Shown: piece by piece, positions 1 through 64,000 of the stretch
Layout: every line of letters starts with the position of its first letter
How positions within the stretch are numbered: position 1 is the stretch's first letter
NCBI GenBank assembly: GCA_009839485.1
Contig: VXPQ01000032.1
Span: 216,982-280,981 of the forward strand
From: Bacteroidetes bacterium SB0662_bin_6
GTDB taxonomy: Bacteria; Bacteroidota; Rhodothermia; Rhodothermales; VXPQ01
Direction of reading: 5' to 3'
DNA: 64,000 nucleotides
The notes under the pieces: model-generated
What the model saw: the letters and a program-made list of their open reading frames with translations, nothing else
What the model was told of the DNA's origin: nothing
Databases searched by the model: none
Translations under genes and position numbers: made by a program

Positions 1-6
1 ACTACA

Positions 7-420
7 ATGGCCAGGCAGTCAAACGGCGCCGCTCCCCCAAAGGTGAGCATCATCAGCGAAGGGACGACCTTCGAAGGCACCCTCATATCGTCCAGTGACA
101 TGCGCATCAGCGGATGCGTCAAAGGATCCGTGGAAACCGCCGGCAAACTGGTGGTCCCGGAAAGCGGTTATATCGAAGGCAACGTCAAAGCGGCCTCGCT
201 CGACATTGCCGGGCGCATCAAGGGCTCCATCAACGTGTCCGGCAACCTCCTGCTGAAGAGAACGGCCATCGTGGACGCCAACATCCAGCTCGGCCGCCTC
301 ATGGTGGAAGAAGGCGCCATATTCAATGGAGAATGCCGTACGGGGGACCGGATCATTGATACCAGCGAAATTCCGGCATCGCCGGAAGGAACCGGCAATT
401 CCGAGCCTGCCCACGAATAA
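7..420 (+). CDS. Bactofilin (polymer-forming cytoskeletal protein)
   Basis: This 137-residue protein matches the bactofilin family: a short polar N-terminus, then a repetitive right-handed beta-helix core (about residues 18-110) with regularly spaced Gly/Ile/Val turns such as GCVKGSVETAGKLVV and GRIKGSINVSGNLLL, and a disordered Ser/Pro/Glu tail. Bactofilins polymerise without nucleotide into membrane-associated filaments that place cell-wall or envelope enzymes. The ATG lies six bases from the window edge, so its upstream region is not visible. It ends 18 bases before the AtpZ-like gene and may be cotranscribed with the ATP synthase genes. The family call is firm; the cellular role is inferred. 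Confidence 0.88.
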   Translation: MARQSNGAAPPKVSIISEGTTFEGTLISSSDMRISGCVKGSVETAGKLVVPESGYIEGNVKAASLDIAGRIKGSINVSGNLLLKRTAIVDANIQLGRLMVEEGAIFNGECRTGDRIIDTSEIPASPEGTGNSEPAHE

Positions 421-438
421 TCCGCCCGGAAACCGTCC

Positions 439-702
439 ATGCCTGTTCCAAACGGCAACGATTCCGGCGATCCCCGCAGCCATTTCAGAGAAGCCGGGTC
501 GCATCTCTCTCTGGCGCTGGAACCGGCGCTGACCCTTGTAATCTGGATAGTGATCGGCGTCCTGCTGGATCGATGGCTCGACACGACGCCATGGTTCGTG
601 CTTGCAGGACTGTGCCTCGGGTTGATCTCGATGTGCATCCAACTGGTGCGCGGGGTGAAGAAAAGCGAATCCCGGGAAAAGAAGCGCCCGCCGCAGGCCT
701 GA
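439..702 (+). CDS. AtpZ-like F0F1-ATPase accessory membrane protein
   Basis: An 87-residue protein with a charged N-terminus and two hydrophobic segments (about residues 27-45 and 50-70), ending in a Lys/Arg/Glu-rich tail. The size, the LLDRWLDTTPWF turn between the helices and the position ahead of atpI/atpB fit the AtpZ (putative F0F1-ATPase subunit) family. AtpZ and AtpI proteins are thought to help c-ring assembly or cation supply. The start is the first ATG after the bactofilin stop. The family call rests on topology and context more than on a long motif. Confidence 0.72.
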   Translation: MPVPNGNDSGDPRSHFREAGSHLSLALEPALTLVIWIVIGVLLDRWLDTTPWFVLAGLCLGLISMCIQLVRGVKKSESREKKRPPQA

Positions 703-834
703 AAGGCCGACTCTGAATTCATTGCATATTGGCTTTTTCCCAGGCTCTTTTGCTGTACATTAGGCGTTTGAGAAAAAAGGGCATATTTCCTGGTCGGGAT
801 TTCCCCGCGTTCTCGGGAAAATCGTTCCGCGCCA

Positions 835-1131
835 ATGGAAACGGAAGGATTGGGACTCGGTATCGGACTTGGTTGCCTGCTGGGCGTGTCATACGTGCTG
901 ATAAGCTTTTTATCGAATCGCATCGCACTGCAAAGCACCCGTAATCCAATGGCTGTCGTCATAGGCGCCATGCTGGTCCGCGTTGTGGTCACCCTGGGCC
1001 TGCTGGTCATCGCCTTGCGATGGCTGCCCGTGGCCCCGACAGGCTTGCTGGCAGGGTTTTTCGCGACGTTCCTCATAGGACTCGCGATCGAAATCCGGTT
1101 TTTCCACAGGAAGCAACCCCCGACGTCGTAG
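835..1131 (+). CDS. AtpI-like ATP synthase accessory membrane protein
   Basis: A 98-residue, strongly hydrophobic protein with about four short membrane segments (near residues 7-27, 38-48, 50-62 and 68-85) and a basic C-terminus. It lies between the AtpZ-like gene and atpB, where AtpI normally sits, and resembles the ATP synthase I family in size and topology. AtpI is not an essential subunit; it assists assembly of the c ring. The ATG at 835 fits the length of the family; about 130 bases separate it from the preceding gene, enough for an internal promoter, although no clear one is seen. Low sequence conservation in this family limits certainty. Confidence 0.65.
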   Translation: METEGLGLGIGLGCLLGVSYVLISFLSNRIALQSTRNPMAVVIGAMLVRVVVTLGLLVIALRWLPVAPTGLLAGFFATFLIGLAIEIRFFHRKQPPTS

Positions 1132-1168
1132 TTCCGGCCTGCGAAAAAAGGCCTTCTTATCGCACGAT

Positions 1169-2296
1169 ATGGCGCTGCACGAAAACATACGCTGCTTCCG
1201 GGTTATCCTGCTTCTTCTGGCAGGATGTGCGTTCCTTGCGCCCCCCCCGGCGTATGCCGCCGACGAGGGAGGAGAAATGGATGCCGTCGCTCACACGGCA
1301 GACGGCGTATATCTTGATTTCGCCCCGTTCGGCACGGTCGAACTCCCGCGCATTTTCCTGCGGAAAGACCCCTGGGGGCTGGATGTGTTTTCGTCCACCC
1401 GCTCCGCGCTGCTGTCGGAACGGTACGTGATCGAGCATGAAGAAGACGGACATGCGGAAGTCCTGCACGGCGAAGCCCTCCACGCCGCCATCGAGCACCA
1501 CGAGCACCTCTACGCCAAGCCGCAACCGGTCCTGGGAAGCATGGTGCTGGACCTGTCCATCACGCGCCATCTTGTGTTCGGCCTGCTGGCCGCTCTGATT
1601 ACGGTCGCCATCTTCGTCACGCTGGCCCGGCGCTACCGGCGCCCTGAAGACCGCGTTTCCGCACCGAGGGGCATCTTCCAGAACATGTTCGAAGCCCTTG
1701 TCGTCTTCGTACGCGATGAAATTGCTCAGCCATGCATCGGTCCCAAATACCGGCAATTCCTGCCGTTTCTGCTTACGGCATTCATGTTCATCCTGTGCTG
1801 TAACCTGATGGGCCTCGTGCCCTATGCAGGGGCCGCGACATCCAATATTTCGGTGACCCTCACGCTGGCCGCGTTCTCGTTCGTCGTAGGGCAGCGGCGA
1901 GGGTCCAGGGCATACTGGAAGCATATGTTCTGGCCGCCGGGCGTACCCTTGCCCGTCAAGTGTCTGCTCGCGCCGATCGAGTTGGTCAGCCTGTTCGCCA
2001 AGCATTTTGCGCTGGCGCTGCGGCTCTTCGCCAACATGATGTCCGGTTCCCTGCTCATCCTGAGCCTGATCGGCATCATTTTCACGATCAACGTGCTGTT
2101 CGGCAGCCTTACGGCTACCGTGGTGGCCCCCGTCGGGGTCGCGTTCACGTTGTTCATTTCGTTCATCAAGATCGCCGTGGCGTTCATACACGCTTTTGTG
2201 TTCACGCTGCTGTCGGCGATTTTCTTCGGCATGGCCGTAGAGGAGCATCACGAAGACGAAACGCATGCCGAGGAACAGCCGGCCCTTGCCGGGTAA
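1169..2296 (+). CDS. atpB: ATP synthase F0 subunit a
   Basis: Subunit a (375 residues) forms the two proton half-channels of F0 next to the c ring. The fourth-helix segment RLFANMMSG carries the essential Arg, and the last helices (FTLFISFIKIAVAFIHAFVF) are typical. The protein is about 100 residues longer than E. coli subunit a: it has a cleavable-looking signal peptide (residues 1-30, ending PPPAYA) and an extra N-terminal region of about 90 residues facing the periplasm, as is usual for Bacteroidota-group enzymes. The C-terminus is rich in His and Glu. It is followed 82 bases later by atpE. Confidence 0.96.
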   Translation: MALHENIRCFRVILLLLAGCAFLAPPPAYAADEGGEMDAVAHTADGVYLDFAPFGTVELPRIFLRKDPWGLDVFSSTRSALLSERYVIEHEEDGHAEVLHGEALHAAIEHHEHLYAKPQPVLGSMVLDLSITRHLVFGLLAALITVAIFVTLARRYRRPEDRVSAPRGIFQNMFEALVVFVRDEIAQPCIGPKYRQFLPFLLTAFMFILCCNLMGLVPYAGAATSNISVTLTLAAFSFVVGQRRGSRAYWKHMFWPPGVPLPVKCLLAPIELVSLFAKHFALALRLFANMMSGSLLILSLIGIIFTINVLFGSLTATVVAPVGVAFTLFISFIKIAVAFIHAFVFTLLSAIFFGMAVEEHHEDETHAEEQPALAG

Positions 2297-2357
2297 ATGC
2301 GGCAAGGGATTTGCCGGACAACCTCACCATCCGAACCTCTTTTTTCGAATCACCTGA

Positions 2358-2615
<258 letters not shown>

Positions 2616-2631
2616 GCTCTCATTCCCGGCG

Positions 2632-2663
2632 CCGGATTGCCGCCGCTCCTGCGGCGCATCCGG
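2632..2663 (+). other. Stem-loop between atpE and atpF
   Basis: CCGGAT (2632-2637) pairs with ATCCGG (2658-2663), and inside it GCCGC (2639-2643) pairs with GCGGC (2651-2655) around a seven-base loop. No T-run follows, so it is not a standard terminator. It starts 17 bases after the atpE stop codon. A 3' hairpin here could protect atpE mRNA or hold back read-through, helping to make c subunits in excess; that role is inferred. Confidence 0.6.
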
Positions 2664-2709
2664 ACGACATCCCTGGGACGTCAGGGAATAATCCACCATC
2701 GATTTGGCC

Positions 2710-3219
2710 ATGGATATCATCTTAGCCCAGAGTCTTCTCGAGCCGAATGTGGGACTGATCTTCTACAAGGTCCTCGTGTTCGCACTGTTGCTGTTCGTGC
2801 TTGGCAAGTTCGCGTGGAAACCCATCGTGAGCGCATTGAGCGAACGCGAAGAAACCATTGACACGTCGATCAGGAAGGCCGAGCATGCGCTCGAAGAAGC
2901 CCGGAAGACCGGGGAGAAAAACGAAGAGGCCCGGCGCGCGGCGGAAGAGAACGCCCGACGCGTTATGCAAGATGCCCGCGCGGCGGCCGAGCGGGTGCGC
3001 ACCGACGAACTGGAAAAGACGCGGGCCAGAATCCGGCAGATGCAGGAACAGGCGCAAGCCGAAATCGAGCGGGAGAAGCAACGCGCGCTGGATGAACTGC
3101 GGGATGAAGTGGCCGGCCTTGCTATTCACACCGCCGAGCAGATTCTCGAAGAGACACTTGACTCGCCCAGGCAGCGCAAACTGGTCGATCGCTTTATCGA
3201 GCAGCTTCCCAAAAATTGA
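2710..3219 (+). CDS. atpF: ATP synthase F0 subunit b
   Basis: The 169-residue protein has one N-terminal membrane helix (about residues 13-30), followed by a long charged coiled coil rich in Glu, Arg, Lys and Ala, and a C-terminal segment that contacts delta. This is the peripheral stalk subunit b, which stops F1 from turning with the rotor. The ATG at 2710 is preferred; a TTG two codons upstream (2704) is also in frame. Length is normal for the family. The coding region ends in the ATP synthase gene string with atpH following. Confidence 0.94.
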   Translation: MDIILAQSLLEPNVGLIFYKVLVFALLLFVLGKFAWKPIVSALSEREETIDTSIRKAEHALEEARKTGEKNEEARRAAEENARRVMQDARAAAERVRTDELEKTRARIRQMQEQAQAEIEREKQRALDELRDEVAGLAIHTAEQILEETLDSPRQRKLVDRFIEQLPKN

Positions 3220-3305
3220 CCGGCGCCCCGAATGCCTCGGAGCTTTTTCATGCCCCTTTCCGGAAATCGCACCCTCCTCCTGCCCACCCTCGAAGCGAAC
3301 GGACC

Positions 3306-3851
3306 ATGGTAGTAGCCCGCAGATACGCACGTGCGCTGTACGAGGAAGCCGAGCGCGCCTCGAAGGTCGAACGCGTCGACGCAGACCTCGCGTTGGTCCG
3401 GGCGACCCTGGAGGAGTCGGAAGCGCTGGAGCAGCTTTTTCGGAATCCGATCGTTGCCCGCGAGAAAAAACATGCCGTCGTACGCGCACTGTTCGAAACG
3501 CGCCTGGACGATCTAACGCTGCGGTTTCTCGACATGCTTGTCGGCAGACAACGCGAAAGCCTGTTTGTCCGGATTGCACAGGCATGGCGGAGCCTGCATG
3601 ACGAACGCCTCGGCATCGTGGAGGCCGAAGCCCGCGTCGCTTCGGAATTCAGTGAAGAGGAACGCGCCGGACTCACGGAAGCGCTCGAGCAATTGACCGG
3701 CAAGAAGATCCGGCTGAATGTCCGGAAGGACGCCGGACTGATCGGCGGGTTGGTCGTCCGCATCGGGGACACGGTGTACGACCGGAGCGTGCGCCACCAG
3801 CTTGAGGCGCTCCGCGACCGGGTGACCCTCCGGCCTCTTTCCATGAATTAA
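3306..3851 (+). CDS. atpH: ATP synthase F1 subunit delta
   Basis: A 181-residue OSCP/delta protein, starting MVVARRYARALYEEA as in the family. The N-terminal helical domain (about residues 1-105) binds the top of alpha, and the C-terminal part (RKDAGLIGGLVVRIGDTVYDRS) contacts subunit b; this last stretch is the family signature. The ATG at 3306 matches the usual N-terminus; the same frame opens earlier at a TTG (3216), which would add 30 unlikely residues. It sits between atpF and atpA in the usual order. Confidence 0.95.
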   Translation: MVVARRYARALYEEAERASKVERVDADLALVRATLEESEALEQLFRNPIVAREKKHAVVRALFETRLDDLTLRFLDMLVGRQRESLFVRIAQAWRSLHDERLGIVEAEARVASEFSEEERAGLTEALEQLTGKKIRLNVRKDAGLIGGLVVRIGDTVYDRSVRHQLEALRDRVTLRPLSMN

Positions 3852-3921
3852 CGGCGTGCACGCCTTGAGGGAACGGCCGGACATCGCTTGACGAGCATGC
3901 GCATGCGTAACCAGTGACGAT

Positions 3922-3961
3922 AGAAACATTATGACCACGTCAGAAACATTATGACCACGTC
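3922..3961 (+). repeat. Perfect 20-bp tandem duplication over the atpA start codon
   Basis: The 20-base unit AGAAACATTATGACCACGTC occurs twice back to back (3922-3941 and 3942-3961). Each copy carries an ATG (3931 and 3951). As 20 is not a multiple of three, the first ATG opens a seven-codon frame (MTTSETL) whose TGA at 3952-3954 overlaps the second ATG, giving an ATGA coupling motif. The second ATG is the atpA start. Confidence 0.95.
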
Positions 3962-5540
3962 AATTCGACCAGATGAAGTGACCTCGGTTCTGAAGAGCGC
4001 GTTCGGCGATCTGGAAACGGGGACCGATGTCTACGAAGTCGGGACCGTCCTGCAAACAGGGGACGGCATCGCGCGGCTTTACGGACTTTCGAATGTACAG
4101 GCCGGAGAGTTGATCACGTTTCCGGCGAGCGGAACCACCGGCATGGTGCTCAACCTCGAGGAGGACAACATCGGGGTCGTGCTGTTCGGCGAAGTCGATT
4201 CGGTCAGGGAGGGCGACGAAGCGCGCCGGACCCGCCGCATCGCGTCGATCAACGTCTCCGAAGGCATGCTGGGGCGCGTGATCGATCCGCTCGGCAACCC
4301 GATAGACGGGCGCGGCCCCATTGCGGGCGAACCCTTCGAAATGCCGCTGGAGCGCAAGGCCCCGGGCGTCATCTACAGGCAGCCAGTGAACGAGCCGCTC
4401 CAGACGGGCGTCAAGGCCATCGATTCGATGATCCCCATCGGGCGAGGGCAACGGGAACTCGTCATCGGGGACCGGCAGACCGGCAAGACCGCCGTACTGA
4501 TCGACACGATCATCAATCAGAAATCGACCCAGGACACCGACAAGCCGGTTTTTTGCATCTACGTGGCCTGCGGGCAAAAAGCGTCCACCGTGGCCCATGT
4601 GATGCGGGCGCTCGAAGAGCACGACGCCATGGCCTATACTGTCATTGTGAATGCGCCTGCTTCTTCGCCGGCTCCGCTGCAGTTCATCGCCCCGTACGCC
4701 GGGGCCTGCATCGGGGAGTATTTCCGGGATACGGGCCGGCATTCCCTCGTGGTATACGACGATCTTTCCAAGCAGGCGGTCGCCTATCGGGAACTGTCGT
4801 TGCTGCTGCGCCGCCCGCCGGGGCGCGAGGCGTATCCGGGCGACGTGTTTTACCTGCACAGCCGCTTGCTGGAACGGGCCGCCAAGATCAACGAAACGAA
4901 GACGGTCGCAGTCCAGATGAACGATGTCCCCGAATCGCTGCAAGGAAAGGTGGAAGGAGGCGGCTCTCTGACCGCCCTGCCCGTCATCGAAACGCAGGCC
5001 GGGGACGTGGCCGCCTATATCCCAACGAATGTGATTTCCATCACGGACGGCCAGATCTATCTGGAAACGAACCTTTTCAACGCGGGGGTGCGTCCGGCCA
5101 TCGATGTCGGGATTTCCGTATCCCGCGTGGGCGGCAACGCGCAAATCAAGGCGATGAAAAAGGTCGCGGGCACGCTGCGCATCGACCTCGCGCAGTACCG
5201 CGAATTGCAGGCCTTCGCCAAATTCGGGTCCGACCTGGATCCGGCCACCCAGCGCCAGTTGCTTCGCGGGGAACGCCTCGTCGAAATTCTGAAGCAGGGC
5301 CAGTATGCGCCCGTTCCGGTGGAAGAACAGGTGGCCGTAATATTCGTGGCGACGCAGGGATTGCTGGACGCGGTGCCGGTACACCGCCTGCGTGAACTGG
5401 AAACCGAATTCATCGGCAAGTTGCAGATACAGCACAAGGACCTGCTCGACGCCATCCGCGAAACGGGCGAGCTTACGGATGAACACCGGGAGGTGCTCTC
5501 CAGCGTGGCGAGCGATCTGGCGGACCTTTTCCGGGCGTAG
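3951..5540 (+). CDS. atpA: ATP synthase F1 subunit alpha
   Basis: The 529-residue alpha subunit carries the N-terminal beta-barrel (about residues 25-95), the nucleotide-binding domain with the P-loop GDRQTGKT (residues 173-180) and a C-terminal helical bundle. Alpha alternates with beta in the F1 hexamer and binds non-catalytic nucleotide. Conserved stretches such as [20 protein letters not shown] and [20 protein letters not shown] confirm it. Its start codon lies in the second copy of a 20-base tandem repeat, so a seven-codon reading frame ends exactly on it. atpG follows 20 bases later. Confidence 0.98.
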
Positions 5541-5560
5541 CGCACGGACTGATTTGATTC

Positions 5561-6484
5561 ATGGCCAATCTCCGGGACATACGAAACCGGATCGAGTCGA
5601 TCCGCAATACGCAGCAGGTGACGCGCGCCATGAAGATGGTGGCGGCCGCCAAACTGCGGCGCGCGCAGGAACGCATATTCAGCACGCGCCCGTATGCATA
5701 CCGGCTGGGGGCGGTCATCAGCCGCCTCAAGGAGCAGCTCGACGCCACGGAACACCCGTTGCTGCAGGAGCGCGAAGAGACCCGGAGCATCCTGTTTATC
5801 GTCGTGACGGCCGACCGCGGTCTGGCGGGCGCCTTCAACGCCAATATCGTCAAGGAAGCGGAACAGGCGATGGCGGCATACGAAGCCGTACGCAAGGCCG
5901 GCAACCTGCATGTGCTGGCCGCGGGCCGGAAAGGGCATGACCATTTCACCCGCAGGGGATATAAGATGGTCGGCGATTTTCGCGGGATCTTCGACCGGAT
6001 CGAGGTGGACACGGCCCGGAAAATCGTCGAACAGGCCGTGGACGGGTATCTGAACGGTTCCTGGGACGAGGTGAAGATCGTTTACAACGAATTCCGGAAC
6101 ACCATCGCCCAGAACCGGGTCGTCGAACCGTTTCTGCCGATCCCGAAGAAGCAGTTCCTGACGCCGATCATGGAGGCCCGAGGCAAAGGAGACGCTCAGG
6201 CGGACAGCGACCGCACCGCCGGCGATTCCATCTTCGAGCCGGAAGCGGAATCCGTCCTGCACGAGTTGTTGCCGAGATACCTGCACTACCAGGTATGGCG
6301 CGTGCTGCTCGAATCGAATGCGGCGGAACAGGGCGCCCGCATGGTGGCCATGGACAATGCGACCTCCAATGCGGAAGAGTTCCTGCGCAACCTGAAGCTG
6401 AAGTACAACCGGGCGCGCCAATCCGCGATCACCACGGAGATCATCGAGATCGTTTCGGGAGCCAACGCCCTGGAAGCCGGATAG
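5561..6484 (+). CDS. atpG: ATP synthase F1 subunit gamma
   Basis: The gamma subunit (307 residues) is the central rotor shaft. The N-terminal helix with RNRIESIRNTQQVTRAMKMV and the C-terminal helix ending NRARQSAITTEIIEIVSGA form the coiled coil in the alpha/beta hexamer, and the middle Rossmann-like part has the usual TADRGLAGAFN segment. There is a modest insert near residues 205-225 (MEARGKGDAQADSDRTAGDS), a region that varies in this group. It is the last ATP synthase gene here: atpD and atpC do not follow; a tRNA gene does. Confidence 0.97.
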   Translation: MANLRDIRNRIESIRNTQQVTRAMKMVAAAKLRRAQERIFSTRPYAYRLGAVISRLKEQLDATEHPLLQEREETRSILFIVVTADRGLAGAFNANIVKEAEQAMAAYEAVRKAGNLHVLAAGRKGHDHFTRRGYKMVGDFRGIFDRIEVDTARKIVEQAVDGYLNGSWDEVKIVYNEFRNTIAQNRVVEPFLPIPKKQFLTPIMEARGKGDAQADSDRTAGDSIFEPEAESVLHELLPRYLHYQVWRVLLESNAAEQGARMVAMDNATSNAEEFLRNLKLKYNRARQSAITTEIIEIVSGANALEAG

Positions 6485-6587
6485 AATCCGCATCGCAGGG
6501 CATCGAACCTCGCAATTCTTCCGGCGTTAGCAGGGATCCTGAAATGCAAACGAAACGTGCGCCGGGATGCGTCCCGCAAGCGCAACG

Positions 6588-6675
6588 GGAGAGGTGGCCG
6601 AGCGGCTGAAGGCGCTCCCCTGCTAAGGGAGTATACGGCGACCCCGTATCGTGGGTTCGAATCCCACCCTCTCCG
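6588..6675 (+). tRNA. tRNA-Ser (anticodon GCU)
   Basis: The acceptor stem is GGAGAGG (6588-6594) with CCTCTCC (6668-6674). The anticodon loop CTGCTAA, flanked by CTCCC/GGGAG, gives anticodon GCU, reading AGC and AGU serine codons. There is a long variable arm as in all tRNA-Ser, and a T-loop in GTGGGTTCGAATCCCAC. The 3' CCA is not encoded. It lies about 100 bases after atpG and 35 bases before glpK. Confidence 0.95.
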
Positions 6676-6687
6676 CATAGGATTTCA

Positions 6688-6700
6688 ATACATAATGTAT
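6688..6700 (+). promoter_or_regulatory. Perfect 13-base palindrome just before glpK
   Basis: ATACATAATGTAT is a perfect inverted repeat of six bases around one A. It ends ten bases before the glpK ATG and starts 13 bases after the tRNA-Ser gene. It could be an operator for a glycerol regulator, or contain a -10-like element; nothing in the sequence decides between these. Confidence 0.35.
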
Positions 6701-6710
6701 ACCCCTCCCC

Positions 6711-8213
6711 ATGCCCAACCCAGGATATATTCTCGCCCTCGACCAGGGCACAACCAGCTCTCGGGCCATCCTTTTCGACCATAGCGGCGCCATCCGGGGC
6801 GTTGCGCAACGCGAGTTCCGGCAGATCTTCCCGCAGCCCGGCTGGGTCGAGCACGACCCGGAAGAGATATGGTCTTCCCAGGCAGGCGTAGCCGCCGAAG
6901 TGCTGGCGGAAGCGAACCTTTCCGCCTCCGACGTGGCCGCCATCGGCATTACGAACCAGCGGGAAACGACCGTTGTCTGGGACCGCCGCACCGGCAAGCC
7001 GATCCACAATGCCATCGTATGGCAGGACCGCCGCACCGCAGGCATGTGCGACCGGCTGCGGGAAGCCGGACGCGCCGACTTTATCCGCTCCCGGACCGGC
7101 CTGGTCCTCGACGCCTACTTCTCCGGCACCAAAGTCCGCTGGATGCTCGATAACGTGGAGGGCGCCCGGGAACGGGCGGAGCGGGGCGAGCTGGCCTTCG
7201 GCACCGTGGATTCCTGGTTGATCTGGAACATGACCTCGGGCCGCGTGCATGTCACCGACGCCACGAACGCCTCGCGGACCCTGCTCTATAATATCCATAC
7301 GAACGAGTGGGACGACGAACTGCTGGACATCTTCGGCGTGCCGCGCAGCGTGTTGCCGGAGGTCCGCTCGTCGAGCGAGGAGTATGCAAAAACCTCGGAG
7401 GACACGTTCATGCCGAACGTCCCCATCGCGGGCATCGCCGGGGATCAGCAGGCGGCCCTTTTCGGGCAGGTATGCACCACGCCGGGCATGGTCAAGAATA
7501 CGTACGGCACCGGGTGCTTCCTCTTGATGCAGACGGGCGAGGAAGCGGTGCAATCGAACAACAATCTCCTCACCACCATTGCCTGGCGGATCGGCGACCG
7601 GACTCAGTATGCGCTGGAGGGCAGCGTGTTCATCGCGGGCGCCGTCGTACAGTGGCTGCGGGACGGCCTTGGCATCATCCAGGCTTCGTCGGATGTGGAA
7701 GACCTCGCGCGTTCCGTGCCCGACAACGGAGGCGTGTATTTCGTGCCGGCATTCACCGGACTGGGCGCCCCGCACTGGGATCCGTATGCACGCGGAACCA
7801 TCACGGGATTGACGCGCGGCGCTACCGCCGGACACATCGCCCGCGCCGCGCTGGAAAGCATCGCCTTCCAGACGGCGGACCTGATCCGGGCAATGGAAGC
7901 GGACGCGGCGCTGCGCCTTACCGAACTGCGCGTCGACGGCGGGGCCACGGCCAATAATCTGCTCATGCAATTCCAGGCCGACCTGCTGGGCGTCCCCGCG
8001 GTACGCCCCCGCATCGCCGAAACGACCGCGCTGGGGGCCGCCTATCTCGCCGGTCTTGCGGTGGGATTCTGGGCGGACCAGGAGGAAATTTCCACGCAAT
8101 GGCAGGTGGATCGACGTTTCGAACCCGCCATGGAACGTGACCTTGCCGAAGGCCTGCTCGGGCAATGGCGGCGCGCTCTCGAACGCGCCGCAGGCTGGGA
8201 AACCTCTTCCTGA
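6711..8213 (+). CDS. glpK: Glycerol kinase
   Basis: This 500-residue FGGY-family kinase phosphorylates glycerol to sn-glycerol 3-phosphate with ATP in the cytoplasm. The N-terminal [18 protein letters not shown] is the phosphate-binding loop of the family. Later blocks include [35 protein letters not shown] and [20 protein letters not shown]. Length is as expected. glpF lies about 100 bases downstream, so the pair handles uptake and trapping of glycerol; no glpD dehydrogenase or regulator gene is next to it. A perfect palindrome immediately upstream may be regulatory. Confidence 0.97.
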
Positions 8214-8245
8214 GGATGCCTTTCTGCTCTCCCGTCTGTACTTTA

Positions 8246-8281
8246 GGATATTCTGATCAAAACCGCTTCGATCAGCGCTTC
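8246..8281 (+). repeat. Dispersed hairpin element, copy 1
   Basis: This 36-base intergenic element matches a second copy at 45922-45957 in 30 of 36 positions. Its core is CTGATC, then AAAACCGCTTC, then GATCAG: a six-base stem around an eleven-base loop. It lies in the gap between glpK and glpF. The loop is identical in both copies. Confidence 0.65.
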
Positions 8282-8310
8282 GCTTCCGCACACCATCCCC
8301 CCTTGCGTCC

Positions 8311-9024
8311 ATGACCCCCTTTTTTGCAGAAATCATCGGAACCGCCTTGCTGATTCTGCTGGGCGACGGCGTCGTAGCGAACGTCCTGCTCAAAGGAACC
8401 AAGGGCCAGAGCTCCGGCTGGATCGTCATCACCTTCGGGTGGGGTATGGCCGTGTTTGCGGCCGTATTCTGCGTCGCCGCCTTTTCCGGCGCACATATCA
8501 ACCCCGCGGTAACCCTTGGCCTGGCCATAGCCGGCAAATTCGCCTGGGCGGCAGTGCCTTCCTACCTGATCGCGCAATTTATCGGCGGTGCGCTGGGCGC
8601 CTTCCTGACCTGGCTGCATTACCGCCCGCATTTTTTGAATACCGAAGACGGAGACCTGAAGCTGGGCGTTTTCTGCACCGCCCCGGAAATCCGGAGCACC
8701 GGAGCGAATTTCATTTCCGAGGTCATCGGCACGTTCGTGCTCGTTTTCGGCGTACTGTATATTGCGGCGCCTGAAGTGGGTCTGGGCGCCCTGGACGCCC
8801 TGCCGGTGGGACTGCTTGTGCTGGCCATTGGCCTGTCCCTCGGCGGAACGACCGGATACGCGATCAACCCGGCCCGTGACCTGAGCCCGCGCATCATGCA
8901 TGCCCTCCTTCCTCTCGGAAAAGGCAAGCGGGACAGCGACTGGGGCTATGCATGGATCCCGGTAATCGGTCCGTTTGCAGGCGCCGCACTCGCTGCCCTG
9001 GCCTATGGCGTACTGAGCGCATAG
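8311..9024 (+). CDS. glpF: Glycerol uptake facilitator (aquaglyceroporin, MIP family)
   Basis: A 237-residue MIP channel with six membrane helices and both half-helix loops: the first filter motif GAHINPAVT (NPA) and the second YAINPARDLSPR (NPARD). The Asp after the second NPA is the mark of glycerol facilitators rather than pure water channels. It lets glycerol diffuse across the inner membrane, to be trapped by the kinase encoded just upstream. The ATG at 8311 fits the family N-terminus (MTPFFAEIIGTALLILLGDG). The gap before it contains the dispersed hairpin element. Confidence 0.95.
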   Translation: MTPFFAEIIGTALLILLGDGVVANVLLKGTKGQSSGWIVITFGWGMAVFAAVFCVAAFSGAHINPAVTLGLAIAGKFAWAAVPSYLIAQFIGGALGAFLTWLHYRPHFLNTEDGDLKLGVFCTAPEIRSTGANFISEVIGTFVLVFGVLYIAAPEVGLGALDALPVGLLVLAIGLSLGGTTGYAINPARDLSPRIMHALLPLGKGKRDSDWGYAWIPVIGPFAGAALAALAYGVLSA

Positions 9025-9129
9025 GCCCGCGCACATCATCCACTCCCGGCGCTGCCGCCTGCTCAGGAACCGGAGGGAACGGCAACTTGTAATGTATTGG
9101 TTTGCCGGGAAATGATCGAACGGCTCCCG

Positions 9130-9216
9130 GGAGGGGTGGCAGAGCGGACGAATGCACCGGTCTTGAAAACCGGCGTACCCTCGCGGGTACCGGGGGTTCG
9201 AATCCCTCCCCCTCCG
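9130..9216 (+). tRNA. tRNA-Ser (anticodon UGA)
   Basis: The acceptor stem GGAGGGG (9130-9136) pairs with CCCCTCC (9209-9215). The anticodon loop CTTGAAA between CCGGT and ACCGG gives UGA, reading UCA and other UCN serine codons. The long variable arm (GCGTACCCTCGCGGGTACC) and the T-arm GGGGGTTCGAATCCCTC complete it. CCA is not encoded. A strong intrinsic terminator follows directly. Confidence 0.95.
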
Positions 9217-9229
9217 CGTTCCTTGCCGC

Positions 9230-9262
9230 CGCGCGCCGGTTTCCGGAGCGCGTATCTTTTTT
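9230..9262 (+). terminator. Intrinsic terminator after tRNA-Ser(UGA)
   Basis: CGCGCGCCGG (9230-9239) folds back on CCGGAGCGCG (9243-9252) over a TTT loop, nine pairs with one G-A mismatch, followed after four bases by six T residues (9257-9262). This is a textbook intrinsic terminator on the + strand, 14 bases after the tRNA. Confidence 0.85.
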
Positions 9263-9401
9263 CCACAGCGGCGACTGCAACACCGGAGCTTAATTTCCGT
9301 AACGACACGTTAGGCCCGGCGTTTTGCACTGCGATTCCGCCCCGGGAACACAGAAACATCCTCATACGGAACATCCCGAAATTCAGTCCGGGACAGAAAT
9401 C

Positions 9402-10793
9402 ATGTATATGGTGAACCATGCCGGTCGTTCTCGCCGGATGCTGCTTTTCGCTCTCCTGCTTGCGTCGGGTATGTTTCTGCTTGCGCCGGGCGGGGTACGC
9501 CACGCCCATGCGCAAGAGGCCCGCGTCATCACCTTCGACGAGGCCCTCCGGATTGCGCTCGACCGGAATGTCCAGGTACAACAGTCCGGAAACAACATCG
9601 AACTGAGCGCGCGGGATGTGTTTCAGCGGCGGATGGATTTTCTGCCCTCTTTCTCGATGTCCACGAGCGGATCACGGGGATCCGGGTTTGCGCAGGACCA
9701 GGCGGGACGCAATATCCAGTTCACGAGCCAGAACCTGAACGGATCGGTTTCGGGGCAAATCAACCTGTTCGACGGATTTGCGAATATAGCGTCGCTCCGG
9801 CAATCGCAACACACCCTGCATGCCAGTCAGCTCGCGTATGATCAGACCCGGCAAACCGTGGCGTTCGATGTGGCCAACAATTTTCTCTTCTATGTAAACG
9901 GAGGCCAGTTAGTCGTTATCCAGCAGGAGAATCTGGAATCCCAGCGTCAACTCCTGACCCAGATCGAGGAATTCGTCAACGTCGGGTCGCGGCCCATCTC
10001 CGACCTGTACCAGCAGCAGGCGGCCACGGCGCAAGCCGAACTGGATGTGCTTACCGCCGAGCGGGATGCGGAACTCAGCAAGGCCCGGCTTATTCAGGCC
10101 CTGCAACTCGACCCGCGGGACGAGTACGAGTTCGTGGCGCCGCGGTACGAAGACATACCCGTCGTTCCCCAGGATTACGACCTGCAGGAACTCTTCGATA
10201 TCGCGTTCGCATCCCGCGACGATCTGGCGGCGCAGGAAGCGCGCATCCGTGCGGCGCAGCAGGGCATACGCCTTGCAAAATCCGTGTACTGGCCGCGAGT
10301 GGATTTTGGCGGCAGTTACCGTTCGAATTACTCGCCGAACGACCCCATGGACAGGTCCTTCGCGAATCAGCTCGAAGGCAACCGGGGCAACTCACTCGGT
10401 TTCAGCATCAGTTATCCCCTTTTCAACAATTTTTCCCGCGGGACCCAGGTTCAGCAGGCCGAAGTGCAATACCGGAACGCCATGCTGGAAATGGAAAGCC
10501 TGAGGCAAAACGCAGCCTTGCAGGTAAGACAGGGGTATCTTGAATACGAAGCGGCCCGGAAGAGCCTCGAAGTGTCCGAAACCCAGGTGCTTGCCGCCGA
10601 ACGGGCGCTTGAAGCCTCACAGAACCGGTACAACGTAGGCGCCGGTACGCTTGTGGAACTCTCGCAGGCGCGGGCCCAGTATGTCACCGCCGTAAGCAAC
10701 CGGGTGCAGGCGCAGTACAATTTCCTGTTCCAGAGCAAACTGGTCGACTTCTTTGTAGGCCGTCTGGACCTTTCGACGCCGTTGTTCGACTGA
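9402..10793 (+). CDS. TolC-family outer membrane efflux protein
   Basis: A 463-residue outer membrane factor. It has a signal peptide (about residues 1-32, ending HAHAQ) and then the two repeated TolC halves with long coiled-coil helices and short beta-barrel strands, e.g. ITFDEALRIALDRNVQVQQS near the N-terminus and ALEASQNRYNVGAGTLVELS in the second half. TolC trimers form the outer membrane exit duct of tripartite pumps. The ATG at 9402 places the signal peptide at the N-terminus; the frame is open upstream to a TTG at 9324. An adaptor gene follows 59 bases downstream and then an ATPase, so this is the outer part of one export system. Confidence 0.92.
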   Translation: MYMVNHAGRSRRMLLFALLLASGMFLLAPGGVRHAHAQEARVITFDEALRIALDRNVQVQQSGNNIELSARDVFQRRMDFLPSFSMSTSGSRGSGFAQDQAGRNIQFTSQNLNGSVSGQINLFDGFANIASLRQSQHTLHASQLAYDQTRQTVAFDVANNFLFYVNGGQLVVIQQENLESQRQLLTQIEEFVNVGSRPISDLYQQQAATAQAELDVLTAERDAELSKARLIQALQLDPRDEYEFVAPRYEDIPVVPQDYDLQELFDIAFASRDDLAAQEARIRAAQQGIRLAKSVYWPRVDFGGSYRSNYSPNDPMDRSFANQLEGNRGNSLGFSISYPLFNNFSRGTQVQQAEVQYRNAMLEMESLRQNAALQVRQGYLEYEAARKSLEVSETQVLAAERALEASQNRYNVGAGTLVELSQARAQYVTAVSNRVQAQYNFLFQSKLVDFFVGRLDLSTPLFD

Positions 10794-10852
10794 TTTCGTA
10801 CCAGGGCGCCCGGTAAACGCACTTTTTCAAACACCTTCCACTGTTCAGAGAC

Positions 10853-12256
10853 ATGTCGAAAAAATCCAGCGCTACGAAACGCCTTTTGTGGATACTGGGC
10901 GGATTGCTGATCCTGCTTGTGGCGTTCGCCGTCGTGGGGCGCGTCACGGGAATGTTCGGTTCGGGAAATTCCGGGACGTTCGTCGAAACGGACGAGGCCG
11001 AAACCCGCAGCATTACGCAGATCGTCACGGCTTCCGGCAAGGTGCAGCCCGAGGTGGAAGTGATCATCAGTCCGGATGTCTCCGGCGAGATCATCGAACT
11101 TCCTATCAAGGAAGGCGACACCGTGCAACGGGGCATGCTCCTTGCCCGGATAAAACCCGACTTTTACGCTACGCAGGTCGAGCAGGCGCGGGCGGGCGTA
11201 TTGCAGGCCAAGGCCTCCATGGCCCAACGCGAGGCCGATCTGCTGGAAGCCGAATCGGACCGCACGCGCCAGCGGGATTTGTTTGAACGCGCCGCAATCG
11301 CCAGGAGCATCCTCGAACAGGCGGAAACACGGTACGATGTGGCCGAAGCCGGGCTGGAGGGCGCCAAATATGCGGTCGAAAGCGCGGAAGCGCGCCTGCG
11401 AGAAGCCGAAGAGCAGGTTCGCAAAACAGCCATCTACAGTCCCATGTCGGGCACGATCAGTACACTCCTGGTGGAACTCGGCGAACGCGTTGTCGGGACC
11501 AGCCAGATGGCCGGTACCGAAATGATGCGGGTGGCCCGCCTCGATCATATGGAAGTCGAAGTCGAGGTGAACGAGAACGAGATCGTCAATGTGGCGCTGG
11601 GCGACACCGCGTCCATCGAAGTCGATGCATACCCCAACCGCAATTTTCGGGGCGTCGTAACCGAAATCGCCAACTCCGCGCGCACGACCGCAGCCGGAAC
11701 GCAGGAGCAGGTCACCGAATTTCCGGTCAAGGTGCGCATCCTGGACGCCCACAACATCCAGGCAGGGTATTCCGGCGAACAGCGTGTGATTGCACAGGAC
11801 GAAGTGCCTGCTCCCGTCAGCGATGCGCCGCTTTTCCGGCCCGGCATGAGCGCTACCGTCGATGTCTTTACGGAAACGGTCGTCGATGTGGTCGCCGTCC
11901 CGATTCAGGCCGTGACCGTACGCGATTTATCCAATATATCCCTGGAGGACGCCAACGGCGATGCGGAAACGGAGGAAGAGAATGGAGGAGAGGCCGCTTC
12001 GGATTCTTCCCGGATCGGCCCAGCGAAGGAAGAATTAAGCAGGGTGGTGTTCGTCGTAGTGGACGGTACAGCCCGGATCGTCGAAGTAGAAACAGGCATA
12101 TCCGATGACACGCACATCGAGGTGGCCACGGGACTCGCGGTCGGCGACCAGGTCGTTACGGGTCCGTACAGCGCCGTCAGCCGCACGCTGAACCACAGGG
12201 ATCAGATACGTATCCGGGAGGACGATACGCCCGATTTCTCCAGAGCCGGTTCGTAG
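10853..12256 (+). CDS. HlyD/MacA-type periplasmic adaptor protein
   Basis: The 467-residue membrane fusion protein has one N-terminal membrane anchor (about residues 11-33), a lipoyl half-motif (ASGKVQPEVEVIISPDVSG), a long coiled-coil hairpin (about residues 100-195), the second lipoyl half (IYSPMSGTISTLLVELGERV) and beta-barrel and membrane-proximal domains. An acidic low-complexity insert (about residues 362-390, rich in Asp/Glu/Gly) interrupts the C-terminal part. It links the TolC duct encoded upstream to the inner membrane ABC transporter. The arrangement TolC-adaptor-ATPase points to a MacAB-like system for export of a drug, peptide or lipid; the substrate cannot be read from the sequence. 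Confidence 0.9.
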   Translation: MSKKSSATKRLLWILGGLLILLVAFAVVGRVTGMFGSGNSGTFVETDEAETRSITQIVTASGKVQPEVEVIISPDVSGEIIELPIKEGDTVQRGMLLARIKPDFYATQVEQARAGVLQAKASMAQREADLLEAESDRTRQRDLFERAAIARSILEQAETRYDVAEAGLEGAKYAVESAEARLREAEEQVRKTAIYSPMSGTISTLLVELGERVVGTSQMAGTEMMRVARLDHMEVEVEVNENEIVNVALGDTASIEVDAYPNRNFRGVVTEIANSARTTAAGTQEQVTEFPVKVRILDAHNIQAGYSGEQRVIAQDEVPAPVSDAPLFRPGMSATVDVFTETVVDVVAVPIQAVTVRDLSNISLEDANGDAETEEENGGEAASDSSRIGPAKEELSRVVFVVVDGTARIVEVETGISDDTHIEVATGLAVGDQVVTGPYSAVSRTLNHRDQIRIREDDTPDFSRAGS

Positions 12257-12316
12257 CCTTGCTTCCGGCCCGACCAGGACGCACCCCCCGGCGCATACAT
12301 AGAGAAAACCAGCCCC

Positions 12317-13057
12317 ATGGAAGAAAAACGACCGCTCATAGCGCTGCGCGACATCACCCGGATTTACTACATGGGCGAACATGAAGTGCATGCCCTTGCC
12401 GGCATATCGCTGGATGTATTCGAGAACGAATACATAGCGATCATGGGCGCTTCCGGGTCAGGAAAATCCACGTTGATGAATATCGTAGGATGTCTGGATT
12501 CGCCGACGGGCGGCGCCTACTACCTCAATGGGCAGCGCGTCAGTGAGATGAGCGATAACGAACTGGCCAATGTGCGCAATCGCGAAATCGGGTTCGTGTT
12601 CCAGACATTCAACCTGCTTGCGCGGGCCGATTGCATGCACAACGTGGAATTGCCGCTGGTATACAGTGGTATCCGGCGCCGGGAGCGGCGCCAGATGGCG
12701 GAGTATGCGCTGGAAAGCGTTGGGTTGGCCGACCGCGTGGACCACAAACCGAATGAACTGTCGGGGGGGCAGCGGCAGCGTGTAGCCGTGGCGAGAGCCC
12801 TGGTCAACAAACCCTCGATCATTCTGGCCGACGAGCCGACAGGTAACCTTGACACGAAAACGGGCAAGGAAATCATGTACCTGTTCGAGCAACTCTACCG
12901 GCAGGGGAATACGTTGCTCGTCGTGACGCACGAAAACGACGTGGCGCAACATGCGCGCCGGATTGTTCGTCTGGTCGATGGAGAAGTGGATAGCGACGTA
13001 CAGGTGGACAACCCCCTACTGGCTTCCGTTGCCGTTGCCGATCTGGCGGCCGCCTGA
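12317..13057 (+). CDS. ABC transporter ATP-binding protein (MacB/LolD type)
   Basis: A 246-residue ATPase with all ABC motifs: Walker [10 protein letters not shown] (residues 44-52), Q-loop in FVFQTFNLL, signature [15 protein letters not shown], Walker [13 protein letters not shown] and H-loop VVTHEND. It belongs to the subfamily that works with FtsX-like permeases (MacB, LolD, FtsE). Here the ATPase is a separate protein, whereas MacB fuses it to its permease. The two permeases encoded convergently at 13.7-16.2 kb are the probable partners. It follows the adaptor gene by 60 bases. Confidence 0.94.
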
Positions 13058-13218
13058 CCTGCTATTTCTTTCGCCACGATCAGGAAAAAATGTGTTTCCG
13101 CTGCCGGACAGGCAGCCCTGTGTGCGGCGTTCCAGACCGACTTTTCCCGTTACCTTTTCCTGCAAACTGTCGGGGCGAACGCATCTCGCCAGGCTTCGGA
13201 CAGTCCCGGCGAATCGAC

Positions 13219-13746
13219 TTACGAAGCGCCGCGTCGTCGAGGCCCGAACGTACAGCGGTACTCTTCCTCCACACGCTTGAAGCGTATCGGCAAATCGGTC
13301 GGGAGCGTCAATACGGCCTGGAACGGCACCGTCAGGGCAGCGGCCGTCAGACAATCTTCTGCGGGAATTTCCACGAGGTACTCGGCGACAATTTCCGAAT
13401 CCATCCGGTCAAGAGACAGGAACGTGACACCGTAGCCGCTCGTGATTTGCGGCAGGGCTATGAGAAGCACCATCGCCTGGGAAAAATCCACGGACAGGAA
13501 AGGCTCCACGGGGCGAAGCGAATCCTGCCAGACTGCCCAGGTTTCCTGATCCCGGATCACGATTTCCAGGGTGTCTACGAGGGACCCGTACTGGCCATAG
13601 CCGATGGCCGCAAAATGCAACGGCTCCGGAATCGGCTCTTCCACCGAAACCGATTCCGTACTGCAACCACCGAGCAGAAAGCCCGGAAGCAGGAAGAGCA
13701 GAAACGCAGAAATACGAATGCGCCTTGCAGCGCACGGCGACGTCAT
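13219..13746 (-). CDS. Lipoprotein with PrcB_C-like domain
   Basis: A 175-residue protein with a lipoprotein signal (about residues 10-28, FLLGGCST with lipobox Cys). The second half (SGYGVTFLSLDRMDSEIVAEYLVEIP and the following extended strand to the Phe/Lys-rich end) resembles the C-terminal domain of PrcB, a treponemal protease-complex subunit; this fold also occurs in many uncharacterised envelope proteins. The start codon overlaps the stop of the upstream permease gene by one base (TAATG), indicating translational coupling. It may be an envelope accessory of the transporter; that is inferred from coupling only. Confidence 0.62.
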   Translation of the reverse strand: MTSPCAARRIRISAFLLFLLPGFLLGGCSTESVSVEEPIPEPLHFAAIGYGQYGSLVDTLEIVIRDQETWAVWQDSLRPVEPFLSVDFSQAMVLLIALPQITSGYGVTFLSLDRMDSEIVAEYLVEIPAEDCLTAAALTVPFQAVLTLPTDLPIRFKRVEEEYRCTFGPRRRGAS

Positions 13747-14969
13747 TATTCGTAGCGAAGCGAATCAATGGGATTCAGCCGGGCCGCCTTGAGAGCCGGG
13801 TAGCCGCCGAACACGAGGGCCACGCAGGCTACGATGGCTACGGTCACGCCGGCCCAGACCCAGGGAATCGTGGCGGAGATGTTAAAATACAGCGCCGTGC
13901 CGTTACCAGCCAGCACGCCGAGAAGAAAACCGGCGCCTCCCCCGATCTGGCACAGGAAAATGGCCTCCAGAATGAATTGCCGCATAATGTCTCTCCTGCG
14001 GGCGCCGAGCGCTTTGCGGATACCGATCTCACGCGTTCGTTCCGTAACCGAAACGAGCATGATATTCATGATGCCGATGCCGGCAGCAAGAAGAGAAATA
14101 AGCCCGATGGCGGCGCCGGCCTGGGTGAGCACCGTGGTAAACTGATCGAAAATGGCCCGCATGGAGTCGTTCGTTTCGACGACGAAATCGTTGTCTTCGC
14201 CGGGGGGCACTTTGCGAATGGTTCGCAGACGACCGATCACCTCTTCCATGCCGGCGGTGATGAACTGCGGGCCCGGCGTGCGCACACTGGTCGAGGCGAT
14301 ATTACGATGGGCGCCGCCGTATCGGAGAAAGAGCGTCTGCATCGGCGCGAACACCCGATTATCCATGTTGAACCCCAGGAAATTGCCCTTGGGCTCCAGC
14401 ACGCCGATCACCTGATAGCGCGCGCCGCCGAATTCGACCACCTTGGCAAGAGGATTTTCGCTTGCGAACAATTCTTCGGCCACACTCGCCCCGAGAATCA
14501 CCACCTTCCTGCCGTACTGGATATCTTCGGGCGTAAAGTTGCGCCCGTATTCGATCGTGTAGCTGAAGTTGCCTACAAAATTCTCGTCGGTGCCCAGAAT
14601 GGCTACATTGGGTTCCGTTTCGCGGGCGGCGTAACGGACGGCGTCCATGTCGAAATCCTCGATAGAACTGACCACCAGATATTCATCCAGCGACCGCTTG
14701 AGCCGGTCGATCTGTTCCATCGTAATTCTCGGGCGATACCGGAAGTCCCGCTCGCTGACCGTAAAGCTTTCGTAACGGGAGATCGTGAAGGTGGATGTCC
14801 CGAGGAAAGACATCTTTTCCTCGAAATACACGTCGATCACTTTCACCGCCGTAATCGATACAATGATGGCGAATACGCCGATCACCATGCCGAGCAAGGT
14901 CAGCATGGTGCGCATCTTGTTGGTGCGCAAGGAGGTCCAGGCAGAGGCTATGATGTCCCGCAGTTCCAT
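13746..14969 (-). CDS. FtsX/MacB-type ABC transporter permease
   Basis: This 407-residue permease has the MacB layout: a first membrane helix (LLGMVIGVFAIIVSITAV), a large periplasmic MacB_PCD domain (about residues 45-265), then three C-terminal helices with the FtsX core, including GIGIMNIMLVSVTERTREIG and IRKALGARRRDI. The C-terminus NPIDSLRYE is typical. The frame stays open a further 63 codons upstream, but MELRDIIASAWTSLRTNKMR is the family N-terminus and is used here. It follows a second permease gene by 23 bases and is coupled to the lipoprotein gene. Confidence 0.92.
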   Translation of the reverse strand: MELRDIIASAWTSLRTNKMRTMLTLLGMVIGVFAIIVSITAVKVIDVYFEEKMSFLGTSTFTISRYESFTVSERDFRYRPRITMEQIDRLKRSLDEYLVVSSIEDFDMDAVRYAARETEPNVAILGTDENFVGNFSYTIEYGRNFTPEDIQYGRKVVILGASVAEELFASENPLAKVVEFGGARYQVIGVLEPKGNFLGFNMDNRVFAPMQTLFLRYGGAHRNIASTSVRTPGPQFITAGMEEVIGRLRTIRKVPPGEDNDFVVETNDSMRAIFDQFTTVLTQAGAAIGLISLLAAGIGIMNIMLVSVTERTREIGIRKALGARRRDIMRQFILEAIFLCQIGGGAGFLLGVLAGNGTALYFNISATIPWVWAGVTVAIVACVALVFGGYPALKAARLNPIDSLRYE

Positions 14970-14992
14970 GAGCAGGGCGTGGATCGTTCGGA

Positions 14993-16249
14993 TTATTCGT
15001 AGCGGAGCGATTCGATGGGGTCCGATTTGGCGCCCGCCCAAGCCGGTGCCAATCCGAAAATGAGTCCTACGAGCGTACAGATCACGAAAGCGAGAAAGAT
15101 CGTTCCAAGCGGCAGCAGGGTCGGCAACGACAGGGCAAGACTGATAATCTGGGCGCACAGGGTGGCGAATGCAACGCCGATAAGCCCTCCTACAAGACAG
15201 ATGGCGACCGCCTCGATCAGGAACTGGATCAGGATCGTGCGGCGGCGCGCGCCGACCGCCTTGCGGAGCCCGATTTCCTTCGTACGCTCCTTGACCGAGA
15301 CGAACATGATATTCATCACGCCGATGCCGCCCACAAGGAGCGCCAGCGCCGTGAGGAAAATGCCGACGCCGTAAATCATGCGCTTGACCGGGGCCAACTG
15401 GGCGCGCAGTTCTTCCTGTTCGTTGATCTCGAAATTGTCGTCTTCGCCGGCGTCGACGGAGCGCGCCACGCGAACGATGCCGGTCAATTCATCCTTGGCC
15501 TGATCCAGATCGGCTTCCGGGGCAAGCCTCGCCTGCACCGAAATGTCCCTGTAGCGCAAGCCGAAGGCATTGGCAAACGCCTGCAAGGGAATGCGCGCCT
15601 GCTGGTCTACGGATTGCGGCCCTTCGGCGCCCTGGCCTTTTTTCTCCATCACGCCGATCACCTGAAACTGGTGTCCTGCAATACGGATGGGTTTGCCGAT
15701 CGGATTCTCCACGGGAAACAATGTTTCCGCTACATTGGCGCCAATAACGGCCACACGACGCGCCGTCCGGTTGTCCATTTCCGAATAGAACCGACCCGAA
15801 GCAAGTTCCACGACATGTACGCGCTCATACTCGCCCGTGGACCCCTGAATCGACACGGGAGCGATGGAATTCCCGCCGTAGGTGACCGGTCTGGACGTGG
15901 ACACGACCGGGGCGGCGGCGGTAATGAGCCGGGCGCGCTCCGAAATGACCTCCGCAAGTTCCGGCTTGATCTGCGGACGATTCATGTATTCCCACCATTT
16001 GGTGTTCGGACCGCCTGTCCATGGCCATTTTTCGATATACACCACATCCGTTCCCAATTCGGAAAGGGTGTTCTCGAAAAACTGCTCGATGCCGTTGATG
16101 ACGGTGACCATCGAGGTCACCGAGGTGATCCCGATCACAATGCCGACCATCGTCAGGGCCGACCGCATTTTGTGCGAAGCGATGGCGCGTAAAGCAGTCC
16201 GGAGCGCTTCGAGAAGCTCGTACAGCAGGAAATTCAGTTTTTTGACCAC
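14993..16249 (-). CDS. FtsX/MacB-type ABC transporter permease
   Basis: A 418-residue permease homologous to its neighbour: first helix TMVGIVIGITSVTSMVTVI, periplasmic domain (about residues 55-285), and three C-terminal helices with GIGVMNIMFVSVKERTKEIG and LRKAVGARRRTI, ending SDPIESLRYE. The start is GTG at 16249; no better Met is near the family N-terminus. Two non-identical permeases and one free ATPase suggest a heterodimeric permease, as in LolCDE, rather than a MacB homodimer. Its promoter should lie in the 226-base gap shared with the divergent oxidoreductase gene, which also contains the palindrome ACGTATACGT (16331-16340). Confidence 0.92.
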   Translation of the reverse strand: MVKKLNFLLYELLEALRTALRAIASHKMRSALTMVGIVIGITSVTSMVTVINGIEQFFENTLSELGTDVVYIEKWPWTGGPNTKWWEYMNRPQIKPELAEVISERARLITAAAPVVSTSRPVTYGGNSIAPVSIQGSTGEYERVHVVELASGRFYSEMDNRTARRVAVIGANVAETLFPVENPIGKPIRIAGHQFQVIGVMEKKGQGAEGPQSVDQQARIPLQAFANAFGLRYRDISVQARLAPEADLDQAKDELTGIVRVARSVDAGEDDNFEINEQEELRAQLAPVKRMIYGVGIFLTALALLVGGIGVMNIMFVSVKERTKEIGLRKAVGARRRTILIQFLIEAVAICLVGGLIGVAFATLCAQIISLALSLPTLLPLGTIFLAFVICTLVGLIFGLAPAWAGAKSDPIESLRYE

Positions 16250-16453
16250 GGGAACGATGCAGGGTCAGACGTGGAAAAACGGCGGGCTGCCAAACTGCCC
16301 AAACGGACGATGTGCATATAGACACCCGAAACGTATACGTGATTGGGAGTAAAAAGATACGTCCCCGGCGTTATTACAACTTCGGGCGCGCCATCCTGTA
16401 CGGCACGGCTGTCCGTAATGTTTTAATTTGCGTTCTTCGCCCCCCATTTTTTG

Positions 16454-16466
16454 CCAAATATTTTGG
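16454..16466 (+). promoter_or_regulatory. Palindrome before the Gfo/Idh gene
   Basis: CCAAA (16454-16458) and TTTGG (16462-16466) form an inverted repeat around TAT. It ends nine bases before the ATG of the oxidoreductase. Candidate operator only. Confidence 0.25.
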
Positions 16467-16475
16467 GTGCCACTC

Positions 16476-17804
16476 ATGAACAATTCGATGAACAGACGAA
16501 ATTTCATCAGGACATCGGCGCTGGGAAGCGCAGCCCTTGGCCTGGCGCCGGCAACGATTCGTGCGTTTGCATCCGGCGCGCCCAGCGATGCGATCCGGGT
16601 CGCCGTAATGGGCGTGAACAGCCGGGGCGGCGGCCTTGCAAACTCCTTCGCCCAGCAGCACAATACCAGCATCCGATACATTTGCGACGTAGACGCCCGC
16701 GCGACCAGAAAAGTATCGAGAGATGTGGAAAGAATGCAGGACGAAATGGTGGAGGGCATGCCTGATTTCCGGCGCGCCCTGGAAGATCCGGACGTGGATG
16801 TGCTCGTCATTGCCGCGCCCGATCATTGGCATGCCCCCGCCACGATCCTCGCTTTGCAGGCCGGCAAGCATGTATACGTCGAGAAGCCGTGCGGGCACAA
16901 CCCGCGGGAAGGGGAACTACTCGTCGCCGCGCAGGAGCGATACGGCGGGCTCGTGCAGATGGGGACACAGCAGCGCTCTGGCCCGGCAACCATCGAGGCG
17001 ATTCAAATAATCCATGATGGCGGGATAGGGCGACCGTACTTTGCGCGCGCCTGGTACGCCAATACGCGGGGGTCCATCGGGCGCGGCAAGGTTGCGTCGA
17101 TTCCCCGCTGGCTGGATTACGAATTGTGGCAGGGCCCGGCGCCGCGTACGCCGTACCGCGACAATGTGGTGCATTACAACTGGCACTGGTTCTGGCACTG
17201 GGGCACCGGCGAGGTATGCAACAACGGCACACATGAAATCGACGTGGCCCGGTGGGCGCTGGGCGTGGATTTTCCCGTTCGCGTCAATTCGAGCGGCGGG
17301 CGGTACCACTTCGACGACGACTGGGAGTTTTACGATACGCAGGACGTGTCGTACGATTTCGAGGAGGGGAAAACGATCACCTGGGAAGGCAGAAGCTGCA
17401 ACGGCTTTCCTGTGCTCGACCGGGGACGGGGCACGTTGGTGCACGGCACCGAAGGAACGATATTGATGGACAGGAACGGGTACGTGATCTACGACGAAGA
17501 AAATGCCGTCGTGAAGGAGGTCAAGGAAAAAGAGATGGAGTCCACCATGGACACGACCGGCGGCGGAGGTCAGACAGACCGGCACATAGCCAACTTTCTC
17601 GAAGCCATTCGCGAGGGGCGTCCGCTGCATACCCCCATCGACGAAGGACACAAGAGCGTCCTGCTGTGTCACCTTGCGAACATTGCGCAGAAAGTCGGCC
17701 AAACGCTGCACTGCGATCCGGGCAACGGGCATATTACCGGCAATCCCGAGGCCATGGAACTCTGGGCGCGGGACTACGAACCCGGTTGGGAACCCACGGT
17801 CTGA
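16476..17804 (+). CDS. Tat-exported Gfo/Idh/MocA family oxidoreductase
   Basis: A 442-residue NAD(P)-dependent sugar-oxidoreductase-type protein. The N-terminus has a twin-arginine signal (MNRRNFIRTSALGSAALGLA), then the Rossmann segment VAVMGVNSRGGGLAN, the acid/Asp turn YICDVDAR and the family motif VYVEKPCGHNPREGE, with the C-terminal alpha/beta domain containing the WHWFWHWGTGEVCNNGTHEI region. The subfamily is common in Planctomycetes and Bacteroidota and is thought to oxidise or rearrange sugars in the periplasm with tightly bound cofactor. The ATG at 16476 is chosen because it places the Tat signal at the N-terminus; a second Met is at 16488. A sulfatase gene converges from the other side. 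Confidence 0.92.
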   Translation: MNNSMNRRNFIRTSALGSAALGLAPATIRAFASGAPSDAIRVAVMGVNSRGGGLANSFAQQHNTSIRYICDVDARATRKVSRDVERMQDEMVEGMPDFRRALEDPDVDVLVIAAPDHWHAPATILALQAGKHVYVEKPCGHNPREGELLVAAQERYGGLVQMGTQQRSGPATIEAIQIIHDGGIGRPYFARAWYANTRGSIGRGKVASIPRWLDYELWQGPAPRTPYRDNVVHYNWHWFWHWGTGEVCNNGTHEIDVARWALGVDFPVRVNSSGGRYHFDDDWEFYDTQDVSYDFEEGKTITWEGRSCNGFPVLDRGRGTLVHGTEGTILMDRNGYVIYDEENAVVKEVKEKEMESTMDTTGGGGQTDRHIANFLEAIREGRPLHTPIDEGHKSVLLCHLANIAQKVGQTLHCDPGNGHITGNPEAMELWARDYEPGWEPTV

Positions 17805-17863
17805 GCGTAAGGATGACAGCTCGGCCGCGCATACGGGCATAGCCCTGCGGGCCGTGCCGTGCG

Positions 17864-19516
17864 CTATGGCTTCACGGTAATTGTGGCCATGGTTTCGGGG
17901 CTTTCGGCGTAACCGTAGCGGATCGCTTTGGCCCGGATCGTGGTGGTCGTTCCCGGTTCGAGGCGAATCGGACGGGCATAGAGCTTCCAGTGCACTTCCT
18001 CGCCCTCGTCGGTGGTCCAGGCAATGGACGCACCGTCCGTGCCGGCCTCCATGATAATCTCGACCGGGCCCTCCTGCTCCGCCTCCAACTCCCTGTCGGT
18101 ATCGTTTCGTCTCAGGATGAGCGGCGTGGCCGTAACGGGCTGCTCCTCGCCCATCCACATCTGCCGGACCATCTGATCTTCGGACAGATGCCCTTTCTCG
18201 TCGATGTCGAGCATCCAGTCATCCAGTTCGTTGCGCATCCGGTGCAATACATCGCGAAGCGCAGGATCGTCTGCCAGATTGTTGACCTCATGCGGGTCGG
18301 CCTGCACATCGTAGAGCTCCTCCGGAGGACGGCTATCGCGTAGCCACAGTTGTTGCACGTCGTCGAGTTCGCTGGCGATATTCAGGCGGAATATCTCCTG
18401 AATGATGGACGAGCGATTGCGGTACGGAACGAATTGTACGTACGGCTTTTCCGGATGAAAATTGCGAATGTACTTGTATTGCTTGTCGCGGGCGGCCCGG
18501 ACCATGTCGTAGACCATGTCGATGCGGTCCCGGGCGGCGTAGATATATTCGCGCGGCGGGGCCTCCGCATCTCCGAGAAAAGCCATGCCATCCATGTGTG
18601 CGGGAATGGGCACGCCGGCGAGAGACAACACGGTGGGTCCCAGATCGACCAGACTGACAAGCCGTTCACTGGCCGAACCGGGCTCCTGCTGCCCGGGCAT
18701 CCGCACGATGAGCGGGACATGTATGCCGGAATCGTAGAGCCAGCGCTTGGCGCGGGGCAGGCCGTCGCCGTGATCGCCCCAGAAAAAGACCACCGTATTG
18801 TCGGCAAGACCATCCTCTTCCAGTTGGCGCAGAATTTCGCCGGCCTGCGCATCGAGGCGGGCGATGTTGTCATACTGTTTGGCCAACTGCCGCCGCACTT
18901 CCGGCGTGTCCGGATAATAGGGAGGCAATTCGAGCGTATTCGGATCCGTGGTCGTTTCCTCGTCCGGAGTCACCCAGCTTTGACTCTCATGGGTAATCCC
19001 GAAATTGAACACGGAAAAGAACGGCTGGCCTTCCTTCCGAAGCGGGCTGCGCCAGTGCGCCCCCCGCTTGTGCTCGTCCCAGATCGTGACGGGGTTGCCG
19101 ATCTGGTAGTCGGTTTTGACATCGTTCGTCGTGAAGTACCCGGCGGCCCGGAGATATTCCGTGAAGGCCTTCACGTACGGAGGAGGCGTGGCATGATACG
19201 GCGTGGGAATGCCCGGCGCATCGTGCGTCGTGCGCATATGATGCCCTCCCCAACCGTTCTGGTGCATGCCCGTGATGATAGCCGCCCGGCTCGGCGCACA
19301 CACGCCGGCGGTAGTGAAGGCCTGCAGGTAACGGATCCCCTCGGAAGCAAGACGGTCGAGATGGGGCGTGTTCGCCGCGGCGTCGCCGTAGGCGCCGAAC
19401 CGTAAACTGACGTCTTCGGCGGAAATCCAGACGATGTTGGGCCGGTCCTGCGCAACGGCAGACGGCACGGCAAGCAAGGGCAAACAAAGAAACGCAACGG
19501 CGAACGGTATTCTCAT
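17864..19516 (-). CDS. Type I (S1 family) sulfatase
   Basis: A 550-residue exported arylsulfatase-type enzyme. After a signal peptide (residues 1-22) come the metal-binding start RPNIVWISAEDVS and the formylglycine motif CAPSR (Cys73), followed by AAIITGMHQN. Later blocks include FFWGDHGDGLPRAK, which supplies metal-binding Asp/His. An additional C-terminal beta-sandwich (about the last 65 residues) resembles the small domain on chitobiases and sulfatases. It should remove sulfate esters from sulfated glycans; activation needs a formylglycine-generating enzyme, not encoded here. The frame extends 29 codons further upstream, but the signal peptide supports the Met at 19516. Confidence 0.93.
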   Translation of the reverse strand: MRIPFAVAFLCLPLLAVPSAVAQDRPNIVWISAEDVSLRFGAYGDAAANTPHLDRLASEGIRYLQAFTTAGVCAPSRAAIITGMHQNGWGGHHMRTTHDAPGIPTPYHATPPPYVKAFTEYLRAAGYFTTNDVKTDYQIGNPVTIWDEHKRGAHWRSPLRKEGQPFFSVFNFGITHESQSWVTPDEETTTDPNTLELPPYYPDTPEVRRQLAKQYDNIARLDAQAGEILRQLEEDGLADNTVVFFWGDHGDGLPRAKRWLYDSGIHVPLIVRMPGQQEPGSASERLVSLVDLGPTVLSLAGVPIPAHMDGMAFLGDAEAPPREYIYAARDRIDMVYDMVRAARDKQYKYIRNFHPEKPYVQFVPYRNRSSIIQEIFRLNIASELDDVQQLWLRDSRPPEELYDVQADPHEVNNLADDPALRDVLHRMRNELDDWMLDIDEKGHLSEDQMVRQMWMGEEQPVTATPLILRRNDTDRELEAEQEGPVEIIMEAGTDGASIAWTTDEGEEVHWKLYARPIRLEPGTTTTIRAKAIRYGYAESPETMATITVKP

Positions 19517-19767
19517 AGCAACGTTCTGATGGTTGAAAAGCATTTGCAATAACGCAATGGAGATGGAATATAGACAAAGATAGCGGATGCCGGAACGGTT
19601 CATGATCTGCTGCGCCTGCCGCCTTTGTGCGGCGTGGATTTTCGGGGCATGTTTTTCCGGCGCATGTCCTTAGGATTCGTTTTCTTTTAAGGATACCCTA
19701 CGGAAGCCGCGATGGGTACCGCATGCGGCGTCCGGACTGGACAGGGACGGTATTTCGACAAACTCCC

Positions 19768-22707
19768 ATGGACGACCGGATCACGATTCGCGGCGCACGC
19801 GCCCACAATCTTCAGAATATCGACATCGATATTCCGAGGGAGCAACTTGTGGTCATAACCGGCCTGTCCGGTTCAGGCAAATCGAGCCTCGCCTTCGACA
19901 CGATCTATGCCGAAGGACGGCGCCGCTACATGGAAAGCCTGAGCGCCTATGCCCGGCAATTTCTGGGCATGATGGAACGGCCCGATGTCGATTTCATCGA
20001 CGGCCTCTCTCCCGTGATCGCCATCGATCAGAGAACGGTCAGCCGCAATCCCCGGTCGACGGTGGGTACGGTCACGGAGATATACGATTTCATCCGTCTG
20101 CTTTTTGCACGGGCCGGTACGCCGTATTCGTACATCTCCGGCGCACCGATGCGAAAGCAGTCCGATGACGAAATCATCGACGAGATTGCGTCCTTCCCCG
20201 AAGGAACCCGCATGATGCTGCTGGCGCCTGTCGTGCGGGCCCGCAAGGGGCACTACCGGGAGCTCTTCGAACAGATGAGAAAGCAGGGCTTCCAGCGCGT
20301 ACGCATCGACGGGGAAACGCAGGAAATCGAACCGGGCATGAGAGTAGACCGGTACAAAACGCACGATATCGAGGTCGTGGTGGACCGCATCGTGATCAAG
20401 GAGGGTATTCGCTCCCGGGTCGCCCGGTCGGCGGAGACCGCGCTGGGCATGGGCGGCGGAACGCTGATCGTGCAGGCGATGAACGGGCCGAGAACAGGCG
20501 ATCATCTGATGAGCCGTCACCTCTTCAGTCCGGAAGACGGGCTCTACTACGAGGACGCCTCGCCGAACATGTTTTCCTTCAACACGCCCTATGGAGCGTG
20601 CCCCGAATGCAACGGGCTCGGCAATCGACGGGAAATCGATCCGAAGCTGGTTATTCCGGATCCGTCCCGCACCATTGCCGAAGGCGGACTCGCCCCGCTG
20701 GGCAAACCGCGCGACATCTGGATATTCAACCAGTTGCGGGCGGTGGCTTCCGCCCGGGATTTCGGGTTCGACACACCTGTCGGGGACCTGACGGAAACGC
20801 AGCGGCAAACCCTGCTCCTGGGCGCGGAAGAGGAGAAATTCGACATCGTGTATACCTACAAGGACAGGGAAGTATGCTACCGGCACCGCTTTGACGGCAT
20901 CTACGGATACATCCGGCACACATACGACAACACCTCGTCGAACACCCAACGCAAATGGGCCGAATCGTTCATGCGGCAGATGGCGTGCGGCGACTGCGCG
21001 GGCGGCCGGTTGAAGAAAGAAAGCCTGTCGTACCGGATCGGAACCTGCAACATCGCCGATCTGGTCCGGATGGATCTGGTCGGGCTGCGCACGTTTTTCG
21101 ACGAGGTATCGTTCTCCGACCGCCAGCAAATCATTGCCCGCCCGATCGTCAAGGAAATCAGGGAACGCCTCGATTTTCTGATCTCCGTCGGAGTGGGGTA
21201 TCTCAGTCTGGATCGCGCGGCGCGCACGCTGTCCGGCGGGGAAAGCCAGCGCATTCGTCTGGCGACCCAGATTGGTACGCGCCTGACCGGCGTGTTGTAC
21301 GTACTGGATGAGCCATCCATCGGCCTGCATCCGAGCGACCATGCCAGACTGATCGACTCCCTGCGGCAATTGCGCGATCTCGGCAATTCGGTGCTCGTCG
21401 TCGAACACGACAGGGAGATGATCGAGTCTGCCGATTTCGTGGTGGACCTCGGGCCCGGCGCCGGAGAGCACGGCGGCCATGTCATGGGGGCTACGACCCC
21501 CGATGCGTTACCGGTCGAAATCAATGGGCATACAAGCCTTACGGCGGCATACCTGCAGGGGGTGCGGCGCATCCATGTACCGAAACACCGCCGCAACGGC
21601 TCGGAAAAGCGTCTCGCACTCAAGGGCGCTACCGGCCACAACCTCAAAGGCGACCCCTTCGCATTTCCGCTGGGCGCCTTCGTATGCGTTACGGGCGTCT
21701 CAGGGTCCGGTAAGTCCAGTCTGGTCAACCAGACGCTGTATCCCCTGTTGGCCCAACGGCTTCACGGCGCCAGAACGACGCCGCTGCCTTTCGAATCCCT
21801 GGAAGGGACAGAGCACATTGACAAGGTCATCGATATCGATCAGAGCCCGATCGGAAGAACTCCCCGATCGAATCCCGCCACCTATACGAACCTGTTCACC
21901 TCGATCCGGGATTTGTTCGCCCAGCTTCCGGAATCGAAAATCCGCGGATACGGAAAAGGCAGATTTTCCTTCAATACGAAAGGGGGACGGTGCGAGACAT
22001 GCAAGGGAGCCGGCATCGTCAAGCTGGAGATGAATTTCCTGCCCGACGTGTATGTGGAATGTGACACGTGCAAGGGCCGCCGCTACAACACGGAGACGCT
22101 GGAAGTACGCTACAAGGGAAAGAACATTGCGGACGCGCTGGATATGACGGTGTCCGAGGCGCTGGCGTTCTTCGAACACATCCCGCGCATAGAACGGAAA
22201 CTTCGTACGCTCGATTCGGTGGGGCTGGGATATATCCGGCTCGGACAACCCTCCACGACATTATCCGGCGGCGAGGCGCAGCGGGTCAAACTGGCCCGGG
22301 AGCTTTCGAGACCGGGCACCGGACGTACCCTGTACATTCTCGACGAACCGACGACGGGGCTTCATTTCGAAGACATCCGGCATCTGCTGATGGTGCTCGA
22401 TGCGCTGGTGCGAAAAGGCAATACCGTGCTGATCATCGAACACAATATGGATGTGGTCAAAGTGGCGGACTGGATCGTGGACATGGGGCCGGTCGGCGGG
22501 ACGCAAGGCGGGCATATTCTGTTTTCGGGCGCCCCGGAAGATCTCGCCCGGACACATACCGCTACCGCAGGATATCTGCGGGAGGAGTTGAAACGATTCG
22601 ACGGAACGCTCGAGGAAGAAAATGACCGGAGCCTTGACCTGGACGCCCTGACTTCCGACGAAGGGGGAGAAGAAGAACTTGCCTTTCCCCTCCCTTCTCC
22701 TGCCTGA
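19768..22707 (+). CDS. uvrA: Excinuclease ABC subunit A
   Basis: UvrA (979 residues) is the damage-sensing ATPase of nucleotide excision repair. It has two ABC modules: Walker A GLSGSGKSS near residue 32 and GVSGSGKSS near residue 645, with signatures LSGGESQRIRLATQIG and LSGGEAQRVKLAREL. Zinc-binding Cys pairs are seen in ACPECNGLGN, MACGDCAGG and the glycine-rich C-terminal finger CETCKGAG...CDTCKGRR. The ATG at 19768 gives the usual MDDRITIRGARAHNLQNI start; the frame is open 47 codons further upstream. The acidic C-terminal tail (about 35 residues) is longer than in E. coli. It stands alone, without uvrB or uvrC nearby. Confidence 0.98.
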   Translation: MDDRITIRGARAHNLQNIDIDIPREQLVVITGLSGSGKSSLAFDTIYAEGRRRYMESLSAYARQFLGMMERPDVDFIDGLSPVIAIDQRTVSRNPRSTVGTVTEIYDFIRLLFARAGTPYSYISGAPMRKQSDDEIIDEIASFPEGTRMMLLAPVVRARKGHYRELFEQMRKQGFQRVRIDGETQEIEPGMRVDRYKTHDIEVVVDRIVIKEGIRSRVARSAETALGMGGGTLIVQAMNGPRTGDHLMSRHLFSPEDGLYYEDASPNMFSFNTPYGACPECNGLGNRREIDPKLVIPDPSRTIAEGGLAPLGKPRDIWIFNQLRAVASARDFGFDTPVGDLTETQRQTLLLGAEEEKFDIVYTYKDREVCYRHRFDGIYGYIRHTYDNTSSNTQRKWAESFMRQMACGDCAGGRLKKESLSYRIGTCNIADLVRMDLVGLRTFFDEVSFSDRQQIIARPIVKEIRERLDFLISVGVGYLSLDRAARTLSGGESQRIRLATQIGTRLTGVLYVLDEPSIGLHPSDHARLIDSLRQLRDLGNSVLVVEHDREMIESADFVVDLGPGAGEHGGHVMGATTPDALPVEINGHTSLTAAYLQGVRRIHVPKHRRNGSEKRLALKGATGHNLKGDPFAFPLGAFVCVTGVSGSGKSSLVNQTLYPLLAQRLHGARTTPLPFESLEGTEHIDKVIDIDQSPIGRTPRSNPATYTNLFTSIRDLFAQLPESKIRGYGKGRFSFNTKGGRCETCKGAGIVKLEMNFLPDVYVECDTCKGRRYNTETLEVRYKGKNIADALDMTVSEALAFFEHIPRIERKLRTLDSVGLGYIRLGQPSTTLSGGEAQRVKLARELSRPGTGRTLYILDEPTTGLHFEDIRHLLMVLDALVRKGNTVLIIEHNMDVVKVADWIVDMGPVGGTQGGHILFSGAPEDLARTHTATAGYLREELKRFDGTLEEENDRSLDLDALTSDEGGEEELAFPLPSPA

Positions 22708-22731
22708 AAAAAGAACCCCTTATCCGTACCG

Positions 22732-23124
22732 ATGCCGGAACCGCCTTTCATACCTGCCTATCGTAAACCGGACACTGAAGGCATCTGGATGCAGTTCGAC
22801 AATACGGTCGCCATCCGCCACATCGTGCGTGCGGAAGACAGCTTCGAGCAGGCGGCGGCAGCCGTTTTCGACTACCTGAAAAAAGCGCAGGGGGATTTCC
22901 CCGACTGGCCGCGCGTGTTCTACCTCGATGTAGAAGGACACACCGGAGAGTACGCCGGATTCGACGCGGATTTTTACGAGTTCCAGCAGGAATTCTTCTT
23001 TTCGACGATGGCGCCGTTCCTGACCGGGTTTCATATGCCGCTTACCGGGCCCCTCGTCAATCCGGAAGCACAACGAAACGACTTGCCGGACGAACTGGTC
23101 GTGAAAATACCCGGCGCCTCCTGA
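22732..23124 (+). CDS. Conserved-looking protein of unknown function (130 aa)
   Basis: I do not recognise this family. The protein is soluble, acidic and rich in aromatic residues, with no signal peptide or membrane segment. Recognisable stretches are IRHIVRAEDSFEQAAAAVFD, VFYLDVEGHTGEYAGFDADF and FYEFQQEFFFSTMAPFLTGF, which look like a mixed alpha/beta fold. It starts 24 bases after uvrA on the same strand and is probably cotranscribed. Codon use matches the neighbours, and no overlapping frame is better, so it is likely real. Confidence 0.7.
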   Translation: MPEPPFIPAYRKPDTEGIWMQFDNTVAIRHIVRAEDSFEQAAAAVFDYLKKAQGDFPDWPRVFYLDVEGHTGEYAGFDADFYEFQQEFFFSTMAPFLTGFHMPLTGPLVNPEAQRNDLPDELVVKIPGAS

Positions 23125-23146
23125 CAGGACAGGCGGCAAAGATGGC

Positions 23147-24184
23147 TCAGGTGTCCCCGGACCGCACGGCCACGTTTCTTAGAAGATCGGAGAGCCCGGT
23201 TCTGTCTTTCTTTCCGTTCCCGTTCCGGCCGCGCACATCCAGCACCTGAATGCAGATCGCACCCAGGACGATAAACAGTCCGGACAGGATCTCCAGCGCG
23301 GACGGTTGCGTCCGGATGGTTGCCCAGGCAAGCCAGAGTGCGGCAAGGGGGACAAGGTTTCCGTAGAGCACCACCCGGGTCGGTCCCAGTTTTTTCAGGG
23401 CGCGCACCTTGGCCCACTGACCGATACCGACCCCGACAGCGCCCCCGAAAATAATGGCTATCCAGGTCCAAGCGCCGAGTTGCAACCAGGTTTCGCCTAC
23501 GAGGGCAGGCAGCGCGATGACAAGGTAGACCATGCCCCCAATGGCTGTGCGGGCCGTTACCATGGCCGTGGCGCCATAGCGAGCCGCCAGGGGCTTGATG
23601 AAATGCAGTTCGGCGACCGCCATGAGCAGCGCCAGCACGAGGAGCAGATCGCCGAACCAATATCCCTTGTCAGAGCGAAAACCGTCGAAGGCCAGCGCGA
23701 ACGTACCGAGCGCAGCCAGCACAATGCCGACGTATCCGAGGCGTCCGATGCGTTCCGTGCCCAGCACATATCCCAGCGCGCAACTGAGCACCGGGCCCAG
23801 CGCCAGCCACAAGGAAGCCCGGGCGCCGTGGGTAAGTCCAAGTCCTTCGATACCCAGCCAGGGAGCAAGCGTGGCGCCCAGAACGGCAACGACAAGCAAA
23901 CGCGGCCAATCTTTTTTATGCACCCGGGGGAAAAGGCGGGCGCCTCTTTCCGCTCCCCCGGCTCCAAAAAAGAGCTGAAAGTACAGCATGGTGATCATGG
24001 CGGCGCCCCCGAGAAGAAATCGGGAAACGGAAAACCCGATAGGGGACATCTCGCGAAGGGCTACTTCGGCGAGCACGAAATTGCCTCCCCAAAGGATGAC
24101 GAAAATCAGCAACAGGACATGGTGGGGCCAGGCGGCCTCCCCATTTCCGTCGAGGTCAGGTTGCTTGTGTTCGTCCGGGTTCAT
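23147..24184 (-). CDS. EamA/DMT superfamily permease
   Basis: A 345-residue inner membrane protein with ten predicted helices in two EamA repeats (about residues 22-160 and 175-320). The first repeat begins VLLLIFVILWGGNFVLAEVALREMSP and the second has WGFDLLLVLALLMAVAELHFIKPLA-like helices, with the family Gly-rich ends. Such permeases export amino acids or other metabolites, or take up nucleotide sugars; the substrate is not predictable. It converges on the uvrA-side genes and lies 75 bases downstream of smc. Confidence 0.9.
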   Translation of the reverse strand: MNPDEHKQPDLDGNGEAAWPHHVLLLIFVILWGGNFVLAEVALREMSPIGFSVSRFLLGGAAMITMLYFQLFFGAGGAERGARLFPRVHKKDWPRLLVVAVLGATLAPWLGIEGLGLTHGARASLWLALGPVLSCALGYVLGTERIGRLGYVGIVLAALGTFALAFDGFRSDKGYWFGDLLLVLALLMAVAELHFIKPLAARYGATAMVTARTAIGGMVYLVIALPALVGETWLQLGAWTWIAIIFGGAVGVGIGQWAKVRALKKLGPTRVVLYGNLVPLAALWLAWATIRTQPSALEILSGLFIVLGAICIQVLDVRGRNGNGKKDRTGLSDLLRNVAVRSGDT

Positions 24185-24259
24185 TCGGGAAGTGCTGCTT
24201 CACGGATCGCTCCGCAAAAATAGGCAAACGACCGGACATTTAGGGCCTGTCGGGATATG

Positions 24260-27200
24260 CTATGCAGCCCGAGACGCGCGTTCGACGATTCTGACAGCTT
24301 CGTCGAATTGCACGCCAACGATACGGGAAACGCCGGGTTCTTGCATGGTGACGCCGTACAGTCGATCCGCCGCCTCCATCGTTAACTTGTTGTGTGTAAC
24401 GAGAACGAATTGCGTGTGTTCTGCAAACCGCCGGATCATGCGCATGAAACGCTGAACGTTCTTATCGTCGAGGGGAGCATCCACCTCATCGAGGATACAG
24501 AAGGGACTCGGCTTGACAAGGTAAATGCCAAACAGGAGTGCGATCGCTGTAAGCGCCTTCTCGCCTCCGGAAAGCAGCGAGGTGGTTGACGACGTTTTAC
24601 CCCCGGGACGGGCCCGGATGCGGATGGGCGTTTCGAGCGGATGCGCCGGGTCTTCCAGCACCAGATCGGCAACCGCCTCTTCCCCGAACAGATCCTGAAA
24701 CGTTTGCCGGAAATGGTGGCGGATCCCTTCGAACGTTTTCAGAAACCTCTCCGATGCGGTCGCATTGATCTCGTCGATCGTTTCGAGCAGCGTCTTTTCG
24801 GCTTCTTCGAGATCCTGCTGTTGCTGCGTCAGGAATTCGAGCCGTTTCTTTTCCTCTTCCCAGGTTTCAAGCGCAAGTTCGTTGACGCTTCCCATGGCCT
24901 GGATGCGGAGACGCAATGCGCTCACTTCCTCCCGGGCAGCCTCTTCCTCAAAGCCTTCCGGCGCCAGGATAGACGCCTCTGCCACTGCTTCCGGCAGCGA
25001 CACCGCAAAATCTACAAAAACCTGATCGACCAGCGCCTCCGTGCGGGTGCGGATTTCGGTAAGCCGCAGTTCACGCTGGTGCTCCTGATGTATCAACTGC
25101 TCGCGGCGATCCCGTAATCCCTGCAATGCACCTTCGAGGGTACCCATATCCTTCCGGATAGCCTGCAGATCGCCTTCCGAACGGTTCACCGCCTCCTGCA
25201 GTACGGCTTTCTGTTCTTCCATGCCGGGCCACTCGGTCGCCAGTTCTTCCAATCGACTGCCGGCCTGTTGCAGTTTCCGATCCAGTTCATCGATGCGGAG
25301 GGCGCGTGCTTTCGTACGGTCATGCAGTTCCTGAAGACGCCCGCGCGCGCGATCGAGGTCTCGCCGCAAGTTCTCGTACCGGTTGCGCGCCTTGAGCGCA
25401 TCAAGACTCGCGTCGTTATATACCCCTGCCGCCACGCGGCTTTCGGTTTCCGCAGCCTGGAATGCCGTTTCCGCTTCGACAAGCCGCGATTGGACTCCGT
25501 TCAGATTTCCGGCAGCTTGTGCAAGATCCTCGCTGAGGCGCTTGCTCTCGCGGCCTGTCTCTTCGAGAAATGCCTGCGCCTCTTCGAATTTGTTCGTAAG
25601 TGCTTCCTGCCGGTGTTCGGCCGCTTCCAGATTAAACACGGCCTGCGTAGCTTCCCGCTCCGCCTTTGCAAGATCCCGCTCGGCTTCGGCCAGGCGTTCG
25701 CGGCATGCTTCGCAGGAAATGGCGGCCATTTCAGTACGGTGCTTATCGATGGTTCCTTCTGCGGCCTCGATATCGCTTCGAATGGCCCGCAAACGGCGGC
25801 GCGTGGTTTCCAGTTGTTCCCGGCGCTCAAGACGTCCCGACGCCAACGTGTCGCCTTCCTCCTTGCTGCCCGCGTGCAGAACCCCTTGCGCATCCACCCA
25901 TTCGCCGGTGCGTGCAAAGACTCGCACACCACGGGCAGCCCGGGAAGCGAGTCGTTCCGCCTCATCGAGCGTGTCGACGACGTACGCATCGTGCAGCAGC
26001 AACCGAACAAGCCGGGCGTACTTGCCGGAATCGCCTTTCCGGTCAGCAATGCGTACGCATTCCTCCAGCGATGCAGCCTGCTCGGGACGGGGACTTTCCG
26101 ACGCCATCGTATCCGGTATCCGGTCCAGCACAATGAATGTGGCTCGGCCCTGGCCGTTGCGGCGCAATTGTTCGATCGCCGCCCGGGCTTCGTGGTCGGA
26201 ATCCACGACAATGCATCCGGCGAAAGGACCCAGCGCAGCGGCAAGGGCCACGCGATCCGCATCCTTGCATGCAAACAGGTCGGCCACCGTGTTCAGGTCT
26301 CCGCCCGACCATTCCGAGGTGGCCAGGTACTGTACGGCCCCCGAGCAATCCTCGTAGGACGTAAGCATGCTTTCCAGCAATCTGGCCGATGCCTCAAGCG
26401 CTTCCCGCTCACGTTCGAGTCGGTGCAACCGGTCGAGGGCTTCGTCAAGACATTCCCGGATATGCGCCTCCTCCCTTGCCGCCTGTTCAAAAGCAATCCG
26501 GGTCTGGTCGACAGCAGCCGCTGCCCGCGACCTCAACGTTTCCGTATCGGCTGCAAGCGCACGCAGCTCGGCAAGCGAGGCCTCCGCCTCGCACCTTTCC
26601 GTTTCCGCATTCGCCATATTCTTCTGCACCAGATCCCGCTGGCCGACTATCTTGTCGAGTTGGCGGCGTTGCGAGGCATGTTCTTCCTCGTGCGCACGTT
26701 CCTCTGCACGAAGCTGCAGCAATGCCTGTTGTTTTTCCTCGCTGGCGGCTCGGCGCGTGTCGCGCCCGCGCTCCGCAGCAGTGAGCCGTTTCTCCGCCTC
26801 GTGCAGGGCGGGCTCGGCTTCCTTCAACGCTTTTTCCACCTCTGCAATTTCCTGCGTCATGTCCACGCGGCGCATTGCAGCGGTTTCCTGCTCTTCCTGC
26901 ATGCGTTGCCGTTCGTCGTGCGCGGACTCCAACCGCCCTTCCGCAAGACGTCGCTCCGTTTCCAGCTCGCGTCGCTTGTCGATGTATCCATACAGGTCGG
27001 CGCGTTCCGCATCAAGGCGCTTCTCGCAGGCAAGGAGCTTTTCACGGAGCGCGTTCAGCGCATCCGCCTGATCGGTTTCCTGTTTGGTTGCATGCGTGGT
27101 TTGCTCGTTCAGACCCGTCGTTTCATTACTGAGCTTGCTCTGTTCCTCGGCCAGGCGCGCATATTCGATGCCGGCGAGCGCCAGTTCAAGCTCACGGAGG

Positions 27201-27862
27201 CGGTTCCGGGCCTTCTTGTAGCGCTCCGCTTGCCCCGCCTGCCGCTTGAGGCTCCGAACCTGTTTGGCTATTTCGTCCGTAAGGTCCCGAATGCGCTCGA
27301 GGTCTTTCCGGGTCGCGTCCAGTCTTCCGAGCGTTTGCCGCCGCCGCACCTTGTATTTCGTGATGCCAGCGGCTTCCTCGAACAAACGCCGGCGGTCATC
27401 GGTGTTTTCGGACAGAATCTCATCGATCATCTTCAGCTCGATGACCGAATACGCACCGGCGCCCATACCGGTGTCCATGAAAAGATCCATAATGTCCCGA
27501 AGACGACACGTTACGCCGTTCATGGCATACTCGGAATCGCCGGATCGGTAGAGGCGGCGCCCCAGTTGCACCTCATCGTACCGGGCAGGAAGGATATCCC
27601 GGTTGTTTTCGATCGTCAGAAGCACTTCGGACATGCCCAGCGGCTTGCGCTTCGACGCCCCGTTGAAAATTACATTCTCCATCTTGTCGGAACGGAGAAT
27701 GCGGGTTCGCTGCTCGCCAATCACCCAACGCACGGCGTCCACAATATTCGACTTGCCACATCCGTTAGGACCTACGATGGCCGTAATCCCCGCATCGAAA
27801 TGCAACACGGTACGATCCGCAAAGCTTTTGAAGCCATGCAATTCGAGTTTGCTCAGATACAT
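24260..27862 (-). CDS. smc: Chromosome segregation ATPase SMC
   Basis: A 1200-residue SMC protein. The N-terminal head has the Walker A motif GPNGCGKSN (about residues 32-40) after MYLSKLELHGFKSFADRTVL; the C-terminal head has the signature LLSGGEKALTAIALLF and Walker B FCILDEVDAPLDD. Between them are two long coiled coils (about 165-500 and 670-1000) and a hinge (about 515-650) with the expected Gly-rich segments. It organises and separates chromosomes with ScpA/ScpB, which are not encoded here. Upstream is a 540-base gap with several inverted repeats. Confidence 0.98.
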   Translation of the reverse strand: MYLSKLELHGFKSFADRTVLHFDAGITAIVGPNGCGKSNIVDAVRWVIGEQRTRILRSDKMENVIFNGASKRKPLGMSEVLLTIENNRDILPARYDEVQLGRRLYRSGDSEYAMNGVTCRLRDIMDLFMDTGMGAGAYSVIELKMIDEILSENTDDRRRLFEEAAGITKYKVRRRQTLGRLDATRKDLERIRDLTDEIAKQVRSLKRQAGQAERYKKARNRLRELELALAGIEYARLAEEQSKLSNETTGLNEQTTHATKQETDQADALNALREKLLACEKRLDAERADLYGYIDKRRELETERRLAEGRLESAHDERQRMQEEQETAAMRRVDMTQEIAEVEKALKEAEPALHEAEKRLTAAERGRDTRRAASEEKQQALLQLRAEERAHEEEHASQRRQLDKIVGQRDLVQKNMANAETERCEAEASLAELRALAADTETLRSRAAAAVDQTRIAFEQAAREEAHIRECLDEALDRLHRLEREREALEASARLLESMLTSYEDCSGAVQYLATSEWSGGDLNTVADLFACKDADRVALAAALGPFAGCIVVDSDHEARAAIEQLRRNGQGRATFIVLDRIPDTMASESPRPEQAASLEECVRIADRKGDSGKYARLVRLLLHDAYVVDTLDEAERLASRAARGVRVFARTGEWVDAQGVLHAGSKEEGDTLASGRLERREQLETTRRRLRAIRSDIEAAEGTIDKHRTEMAAISCEACRERLAEAERDLAKAEREATQAVFNLEAAEHRQEALTNKFEEAQAFLEETGRESKRLSEDLAQAAGNLNGVQSRLVEAETAFQAAETESRVAAGVYNDASLDALKARNRYENLRRDLDRARGRLQELHDRTKARALRIDELDRKLQQAGSRLEELATEWPGMEEQKAVLQEAVNRSEGDLQAIRKDMGTLEGALQGLRDRREQLIHQEHQRELRLTEIRTRTEALVDQVFVDFAVSLPEAVAEASILAPEGFEEEAAREEVSALRLRIQAMGSVNELALETWEEEKKRLEFLTQQQQDLEEAEKTLLETIDEINATASERFLKTFEGIRHHFRQTFQDLFGEEAVADLVLEDPAHPLETPIRIRARPGGKTSSTTSLLSGGEKALTAIALLFGIYLVKPSPFCILDEVDAPLDDKNVQRFMRMIRRFAEHTQFVLVTHNKLTMEAADRLYGVTMQEPGVSRIVGVQFDEAVRIVERASRAA

Positions 27863-27961
27863 ATCAGCAGCGCAATCTGCAAAGACGGATCAGGAAAAAA
27901 GAACCCGGACAGGGACGCCCATACAGTCCGCGTCATGTCACGAGCACATCCATCGAACAAT

Positions 27962-27983
27962 AAAACGGTTCTAAAACCGTTTT
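27962..27983. promoter_or_regulatory. AT-rich perfect inverted repeat upstream of smc
   Basis: AAAACGGTT (27962-27970) and AACCGTTTT (27975-27983) form a perfect nine-base inverted repeat around CTAA, 100 bases upstream of the smc start. It could act as a protein-binding site or a weak hairpin. No gene on either strand ends here, so a terminator role is unlikely. Confidence 0.4.
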
Positions 27984-28010
27984 GCAAGTGCTATAGGCCT
28001 TTTACGCACG

Positions 28011-28090
28011 ATTGTGCAAAAATAAGCCGCTCCACCTGAAAAAAAGAAAATGTCCGGAATAAATCATCGTATAATCCGTTATTGCACAAT
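28011..28090. promoter_or_regulatory. Spaced inverted repeat around a TATAAT box
   Basis: ATTGTGCAA (28011-28019) recurs in reverse as TTGCACAAT (28082-28090), a perfect nine-base match 62 bases apart. Between them, at 28070-28075, is TATAAT on the + strand, without a clear -35 box. The layout could be two operator half-sites around a promoter for transcription towards the hairpin-rich region that follows. Confidence 0.35.
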
Positions 28091-28178
28091 GTATATCTCA
28101 CAGTGTACACCATGCACGATCCGGGCCGTTATCTCCGGAACGATATGCGGCCGGACACAACGGGTATCGCTGAAGAAA

Positions 28179-28399
28179 GGGTGGACGCAACGTAACCTGC
28201 ACAACCATCCTGCCGTAGGAAATGTATGTGGCAGGGAATTTGCTTGAAATGAAGCTGTGCACGTAACCCGCCGGCGAAACATGGGCGGCTGTGCACGAAA
28301 ACACACCCTTCGGTCCTACCTCCGCCGATGGTGTGTGCCACGGAGGAGGGCCTTGCATACGGACTGGAGCCCCGACATGCCTGGCCCTCCTTTCTTTTT
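28179..28399 (+). ncRNA. Candidate structured RNA ending in an intrinsic terminator
   Basis: The region has no credible gene but a row of hairpins on the + strand: GGGTGG (28179-28184) with CCATCC (28205-28210, one G-U pair); CCTGCC (28209-28214) with GGCAGG (28230-28235), which overlaps and so competes with the first; GTGCAC (28257-28262) with GTGCAC (28291-28296), enclosing CCGCC/GGCGG; ACACACC (28301-28307) with GGTGTGT (28330-28336), enclosing TCGG/CCGA; and AGGAGGGCC (28344-28352) with GGCCCTCCT (28383-28391), enclosing GCAT/ATGC and followed by a T-rich tail to 28399. The T tail is only on the + side, so transcription should run that way. It does not match tmRNA, RNase P RNA or SRP RNA by eye. 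The 5' end is unknown; a TATAAT lies at 28070. Confidence 0.4.
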
Positions 28400-28405
28400 A
28401 GCGCA

Positions 28406-29755
28406 TCAGAGTGTCCAGGGCTCGCGCATGGGTCGCCCGAGCATCTCGTTGGCCGAGGCGTCGTCGAGCACCACTTCCCGGTCCGGATCCCATCTCAGAT
28501 CACGGCCCAACAGCATGGAGATATTGCCGAGGTGGGCCACGGTAATCGAGCGGTGCGCCTCCTCGATCGGCGCCACCGGTTCGGTGCCGGTGATCACGCT
28601 GTCGATGAAGTCCTGGCGATGATTGTCGCTATGGTAAAGGCGGGTATCCTGATCGCTCAGTATGGTGCTCCAGATGGCCGGATCGGACACCTCGTGGCCC
28701 CCGCGAGACACGAATATCCAGCCGTCGTCTCCTTCGAAACGAACGCCTCTCTGCTCGTCGCTGGTGACGACCATGGTCACCCCATTGGCGTATTCGGCCT
28801 CGAAGTAAAAGTCGGTGGCGGTATTCCACAAATCATTCTCCGGGAAGGTCCCCCTGGCATTGCGGATGGCTATCGGGCCGGTCCGGGCCGTTCCCATGCC
28901 CCATTGCGCGATGTCGGGATGATGCCCGCCCCAGTCCGTCACCTGCCCGCCGGAGTAATCAAAGATCCAGCGGAAATTCACATGGCATCGGGCAGGGCTG
29001 TATTCCGCTTCCGGAGCGGGGCCAAGCCACAAGTCATAATTGAAGCCTTCGGGCACCGGCTCGGGCTCTTTCCGATCACCGGTTTGGCCGAAGTCCGGCT
29101 GCCCCGGCGGGAGGCCGCATCGTACCGTGCGCAATGTGCCGATCCGCCCGTTCAGCACGAGCTCGCAGGCATGACGAAAACGCTCGCTGGAGCGCTGCTG
29201 GCTACCGGTCTGGAACACCACCCCTGCTTCCTTGACGGCATCGCTCATGGCCCGCCCTTCCTTGACGGTAAGCGAGAGCGGTTTCTCCCCGTAAATGTGC
29301 TTGCCGGCGCGGGCGGCGGCGATAACCGGAATGGCGTGCCAGTGATCCGGCGTGGAAATCACCACCGCATCGATATCGTCACGGGCCAGCAATTCGCGAA
29401 AATCTTCATACCCTTCACAGGGGGAGTATTTCCCGGAGCGTATCTGCTTGCTGTGGGAAAAATTCACCAACTGCTGTGCGGGTTCCCTGCCCGCGTAGCC
29501 GCCGTTCCAGTACCCGTAGCTCGCCCGGTTCACGTCGCAGACGCCCGCAATCTGCACCTGGTCATTCTCAAGGAATTGTCTCAAATGCCCGGTCCCCATA
29601 TTGCCCGTACCGATGAATCCGAGCGTAATGCGATCACTGGGAGCCGGCCGGCCGGCACGTCCGAGGGCGGACGCCGGAACAATGCTGGGCAGAGCAAGCC
29701 CTCCGGCGAGGAGCGCGCCGGTCTTCAAAAAGTCGCGTCGATTTCTGCTGATCAT
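28406..29755 (-). CDS. Tat-exported Gfo/Idh/MocA family oxidoreductase
   Basis: A 449-residue protein with a twin-arginine signal (SRNRRDFLKTGALLAGGLAL), Rossmann motif LGFIGTGNMGTGHL, the turn AGVCDVNRAS and the EKP motif (HIYGEKPLSLTVKEGRAM), followed by a GSQQRSSERFRHACELVLNG block shared with the protein at 56.3-57.8 kb. The C-terminal domain has WGGHHPDIAQWGMG, the His-rich segment of the exported subfamily. It probably oxidises or modifies a sugar or polyol in the periplasm. The neighbouring gene upstream is a GNAT on the same strand, 143 bases away. The exact substrate cannot be inferred. Confidence 0.92.
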   Translation of the reverse strand: MISRNRRDFLKTGALLAGGLALPSIVPASALGRAGRPAPSDRITLGFIGTGNMGTGHLRQFLENDQVQIAGVCDVNRASYGYWNGGYAGREPAQQLVNFSHSKQIRSGKYSPCEGYEDFRELLARDDIDAVVISTPDHWHAIPVIAAARAGKHIYGEKPLSLTVKEGRAMSDAVKEAGVVFQTGSQQRSSERFRHACELVLNGRIGTLRTVRCGLPPGQPDFGQTGDRKEPEPVPEGFNYDLWLGPAPEAEYSPARCHVNFRWIFDYSGGQVTDWGGHHPDIAQWGMGTARTGPIAIRNARGTFPENDLWNTATDFYFEAEYANGVTMVVTSDEQRGVRFEGDDGWIFVSRGGHEVSDPAIWSTILSDQDTRLYHSDNHRQDFIDSVITGTEPVAPIEEAHRSITVAHLGNISMLLGRDLRWDPDREVVLDDASANEMLGRPMREPWTL

Positions 29756-29870
29756 TGCTTTTCGGAATCTGTGGGCAGGGGCATTCTAATCAGGAAGGTA
29801 ATATATACGAATTTTTTATGCAGCAAAAGAAAAGCGGATATCGTGCATTCGTACACAGGCGATAGCACAC

Positions 29871-29910
29871 GTCAGGCATCCGTAACGCCCTGCATGTGTC
29901 AGGCATCCGT
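29871..29910 (-). repeat. 13-base direct repeat at the end of the GNAT gene
   Basis: GTCAGGCATCCGT occurs at 29871-29883 and 29898-29910, a period of 27 bases. The second copy contains the last codons and the stop of the acetyltransferase gene; the first lies just after it. It looks like a small local duplication. Confidence 0.6.
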
Positions 29911-30417
29911 GCCGCCGGACAGGGCAGTGAGCGCTTCCCCCGTCACACGCATGGTCGTCCATTCGCTCATCAATACGGCGCCGTGCCGCTCATAAAACCG
30001 GATGGCGTTTTCGTTCCAGTCCAGGACGGACCATTCAAGGCGTCCGCATCCCCGGGCGACCGCCAGATCGGCCACCTGCGTGAGAAACGCCGTGCCAAAG
30101 CCGCGTCCGCGCCAAGTAGGATCCACGTAGATATCTTCCAGATAAATGCCGGGCTTCGCCAGAAAGGTGGAATAATTGTGAAAGAAAAGCGCAAAGCCTA
30201 CTGGGGTACCCTCGAATTCACCGATAAGCACTTCGGCATACGGACGGAGTCCGAACAAGGTGTCCTGGAGCGCTTCTTCCGTGGCCAGGCATTCGTGCTC
30301 AAGCCGCTCGAATCTGGCCAGCCCCAGGATGAAGGCATGGATGAGCGGCACATCGTCCTGACTGGCGGACCGGATGGTAAAACCCGGAAGGGATCTCCGG
30401 GGAATAGTTTCATGCAT
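29899..30417 (-). CDS. GNAT acetyltransferase, SSAT-like
   Basis: A 172-residue N-acetyltransferase. The acetyl-CoA motif is IYVDPTWRGRGFGTAFL and the following stretch RLEWSVLDWNENAIRFYERHGA is very like spermidine/spermine and thialysine acetyltransferases (SSAT group). N-terminal IRSASQDDVPLIHAFILGLA is also typical. It should acetylate a diamine, polyamine or related amine in the cytoplasm. It sits between clpB (upstream, same strand, 86 bases) and the Tat oxidoreductase; no functional link is evident. Confidence 0.86.
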   Translation of the reverse strand: MHETIPRRSLPGFTIRSASQDDVPLIHAFILGLARFERLEHECLATEEALQDTLFGLRPYAEVLIGEFEGTPVGFALFFHNYSTFLAKPGIYLEDIYVDPTWRGRGFGTAFLTQVADLAVARGCGRLEWSVLDWNENAIRFYERHGAVLMSEWTTMRVTGEALTALSGGTDA

Positions 30418-30504
30418 GGCAGTATGAGGCTATGCCAACCCTGTTTGGTCGCAACGCAACCGGCAATTTAAAGAACCCTGTTCGGCCGCAGAGCAGCTGA
30501 CAAT

Positions 30505-32691
<2,187 letters not shown>

Positions 32692-33083
32692 TCGAATATC
32701 TGGTTTTCACCGACAAATGCATGTTTCGATGCGCACTGTACCCTGTAGCCGGAATGGGTACTCCTTGAGTATGGACCACCCGCGCATCGTGGTGAAGTCA
32801 GTCCCTACGAAAAGCGTACCGGAAGCCCACAGTATGACAGTTTGGCAGAATGCGAAGGGGAACGGGTCGTGTCTTCATGTTCGCCGGACGTTTGATTGGA
32901 GATGTGTACAGAGCGAGCGTCAGGAACGGCCGCATACGGCATCTCGTACCAGATAGCAAAGATCGCGAACCGGTGATGGGCATCGTCGAAACGTTTCGGA
33001 GGGCAACATCGCGACGCCCGGCCTGTCAGGCCCGAACGACAAATTTTCCGAATAATTTCAGACAGCCCGGAAGCGAACAAGCC
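32692..33083. other. Intergenic gap between divergent clpB and the DUF493 gene
   Basis: This 392-base gap should hold promoters for both flanking genes. I see no CIRCE element, no clear heat-shock promoter and no protein with recognisable similarity. The only notable sequences are a perfect GGCCTG-T-CAGGCC palindrome (33020-33032) and short inverted repeats such as TACTC-CTT-GAGTA near 32760. Confidence 0.5.
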
Positions 33084-33365
33084 ATGAAAAACGTACCGGC
33101 GGAAGAAGATGCCTGGTGGCGTCATTTCCAGGAACTTCTGGATGACCAGATTGATTTTCCCGACGAGTATCTGTTCAAGTTCATTGTGCCTGCCCACAGT
33201 CTGGACGCGCTCAAGAACATCTTCGGGCGGCACCCGGTTACGGTACGGGCTTCGTCCAAAGGACGGTATCTCAGCGTGACGGCGAAAATGGAAATGCATT
33301 CCAGCGATGAGATCGTCGCCCTGTATCAGGCGGCCGCAAAAGTGGATCAGGTAATGATGCTCTGA
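33084..33365 (+). CDS. DUF493 (YbeD-like) family protein
   Basis: A 93-residue soluble protein. LDDQIDFPDEYLFKFIVPA and the C-terminal SKGRYLSVTAKMEMHSSDEI...YQAAAKVDQVMML match the DUF493/YbeD ACT-like fold. The function is unknown; in E. coli ybeD lies near lipoate genes and is thought to be regulatory. The ATG at 33084 gives the normal family length; the frame remains open upstream without similarity. The mannonate dehydratase gene follows 43 bases later on the same strand. Confidence 0.82.
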   Translation: MKNVPAEEDAWWRHFQELLDDQIDFPDEYLFKFIVPAHSLDALKNIFGRHPVTVRASSKGRYLSVTAKMEMHSSDEIVALYQAAAKVDQVMML

Positions 33366-33408
33366 TCCGTGCAGGGTCTGCGCAGCCCGAACATTCTTCA
33401 TATACGCT

Positions 33409-34449
33409 ATGCAACTGACGTTCAGATGGTATGGCCCGGGCGATCCGGTATCCCCGGCGTACATCCGGCAAATTCCCCGCATGACGGGTATTGTAAGCTC
33501 ACTGCAGGATTGCGCGCCGGGCGAGGCATGGCCGCGGGAAAACGTGCGGGCGCTGCGCGAGACCATCGAGGCGGCGGGGCTGCGTTTCTCGGTGGTAGAG
33601 TCGATCAACATACACGAAAACATCAAACTGGGCCGGCCGGATCGGGATGAATTGATCGCCCGGTACGGGCAAAGCGTGGAAGCGGTAGCTGCGGAAGGCG
33701 TGCCGGTCATCTGCTACAATTTCATGCCGGTTTTCGACTGGCTGCGCACGGATCTGGCGATGCCGCAACCGGATGGATCGACCGCGCTCCGGTTCGATCA
33801 GAAGGACATGGAAGCCATCGATTTTTCCGCGGGAACGCAGGATCTCCCGGGGTGGCATGCCGCCTATACGGGCGAAGAAGTCACCGCGTTGCGCGCCGCG
33901 TACGCCGAATGCTCGGAAGAGGAGCTTTGGGATAATCTGGCGTACTTCCTGGAGCGCATCGTGCCTGTAGCCGAGCGGGCCGGTGTGCGCCTTGCCATTC
34001 ACCCCGACGATCCGCCCTGGTCCGTGGCGGGATTTCCGCGGATTATCACGAGCGGCGACGCACTGAAACGGGTTACGCAACTGGTAGACAGCGAAGCGAA
34101 CGGCGTGACGTTGTGCACCGGTTCGCTGGGCGCAAATCCTGCCGAAGCCGCCCGGCTGCCGGAAACGATTCGTTCGCTGGCGGGGCGCATTCATTTTGTG
34201 CATGCACGCAACGTCACTCATCTCGGAGATCGGTCTTTCCAGGAAAGCGTACATCCCGATGGCGATGTCGATATGGCGGCCGTGATGGAGGCCCTGCTGG
34301 AAATCGGATTCGACGGCCCGGCCCGACCGGATCACGGGCGCATGATCTGGGGAGAGGAAGGATTGGCAGGGTACGGTTTGTATGATCGCGCGCTGGGAGC
34401 TGCGTACATGGCCGGGCTGTGGGACGCTACGGTGCGCAGAGCAGCCTGA
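33409..34449 (+). CDS. uxuA: Mannonate dehydratase
   Basis: UxuA (346 residues) turns D-mannonate into 2-keto-3-deoxygluconate in hexuronate (glucuronate) breakdown, using a divalent metal. The TIM-barrel start LTFRWYGPGDPVSPAYIRQI is diagnostic, as are VCYNFMPVFDWLRTDL-like metal/substrate segments (here VPVICYNFMPVFDWLRTDL) and AIHPDDPPW. Length is slightly shorter than E. coli UxuA (394). No uxaC, uxuB or kdgK is adjacent, so the rest of the pathway must be elsewhere. It fits a plant- or algal-polysaccharide lifestyle. Confidence 0.94.
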   Translation: MQLTFRWYGPGDPVSPAYIRQIPRMTGIVSSLQDCAPGEAWPRENVRALRETIEAAGLRFSVVESINIHENIKLGRPDRDELIARYGQSVEAVAAEGVPVICYNFMPVFDWLRTDLAMPQPDGSTALRFDQKDMEAIDFSAGTQDLPGWHAAYTGEEVTALRAAYAECSEEELWDNLAYFLERIVPVAERAGVRLAIHPDDPPWSVAGFPRIITSGDALKRVTQLVDSEANGVTLCTGSLGANPAEAARLPETIRSLAGRIHFVHARNVTHLGDRSFQESVHPDGDVDMAAVMEALLEIGFDGPARPDHGRMIWGEEGLAGYGLYDRALGAAYMAGLWDATVRRAA

Positions 34450-34555
34450 CGAACGCCGGGAAACGCGCTCTGAGCGGGGTTTGCAGGCCGGCTGCTCCAC
34501 GGCAGGCGCGTATCGCGTATCTTTATAGTCGAGTAGACCTCGATAACGCAGGTTC

Positions 34556-36616
34556 ATGGGACATCCCTTTCACTCGATTTATTCGCACGGCTTCATCCGG
34601 ACCGCTGTGTGCGTGCCGCGTTTGCGCGTGGCCGATCCGGGCTATAATGCCGAGCAAACGATCCGGCTTGCCCAGCAGGCTTCCGCGATGTCGGCGGCGG
34701 TAACCGTGTTCCCCGAACTCGGATTGTCGGCGTACGCCAACGATGACCTGTTCCACCAGGATGCCCTTCTCGACAGCGCGGGGGAAGCCGTATCCCGCGT
34801 GGCGGATGCTTCGCGCGACCTGACCCCGGTGCTCGTGGTCGGCGCGCCCCTGCGCTTCGACGCCGCGCTATTCAACTGTGCAGTAGTGATCTACCGGGGA
34901 GAGGTGCTGGGTATCGTCCCGAAGAGTTACCTGCCGAACTACGCCGAGTTCTACGAAAAGCGGCAGTTTACGCGCGCCGCTTCCGCGCTGCGGAGCGAGG
35001 TCCCATTCCGGAACGCCGCCGTTCCGTTCGGAAGCGACCTGATTTTCGAGACGCCCTGCCTGGAGCATTTTACGCTCCATGTGGAATTGTGCGAGGACCT
35101 GTGGGTGCCTATTCCTCCGAGTACGTATGCGGCGCTGGGCGGAGCTTGCGTGCTGGTGAACCTCTCCGCAAGCAACAGCACTATCGGCAAGGCGGAATAC
35201 CGGCGCGGGCTGTGCGCAATGCAATCGGGCAAGTGCGTTGCCACGTACCTCTACGCGGGAGCGGGGCCGGGCGAATCCACGACGGATCTGGCCTGGGACG
35301 GGCACGGCATGATCTGGGAAAACGGGCGGCTGCTCGCGGAAACGGAGCGGTTTTCGCCGGAAGGGCAGATGATGCTGGCGGATGTGGATCTCGAATTGCT
35401 GGCGCAAAACCGGATGCGCCTGACCAGTTTTCACGACGCGGCAGGCGATCACCGGGATCGGGTGCGGGCAATCCGGCGCATCCCCTTCGATTTCAGGATT
35501 CCGAAAGGAGATATCCCGCTGCGGCGCGTGGTAGAACGGTTTCCGTACGTACCAAGCGATCCGGCCACGCTGGACGAGCGCTGTCAGGAAGCCTGTAACA
35601 TTCAGGTGCATGGCCTGATGCAGCGGTTGCAGAGCACCGGCATCGAACGCATTGTCATCGGGGTATCGGGAGGACTCGATTCGACGCAGGCGCTGCTTGT
35701 GGCGGCCCGGGCCATGGACAATCTGGGACGCCCCAGAGAGCACATTCTGGCCTATACGATGCCCGGGTTCGCCACGAGCGACCGGACGCTGGCGAATGCG
35801 CGGTCGCTCATGCACGCACTGGGAGTTACTGCGGGAGAGATCGACATCCGGCCCGCCGCCATGCAGACGTTTCGCGACATCGGCCATCCGTTTGCCAACG
35901 ATGAGCCGGTGTACGACGTAACGTTCGAAAACGTGCAGGCAGGAGCCCGCACATCTCATCTTTTCCGGCTGGCCAACCTGCACAATGGCCTTGTGCTGGG
36001 CACCGGCGACCTGAGCGAACTGGCGCTGGGATGGACCACATACGGCGTCGGCGACCACATGTCGCATTACAACGTCAATGCGTCCGTTCCCAAGACTCTG
36101 GTCCAGCATCTCATCCGCTGGACGATAGGATCCGGCGCATTTGATGAACCCGTCGCCGGTGTGCTGCAATCCGTGCTGGATACAGAAATTTCCCCGGAAC
36201 TCGTTCCGCAAGAGAACGGGAATGCCGACGAGCCGCACCAGCGCACGGAGGAGGTTGTGGGGCCGTTCGATTTGCAGGATTTCAATTTGTATTACGTCAC
36301 GCGGTACGGTTTCCGGCCTGCAAAGGTCGCGTTCCTGAGCCATCATGCCTGGGGCAGCGCCCCGGAACATCATGAGGATGCGGAAGCGGAGGGATTGGCG
36401 GCACGCACGTACACCCTTACTGAGATCAAGCACTGGCTGGGCGTATTCCTGTACCGCTTCTTCAAAATCAGCCAGTTCAAGCGTTCGGCCATGCCCAACG
36501 GGCCGAAGGTGGGGTCCGGCGGTTCACTTTCTCCGCGCGGCGACTGGCGGGCGCCGAGCGATTCGGAAGCCGAGGTATGGATCGAGGCGCTCCAGCGGGA
36601 CGTGCCTGATAAATAG
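34556..36616 (+). CDS. nadE: Glutamine-dependent NAD+ synthetase
   Basis: The 686-residue enzyme amidates deamido-NAD+ to NAD+ using glutamine. The N-terminal nitrilase-type glutaminase has the triad Glu54 (FPELGLSAY), Lys123 ([11 protein letters not shown]) and Cys179 ([11 protein letters not shown]). The C-terminal synthetase has the ATP-pyrophosphatase loop [13 protein letters not shown] and [12 protein letters not shown]. The overall length fits the large octameric class known from Mycobacterium, which channels ammonia between sites. It starts 106 bases after uxuA and converges on pgl. Confidence 0.96.
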
Positions 36617-36653
36617 CCGGCCCGATATATAATAAGGATCGGATCACGCCGGC
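36616..36653. terminator. Possible bidirectional terminator between nadE and pgl
   Basis: GCCGG (36616-36620) can pair with CCGGC (36649-36653), enclosing CCGAT (36622-36626) and ATCGG (36638-36642), in the 27-base gap between converging genes and partly inside the pgl end. There is no T-run on either side, so termination is only a possibility. Confidence 0.3.
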
Positions 36654-37354
36654 GAATGTGGAGCCGCCGTGGCATCCGCAAGAATCACCGTCTCCTGAAG
36701 CCCGCAGATATGCGAGGCGGGCAGAGCCGGATCGTTGTCAAGAATGCGCCGAAGCGTTTCCCGCTTGGCTGCCCCTGCAACCATAAACACCACCGTTTCC
36801 GCCTGATTGAGCACGGCGGGAGTGAGCGTGATCCGTTCCCTCGGCGGCCTGTAGGCAGGCCCCTCTACCGCCACGGCCCAGCGGTCCTGTGCCGGTGTAT
36901 ATCCCGGAAACAGCGAAGCCGTGTGTCCATCCTCTCCGATGCCGAGCAGCGCCACATCGAACGTCTTGCCCTGGACAGGGTCGAAGCATTCGCGAAGGAT
37001 GGCTTCGTAGTCGTCCGCAGCGGCTTCGGGCGTATCCAGTGAAGTGTTTACCGGATGCACGTTTGCCTCCGAAATCGGTACGCGGTCAACCAACAGGCGC
37101 CGGGCCGCCCGGAAATTATTGCCGGGATGATCTTCCGGTACAAATCGCTCATCGGCCCAGAACAATCGGATGTCGGGCCATGGCAGCGAACGCCCTTCCG
37201 CACCGCCGAGCAACGAAAAAAGACGCTCCGGCGTCGATCCGCCGGAAAGGCAGATACTGCACGGCGCGCCCGCACGCGCCTTCGCGCGAATCATGCGCAA
37301 GGCCGCATGACTCAGCGCATCGAGGTGTTCGTACGTTTCCAGCCGTCGTTTCAT
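36644..37354 (-). CDS. pgl: 6-phosphogluconolactonase
   Basis: A 236-residue DevB-type lactonase, second step of the oxidative pentose phosphate pathway. It contains SICLSGGSTPERLFSLL, the WADERFVPEDHPGNNFRAA block and LLGIGEDGHTASLFPG, all characteristic. The Met at 37354 gives the standard start (MKRRLETYEHL); the frame continues 26 codons into the zwf side. zwf ends 13 bases upstream on the same strand, so the two steps are encoded in one transcript. It overlaps a weak hairpin at its 3' end. Confidence 0.95.
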   Translation of the reverse strand: MKRRLETYEHLDALSHAALRMIRAKARAGAPCSICLSGGSTPERLFSLLGGAEGRSLPWPDIRLFWADERFVPEDHPGNNFRAARRLLVDRVPISEANVHPVNTSLDTPEAAADDYEAILRECFDPVQGKTFDVALLGIGEDGHTASLFPGYTPAQDRWAVAVEGPAYRPPRERITLTPAVLNQAETVVFMVAGAAKRETLRRILDNDPALPASHICGLQETVILADATAAPHSPA

Positions 37355-37367
37355 GGAAGGCCGCGCC

Positions 37368-38780
37368 TTACGAAGCGGAATTCGGGCCCGACGATCCGGG
37401 CGCGTACGGATGCACCGGCAAGCCGGCTTCAAGAACCGGCGTGTAGAGCCGCCATGAGTTGATCACTTCGTCGGCATGCACAAACAGGGTCTGGTCCCCC
37501 TGGATCACATCGCCGAGCAGCGTTTCGTAGGCTTCCGGGAGATCGCCGAACACCTCGTCGTAGCGGAAGTGGAGCCTTCTGGGGGTCAGCCGGAGCGGCA
37601 TGCGAGGCTGTTTCACGTCAAAGTGCAGGTTGAAGCCTTCATCCGGTTGCAAGGTGATTTCGAGGATGTTGGGGCGGACGTTGCAGGTATCCTCGTAGGG
37701 CCGGAAAAGCGAGACCGGGGCCGGCTGAAACCGGATCGCTATGCGGGTGCGCTTTTCGGGCATGCGCTTGCCGGTTTCGAGGATGAACGGCACGCCTCGC
37801 CAGCGCCAGTTGGCGATCTCCACGCGCAGGCGGACGAACGTTTCGGTGGTAGACCCTTCCGGCACCCCTTTTTCCTCGTGGTATGCCCTTACAGGCTTGC
37901 CATTCACTTCGCCGGCGGCATACTGGCCCAGCAGCACATCCTCGGGGCGGAGCGGAACAATGGATTCCAGCACCTTGATTTTTTCCTGCCGGATGGAGTC
38001 GGCATCGAACCGGGCGGGCGCCTCCATTGCAACCAGCGAGAGCAACTGCGTAATATGGTTCTGCACCATGTCCCGCAACGCCCCCGACTGGTCGTAATAC
38101 CCTGCGCGCGTTTCCACGCCCAGAGATTCATGCACCTGGATATCGACCCGTTCGATCTGCCCCCGGTGCCATACGCTCTCGAAAAGCGCATTGCCGAACC
38201 GGAAGACCAGCAGGTTCTGTACGGTTTCCTTTCCGAGATAGTGGTCGATGCGAAATATCTGAGATTCGGAGAAATACCGGTGTACGAGGTCGTTCAACGC
38301 ATGGGCCGACGTCAGATCATGCCCGAACGGCTTTTCAATGACGAGCCGCGCCCAGCCCGCTGTCTTGTGGAGATTGGCCTGTCCGAGGGCTTCGATGGTT
38401 CCGGGGAATGTCTTTGGGGGAAGAGCAAGGTAGAAAACCCGGTTGCCGGGCAGATCGCATTCCTTTTCGATAGAGGCGATCCGACGGGCAAGCCCATCGT
38501 AGCCATTTCCGCTGCCCCCCAACGACTGATAGAACACATGATCATCGCACCAGGCAGCAAGATCGGAGCCCTCCGGATACCGCTCGTGCAGTGCTTCGCG
38601 GACACTGTCCCGGAAGGCTGCGTCGGACAAATCGGACCGGGCCACGCCGAGAATGTGGCAACAACGCAGTTCGTCATGCCGCTCCATGAGATGGAACAGG
38701 GCGGGCACCAGCTTGCGCGACGTCAGATCGCCGCTGGCGCCGAGAATAATGAAAAGATGAGGCTGGAAGGAGCGGGACAT
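37368..38780 (-). CDS. zwf: Glucose-6-phosphate 1-dehydrogenase
   Basis: The 470-residue enzyme oxidises glucose 6-phosphate to 6-phosphogluconolactone, reducing NADP+ or NAD+. Seen are the Rossmann motif IILGASGDLTSRKLVPAL, the catalytic block RIDHYLGKETVQNLLVFRF (with the His-Tyr pair) and the substrate loop VIEKPFGHDLTSA. It begins MSRSFQPHLF; a 21-codon in-frame extension upstream is unlikely. It is followed at once by pgl, so the pair supplies NADPH and ribose precursors. No opcA or gnd is adjacent. Confidence 0.96.
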   Translation of the reverse strand: MSRSFQPHLFIILGASGDLTSRKLVPALFHLMERHDELRCCHILGVARSDLSDAAFRDSVREALHERYPEGSDLAAWCDDHVFYQSLGGSGNGYDGLARRIASIEKECDLPGNRVFYLALPPKTFPGTIEALGQANLHKTAGWARLVIEKPFGHDLTSAHALNDLVHRYFSESQIFRIDHYLGKETVQNLLVFRFGNALFESVWHRGQIERVDIQVHESLGVETRAGYYDQSGALRDMVQNHITQLLSLVAMEAPARFDADSIRQEKIKVLESIVPLRPEDVLLGQYAAGEVNGKPVRAYHEEKGVPEGSTTETFVRLRVEIANWRWRGVPFILETGKRMPEKRTRIAIRFQPAPVSLFRPYEDTCNVRPNILEITLQPDEGFNLHFDVKQPRMPLRLTPRRLHFRYDEVFGDLPEAYETLLGDVIQGDQTLFVHADEVINSWRLYTPVLEAGLPVHPYAPGSSGPNSAS

Positions 38781-38915
38781 GACCAGAACGACATGAACGG
38801 GCATCCCGGCCTCTGGCAGGTAAGGCCGGTATATTCCCCGCATGTTACGGAATTCGCAGGTTAACGGGGTACTGTATGTGACGGACTATAAGGTAAGACA
38901 AATAGATACACCCCC

Positions 38916-39827
38916 TTACGACACCTTCGTCCGGGATTCGTTCAGCAGCCAGTCGATCAGGCGCTCCGCATAATCCGAGGTAAGCCAGGGACCGTGCGAG
39001 CCCTCGTTGATCTTCCAGAGTTCGACCGTAATACCGTCCTGGCAGCCCTCGCGATAGCGGATGCGGCCGGTTTCCGCGCCGTCGTGGGCATTGTCGATAT
39101 CGATGGGGGGAAGTTCTTCGGCACTGGACAGATCGCATCCCGCGCGTTCGGCCCAGCGCTCCACCACATCCTCCGCGCCGGCGTACCCGGTGCCGTCGGT
39201 AGTTCCTGCATAGAGAATGATGTCGTCGTCGGTGCCGTGGATGTGCAGTACGGAAACCGGCGGCGCCGACTCGCAACGGGTCGGATCCAAAAACGAGGTG
39301 CCCGCAAGCGGGGCGATCGCGGTCAGACCCGGAAGACCTTCGCAGGCAAGGCGGTAGGACATAAATCCGCCGTTGGAATGTCCAACCGAAAAGATGCGGT
39401 CCACTTGGATGTACTCACCCGTCTCTTCGATCAGATCGGATAGATAGGCCACGTCATCCACCCCCGACTCGAAGAAATCGCAGCAGAAGTCCGTGGCGTT
39501 CCAGAAGCGTACACCGCTGAGATCACGCGTGCCGGCAGGCAGGATCAGTGCAAAGTTGTCGACATCGACCCGCTCGGAAAGGCCCCAGTACGCATCATGG
39601 CCCGCGGGATTGCCCGAGTAGCCGTGCAGGCTGATCACGACGGGAAGCGAACCCATGGAATCGTATCCCATAGGCAGCTTCAGCGTGGCGGGGCGATCGC
39701 CGCCTATGGTATACACCGTTTGCTGTATTTCCGGCTCGGTCGGAAGTTCTTCCTTAGACTTGCTGCAAGCGGCCAGCAGGAAAGCCGGAAGGATACAGGC
39801 AAGAATCGAACGGGGCGCCAGCGGCAT
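38916..39827 (-). CDS. Exported esterase, PHB depolymerase/feruloyl esterase type (lipoprotein)
   Basis: A 303-residue alpha/beta hydrolase with a lipoprotein signal (LLAAC, Cys21). Catalytic Ser151 is in SVGHSNGGFMS, the oxyanion region is VISLHGYSGN, the Asp is in HIHGTDDDI and the His in NEGSHGPW. The family (LpqC/CE1-like) includes polyhydroxybutyrate depolymerases, feruloyl and acetylxylan esterases. Conserved Cys pairs (FCCDFF; ACEG; RCES; AGCD) suggest disulfides. With xylanase genes nearby, a feruloyl or acetyl esterase on xylan is plausible but unproven. Confidence 0.82.
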   Translation of the reverse strand: MPLAPRSILACILPAFLLAACSKSKEELPTEPEIQQTVYTIGGDRPATLKLPMGYDSMGSLPVVISLHGYSGNPAGHDAYWGLSERVDVDNFALILPAGTRDLSGVRFWNATDFCCDFFESGVDDVAYLSDLIEETGEYIQVDRIFSVGHSNGGFMSYRLACEGLPGLTAIAPLAGTSFLDPTRCESAPPVSVLHIHGTDDDIILYAGTTDGTGYAGAEDVVERWAERAGCDLSSAEELPPIDIDNAHDGAETGRIRYREGCQDGITVELWKINEGSHGPWLTSDYAERLIDWLLNESRTKVS

Positions 39828-39860
39828 CGGGGCAAAAGGAAAGGTCGGCAGGGATTCGAT

Positions 39861-39887
39861 CCCGGGTTTCAGAGGAAACGATCCGGG
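39861..39887. other. Ten-pair hairpin between the nitroreductase and esterase genes
   Basis: CCCGG-GTTTC (39861-39870) pairs with GAAAC (39875-39879) and CCGGG (39883-39887), leaving an AGAG loop and a three-base bulge GAT. It lies 34 bases upstream of the esterase start and 48 bases after the nitroreductase stop. There is no T-run, so it is a structured spacer or 5' leader element rather than a clear terminator. Confidence 0.5.
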
Positions 39888-39935
39888 TGCGGAAACTTGC
39901 TCTCTAATAATAAGAACACAATGCCTGCGCGGCAG

Positions 39936-40586
39936 TCACCCCACATAACGGACCACCGTGTCGAACGGCAGTTTTTCGATATCCGGTACTTCGGCATCCT
40001 CGATCGGATAGCCCGCTACGAGCAGCAAAAACGGGGTTTCGTTGCGCGGCCTGTCCAGAATCTCGTTCAGAAAACCCATGGGGCTGGGCGTGTGCGTAAG
40101 GGTAGCAACACCCGCATGGTGCAGCGCCGCGATCAAAAAGCCGGTGGCAATGCCCACCGATTCCAACGCGTAGTAATTCTTGATGCGTTTGCCGTCCTCG
40201 TCCAGTCCATAGCGTTCGAGAAAAATGGCGATGAGCACCGGGGCTTCTTCGAGAAACGGTTTGTGTTCGTTCGTTTCGAACGGAACCAGCGCTTCCAGCC
40301 ATTCGGGGGTAGCCCGCCGGGTGTAGAATTCATGCTCTTCGGCTTCCGCCGCCGTGCGGATTTTGGACTTTATTCCGGCATCGCGCACGACCACGAAACG
40401 CCATGGCTGACGATTCGCGCCGCTCGGTGCGGAGGCCGCAGCGCGTAACGCGGCGTCAAGCACCTCGTCCGGGATGGGCCGGGTGTCGAAATGACGAACG
40501 GTGCGGCGACGCGCCATATCTTCCGCGAAGCGCTGCGCGCGCTCGATCGCCTCGTCCGGGGAGTAGGAAACAGGCTGGAGTTTCAT
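39936..40586 (-). CDS. Nitroreductase-fold flavoprotein, iodotyrosine-deiodinase-like
   Basis: A 216-residue FMN-dependent protein. FMN-binding RRRTVRHF and APSGANRQPWRFVVV are present. The segment after them matches iodotyrosine deiodinase rather than classical nitroreductases: Glu84 and Tyr88 (E-x3-Y in the lid), Lys109 (TNEHKPFLEEAP) and the long conserved run from YYALESVGIATG to VAGYPIEDAEVPD. In animal IYD the equivalent Glu, Tyr and Lys hold the amino-acid zwitterion of the halotyrosine. It could therefore reductively remove halogen from halogenated tyrosines or related phenols. The genes around it (esterase, DinB) give no further clue. Confidence 0.85.
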   Translation of the reverse strand: MKLQPVSYSPDEAIERAQRFAEDMARRRTVRHFDTRPIPDEVLDAALRAAASAPSGANRQPWRFVVVRDAGIKSKIRTAAEAEEHEFYTRRATPEWLEALVPFETNEHKPFLEEAPVLIAIFLERYGLDEDGKRIKNYYALESVGIATGFLIAALHHAGVATLTHTPSPMGFLNEILDRPRNETPFLLLVAGYPIEDAEVPDIEKLPFDTVVRYVG

Positions 40587-40640
40587 GATAGCGGGTTGGG
40601 TTTTCCGGACAGATCAGGCAGAAGGTGATCCGCCCCGGGC

Positions 40641-41168
40641 TCAAAGATACCGCTCCCGCAGCATCCCAAGATGATGCTGCGTGTGGCCGGCGGTGATCCA
40701 GGCCATGCTCCGGACCGAGAACTCGAAACCGCTGGCGTGTCCGCGACGATCCCATGCGTCATCCGGCAGCCCCTTGAACAGTAACACGGTGGCGTGCCGC
40801 GCCGCATCCCACTCCTTGACCAGTTCCGCAAGAGTTCTCTCGTCCGCGCCCGACGCGGCAGCGTATTCGTTCTCGTCGAATCCCGGATAGTGCGTCTTGT
40901 CGCCCCGGGCAAAGACCATCGCCCTCATCGCAAACATCCGCTCGCTGTCGGTCAGGTGTCCCACCATCTCGCGCACGGACCACTTGCCCGGTGCATAACG
41001 GTACCGCTCGCGGTCGGGGGACACGTTCGCCGTCACACGGGCCAGATCATTACGCTGCCCATCAAGGGTGGCCATGATCGGGCCATCCGGGACCGCTGCT
41101 ATATACGGCCGATAAAAATCACCGTACTCGTCGCTGTGGGGTCTGCGTTCCATGAGATTTAAAGCCAT
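40641..41168 (-). CDS. DinB superfamily protein
   Basis: A 175-residue four-helix protein of the DinB/YfiT-like fold. Metal-binding His residues appear in MVGHLTDSERMF and AGHTQHHLGML, and KWSVREMVGHL is the usual start of the core. Family members are metal-dependent; some are thiol (bacillithiol or mycothiol) transferases, many are of unknown function. The first Met is used; another is five codons on. It lies 54 bases upstream of the deiodinase-like gene on the same strand and may be cotranscribed. Confidence 0.84.
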   Translation of the reverse strand: MALNLMERRPHSDEYGDFYRPYIAAVPDGPIMATLDGQRNDLARVTANVSPDRERYRYAPGKWSVREMVGHLTDSERMFAMRAMVFARGDKTHYPGFDENEYAAASGADERTLAELVKEWDAARHATVLLFKGLPDDAWDRRGHASGFEFSVRSMAWITAGHTQHHLGMLRERYL

Positions 41169-41313
41169 TCGATTTGCTTTTGTATGCCTGATAGTGTTTC
41201 CGACCTTCGTGAAAAACCAATCACAGTGATGTGAACAATATCACTCAATTCGTTACAACGAGAGACCACCCGAAGGCAAGAAGGTTGCATAACCGCTCCC
41301 TATGAAAATGAGC

Positions 41314-42504
41314 TCACCGCAATAGGAACCATCGTGCAAAGTCGGTCAGGATCCGTGTGCATGTCTCGACCTCGGTCACGCTGACCCATTCCACCGCGGC
41401 GTGGGCCTGCGCGATTGAGCCGGGGCCGAAGCACACAGCCGGGGTTCCGTGCTCGTTCAGGAAGCAGGCGTCTACCCAGGCCGACATCCCCTTCAGAGTG
41501 CCGGGCAGGTCGGATCGCATGCACGCCTCCCTGAGGCCGGCCACCAGTGGCGACGAAACCGGCACCTCGGTCGCGGCGCGGAAAAGCCCCCGGTCGACCC
41601 GGACCTCCAGCCCGGGACAGCGCTCACCCGCTCTCGCCAGCACCTCCTCCATCTCGGCCATAACGGAGTCGGCGGTTTCCCCCGGCAGTGTGCGGCGCTC
41701 GACGACCAAATGACAGCGATCCGGGTAGACCGACGGCGCGCTCCCACCCTTGATCGTGCCTGCATGCAGGGATGCGGTGCCCAGCAGCGCGTGGTCCGTC
41801 TCGCGGGCAAGCCGGTTTGCTTCCTCCTCGAAGGCAACCAGAAGGTGGCCCATGTGCGCGATGGCGTCGACACCGAGCTCGGGTCTGGAACCGTGAGCCG
41901 CACGGCCCTTCACGTGCACATCGATCCAGAAAAACCCCTTGTGGGCCGGCATGACCGTCAGGCTGGTGGGTTCGCAGACTACCGCTGCATCGGCCCCCAC
42001 GCCGTCTGCGACAAGCGCCGCCATTCCTGCCGAGGCGTGCTCCTCGTCGGCCGTTAGCGCGATGATCAATTCGCCCGGGATATCCGCTTCTGCAAGCTCC
42101 GCGGCGACCGCGAGCGCGCACGCCACACCCGACTTCATGTCGGCCGAGCCGCGCCCGTATATTCGGCCTTCCCGGATCGCGCCCGAAAAGGGTTCGGCCA
42201 TTCCCGCCACGCCCACGGTGTCCATGTGACCGTTGAGAAGAAGTGACGGCCCCGCACCTGCGCCCCGCCGCGCCACCACGTTGTGGCGGCCGGGCGCCAC
42301 TTCGACGACGGTTAGCCGGTAACCCCAGTCGTCGAGCCACCCCGCCACCAGTGCCGCAACGGCGCCCTCGCCGTCGCCACCGTCTTCCAATAGCGGGTTC
42401 ACGGAGGGTATGCGGACCAGGTGCTGCGTCATTGCGACCGGATCGGCGCGGATCAGGCCGGGGTTGTGTCCGGTCGAGTGGGACATGCGTCCGGTTTTCG
42501 CCAT
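41314..42504 (-). CDS. M20 family deacylase (ArgE/DapE type)
   Basis: A 396-residue metallohydrolase with the M20 metal ligands in LLNGHMDTVG, GRGSADMKSGVA and TADEEHAS, then CEPTSL and a C-terminal ligand His in FGPGSIAQAHAAVEWV. The dimerisation domain sits at about residues 180-290. Candidates are acetylornithine deacetylase, succinyl-diaminopimelate desuccinylase or a related amidohydrolase; the sequence alone does not separate them. A second Met six codons downstream (42486) is an alternative start. PPK2 lies just upstream on the same strand. Confidence 0.88.
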   Translation of the reverse strand: MAKTGRMSHSTGHNPGLIRADPVAMTQHLVRIPSVNPLLEDGGDGEGAVAALVAGWLDDWGYRLTVVEVAPGRHNVVARRGAGAGPSLLLNGHMDTVGVAGMAEPFSGAIREGRIYGRGSADMKSGVACALAVAAELAEADIPGELIIALTADEEHASAGMAALVADGVGADAAVVCEPTSLTVMPAHKGFFWIDVHVKGRAAHGSRPELGVDAIAHMGHLLVAFEEEANRLARETDHALLGTASLHAGTIKGGSAPSVYPDRCHLVVERRTLPGETADSVMAEMEEVLARAGERCPGLEVRVDRGLFRAATEVPVSSPLVAGLREACMRSDLPGTLKGMSAWVDACFLNEHGTPAVCFGPGSIAQAHAAVEWVSVTEVETCTRILTDFARWFLLR

Positions 42505-42552
42505 GTCTTTCGGGAAAACGTACAGGATAGCGGTTCCACCGGTCCCCTCCTC

Positions 42553-43446
42553 CTACCACACCTCGCCCGGTGCGTACAGCTTCTTCGCCGGTCCGATCAG
42601 CTTCTTGTCCGGTTTCCTCACAGGCCGCGAGGCGTCTTCTCCGTAGGGAAGATGCTCCAGCACGTAGCGCATACAGTTAAGACGCGCCCGCTTCTTGTCG
42701 TCCGACTTGATCACCACCCAGGGCGACGTTTTCGTATCGGTAGCCGCGAACATCGTTTTCTTCGCCTCCGTGTACTCGTCCCACAACGAGAGCGACCGGA
42801 GATCCACGTCACTGATCTTCCATTGTTTGAGCGGGTTCCGGGCGCGCGACACGAACCGCCTGAGCTGCTCCTCACGGCTTACCGAGAACCAGAACTTGAA
42901 CAGGTGGAATCCGTCATTGACCAGCAATTCTTCGAAACTCGCGACATCCCTCAGGAAACGGAGGTGTTCGGCCGGGGTGCAAAAACCCATGACCGGCTCG
43001 ACCACTGCCCGATTGTACCAGGAGCGGTCAAAGAAAACGATCTCCCCGCTGGTCGGAAGACACTCCACATAGCGCTGGAAATACCACTGCCCGCGCTCCC
43101 TTTCGGAAGGAACCGGCAACGCCACCACCAGGGCGCTCCGCGGGTTAAGATGCTCCATGAACCGTTTGATCGTCCCGCCTTTGCCGGCCGCGTCGCGCCC
43201 CTCGAAAAGCAGCACGACCCGCTGGCCCGTCTCCTTAACCCATCGCTGCATCTTCAGCAACTCGACCTGCAGTTCCGCCTTCCGGAGCTCGTACTCTGCG
43301 CGGCGGAGCTTGGTCCTGTACGGGTAGGACGCGCTGATGATCTCTCGCCTGTCCGCCTTCTCGACCTTATTACGAATCTCGACAGGGATATTGGCGATCG
43401 GCAGCAGAACTTTCAGCTCATTGCGTTCCGGTGTGGGGGCAGTCAT
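42553..43446 (-). CDS. ppk2: Polyphosphate kinase 2 family protein
   Basis: A 297-residue PPK2 enzyme with Walker A GRDAAGKGG (around residues 83-91), the lid and Walker B block FFDRSWYNRAVVEPVMGF, and the following FEELLVNDGFHLFKFWFSVS. PPK2 enzymes use polyphosphate to phosphorylate nucleoside mono- or diphosphates. The length and the single domain fit class I (NDP-phosphorylating) or class III; telling them apart needs a phylogeny. It shares its strand with the M20 gene (48-base gap) and the membrane protein gene upstream (18-base gap). Confidence 0.93.
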   Translation of the reverse strand: MTAPTPERNELKVLLPIANIPVEIRNKVEKADRREIISASYPYRTKLRRAEYELRKAELQVELLKMQRWVKETGQRVVLLFEGRDAAGKGGTIKRFMEHLNPRSALVVALPVPSERERGQWYFQRYVECLPTSGEIVFFDRSWYNRAVVEPVMGFCTPAEHLRFLRDVASFEELLVNDGFHLFKFWFSVSREEQLRRFVSRARNPLKQWKISDVDLRSLSLWDEYTEAKKTMFAATDTKTSPWVVIKSDDKKRARLNCMRYVLEHLPYGEDASRPVRKPDKKLIGPAKKLYAPGEVW

Positions 43447-43464
43447 GGCTACACCTTGCTTCTC

Positions 43465-44139
43465 TCAGAATGATGCACTCGAGTCCCTCAAAAACGGCCA
43501 ACGAAGCTCCGCGGCCAATTCGTCCCTTCTCGCTTCCAGGCCAGGGATAGCCCGCTCTCCCACAGCTCGCGCAAGGTTGCGGTTGGTGGTGTGAATCTCG
43601 TCAATCAGACGCGGATACCAGGAAAACGCTGCTTTTAGTCCCTGCTCATCGTAAAAATCGGTGGCGGCTACCTGCGCCGGTAACAATACGGTTGCCGTAA
43701 GCTGGTTCAGTTGGCCGATGGCATCTTCAAGGGTTTCCAGCAACGGGGCACCCCCAATGATATTAGTCATGATATAATCATTCAGCGATTCGAAATTCGT
43801 ACCGTAGAAGGCGGCCTCCATCACGCTACCCCGGTACAGATAGTACAGATCGCTCGGCAACAACTCAGGCTGTCCGCCCTCCTCGATCTCGGCCACTACC
43901 GCGAGGTGCTTCCGGAGCTTCCCGTTTTCATGTTCGAGATGGGCGTAAAGCACCTCAAATTCAAGAATCAGGCTGTCGTAGTACTGGAGTTGTACGGACC
44001 GCTCATGCTGCCCTTCCCGGTAGTTGTTAAACAGAAAGGCGAGGTAGACACCCAGGAAAACAATCGCCAGTTCCATGGCGAACCAGCCCAGATTCTTATT
44101 CGTGATAAACTTTGACTTGAGAAACCTCGTGATAAACAT
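43465..44139 (-). CDS. Membrane-anchored protein of unknown function, DUF6090-like
   Basis: A 224-residue protein. After basic residues (FLKSKFITNKN) comes one membrane helix with WFAMELAIVFLGVYLAFLFNN, then a soluble helical domain of about 180 residues. The arrangement, including the YREGQHE sequence right after the helix, recalls DUF6090 proteins common in Bacteroidota. No enzymatic motif is seen. The Met at 44139 gives the membrane anchor at the N-terminus; the frame continues 21 codons upstream. It is followed by ppk2 18 bases later and may be in that operon. Confidence 0.66.
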   Translation of the reverse strand: MFITRFLKSKFITNKNLGWFAMELAIVFLGVYLAFLFNNYREGQHERSVQLQYYDSLILEFEVLYAHLEHENGKLRKHLAVVAEIEEGGQPELLPSDLYYLYRGSVMEAAFYGTNFESLNDYIMTNIIGGAPLLETLEDAIGQLNQLTATVLLPAQVAATDFYDEQGLKAAFSWYPRLIDEIHTTNRNLARAVGERAIPGLEARRDELAAELRWPFLRDSSASF

Positions 44140-44186
44140 GTATCGCCTCCGCACAGGGAAATATGCAAAAAAGTCAGGTCGCCGCC

Positions 44187-44615
44187 CTACTCCTCCACCC
44201 ACGGGTCGTACGACCCGATGCTCCAGAGTTGTCCTTCCGGATCGCGGACGGCGAAGAGGCTCCCGCCATAGGGCTGCTCTTCCAGTTCCATGACAATACG
44301 CGCCCCCTTTGCCTGCACATGCTCGTAGAGCGCCTCGATGTCGCTGTCGCTGACCACAATGTAGGCCGCCTGGGTGAGCTTTCCTTCGGGTTCGGAGGCC
44401 ACCACATGATGCCCGTGTTCGTCGTCCCGCATGGAACCGAGCATGACCATGCCGCCGCCCAGCGTGAGCTGGGCATGGGCAATTTTGTCCTCGCCATGCG
44501 GCACCACAAGGCGGCGCTCAAAACCAAGTACGCTGCACAGCCACTCGATAGCAGCGTGCGCATCACGGTAGCGCAGGCCGGGGATGACGGTAGACCGGAG
44601 TGTTTTCTGCTGCAT
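44187..44615 (-). CDS. VOC (glyoxalase/bleomycin-resistance fold) protein
   Basis: A 142-residue protein with two beta-alpha-beta-beta-beta modules: VIPGLRYRDAHAAIEWLCSVLGF at the start and the second module from AAYIVVSDSDIEALYEHVQ to YGGSLFAVRDPEGQLWSIGSY. This is the PhnB-like/VOC superfamily, with members from isomerases to dioxygenases and antibiotic-binding proteins. Metal-ligand positions are His (IAHAQL) and Glu/Asp in DPEGQLW. No specific reaction can be inferred. It is divergent from the xylanase gene. Confidence 0.83.
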   Translation of the reverse strand: MQQKTLRSTVIPGLRYRDAHAAIEWLCSVLGFERRLVVPHGEDKIAHAQLTLGGGMVMLGSMRDDEHGHHVVASEPEGKLTQAAYIVVSDSDIEALYEHVQAKGARIVMELEEQPYGGSLFAVRDPEGQLWSIGSYDPWVEE

Positions 44616-44827
44616 GAATCACGGCCATTATGATTGCAATCTTTGGGGAATATACACGAAAATCACCGAGCAAGACGGCCGGGCATGCTCTTTCCCGCGC
44701 CGGGCGGAACGGAATAACTTGTCGCGCCGGACCGGGATGCCCCCTCTCACTCAGCGCCGGAACGGAAACAACCACCGAACGATATGAAGAAAGGCCTGGT
44801 CGTGTCCGTTCACCTCCTTCCGAGGCT

Positions 44828-45916
44828 ATGCGCTCCTTTCTTTCCTGCTCCGGCATGCTCCTGTGCCTGCTTGCCCTTTCGGCGGCCGGATGCGACAGCG
44901 ATTCCGGGATGGACGAGGTCACGCCGGAGCCAAGCGGTGACTATCCGGCCCTTAAAACCCTTGCCGTACACCCTGTCGGCGTGGCGATCCAGGCAGTGCA
45001 CCTGTCCAGCCCGGAACGCACCACCGTGATCGAAAAGGTGTTCAACAGCATCACGGCCGAGTGGGAAATGAAGATGAACCCGATATCGACCGGCCCGGGA
45101 TCGTACAACTGGACCGGGGCCGATGCGCTGGTGGATTTCGCCGAGGAAAACGGCATGCAGGTCCACGGGCACACGCTCGTGTGGCATCAGACGACACCAT
45201 CCTGGATGGAAAACTTCCGAGGGAGCGACGAGGCATTCGAGGAGGCTGTAAAAGAATATATCACGACCGTCATAGCGCGCTACAAGGGGCGTGTTGTAAG
45301 CTGGGACGTGATCAACGAAGCATTCGATGACGAACGGGGAGAACTACGCAACAGCGTGTTCCGGCGCAGGATGGGCGACGATTACATCGCCCGGCTGTTT
45401 CAGTATGCCCGGGAAGCCGATCCGGATCTGCTGCTCTTCTACAACGATTACGGGCTCACCTGGAGCCTGCCCAAGCGGCGCGCCGTGATGAGAATGCTTG
45501 ATGATTTTCTGGAGCGGGGCATTCCCATAGACGGCGTGGGATTGCAAATGCACATGGCCTGGGACAGCCCGCCCCGCGAAGAGATTACTGCGACCATAGA
45601 CGAGGTGGTAAAACGCGGCCTGAAGCTGCACCTCTCGGAACTGGACGTGCGCATCAATACCGACGGCAGTCTGCGGTCCTGGAATACGGCGCGGGGAAAC
45701 ATTCAGAAAGAGCGCGTCAAGGAGGTCGTAGCCGCCTTCAACCGGATTCCCGAGGAACAGCGTTTCGCCATTACCCTGTGGGGACTGCGCGACCCGGACA
45801 CCTGGCTCATCGATTTTTACGATCGGCCGGAGTGGCCGCTCCTGTTTGATGCGCAATTCCGCCCCAAGCCCGCCTATTACGGATTTGTCGAGGCGCTGCA
45901 GGAGGCGCAGGAATAG
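44828..45916 (+). CDS. GH10 endo-1,4-beta-xylanase (lipoprotein)
   Basis: A 362-residue GH10 enzyme on a lipoprotein anchor (LSAAGC, Cys22). Conserved blocks are the VHGHTLVWHQTTPSW loop, the acid/base Glu164 in SWDVINEAFDD and the nucleophile Glu271 in KLHLSELDVRI. It cleaves internal beta-1,4 bonds of xylan; as a lipoprotein it probably works on oligosaccharides at the cell surface or in the periplasm. The Met at 44828 places the signal at the N-terminus; the frame opens 66 codons earlier without similarity. A dispersed hairpin element lies right after the stop. Confidence 0.95.
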   Translation: MRSFLSCSGMLLCLLALSAAGCDSDSGMDEVTPEPSGDYPALKTLAVHPVGVAIQAVHLSSPERTTVIEKVFNSITAEWEMKMNPISTGPGSYNWTGADALVDFAEENGMQVHGHTLVWHQTTPSWMENFRGSDEAFEEAVKEYITTVIARYKGRVVSWDVINEAFDDERGELRNSVFRRRMGDDYIARLFQYAREADPDLLLFYNDYGLTWSLPKRRAVMRMLDDFLERGIPIDGVGLQMHMAWDSPPREEITATIDEVVKRGLKLHLSELDVRINTDGSLRSWNTARGNIQKERVKEVVAAFNRIPEEQRFAITLWGLRDPDTWLIDFYDRPEWPLLFDAQFRPKPAYYGFVEALQEAQE

Positions 45917-45921
45917 ATATA

Positions 45922-45957
45922 GGATACGCTGACCAAAACCGCTTCGCTCAGCATTTC
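45922..45957 (+). repeat. Dispersed hairpin element, copy 2
   Basis: Second copy of the element at 8246-8281 (30 of 36 bases identical), six bases after the xylanase stop. Here the arms are GCTGA and TCAGC with the same AAAACCGCTTC loop, so the hairpin is kept although outer bases differ. It lies between converging genes. Confidence 0.65.
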
Positions 45958-46030
45958 ACGTTCGGCGGAAACGCTGCGGATTCGAGACAGTGCGGGCGTG
46001 AAGCGCCCCTTGCCTTTCGGTGCTGATTCC

Positions 46031-48244
46031 CTACTTCACCAGCATCATCCGTCTGGTCTGTACAAAGGAGGCGCCCGCTTCGAGGCGGTACAAATACACC
46101 CCTGACGTAAGCCCGGAGGCATCGAACCGCACCGTGTGTTCGCCACCGGCCAGCGACGTATTGTCGAGCAGCGCAGCCACCTCCCGGCCCAGCACATCGA
46201 ATACGCGCAGCGTCACCTGCTCCGCTTGCGGCAACTGGAAACGAATAGTGGTGACCGGATTGAACGGATTCGGATAATTCTGCGCCAGGGCATACGCTTC
46301 CGGCAATTCCGAAGGACCTTCACTCGACGTGGGGGCTTCCGGGCCGACCATCGCCACGGTTTGCCACTGGCTCGGCGTCCTCCACCAGTTGTTGTCTACC
46401 GTGGGATTCAGGCTCCATGTGATCTGGTGATCGCGGGCGCTCCCATCCCGGTCGTTCAGCGAAATCGTAAAGGGAAAGAAGCGGACTTCGCCGGGGCCTG
46501 GGAAGGCGGGGCTCGCATCGCCTGCCTTCTTGATGGCGGAGAAAGGAAAGAGCGCCAGGATCTTGTAGCCGCCCGTCATGGAAGCGTACGCGGCATTCCC
46601 CGGATCGAGGTTGTCCTCGCCAAAATACACAAACGTTCTCGCATTCGCATTGGCTGCGGACCCGTGCGGGGACAGGCGGAACTGGTAATCGGGGTATTCC
46701 CCGCGTGCGAGGTCGCTGTGTGGAGAACCGCCCAGTACCGACCCCCCGGCGTCGCGCACATCGTAGTTGCCCCATCCGAATTCAATGGAATCGTACTGCC
46801 AGGCCCTGGCCGGGGACTCGCTTGACGGAGCGAATTGCAGCATATCGTCGGTAACCTCGGCATAGATATACAGTTCGCCGTCGTTCGCCTCCGTATACGC
46901 CATCCAGACGGATCCGGAGAGATCGCTGTTGTCTGTGGGCAACACTGCAGCGTCGGCGATCTGCGAATGCGTATCGTCAATAACGAACGGCATGGCCCCG
47001 GAAGGAAAATTTTCCTTCGATACGTTCCCTGCACTGACATCGTCGAACAGTGCGTCGGCTTCGTCTTCCGTCAACGATACCACCGACGGCGAAACAGCAG
47101 CATTCGGATTATTGATTTCTTTGGCGCTGTTCGACGCGTCCGGATTCTCCGTTCCCAATAAGCTCAGACTCGTTACCGCATAGTAGATGGTCGAGCCAAG
47201 GGACGCATGAGGCAATTCCGCCCGGTGCCGCACCTCGAAAGCATCCGCCTCGAAGGAAACCGTCTCGAGCAACGCTACACCCGGAGCACTTGCATCCGTG
47301 ATCGGCTCCGTGCCGGCATACACATTGTACCCCCCGAAAGCAGGATTGTGGGTCCAGGAAACGACATTGAAGGGACCGTCCGCTGTCACCTCTATGCCGG
47401 ACATGGCTGCAGGTTGTCCCGCAGCATCTGCCAGGTCAAGGCTGGCGGGACCGATATACACATCGTCCAGGTAGACCTTTCCCCCGTCGTCCGAGGCACT
47501 GCCCCAGTCCCAGAAGGGGCCCATGGCGCGCACATTGTTCCATTCGAATTCCGTCCACAGATTACGATTCTCCGTGGTGTGCGGACCCCGGAGATCAAGC
47601 GCTACCCCCTGACCCCCATTGATGCGGCTTGACCAGGTGCCGCCGTATACCCAGTGCGCGTCCATTCCCGAGATGGAACCATTTGTCTTGCCGTCTTCAA
47701 GTTGCTGCCAGGTCGGGGGCGGGAGCTTCGCCGTCACCTCGTGCCACACTCCGTCGCACATGCTCCTCGGTACGGTCCAGCGCAGGCGGAAAGGATAGTT
47801 GGACGCATCGTCGTCAAAATCCTCGAACATGATCGCGAGATTATTCTGCGCTTCGCAATGCGCTGCGTTCTGCGTCTCCACCAGGATACGGAAGTGGAGC
47901 ACATTCCCGGCGTCCCGGTTGGCCGACATGTCGACGGCCGGATCGAAACGAAACGCCTGGTACCCCCAATTGCGGTTGTTGAACTGCATCGCCTTGTTGG
48001 AGGCGTCTTTCGGGTCTTCAACCACGACGCCATCCACCTGAGGAAGGGTAGCATTCACCCCATCCACGAAAAAGATATAGTGGTCGCCAAGCGGCTCGAC
48101 CTGCGCCTCTGCGTTATGCGCAACAATGCCCGCGAAAAACAGGACCGCCGCAGCGCCTCCCGCAAACCGGGCTATGACACGATGAACCGCGCGATGGACA
48201 CGATTCCCGGAACGGCTTGTCCGGTAACTCTTCACGATACGCAT
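46031..48244 (-). CDS. Secreted carbohydrate-binding protein with CBM9-like and T9SS sorting domains
   Basis: A 737-residue exported protein; the signal peptide is preceded by a long basic n-region (cleavage near HNAEAQ, about residue 48). The first 270 residues are a beta-sandwich-like module rich in Trp and Asp (NRNWGYQAFRF, WTEFEWNNVRAMGPFW); then comes an FN3-like segment (about 285-370). A CBM9-like module (about 415-635) with GSVWMAYTEANDGELYIYAEVTD follows. The last 80 residues are a Por-type sorting domain (NYPNPFNPVTTIRF...VFDVLGREVA...GVYLYRLEAG), so the protein is exported by T9SS and attached to the surface. No catalytic domain is recognisable; it may bind plant or algal glycan. 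Confidence 0.82.
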   Translation of the reverse strand: MRIVKSYRTSRSGNRVHRAVHRVIARFAGGAAAVLFFAGIVAHNAEAQVEPLGDHYIFFVDGVNATLPQVDGVVVEDPKDASNKAMQFNNRNWGYQAFRFDPAVDMSANRDAGNVLHFRILVETQNAAHCEAQNNLAIMFEDFDDDASNYPFRLRWTVPRSMCDGVWHEVTAKLPPPTWQQLEDGKTNGSISGMDAHWVYGGTWSSRINGGQGVALDLRGPHTTENRNLWTEFEWNNVRAMGPFWDWGSASDDGGKVYLDDVYIGPASLDLADAAGQPAAMSGIEVTADGPFNVVSWTHNPAFGGYNVYAGTEPITDASAPGVALLETVSFEADAFEVRHRAELPHASLGSTIYYAVTSLSLLGTENPDASNSAKEINNPNAAVSPSVVSLTEDEADALFDDVSAGNVSKENFPSGAMPFVIDDTHSQIADAAVLPTDNSDLSGSVWMAYTEANDGELYIYAEVTDDMLQFAPSSESPARAWQYDSIEFGWGNYDVRDAGGSVLGGSPHSDLARGEYPDYQFRLSPHGSAANANARTFVYFGEDNLDPGNAAYASMTGGYKILALFPFSAIKKAGDASPAFPGPGEVRFFPFTISLNDRDGSARDHQITWSLNPTVDNNWWRTPSQWQTVAMVGPEAPTSSEGPSELPEAYALAQNYPNPFNPVTTIRFQLPQAEQVTLRVFDVLGREVAALLDNTSLAGGEHTVRFDASGLTSGVYLYRLEAGASFVQTRRMMLVK

Positions 48245-48307
48245 AGGGGGCTCGCTCGGAAAGTTGAGGGTTGAGAGATGTTTATGACGTGGGGTGTGAC
48301 TACTTAC

Positions 48308-48352
48308 ATGAAATTTTCATACCATGCAAGGTGTTTTCCATGGATGCATCCA
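48308..48352. promoter_or_regulatory. Two perfect palindromes in the divergent promoter region
   Basis: ATGAAATTTTCAT (48308-48320) and TGGATGCATCCA (48341-48352) are both perfect inverted repeats, their centres about 33 bases apart, in the 162-base gap between the divergent CBM9-like and GH5 genes. They are good candidates for operators that control both secreted proteins together. Confidence 0.4.
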
Positions 48353-48406
48353 ATGCACATCAAGGCGTGCGCGTAACGCCCCTGTACCGTAACGCAGGAA
48401 GCTGCG

Positions 48407-50479
48407 ATGAAAAATCACCTTAAGAACAGGGTACGCGCGATAGCGAAAGGCGGCATCCGGTATGTCGCAGGAGTTGTTTCGGCGTTTCTCCTGATCCTTC
48501 CGGCACAGGGGCAGGGCTTTTTCCGGACTGAAGGCACAAAGATTCTCGATCGGGACGGCAATCCGGCAATCATACGCGGCCTTGGGCTGGGCGGCTGGCT
48601 CGTGCCGGAGGGATACATGGTGCATATGACTGCCATTGACGGGGGATCTCCGCGCACCATCCGGGCACAGATAGTGGACCTGATTGGCGAGCAGGGGGCA
48701 GATCGCTTCTTCGAGCTATACCGGGCCAAATACGTCGCGGAAAAAGATATTGCGGCCATTGCCGAGTGGGGATTCGATCATATCCGCCTGCCCATGCATT
48801 ACAACCTGCTCTTCGACCCCGATACGGAAACGTTTATCGAGAGCGGGTTTGAGCTGATCGACACCTTCCTCGACTGGTGCCGCAAGTACGAACTCGACGT
48901 CATTCTGGACATGCACGCCGCGCCGGGCGCACAGAGCGAGCACAACATCAGCGACAGCGACGGCGAGGCCCGTTTATGGACAGAGCCCGTCCCGTACCAG
49001 GACCAACTGGTGACCATATGGACCGAGATTGCCCGGCGCTACGTCGACGATCCGCTTATCATCGGATACGATCTGATCAATGAACCTGTAACACCCAACT
49101 CAATCGGTGACGACGAGGTTCAGGCCGACGCCCTCCGTGCATTGTACGTGCGGCTCGCCGAAGCCATTCGCCAGATCGATACCAATCATATCCTCTTCAT
49201 AGAGGGAAATTATTTCGCCACTCACTTCTACAAACTGGAGCCTCCGTTCGACGACAATATGGTCTACGCCTTCCACAAGTACTGGAACGCCACGGACGTC
49301 GGCACCATCAACTATCTTCTGGATCTGAGGGCAAGAAACAACGTCCCGCTCTGGCTGGGAGAATCGGGGGAAAACTCGAATCCGTGGTTTTATGAGGTGA
49401 CCCGGCTTGCGGAAAGATACGGGATCGGATGGAACTGGTGGACGCACAAGAAAATAGCGACGATCACCAGCCCGCTTTCCGCACCGTTTGCGCCAGGATA
49501 TAAAGAGGTGGTCGATTACTTGAATGCTCCTCCGCACGCCCCCAAACCCCGCCCTTCTGAACGGGCGGCCAGCGAGGCGCTGTTCGCCATGGCCGAGGGA
49601 TTGGACCTCGACTCCTGCATCACACGGCCCGGTGTCCTTGCGGCGCTGTTGGATCCGGATTACGCCACGCTGCGCAAACCCTTCAAGGAACATCCAATAC
49701 CCGGCATCATCAATGCCGCGGAGTACGACATCGGACACGCAGGCGCCACCTACCACGACACCGATCTCATGCGAGTCGATGGGCAAAGCGGAGCCGGCAA
49801 CAACGGGTATGAATACCGCAATGACGGGGTGGACATCGAGAGATCGGAAGACCCGGAAGGATTCGAATATAATGTGGGATGGATGGAAACGACCGAATGG
49901 TTGACCTGGACGGTGCAGATCGATCAGGCAGGAATCTATGACGTCGAATTCCGCGTCGCCGCCGATGCGGCCGGTAATGGCGGCATCCTCTACCTCGCGC
50001 TGAACAACGAACGAATCGGGAGCAATGTACCTGTGCCCGTCACAGGCGGATGGCAGGCATGGACCTCGGTATGGCTGCGCGATGTGACACTGCCCCCCGG
50101 CGAGCATGTCCTGAAACTGGTCGTGCGCAATGGGGGGTTCAACCTGAACCGGATGCGCTTCACGCTGAAGGAGGCCACCGCCGCCGAGCAGGCAGACGAA
50201 ATCCCGAAGGGAATGCAACTGGACGGAGCCTGGCCCAACCCGTTTTCCGGAGAGGTCAACCTGGCGTTCCGGACCGACCGACCCGTACGGGCCCGGCTTG
50301 AGATGGTGGACATGCTGGGGCGCACCGTATATGTGCATGCCCCGGAAGCGTTCGGGACGGGAGAGCACATGTGGTCCGTACGCCCCGACCTGCCTACGGG
50401 TATGTATTTCTCGCGCCTGTTTCTGGAAGACGGAGAACGCACGCACCTCCTGACTGCACCCGTAACAGCCATCCCATAG
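48407..50479 (+). CDS. GH5 glycoside hydrolase with CBM6 and T9SS sorting domain
   Basis: A 690-residue secreted enzyme. Signal peptide (about residues 1-36); GH5 barrel (about 40-380) with acid/base Glu226 in YDLINEP and nucleophile Glu319 in LWLGESGEN; CBM6-like module (about 440-590; AAEYDIGHAGATYHDTD...WLTWTVQIDQAGIYDVEFRV); and a C-terminal sorting domain (AWPNPFSGEVNLAF...MVDMLGRTVYV). GH5 members act on beta-glucans, mannans or xylans; the subfamily cannot be assigned by eye. It is divergent from the CBM9-like gene, with shared palindromes between them, and faces the DUF5916 gene on the same strand. Confidence 0.91.
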   Translation: MKNHLKNRVRAIAKGGIRYVAGVVSAFLLILPAQGQGFFRTEGTKILDRDGNPAIIRGLGLGGWLVPEGYMVHMTAIDGGSPRTIRAQIVDLIGEQGADRFFELYRAKYVAEKDIAAIAEWGFDHIRLPMHYNLLFDPDTETFIESGFELIDTFLDWCRKYELDVILDMHAAPGAQSEHNISDSDGEARLWTEPVPYQDQLVTIWTEIARRYVDDPLIIGYDLINEPVTPNSIGDDEVQADALRALYVRLAEAIRQIDTNHILFIEGNYFATHFYKLEPPFDDNMVYAFHKYWNATDVGTINYLLDLRARNNVPLWLGESGENSNPWFYEVTRLAERYGIGWNWWTHKKIATITSPLSAPFAPGYKEVVDYLNAPPHAPKPRPSERAASEALFAMAEGLDLDSCITRPGVLAALLDPDYATLRKPFKEHPIPGIINAAEYDIGHAGATYHDTDLMRVDGQSGAGNNGYEYRNDGVDIERSEDPEGFEYNVGWMETTEWLTWTVQIDQAGIYDVEFRVAADAAGNGGILYLALNNERIGSNVPVPVTGGWQAWTSVWLRDVTLPPGEHVLKLVVRNGGFNLNRMRFTLKEATAAEQADEIPKGMQLDGAWPNPFSGEVNLAFRTDRPVRARLEMVDMLGRTVYVHAPEAFGTGEHMWSVRPDLPTGMYFSRLFLEDGERTHLLTAPVTAIP

Positions 50480-50636
50480 GCAGGATTCGCCCGAATCCTT
50501 GCAACCATCTCCTTTTATTTCCGTATCGCGCAAAAAGGACGGTGGTTCAAAATGGACCCGTAGTCGAGTAGCAAGCATCATCTCTGGCTATTTGACCCGT
50601 CAAAAAGACTTTCGAGTAACCCATCTTCACCCTCTT

Positions 50637-53336
50637 ATGCTTGCGACGGCGCGTATTCTGTGTTTTTTCATACTGGGGTTTGCAGCGATGACGCATCTGG
50701 CTCCCGCAGGCTGGAGCCAGACGCACACCCGCGCACAGGATGTCCCCATGGAGAGCCCCGCCGGAATACAGGCCGTTACCGCGACGGCCACGGTGGAGGC
50801 CATACAGATAGACGGCCACCTGGACGAATCGGCATGGGCTCAGGGAGTAATCGCCGATAAATTTTTCCAGTTGGATCCCGATGAAGGGATGCCGGCGAGC
50901 GAACGCACCGAAGCCATCGTCCTGTTCGACAGCGACGCCATCTATGTCGGCGCCCGCCTGTTCGACAGTGCGCCGGATTCGATTGTCGCCCGTCTGGGCC
51001 GCCGCGATGCAGATCAGGAATCCGATTTTTTCGGCGTCATGCTGGACCCGTATCTGGACCGCCGCAGCGGATACTACTTCGGCCTGAACGCCGCCGGCAC
51101 ACTCTATGACGGGGTGCTCATGAACGACAACGGCGACGATTCCGACTGGGACGGGGTGTGGCAGGGACGCGTCCAGCGAACGTCGTACGGATGGACGGCG
51201 GAGATGCGTATTCCGTATTCGCAACTGCGGTTCTACCAGCAGGATCGGTATGTGTGGGGCATCAACTACATACGCGGCATCTCGCGCAAGCAGGAGCGTG
51301 CGTATCTGGTCTACACGCCCAGTGACGAAAGCGGCTTTGTGAGCCGCTTCCCGGAACTGGTGGGCATTCGGGATATCAGCCCGAGCCGTCAACTGGAAAT
51401 TATCCCGTATGTCACGTCGCGCGCCTCCTACGATCAAACGGTCAGTGACGGCAATCCCTTCAACGACGGCTCCGTGTACGGTCTGGACGGCGGCGTGGAC
51501 GTACGGTACGCCCTGACATCCAACCTGACGATGAACGCCACGGTAAACCCGGATTTCGGGCAGGTGGAGGTGGACCCTGCGGTCATCAACCTGAGCGATT
51601 ACGAGACATACTTCTCGGAAAAGCGCCCGTTTTTCGTGGAAGGGGCTTCCGTGTTCGGCGGCTTCGGGAGGGGCGGGCCCAGATTTAACCTGAGTTTCAA
51701 TAACAGTCCGGAATTTTTTTACAGCCGCCGGATCGGGCGCTCGCCGGCGGGCAGGTTGCCTGATCATGCGTTTTCGGATGTGCCGGACGGCACGCGGATA
51801 CTCGGCGCCACGAAGGTCGTGGGCAAGTTGGCCGGCAGCTGGAACGTGGGAACGCTGCAGGCGCTCACGGCCCGGGAGCATGCCCGGCTGCAGAGCGGGA
51901 ACGGGGTGCGATCCGAAGCGGAAGCAGAGCCGGCGACCTACTACGGCGTCTACCGCGCCCAGAAAGAATTCGCGGACGGGCGCCACGGACTGGGCTTCAT
52001 GTCCACGGTCAACCAGCGGTTTTTCTCGGACGAGCGCCTCATGGATCAGATGAACAAGCGGTCGTTGGGTTTCGGCGTGGACGGGTGGACCTTTCTCGAC
52101 AGGGAAAATACCTGGGTGCTTAACGGTTGGGCCGGTTTGTCCCATCTCAACGGGACCGAGCAGCGGCTGCTCGATATCCAGCGCAGTTCGTTGCATTACT
52201 TCCAGCGCCCGGACATCGATCATGTCCGCATCGACAGCAGCGCCACATCGCTGAGCGGATGGGCCGGACGCCTTGGGCTGAGCAAGGAACGCGGACGCTT
52301 ATCCTTCAATACGGCGATCGAAGCAGTATCCCCTTCCTTCGACGTAAACGACGCCGGCTTCCAATCCGGATCGGACGCCATCAATGGCCATATCGGCCTC
52401 GGGTACAGCTGGCCCGACCCCACCCGCTTTACAAGAGATGCCTTCGTACTTGCCGCCCTGTTCCGGGGTGTCGACTTCTCCGGAAATGCGTTCTCGACGG
52501 GGGCCTTCGTCTTCTCCCGCATCGAATTCCTGAATTACTACACAGCGTTCGGCCGCCTTTTCGTCGTCCCGGAAACCGTGAGTACGCGGCGCACGCGCGG
52601 CGGTCCGTTGACGCTGGAGCCACCGGGTATGGGAATGGACGTATCCGTGTATTCGGACCGGCGCAAGAATTTTGTGGTCGGCCTGGGCGTGGATATGGAA
52701 AGTGGGAAATCAGGAAGGGAAACGGGACTGGAGGTGGACATCGAGTGGCAGGCGGCGCCCAATGTAGCCCTTGCGCTCAGCCCTTCCGTTTCATGGGAAA
52801 CCGAAAAGAGCCAGTGGGTCGGCGCCTTCGACGACCCGTTGGCCACCCGGACATTCGGAAAGCGGTACGTATTCGCCAAACTCGATCAGATAACCCTGTC
52901 GTCCACCGTGCGGCTCAACTGGACGTTTACTCCGGAACTGAGTTTTCAGTTGTATGCGCAACCCCTCATCTCTGTGGGCGACTACTCGGAGTACAAGGAA
53001 CTGGCCCGCTCACGCTCCTATGACTTCGTACGCTACGGGGAAGCAGGTTCGACCTTCGATGCGGAAACCCTTGTAGCGGACCCGGACGGACCCGACGGAC
53101 TTGCCCAAACCATCGAGCTTCCCAATCGCGACTTCAATATAGCCTCGCTCCGGGGAACGGCTGTGGTGCGCTGGGAATACCGGCCGGGCTCCACGCTGTA
53201 TCTGGTCTGGACGCAACAGCGATCCGACTTCACGGACGATCCCTACTTCGAATTCGGCCCGTCGTTCAACCAGTTGGCTACTGCGCCCATGGAGAACGTG
53301 TTCGTGCTGAAGATGAACTGGTGGTTCAGCTCGTAG
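50637..53336 (+). CDS. DUF5916 family outer-membrane protein with CBM9-like N-terminal domain
   Basis: An 899-residue protein with a signal peptide (cleavage near GWSQT, residue about 29), a CBM9-like beta-sandwich (about residues 55-225; IDGHLDESAWAQG at its start) and a large C-terminal barrel-like domain rich in aromatic beta strands, ending with Phe/Trp (FVLKMNWWFSS), typical of outer-membrane insertion. YETYFSEKRPFFVEGASVF is a hallmark of DUF5916. Function is unknown; related proteins occur next to glycan or hydroxyl-compound genes. The Met at 50637 fits the signal peptide; a 46-codon in-frame extension upstream is unlikely. Confidence 0.88.
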   Translation: MLATARILCFFILGFAAMTHLAPAGWSQTHTRAQDVPMESPAGIQAVTATATVEAIQIDGHLDESAWAQGVIADKFFQLDPDEGMPASERTEAIVLFDSDAIYVGARLFDSAPDSIVARLGRRDADQESDFFGVMLDPYLDRRSGYYFGLNAAGTLYDGVLMNDNGDDSDWDGVWQGRVQRTSYGWTAEMRIPYSQLRFYQQDRYVWGINYIRGISRKQERAYLVYTPSDESGFVSRFPELVGIRDISPSRQLEIIPYVTSRASYDQTVSDGNPFNDGSVYGLDGGVDVRYALTSNLTMNATVNPDFGQVEVDPAVINLSDYETYFSEKRPFFVEGASVFGGFGRGGPRFNLSFNNSPEFFYSRRIGRSPAGRLPDHAFSDVPDGTRILGATKVVGKLAGSWNVGTLQALTAREHARLQSGNGVRSEAEAEPATYYGVYRAQKEFADGRHGLGFMSTVNQRFFSDERLMDQMNKRSLGFGVDGWTFLDRENTWVLNGWAGLSHLNGTEQRLLDIQRSSLHYFQRPDIDHVRIDSSATSLSGWAGRLGLSKERGRLSFNTAIEAVSPSFDVNDAGFQSGSDAINGHIGLGYSWPDPTRFTRDAFVLAALFRGVDFSGNAFSTGAFVFSRIEFLNYYTAFGRLFVVPETVSTRRTRGGPLTLEPPGMGMDVSVYSDRRKNFVVGLGVDMESGKSGRETGLEVDIEWQAAPNVALALSPSVSWETEKSQWVGAFDDPLATRTFGKRYVFAKLDQITLSSTVRLNWTFTPELSFQLYAQPLISVGDYSEYKELARSRSYDFVRYGEAGSTFDAETLVADPDGPDGLAQTIELPNRDFNIASLRGTAVVRWEYRPGSTLYLVWTQQRSDFTDDPYFEFGPSFNQLATAPMENVFVLKMNWWFSS

Positions 53337-53366
53337 GAGTCCGGGCAAAGGGAAGGCAACCAGGCC

Positions 53367-54791
53367 CTAACGATCCGTGCGAAAAGGCGCCGCGGGCAGC
53401 CCTTCCTCGTTGTAGAGATTGGCGCGGTCGGGGTTATCGGCCCACGCATACCGTACGGCCACGGGGGTTTCGACCGAATCACTCGACACCACCACCGTCT
53501 CGCCGTCGATACGGGCATCGGCCCATACGAATCGTCCGTCGGGCCCGGCTATGGAGAATCCTCCCGGCTGCGACGATCCGCGGGCGACAAGACCCGATCC
53601 CGTGTGATCGAACGACAGAATCACGCGGTCGCCTTCCACGACATGATCGCGATGGATCGGCCCGGAATATACCAGGTCCTCCGCATACGCAAGATGCCGA
53701 GCGGCCAGGGAAAGACGAAGGCCGACGTCCTGTTTGTTGCGCGGGTGGATATCGTCCGCCTCCCCGATATCGATCGTGATGGCCTGACCGACATGGGGCA
53801 GCGTCAGAGCAGCCGACTGCGACTCGCGCATAAGCGCCCAGTTACTGTCTCCCGGTTCAAGGGGAGCGGCGCGGAACCCGGCAAGGGAAACGAACAGGAA
53901 GGGCGCCGCATCGTTTCCCCAGGCGTTGCGCCAACTGGATATAAGGGACTGGAACTGCATGGCGTACCGTCCGGCGTCTTCCGGGTTGCCCGCGTTGGAT
54001 TCGCCCTGATACCAAAGGAATCCCGTAATCGGAAAGGACAGCAGCGGATGAATCATTTTGTTGTACAGCAACGTGGGCTGGTGGTTGGTCCTTTCCTCGC
54101 CGCTTTCTTTATGCTCGTTGAGCCGCCGGGCAATTTCTTCGGGAGGCATCATCAAGGCATCCGGCTCCAGCCATGCCTCTATCCGACTGCCTCCCCAGGA
54201 GATGTTGAGAATGCCCACAGGAATATCTACCGAAGTGCGTAAGGAACGCGCGAAGTAGTACCCCACGGCGCTGAATTGCCCCACGTGGCTTGAATCCGTC
54301 GAGTGCCATTCCCCGCCCGCCAGCGTCGGCTCCGGTGCGTAAGCCCACGAACGGGGCACCTTGAAATGCCGAATATGCGGGTCGTTGGCGGAGCGTATCT
54401 CGTTTTCCGCATCCGCGGAATTGGCGACGGTCCATTCCATGTTGGACTGCCCCGAGGCGATCCATACGTCACCGAACCAGACATCCTGTATGTCCAGGGT
54501 CCGATCTCCGGCGGATATCGTCAGCGTGTGTGGGCCGCCGGCGTCCCGGGGCTCCAGTGTGCCCCGCCAGGTTCCGTCAGGCCCTGCTTCCGCCTCCTGA
54601 ACCATGCTGTCGAACGTAATCGTAACGGACGTTCCGGAGGGCGCCGTTCCCCACACCGGAACCACCGCGTTTCGTTGCAGGACCGCGCCCTCCGAGAAAA
54701 GACGGGAGACAGTGAACGAATCGACCGAAGCAGATTGTCCATAGGCGGTACCGCTCACGGCAATCATGCAGGTGAGGAACAGCGCCTTCAT
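53367..54791 (-). CDS. Exported sialate O-acetylesterase-like carbohydrate esterase (SGNH)
   Basis: A 474-residue SASA-family esterase with a signal peptide (residues 1-19). Catalytic Ser116 is in WIASGQSNMEW; oxyanion Gly/Asn residues are in ILNISWGGSRIEAW and GFLWYQGESNAGNPEDAGRY; the Asp-His pair is in DDIHPRNKQDVGLRL. Family members remove O-acetyl groups from sialic acid, xylan or rhamnogalacturonan. Near xylan-degrading genes, acetylated xylan or pectin is at least as likely a substrate as sialic acid. It is on the - strand 150 bases downstream of the Gfo/Idh gene pair. Confidence 0.9.
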   Translation of the reverse strand: MKALFLTCMIAVSGTAYGQSASVDSFTVSRLFSEGAVLQRNAVVPVWGTAPSGTSVTITFDSMVQEAEAGPDGTWRGTLEPRDAGGPHTLTISAGDRTLDIQDVWFGDVWIASGQSNMEWTVANSADAENEIRSANDPHIRHFKVPRSWAYAPEPTLAGGEWHSTDSSHVGQFSAVGYYFARSLRTSVDIPVGILNISWGGSRIEAWLEPDALMMPPEEIARRLNEHKESGEERTNHQPTLLYNKMIHPLLSFPITGFLWYQGESNAGNPEDAGRYAMQFQSLISSWRNAWGNDAAPFLFVSLAGFRAAPLEPGDSNWALMRESQSAALTLPHVGQAITIDIGEADDIHPRNKQDVGLRLSLAARHLAYAEDLVYSGPIHRDHVVEGDRVILSFDHTGSGLVARGSSQPGGFSIAGPDGRFVWADARIDGETVVVSSDSVETPVAVRYAWADNPDRANLYNEEGLPAAPFRTDR

Positions 54792-54944
54792 AAAGTGGAG
54801 GGTTTTTCCGGGCCGGAAAGTCATGGTAGTATGTGGTGTGGTGGAATCAGAGCAACCGAAAAACGGATCCGCAAGGGCTGCTACCTGCGCTGCCAGAACG
54901 CCTTACCTCCTTAGAAAGGTGGTGCGCGATGCGGTTGACAGCGC

Positions 54945-56339
54945 TTATCGGCTCAAGGCATACGCTTGCGTGGTAATAAAATATTTGGTCAGCAAGTTGG
55001 TGCGCTCCCACACCGGCAATGCGCCATCGGCGAGGTATTGCAGATACTGTTCCGTGACTCTCGTGAAGTGTTCTTCATGCCCTTCCTTGTAGTCCTCCGG
55101 AATATTGATTTTCCATCCGAATTCGGACGGCTCGGCGGATAATCCCGAATACCGGGGACTCAGGCTTTCCAGCGCTTCACGGAGTATCAAGTCAAATTCC
55201 TGCGGATCCGCGCCTTCGAGCGACTCCACATACAGAGTCGCTGCATATTGCTGCGCTTCATCCTGGCGAATCACCAGGTTGGCGCGGGTGCCCCGCATAA
55301 TCGAATAATGCGTATCGCCGCCCTCCGGATTTTCGAAACCCCACCGCACCGATACCTTGCCATGAATCCCGCGGACTTTGAACACAAATTCTCCATTGGC
55401 CGCCACGGCGAGGATGGAATCGTTTTCGATACCCGGCGCCAGGTAGTCGGGGTAGGCTGCTTCGCGGGTGGCCTTTGCGAATTGCGAGGGGGTCAGCGGG
55501 GTATCCCAGCTTCGGGCCGTGATCACTTCGACCCCATCGTCCGGATTTTCGTAATCGACAGGTTCTTCGGGAAAAACCTGCCACATAATAAGATCTACAA
55601 GGTGGGTAGTGACATCCGCAATGGCTTCCCCCTGCTGGTTGACGTCGAAAAACCACACAGGCCTGACCAACGGCTGTCCGGCTACGGTTTTGTAAAAATA
55701 ATGGACGCTCTCTTTGGATATCGCCGGTTCCTCCGGGCTGCCCGCCACCAATTCGCCAAACAGGTCCGGGTCCTGAGACAAGGCTCTTTGCAGAATAGAC
55801 GTGATCTCGTGACGCTCGGTCATGATGTCATTGACGAGTAGCCCCTGTTCGTCCGCCGAGGCCAGCACATCCTTCAACACCGGAAAACGGTCGGGATGAA
55901 TCACCATGGGCTTATCGGCCAATACATGGATGCCTGCATCGACTGCCCGCCGGATATATTCGATCTTCCGTCCATTGTTACCGGCCACAACCATCACGTT
56001 GCCGGGCTTTTCTTCCAGCATCCTCTCCGGATAATCGTCGCCCCGGTAGACCACGGGAACCCAGTGGGTGGGCTGTTCGGGCCGGGTATTGAACCGGTCG
56101 ATCAGGGCCAGATGGCTTTCCAGCTCCTGGCCGTCCGGAGCATAGATGTGCACGGTCTCATCAACCTGGTCGTAGTCGTATTTATGCACTAACCCCGCAT
56201 GAAAATGACCGGGGTCGAGGGTCATCAGCCGTACGGCTTTGTCCACCTCGACGAATTCCGCAGACGATCCGTCTTCACCTGACGTACAAGCCGCCGCGCC
56301 CAGCAAAACGCTAAAGGAAAGAAACAGGGTGATCTTCAT
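54945..56339 (-). CDS. Lipoprotein Gfo/Idh/MocA-like oxidoreductase
   Basis: A 464-residue protein with a lipoprotein signal (LLGAAACTSG). The first strand is unusual: RLMTLDPGHFHAGLVHKY replaces the normal Gly-x-Gly-x-x-Gly nucleotide loop, as in a subgroup annotated as putative oxidoreductase C-terminal-domain proteins. HVLADKPMVIHPDRF corresponds to the EKP motif with Asp for Glu. The C-terminal domain has VTTHLVDLIMWQVFPEEP. Its start codon overlaps the stop of the upstream Gfo/Idh gene by four bases (ATGA), so the two are translationally coupled and probably act together. Confidence 0.87.
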   Translation of the reverse strand: MKITLFLSFSVLLGAAACTSGEDGSSAEFVEVDKAVRLMTLDPGHFHAGLVHKYDYDQVDETVHIYAPDGQELESHLALIDRFNTRPEQPTHWVPVVYRGDDYPERMLEEKPGNVMVVAGNNGRKIEYIRRAVDAGIHVLADKPMVIHPDRFPVLKDVLASADEQGLLVNDIMTERHEITSILQRALSQDPDLFGELVAGSPEEPAISKESVHYFYKTVAGQPLVRPVWFFDVNQQGEAIADVTTHLVDLIMWQVFPEEPVDYENPDDGVEVITARSWDTPLTPSQFAKATREAAYPDYLAPGIENDSILAVAANGEFVFKVRGIHGKVSVRWGFENPEGGDTHYSIMRGTRANLVIRQDEAQQYAATLYVESLEGADPQEFDLILREALESLSPRYSGLSAEPSEFGWKINIPEDYKEGHEEHFTRVTEQYLQYLADGALPVWERTNLLTKYFITTQAYALSR

Positions 56340-57811
56340 CTATTCGCCGGCAATCCTTCGACCATCTCAAGGGTGTAGGGGTACCGTTGGGGCCTGGACA
56401 GCATGGCATTGGCTTCGTCGTCGTCCTTAAAGCGTTCGTTTTCCGGATCCCAGTAGAGTGTCCGGGGAAGTTTCATTGCGATGTGGGCGATCAGGCAGGC
56501 GCTGGTGGACCGGTGGGCTACATCGACCGGCGCCACCGTGGTCTCCCGGCTTTTGATACACTGGATCCAGTTCGTGTGTTGTTCCTCGCTTACATACAGA
56601 TGTGTTTCGTCGGGGCCTATCCGGGAATCCAGGATAGCCGGGTCGCTGGCCATCAGCGGAGGCAGCCACTGGCCCGAAATCGGATCACTGCTGGTTACCG
56701 ACCCGCTCCGCGTCACAAAAATCCAGCCTTCCTCCCCCTCGAAACGGACGCCATTGGGAAATTCGCCGGAGATCAACATGGTGACGCCGTTGGCGTATTT
56801 GGCTTCCACGTGGAAATCGCCATGCACATTCCATAGTCCTCCGGTCGCAAACTCGGCCTGGGCCCGTATCTCTATCGGCCCGGTCAACTCGGTACCCATC
56901 CCCCAATGGGCCGTATCGACGTGGTGCGCACCCCAGCCGGTGATCATCCCGGCGGAGAACTGCTCGCACCGTAACCAGCCGGGACGGGAATATCCCTCCG
57001 GCAACACGTACCCGGCGGCGGACGTTCTGTCCAGCGGATGCACGCGGTCCAGGGTATAGGGCACCTCCGGCGTCGTGCCCAGCCACTTGTCGTAATCGAA
57101 AAAGTCGGGAACCGGCATCGGCGTAGGATCGCCTCCCGGAGGATCGCCGGGAAGCCCTACACGGACGGTATGCAGCGCCCCGATCCGACCATTGCGCACC
57201 AACTCGCAAGCCCACTTGAAATGGGGCCAGGGGTTTGTCGAGCGCTGTTGACTGCCTACCTGAAACACCGTGCCCAGCCGTTGAAGGTTGTCGCGCAGGA
57301 TTTTGCCTTCTTCGACCGTTAAGGAAAAGGGCTTTTGCAAATAGACGTCCTTGCCGGCTATCGCGGCTTCGAGCGTGGGCAGAAAGTGCTGATGGTCCGG
57401 CGTGCTGATTACGACGGCGTCGATGTCCGACTGGGCAAGCAACTCGCGATAATCCTGATACATCCGCACGTTCATGTGCGACAGGCTGCCCCGATGCATG
57501 GCGTACCACTGCTCGACGTACCGCTTGCCTTCCTCCATGCGTTTCGCGTCGAGATCACACACCGCCACGACGCGCACATCGTCATGCTTGAGCACTTCCG
57601 GCAGGTCGTGGCCCCTGGCGATCCGTCCACATCCGATTTGGGCGATGTGGATGATGTCATTCGGCGATCTGCTGCTCACCCCACGCCCGTACCCGGAAAA
57701 GGGTGTGCTCGCGGGCGCCACAACCAGTCCTGCTGCACCCAGAACCGATCGTTTCAGGTACTCCCGCCGGGAAATTCCCCGGCCTTTACCGGGGCGTCTG
57801 TTGTGGTCCAT
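56336..57811 (-). CDS. Tat-exported Gfo/Idh/MocA family oxidoreductase
   Basis: A 491-residue protein with a twin-arginine signal (GISRREYLKRSVLGAAGLVV). Its Rossmann motif IAQIGCGRIARGH, the turn VAVCDLDAKRM and the motif VYLQKPFSLTVEEGK (Gln for the usual Glu) place it in the exported Gfo/Idh group; GSQQRSTNPWPHFKWACELV matches the 28.4-29.8 kb paralogue. It is coupled to a lipoprotein Gfo/Idh gene downstream. The Met at 57811 is chosen; an in-frame Met 17 codons upstream exists. It follows the DUF6807-ThuA gene by 110 AT-rich bases that may contain a promoter. Confidence 0.92.
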   Translation of the reverse strand: MDHNRRPGKGRGISRREYLKRSVLGAAGLVVAPASTPFSGYGRGVSSRSPNDIIHIAQIGCGRIARGHDLPEVLKHDDVRVVAVCDLDAKRMEEGKRYVEQWYAMHRGSLSHMNVRMYQDYRELLAQSDIDAVVISTPDHQHFLPTLEAAIAGKDVYLQKPFSLTVEEGKILRDNLQRLGTVFQVGSQQRSTNPWPHFKWACELVRNGRIGALHTVRVGLPGDPPGGDPTPMPVPDFFDYDKWLGTTPEVPYTLDRVHPLDRTSAAGYVLPEGYSRPGWLRCEQFSAGMITGWGAHHVDTAHWGMGTELTGPIEIRAQAEFATGGLWNVHGDFHVEAKYANGVTMLISGEFPNGVRFEGEEGWIFVTRSGSVTSSDPISGQWLPPLMASDPAILDSRIGPDETHLYVSEEQHTNWIQCIKSRETTVAPVDVAHRSTSACLIAHIAMKLPRTLYWDPENERFKDDDEANAMLSRPQRYPYTLEMVEGLPANR

Positions 57812-57862
57812 TGCGTCTGGGGTTTGAAAGCGAAGGCGAATATGAGAAACGGTCCGGGACAT

Positions 57863-57921
57863 GCCCTATGTAATTTATGCATAGAGAGGCCCATATATAT
57901 GCGGTTTTTGCATAGATAAAT
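57863..57921 (-). promoter_or_regulatory. AT-rich leader with repeated TCTATGCA upstream of the Gfo/Idh pair
   Basis: Read on the - strand, TCTATGCA occurs twice, followed by AAAA and TAAA respectively, 25-30 bases apart. On the + strand, TATGC (57898-57902) and GCATA (57910-57914) form an inverted repeat around seven bases. AT-rich composition stands out from the GC-rich genes. Likely a promoter/operator for the oxidoreductase pair. Confidence 0.4.
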
Positions 57922-60057
57922 TCATGGAGATATCCCACCGATAACCCATTGAATCCCGCCCAGAATGTGTCGCATAAATCCGGGGTCTTCATAATGCTCC
58001 GGCCTGTGACCCAGGGACGTATACCATTGGCGGCCCCCGTCGAACTCCTGATACCAGGCCACCGGAAAGCGGTCGCCAAACAACGTTCCCGGAAACTGTT
58101 CTTTTTCCTCATCCGAAACCGTAGTCAGATCGGCCGCCAGAAGCACCCGGATGCGGGGATTCATCTCTTTCAGATAATAGCATTCGTCGCCCTCGATCTC
58201 CCAGGTATCGGGCAGAAAGGCTGTCGAAGGATGGGTTCGGTCCATCACCTCGACCGTAAAGTCCTGCAGGGGCGCATGGCGTTCGAAATTGCCGCCGAGA
58301 AGTTGGGAAAACCAGGGCCAGTCCCTTTCCGAGCCGCTGGCCGAGTGAATACCCACGAAGCCGCCCCCGTTCCGGACATACGATTCGAGCGCCCGCCGCT
58401 GCGCGTCGGTATCGAAGGCTTCGTTGTTGGTGTTGGAAAAGATCAGCGCGTCGTACTGCTTCAGGTTTTCTTCGGTAAACAGCGCGGGGTCCTCCGACGC
58501 CGTCACTTCGAAACCGTATTCGGCGCCCAGCCCCTCGAGGGCCGCCACGCTAAAGGGAATATTTTCATGCACGTACCCCTCGCCGTTCTTCGTATAGACC
58601 AGCACGCTGGCCCCTCTGAGATTCCCTGTCGGATGGACCTCGACACGGGGCGGATCGGCGAAATCCCGCCAGTACCGCTCGGCCAGCGCCGCGTCGATGG
58701 TTCCATCATAGACCAGCATGCGGTACCGCAAGGCGTACGAGTTGCCGGGCCTGAGCTCCCAGTCGTTTTCCTGAGCCGGGTTGATATTGATATAGACGTT
58801 CTCGACTCCCCCATTCTGTCCGACAGGCCATACCCGCAAGTGCTCCGGAAAATTATGATTACCTGGGTGGGTCATAAACAAAATACCGGAGGAACCGGCC
58901 GCCGCCCCGGAAACGCCGTGTACATCGATCCATCGCGCGCGGGTCGCATTGGCGTTGCTCTTGTCGAAACCCTCGGAGGTGAGCAGCGCGGCCGTCTCAT
59001 CGTTCCATGTCTCCGTAGCGCGCAGGCTGAAACCCTGATAACGATACGCTTTGATGGTCAGCGGCGCTTCGGTAGCCGGATTCAGCGTAGAGGCGAAATC
59101 GATCAACCAGACCTTTCGATCAGGATCCGCATTCCAGACCTTTACCTCCCATTGTTCGTTGAGCGCCACCTTCTCTTCCCCGCCGGTGAAATCAACGTGG
59201 GCCAGCAGCGCTTTGAAACCGCCAAACAGCGGTCCCGCCGTACGTTCTATCACCTGCTTTGCCCGGACGGTGCCCTGCCCGTCCGCCAGGTTCCAGAAAT
59301 CGACGCTGCGCCCCTCGAATTCGGTGCGCGTCCAGGGATTCCAGAGACCGTAGTGGTGATAGTGATCAGGGGGTTGGATGCGAGAGAGTATCTCGCCTTC
59401 CGGCGACCAGATCGGATGGATAAAACCGCTGCGGTCGTATATCTCATCCACGCCTTCCGGGACTCCCTGAAACGTATAGCGATAGGCAAGGACCGGTTTA
59501 TCTCCTATTCGCACCTGCAGGCTTTCCCCGTCATCCTCCACCTGTACCGGTCCGGCCCCACCAGGCATTGGGCGTTCTTCAACCACTCGCAATTCAAAAT
59601 TGCGGACCGCACCCGGTGGGGTTTCTCCGTCGAGAATCCACGTCATGCGGCTGGACATGCCCGGATCGAGTTGGGACGCGACGGGCAGGTCTTCTCCTCC
59701 GGTAATCTCGAAGAGTTGCAACGCACCGTCGTGCAGGCGGAGAGGCACTCCTTGCAGACTCGCGGTAACCGGTACGTCTACCCGCTGATATGTACCGGCA
59801 TGGACGGAGAACGCAGCAACGACTTTGGATTGGGCCTGGACGAAAGACGCAGGCGCCAGAAGCACCAGGGCTGAAAGCAACGAAAGAGGCAACACACCGC
59901 TGGAATGTTTCCTTTTCGTGGCCTCGACTCTTTGACGAACGGTGCAGGCGTGTTCGGGTGTCGCGTCCCCACAACCTGCAACACTATGGGCGGCGATGGG
60001 ATGCAGGCCGGCCGAATACGCTGTCTCTGGAGCGATGTTATTCATGGTATTATTCAT
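57922..60057 (-). CDS. Exported DUF6807 (PmoA-like) - ThuA fusion protein
   Basis: A 711-residue protein. A hydrophobic signal (about residues 54-74, ending SFVQAQS) follows an unusually long n-region of some 50 residues. The DUF6807 domain (about 95-455) has IHPIWSPEGEILSRIQPPDH and HYHHYGLWNPW; the C-terminal ThuA domain (about 480-705) has ALIFSNTNNEAFDTDAQRRALE, YVRNGGGFVGIHSASGSERDW and PVAWYQEFDGGRQWYTSLGH. ThuA proteins act with Gfo/Idh partners (ThuA/ThuB in trehalose use, where 3-keto sugars are made). Here the fusion sits between a transporter and two Gfo/Idh proteins. The BASS transporter gene ends 12 bases upstream. Confidence 0.86.
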   Translation of the reverse strand: MNNTMNNIAPETAYSAGLHPIAAHSVAGCGDATPEHACTVRQRVEATKRKHSSGVLPLSLLSALVLLAPASFVQAQSKVVAAFSVHAGTYQRVDVPVTASLQGVPLRLHDGALQLFEITGGEDLPVASQLDPGMSSRMTWILDGETPPGAVRNFELRVVEERPMPGGAGPVQVEDDGESLQVRIGDKPVLAYRYTFQGVPEGVDEIYDRSGFIHPIWSPEGEILSRIQPPDHYHHYGLWNPWTRTEFEGRSVDFWNLADGQGTVRAKQVIERTAGPLFGGFKALLAHVDFTGGEEKVALNEQWEVKVWNADPDRKVWLIDFASTLNPATEAPLTIKAYRYQGFSLRATETWNDETAALLTSEGFDKSNANATRARWIDVHGVSGAAAGSSGILFMTHPGNHNFPEHLRVWPVGQNGGVENVYININPAQENDWELRPGNSYALRYRMLVYDGTIDAALAERYWRDFADPPRVEVHPTGNLRGASVLVYTKNGEGYVHENIPFSVAALEGLGAEYGFEVTASEDPALFTEENLKQYDALIFSNTNNEAFDTDAQRRALESYVRNGGGFVGIHSASGSERDWPWFSQLLGGNFERHAPLQDFTVEVMDRTHPSTAFLPDTWEIEGDECYYLKEMNPRIRVLLAADLTTVSDEEKEQFPGTLFGDRFPVAWYQEFDGGRQWYTSLGHRPEHYEDPGFMRHILGGIQWVIGGISP

Positions 60058-60069
60058 GCAGGCCGGATG

Positions 60070-61200
60070 TTACGTATCGGAAACAACCATATCAGACTCT
60101 TCGGGGTCACCCGCCTCTATACTATCTGCTGAAGCATCAGTGCGGCGCCACCAGTTCGCCAACGCCGAGCCGGAGATATTCATCCACGGACCGAAGATGG
60201 CCGGGGCCAACCCGACGGTGGCTACTTTACCCATCTCTACCGCGATACCCGTCGCCAGACCGCCATTTTGCATCCCCACTTCCAGCGAAATGGTACGACA
60301 GGATTGTTCGTCGAGCCCTATCAGGCGGCATCCCCAGTAGCCGAGCACGTAGCCTATCGCGTTATGCATGATGGCCGCGAGGAAAAGCAGCAGCCCGATA
60401 TCGAGCAATGCATCGCGGCCCGAAGCCACGATGATGGTCAACACCACCGCGATACCGGCCATCGAGACCAGTGGCATGGCGCGGTGCAGCCACTGGGCCC
60501 GGCCGCGCATGATCCTATTGAAGAGCAGCCCCAGCACGATGGGGACCAGTACGATTTTCGCAACGCTTATCATCATCGACACAAAATCGACAGGCACGAA
60601 CTGGTTGGCGAGCAATCGCATCAGCAACGGCGTCATGAGCGGCGCCACCAGCGTGGCGATGGCCGTCATGGTGATCGACAGCGCCAGATTGGCTTTGGCG
60701 ATGTACGCCATCACGTTCGAGGCCACTCCGCCGGACACCGAACCGATCAGCACGATCCCCGCTGCAATTTCAGCGGGAAAGCCGAATATCCGGGCCAGCG
60801 AAAGACCCACCAGCGGCATGATCGTAAACTGACAGGTAAGCCCGACGAACACCCCCTTCGGCATTTTGACCACGCCTGCAAAATCCTTCAGGCTCATGGC
60901 CGTGCCCATGCCGAACATGATGATCTGGACCAGGGGAACGATCAGTCTCGTGAACTCGAAATCGCCAGCACGCAGGAAATACTGCGGGTAATACATCGCC
61001 ACCGCGACGGAGGCGAATATCCAGATCGTAAAGGCGAGCTGACGGAGCCTGGGCACGCCGAGCCCGCCAATAGCCAGGGCCACCAGAAAGCCGACCACCG
61101 CAGGGCCGGTGGCCGCAAGGCCGCCGACGATCAGCAATACGACGGCGGCGAGTGCACAAAGCGCAGCGAGGATAAGAAAGTATCGATACAAAGGGCGCAC
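60070..61200 (-). CDS. BASS (bile acid:sodium symporter) family transporter
   Basis: A 376-residue inner membrane protein with about ten helices (starting LILAALCALAAVVLLIVGG) and the BASS core: GMGTAMSLKDFAGVVKMPK, LIGSVSGGVASNVMAYIAKAN (first crossover) and SLEVGMQNGGLATGIAVEM (second crossover). Helix 1-2 extends the family by about 60 residues. BASS proteins import organic acids such as bile acids, pantothenate or keto acids with sodium. It starts with GTG at 61200, 17 bases after the enolase-superfamily gene; the enzyme gene order suggests it imports the sugar acid or its product. Confidence 0.9.
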   Translation of the reverse strand: MRPLYRYFLILAALCALAAVVLLIVGGLAATGPAVVGFLVALAIGGLGVPRLRQLAFTIWIFASVAVAMYYPQYFLRAGDFEFTRLIVPLVQIIMFGMGTAMSLKDFAGVVKMPKGVFVGLTCQFTIMPLVGLSLARIFGFPAEIAAGIVLIGSVSGGVASNVMAYIAKANLALSITMTAIATLVAPLMTPLLMRLLANQFVPVDFVSMMISVAKIVLVPIVLGLLFNRIMRGRAQWLHRAMPLVSMAGIAVVLTIIVASGRDALLDIGLLLFLAAIMHNAIGYVLGYWGCRLIGLDEQSCRTISLEVGMQNGGLATGIAVEMGKVATVGLAPAIFGPWMNISGSALANWWRRTDASADSIEAGDPEESDMVVSDT

Positions 61201-61217
61201 GATGGCGGCGAGTCAAG

Positions 61218-62501
61218 TTATTCGAAAAACGGCATTCCTTCCGTCGCGTACCGGCGCATGCCTTCCTCATTGATCTCTACGCCGATCCCCGGTTTTTCCG
61301 AAAGCGGAATGAACCCGTCTTCCACCATCGGCCCGTCGAACGATACGATCTCGCTAAACATCGGATTGGAATGAAAATAGGTTTGCCACTCCAGCACCAT
61401 GAAATTGGGCACGGACGCGCACACGTGGCAGGAAGCCATGGCGCCCAGATACGAGGCCACCATGTGCGGCGCGAACGGCACATAGTACAGGTTCGACAAA
61501 TTGGCGATCCGCTGTCCTTCTCCCAATCCGCCCGCCTTTTGCAGATCCGGCATGATAATATCCACGGCGCCTATTTCGAGCAGCCGCCGGAAACCGTGCG
61601 CCAGGTAAAGATTCTCCCCGGCGCAGATGGGCGTACTCGTGGATTCCGTGATGTGTTTGTACGCCTCTACGTTTTCCGCAGGGATCGGCTCTTCGAGCCA
61701 CATCAGGTTGAGCGGCTCCATGAGTTTGGCGACCTGCTGAGCCGTGGGCGCGTCGTAGCGGCCGTGCATATCCGCGCAAATGTCGATGTTCGGTCCCACG
61801 GCTTCGCGGGCCGCCGAGATCTGATCGACCATCCGTTGCAGTTCCGCAGGACTCGCAGTCCAGTTGTATTGATCGTACTTGTTCGGATCGTTTCGTTGAT
61901 CCAGATCGAACTTCATCGCCGTAAATCCCATGTCAACGGCTTCGGTGGCAGCCTCGGCGAACTGCTCCGGCGTCGGCAGCCGGAACTGATACAGCGCCGT
62001 ATCCATGTAGACCCGGATCCGGTCGCGAAACTTGCCGCCGAGGAGCTGATACACCGGCAGGCCCAGCGCCTTGCCGGCAAGGTCCCACAACGCGGTTTCG
62101 ACCGCCGACAGCACGGCGACATACATGCCCGACTGGGCTCCCTCGAAAAAACCCGCCCTGCGAATGTCCTCGAACAGCCGGTGCACGTTCAGAGGATTCT
62201 TTCCCTGAAGCCGCTGGCCGAACATTTTTACCAGGTGGTATGTGCCGGGCACCGCATCCACCCCCTCGCCGCAGCCCCAGATATCCTGGTTGGTGTATAT
62301 CTTCACAAAAAGACCGTGGGCGTTCCGTATGTATCCGCATCTGATATCCGTAATCTCCAGGTCCGACGGAGAAGAAGCCAGATTGGCTCTCTCGACAGCG
62401 GATTCCAGGCCGCGCCCGAATCCGGCGAGCGGCGTGGCGGCCCATGCGCCCGCAAGGGCGCTTCCGGCCAGAAAGGAACGTCGGGTGTGTCTCTTTTTCA
62501 T
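61218..62501 (-). CDS. Tat-exported enolase-superfamily sugar-acid dehydratase
   Basis: A 427-residue mandelate racemase/muconate lactonising-type protein with a twin-arginine signal (KKRHTRRSFLAGSALAGAWA). Metal ligands Asp244 (ICADMHG), Glu270 (WLEEP) and Glu296 (CAGENL), His346 (FAPHMV) and Lys197/Asp199 (AMKFDLD) are visible. It resembles galactonate- or gluconate-type dehydratases rather than enolase. Almost all known members are cytoplasmic, so export is notable; the signal is clear. The Met at 62501 gives the Tat start, although the frame stays open 44 codons upstream. It follows the RraA-like gene by 20 bases. Confidence 0.9.
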   Translation of the reverse strand: MKKRHTRRSFLAGSALAGAWAATPLAGFGRGLESAVERANLASSPSDLEITDIRCGYIRNAHGLFVKIYTNQDIWGCGEGVDAVPGTYHLVKMFGQRLQGKNPLNVHRLFEDIRRAGFFEGAQSGMYVAVLSAVETALWDLAGKALGLPVYQLLGGKFRDRIRVYMDTALYQFRLPTPEQFAEAATEAVDMGFTAMKFDLDQRNDPNKYDQYNWTASPAELQRMVDQISAAREAVGPNIDICADMHGRYDAPTAQQVAKLMEPLNLMWLEEPIPAENVEAYKHITESTSTPICAGENLYLAHGFRRLLEIGAVDIIMPDLQKAGGLGEGQRIANLSNLYYVPFAPHMVASYLGAMASCHVCASVPNFMVLEWQTYFHSNPMFSEIVSFDGPMVEDGFIPLSEKPGIGVEINEEGMRRYATEGMPFFE

Positions 62502-62521
62502 GATTCTTTCAGGGTGTGGGC

Positions 62522-63472
62522 CTACCAGGTTCGGGTATCGAGGTAGTCCTGAATATTTTCTTTCGCCACCGGAAGTTCGTCGATGTGCGCTTCGAGCCAC
62601 CGCGAAAAGTCGCGTTCGATTTCCGCGGACCATCGGGTATCGATCTGGCCGGGCGTATAGACCTGCTCGCGAAGACGCTGGTGCCCGAACATATCCCGCA
62701 GCCGAACGATTTCCGAGGTGGTGACCACCTGCTCCGCCAGGTGAGGAGGTATAAAAATGACGCCGCCGTCTCGCCCCAGCACGACATCGCCGGGCATCAC
62801 CGTCGCCTTGCCGATCCGCGTCGGCCGGTTAATCCCGACCAGGGTGGTGTTGAGTCTCCCGTCGGGATTGTTCAGGTGATGAGAGGGGTGATAACTCCGA
62901 AAGAACGACGTGAACGAACCGATTTCCTTGAGGCCGTCGATATCCCGGATGGCGCCGTCATAGACGATCCCGTTGCCCGACTTCGCATAGATCGAGTTGC
63001 CCAGGTTGTCGCCGATGGTCGGTCCGTCTTCGTGGGCGCCGAATTGATCGACGACGTACACGTCCCCTTGCACGAGCAGGTCGATAGGCCACGAATTCTG
63101 CGATCCGATGCGCCCGTCTTCAGTATGTCCTTTTTCGTCGATCGCACGATGAATATCCGGCCGGCCCGGCATGAAAATCGCCGTAACGGCCCTGCCCACC
63201 AGCACGCTGTCCGGGTTAATCGTCATCCAGCCATCGTCATACTGATGGTTGAAGTTGCCTCCCCTCAATACCGCCCAGGCTTCTTCCAGAGTAACCTGTC
63301 GCATCCGATCCAGGATGTCGTCGGGTACGCGGGGCCGGCCGTCGGGAAACCGCTCGCCCTGCCATTCGGGCGTCAGAAAAACAAGGTCTTCTTTCGAGAT
63401 TTGCTGCGCAGAAACGGCCTGGACGAAAAAGAGCGGCAGCAGGATAAAAGGCAAGAATCGGCTGGCCGTCAT
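62522..63472 (-). CDS. Exported RraA/HMG-aldolase-like protein
   Basis: A 316-residue protein with a signal peptide (MTASRFLPFILLPLFFVQAV). The C-terminal two-thirds is the RraA-like fold: GDVYVVDQFGA, then YAKSGNGIVYDGAIRDIDG with Arg176 and Asp177 at the usual aldolase site, and VMPGDVVLGRDGGVIFIP. RraA-like members cleave 4-hydroxy-4-methyl-2-oxoglutarate or related keto acids, or regulate RNase E; a signal peptide excludes the latter. The Met at 63472 is chosen because it starts the signal; the frame is open 75 codons upstream. It heads the RraA-enolase-BASS-ThuA gene string. Confidence 0.86.
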   Translation of the reverse strand: MTASRFLPFILLPLFFVQAVSAQQISKEDLVFLTPEWQGERFPDGRPRVPDDILDRMRQVTLEEAWAVLRGGNFNHQYDDGWMTINPDSVLVGRAVTAIFMPGRPDIHRAIDEKGHTEDGRIGSQNSWPIDLLVQGDVYVVDQFGAHEDGPTIGDNLGNSIYAKSGNGIVYDGAIRDIDGLKEIGSFTSFFRSYHPSHHLNNPDGRLNTTLVGINRPTRIGKATVMPGDVVLGRDGGVIFIPPHLAEQVVTTSEIVRLRDMFGHQRLREQVYTPGQIDTRWSAEIERDFSRWLEAHIDELPVAKENIQDYLDTRTW

Positions 63473-63511
63473 ACCTGAAAACGGGCGAGGGAGCAAAAGC
63501 AGCGAAACCAT

Positions 63512-63526
63512 ACGCAAAATATGCGT
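63512..63526. promoter_or_regulatory. Inverted repeat in the RraA/ThuA divergent promoter region
   Basis: ACGCA (63512-63516) and TGCGT (63522-63526) form a perfect inverted repeat around AAATA, in the 186-base gap between divergent genes, 39 bases from the RraA-like start. It is a candidate operator for the gene cluster. Confidence 0.35.
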
Positions 63527-63549
63527 TGTTGCGATATAATCCCCCAAAT

Positions 63550-63582
63550 TTGAATTTTCAAGGGAATTTTCGGCTATATTTT
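63550..63582 (+). promoter_or_regulatory. Possible Bacteroidota-type promoter for the ThuA gene
   Basis: TTG at 63550-63552 and TATATTTT at 63575-63582 resemble the TTG/TAnnTTTG boxes known from Bacteroidota, with 22 bases between (usual 19-21). The TTG is also part of a TTGAA-TT-TTCAA palindrome. The putative transcript would start about 70 bases ahead of the gene. Confidence 0.3.
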
Positions 63583-63658
63583 CTTGCGGTTTTTTCGCCT
63601 CCCTTTGTCGTTCAGGCGCTGGCCGGGGAGCGTCACGCTCCGGCGTCACACACACGCC

Positions 63659-64000
63659 ATGAAACAAGCACAGGCTACTCACATGAGCAGACTTCAAATC
63701 CGTTCAAACCTGATCACTGCGCTGGCGGTATGCTGCGCCGCCGCAGTCCTGTCCGTAGGCCTGAGTACACCCAAACAGGAACGTGTCCTGGTGTTCTCGA
63801 AAACGGAGGGATTCCGGCACGCGTCGATCGAAGCGGGCGTGGAAAGCCTCCGCAAGCTTGGTGAGGAGCATGGCTTCGCGGTCGATGCGACCGAAGATGC
63901 GGCCGCGTTCACCGAGCACAATCTGAAGAACTATCGCGCCGTGATCTTTCTGAACACGACAGGGGATGTGCTCGACCCGGCGCAGCAGGACGAATTCGAG
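63659..64000 (+). CDS. Exported ThuA-domain protein (cut by window end)
   Basis: The first 114 codons of an open frame reaching the window end without a stop. A signal peptide (LITALAVCCAAAVLSVGL) leads into ERVLVFSKTEGFRHASIEAG, AVDATEDAAAFTEHNL and YRAVIFLNTTGDVLDPAQQD, the usual opening of ThuA domains. An in-frame Met at 63683 is an alternative start and puts the signal nearer the N-terminus. It is divergent from the RraA-enolase-BASS operon and is the second ThuA gene of the cluster. What follows the ThuA domain is outside the window; many such proteins continue with a cytochrome or DUF1080 domain. Confidence 0.85.
   Translation, partial: MKQAQATHMSRLQIRSNLITALAVCCAAAVLSVGLSTPKQERVLVFSKTEGFRHASIEAGVESLRKLGEEHGFAVDATEDAAAFTEHNLKNYRAVIFLNTTGDVLDPAQQDEFE

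Follow-up and report, generated by a model that had tools for sequence, protein, structure and literature searches.

A conserved and strongly folded element between smc and an oxidoreductase gene is a candidate small RNA gene confined to one genus of Rhodothermales

In the 2.9 Mb draft genome of Bacteroidetes bacterium SB0662_bin_6, the gap between smc and an oxidoreductase gene carries a conserved, structured element which favours the + strand, is present in single copy and is restricted to one genus. In our view the reading most consistent with these observations is that of a lineage-specific intergenic small RNA (sRNA) gene on the + strand, the product of which would regulate in trans. We hold this reading to be somewhat probable, and we infer the transcription of the RNA, its 5′ end and the steps of its action. 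Lineage-specific intergenic sRNAs are a common kind of object, and what is new here is the family. The RNA would be GC-rich, strongly folded and single copy, and it is constrained above the third codon positions of smc. The lineage has no detectable Hfq or CsrA and makes little use of Shine–Dalgarno sequences, which makes it a good test case for sRNA action.

Locus and coding potential

All positions refer to the window, the whole stretch of 64,000 nucleotides that was analysed. The smc gene (24260–27862, PF02463) and a gene for a GFO/IDH/MocA oxidoreductase (28406–29755) both lie on the - strand and enclose a gap of 543 bases (27863–28405). The original prediction had described this gap as lacking a plausible protein, and we agree, as no open reading frame overlapping it has a Pfam match. 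Of the + strand frames that overlap the gap, one alone has an ATG inside the conserved 3′ module of the element, at 28328. It was rejected as a coding sequence because, in the alignment of five genomes, most substitutions alter the amino acid and the ATG is absent from three of them; the substitutions in the module ignore reading frames. The element lies between genes and outside any protein gene, as an sRNA gene would. On the + strand there is no gene on either side of it for a terminator to serve, and the next feature downstream is antisense to the oxidoreductase, the stop codon of which is 7 bases beyond the T-rich tail of the element in the source genome.

In one relative (G004) an insertion of ∼53 bases with inverted ends (ACAGGATAC...GTATCCTGATCCTGT) separates the RNA terminator from the oxidoreductase (L002, about 1842–1896), and it resembles a small hairpin insertion. 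We also note that a near-identical coding stretch (SPTFYVPAEVDEDETYEYLLTV) is repeated in contigs of G000 (L062, L067, L087, L088 and L089), which suggests a family of large repetitive proteins.

Conservation and distribution

The element is found in five of the six genomes of the genus, in single copy and always between smc and the oxidoreductase. The sixth, an assembly of 670 contigs, is without the RNA, and this absence means little because smc is missing there too. The 3′ module (28297–28390) is 93.6–95.7% identical to that of three relatives and 88.3% identical to that of G003. In comparison with the more distant G001 and G002 its identity is 93.6–94.7%, whereas stretches 28021–28070 and 28085–28189 are only 44–48% identical (44–46% for the latter) and third codon positions in the two flanking genes 64–74% identical. 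Since the module stands far above both the remainder of the gap and the third codon positions, it is strongly constrained, and not as coding sequence; such conservation of sequence and structure beyond the neighbouring gap is what an sRNA gene would display.

A covariance model of the module was searched against 114 genomes of the order and 244 of the class. The module was found in five of the former, at high score, and in five of the latter, all of them in the one genus. Weak matches outside the genus were judged to be chance; that in G010 was rejected as apparently belonging to a protein gene, since its CTGGAGCCCCGACGGGCGG reads as WSPDGR and the frame continues HDLSPAWSPDGRHLVF. In 25 relatives from the order, the sequence upstream of smc contained no counterpart of the RNA, and the element, being single copy, forms no repeat family. 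The original prediction had proposed an alignment of the homologous gap in related Rhodothermota; as judged from these searches, the RNA is confined to one genus and is not general in that group.

Structure and strand

The consecutive + strand stem-loops of the original prediction are indeed present. Region 28179–28399 folds on this strand with an energy of -89.3 kcal/mol and a z score of -3.2, and none of 200 shuffled sequences folded as well. The signal for structure comes from the 3′ module; structure in the 5′ half is weak. For 28297–28399 the z score is -4.9 in the source genome and -4.7 to -6.4 across the five genomes, with 0 of 200 shuffles as good in any of them; for 28192–28296 folded alone it is -1.3 and for 28085–28190 it is 0.0.

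A variable stretch (28085–28191, + strand; 44–74% identity, z 0.0) comes ahead of the 5′ domain and would be transcribed only if the RNA starts near 28085. The 5′ domain itself (28192–28243, + strand) contains the invariant GTAACCTGC (28192–28200) and GGCAGG(G/A)AATTTGC (28230–28243), between which the sequence is variable. Pairing is possible as CCTGC:GCAGG and GTAA:TTGC, and these pairs never vary; the former, 28196–28200 with 28231–28235, is the invariant pairing of the domain in the five genomes. Two stems sharing 28205–28214 (GGGTGG:CCATCC and CCTGCC:GGCAGG) had been proposed to be mutually exclusive, as in a switch. They are complete in the source genome only, the four relatives keeping two or three of the six pairs of the first and three or four of the six of the second. 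We reject the switch as it was described, because these stems are not conserved and because the GGCAGG arm pairs instead with the invariant CCTGC at 28196. A failure of the stems to be conserved among relatives, which the original prediction had named as grounds for abandoning it, is thus seen for its first two stems and not for the 3′ module. In G001 and G002 the 5′ domain carries an insertion of 24–25 bases (L004, 1438–1530; L005, 1640–1729), and that of G001 forms an extra hairpin (TTTCCGTA...TACGGAAA) within the RNA.

Hairpin H2 (28257–28296, + strand) is formed by GTGCAC...GTGCAC and an inner stem. When the segment is folded alone it refolds in all five genomes despite sequence change, and three of its pairs are changed on both sides. 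Hairpin H3 (28301–28336, + strand) has 7 + 5 pairs and a nine-base loop (28315–28323), of which TACCTCC (28317–28323; UACCUCC in the RNA) is invariant; 100% of its cells in the alignment are paired, with one G–U change. The terminator-like hairpin (28342–28393, + strand), for which a nine-pair stem had been proposed, comprises 18 pairs (11 + 4 + 3) with two internal interruptions and has the apical loop ACTGGAGCC (28363–28371). Here too 100% of cells are paired, and the four variable pairs all stay paired on the + strand, as G–U. A simple terminator scanner omitted 28342–28399, the loop and internal loops being outside its limits. The T-rich tail TTTCTTTTT (28391–28399) follows this last hairpin on the + strand only, as had been claimed, and on the - strand the hairpin is not followed by a U tract. 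An intrinsic terminator at the 3′ end of the RNA strand is to be expected of an sRNA gene, and its tail is weaker in G001 and G002 (TATATTTATT / TTTATTTATT).

The - strand of 28179–28399 folds equally well (z -3.1). As the energies are alike, the strand was assigned from the U tail and the comparative G–U evidence, and not from energy. On the + strand all 150 pairing cells of the module are paired, compared with 137 of 150 on the - strand, where the remaining 13 are A–C mismatches; the structure came from a + strand fold, so this count somewhat favours the + strand, notably at the two outermost terminator pairs, but most pairs are Watson–Crick on either strand. The five variable pairs of the module all stay G–U or Watson–Crick on the + strand and break on the - strand. 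This evidence points to an RNA read on the + strand. Five related sequences offer scant covariation and, in the shuffle control, the best measures gave an unremarkable 14 to 33 of 500, so that the support which covariation lends to the predicted structure is modest.

Upstream motifs and the RNA start

A TATAAT box and a 9-base inverted repeat had been noted upstream, and both are present. TATAAT (28070–28075) opens the promoter-like or regulatory motif (T)ATAATCCGTTATTG (28070–28084, + strand), of which 28071–28084 is 100% identical in all five genomes. The inverted repeat, in the part of the gap next to smc (∼27962–27983), has fared less well: the only relative in which it is intact is G004, and it is imperfect in G003 and absent from G001 and G002. 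Neither a σ70 promoter at the consensus threshold nor a good -35 box was found in the gap. It is possible that ATAATCCGTTATTG is the -10 region of the RNA gene, in which case the RNA would start near 28085 and have a length of ∼315 nt; alternatively, it may start nearer 28180 (∼220 nt). It would end at ∼28399, at the intrinsic terminator.

The motif at 28071–28084 is almost a palindrome and might function on the - strand, on which it reads TGCAATAACGGATTATA and resembles TTGCAAAACGGTTTTAGA before smc. The similar - strand motifs TTGCAAAACGGTTTTA (27974–27990) and GTGCAATAACGGATTATA (28073–28086) lie ∼100 bases apart and occur nowhere else in the 64 kb; they may be a pair of operator or promoter sites serving smc or the RNA. 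The tmRNA genes of the genus have a conserved TTCTTTGCACA a few bases before their start (L026, L027 and L028), which we take to recall the TTTG-type promoter element of Bacteroidota, and GTTATTGCACA at 28078 is loosely similar to it.

Known RNA families

Over the 64 kb window Rfam returned two tRNA-Ser genes only. At the gathering threshold and at an E value of 10 nothing was found in the gap apart from a chance microRNA match, in agreement with the original prediction, in which the element was not recognizable as tmRNA, RNase P, SRP RNA or a common riboswitch. Neither tmRNA (RF00023) nor RNase P (RF00010) matches the element, and those of this genome are at G000:C38 and G000:C51, respectively. 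6S RNA (RF00013) gave no covariance match in the element even at an E value of 10. Among 11 genomes of the order none has a 6S RNA above the Rfam cut-off, and the sole match is a weak one of 19.3 bits (G003:C1:891155–891352, L007). A riboswitch or leader is not supported, as there is no controlled gene downstream on the + strand and no aptamer-like sequence that Rfam recognizes. Hfq-dependent sRNAs and CsrB/RsmZ-type RNAs were rejected, because an Hfq gene was found in none of the five genomes of the genus and a CsrA gene in none of the five. A literature search found no publication on small RNAs of Rhodothermales. The RNA matches no Rfam family and, on the basis of these comparisons, most probably represents a new one.

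Proposed mode of action

The conservation, the folding and the strand-specific pairs support a small RNA gene, which was one of the two roles originally suggested; the other, a leader-like RNA or switch, is unsupported because no + strand gene follows the terminator. In the mechanism that we propose, the conserved 3′ module would expose two loops, UACCUCC and ACUGGAGCC, and the exposed loops are conserved in the five-genome alignment. A loop would pair with a purine-rich stretch in a single mRNA or in a few of them, or would be held by an RNA-binding protein, and the contact would alter the translation or stability of the mRNA.

The UACCUCC loop of H3 looks like an anti-Shine–Dalgarno seed. 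Shine–Dalgarno enrichment is low in the window (4 of 27 ATG starts, some of them uncertain, against a background of 10%). As there is also no Hfq and no CsrA, the usual sRNA machinery is missing. In the five genomes the complement of the CCUCC loop was rarer than the reversed control or similar to it, and in a short-pattern scan it was carried by no orthologous start region. The pattern for the second loop, with one mismatch allowed, was commoner than the control in G000 and G001 and not in G003 and G004. For short patterns, then, neither loop has complements that are convincingly enriched or that fall in shared start regions.

Alternative explanations

Protein binding is the main rival to base pairing. 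An RNA with loops that bind protein and not mRNA, whether protein-binding or housekeeping in kind (a diverged RNA that binds RNA polymerase or the ribosome, for example), would fit the near-invariance of whole hairpins including their loops, the lack of clear genome enrichment of the loop complements and the 11 genomes of the order without a 6S RNA above the Rfam cut-off. We nevertheless regard it as unlikely: the shape differs from the single long hairpin with a central bubble of 6S RNA, tmRNA and RNase P are sited elsewhere and the restriction to one genus is unlike that of housekeeping RNAs. It is also quite improbable that the RNA is read on the - strand and acts in cis, whether as a structured 3′ UTR belonging to the oxidoreductase or as a long 5′ leader for smc. 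The module is separated from the smc start by ∼430 bases of which the sequence is poorly conserved, its variable pairs (five of five) break on the - strand and no - strand U tract lies past the hairpin, even though both flanking genes are on that strand with the element between them, its folding energy is equally good and TGCAATAACGGATTATA resembles sequence before smc.

The CCUCC loop of H3 might also form a pseudoknot with GGAGG at 28342–28346 which competes with the terminator, read-through giving an antisense RNA to the oxidoreductase. The loop is invariant, the arm has GGAGG or GAGGAGG in all five genomes, the 3′ arm has CCUCC and the oxidoreductase stop is close to the tail in the source genome. 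However, half of the loop–arm complementarity is expected because GGAGG is in any case required to pair with CCUCC of the 3′ arm, covariation does not separate loop–arm from arm–arm pairing and the extra ∼53 bases in G004 lie between the RNA end and the oxidoreductase, and we consider such a regulated terminator very unlikely. More doubtful still is a new RNA family in which the CCUCC/GGAGG pseudoknot controls termination and so chooses between a short sRNA and the oxidoreductase antisense; if true, a termination-controlling pseudoknot would operate in a bacterium that uses Shine–Dalgarno sequences little. Least probable of all is an element acting as DNA, such as a repeat or a binding site close to smc, or a chance set of hairpins. 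A DNA site would suit the near-palindromic conserved motif at 28071–28084 and the adjoining chromosome-organising gene, but a 94-base block with strand-specific, pair-respecting changes would be unexpected for it, as would a single copy with no repeat family, and against chance the folding beats all shuffles in every member.

Comparison with known systems

The trans-acting sRNA that we favour has features in common with several known systems. Hairpins ahead of a terminator and possible competing pairings recall riboswitches and attenuators, but no same-strand gene follows this RNA and the proposed switch stems are not conserved. It falls within the size range of 6S RNA (180–320 nt), but consists of separate hairpins in a row, with a terminator of its own, and is not a bubbled rod. 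As in CsrB and RsmZ there are several hairpins, and GGA occurs in some of the loops (UGGAG in that of the terminator), but the setting differs in that the five genomes have no CsrA gene.

The closest parallels are found in Bacteroides thetaiotaomicron, in which terminator-bearing intergenic sRNAs are common (PMC7366714). GibS, a largely unstructured RNA of ∼145 nt for which targets are mapped, carries a single-stranded seed at its 5′ end and binds translation initiation regions by direct pairing, and Bacteroides has no obvious Hfq (PMC7366714). The present candidate resembles it in being a free-standing intergenic gene with its own terminator and genus-level conservation, GibS itself coming from a relative within the phylum that lacks an obvious Hfq. 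Because GibS pairs directly under these circumstances, a pairing RNA is the most likely kind here. The candidate is set apart from the description of GibS by its GC-rich sequence and strongly folded 3′ end.
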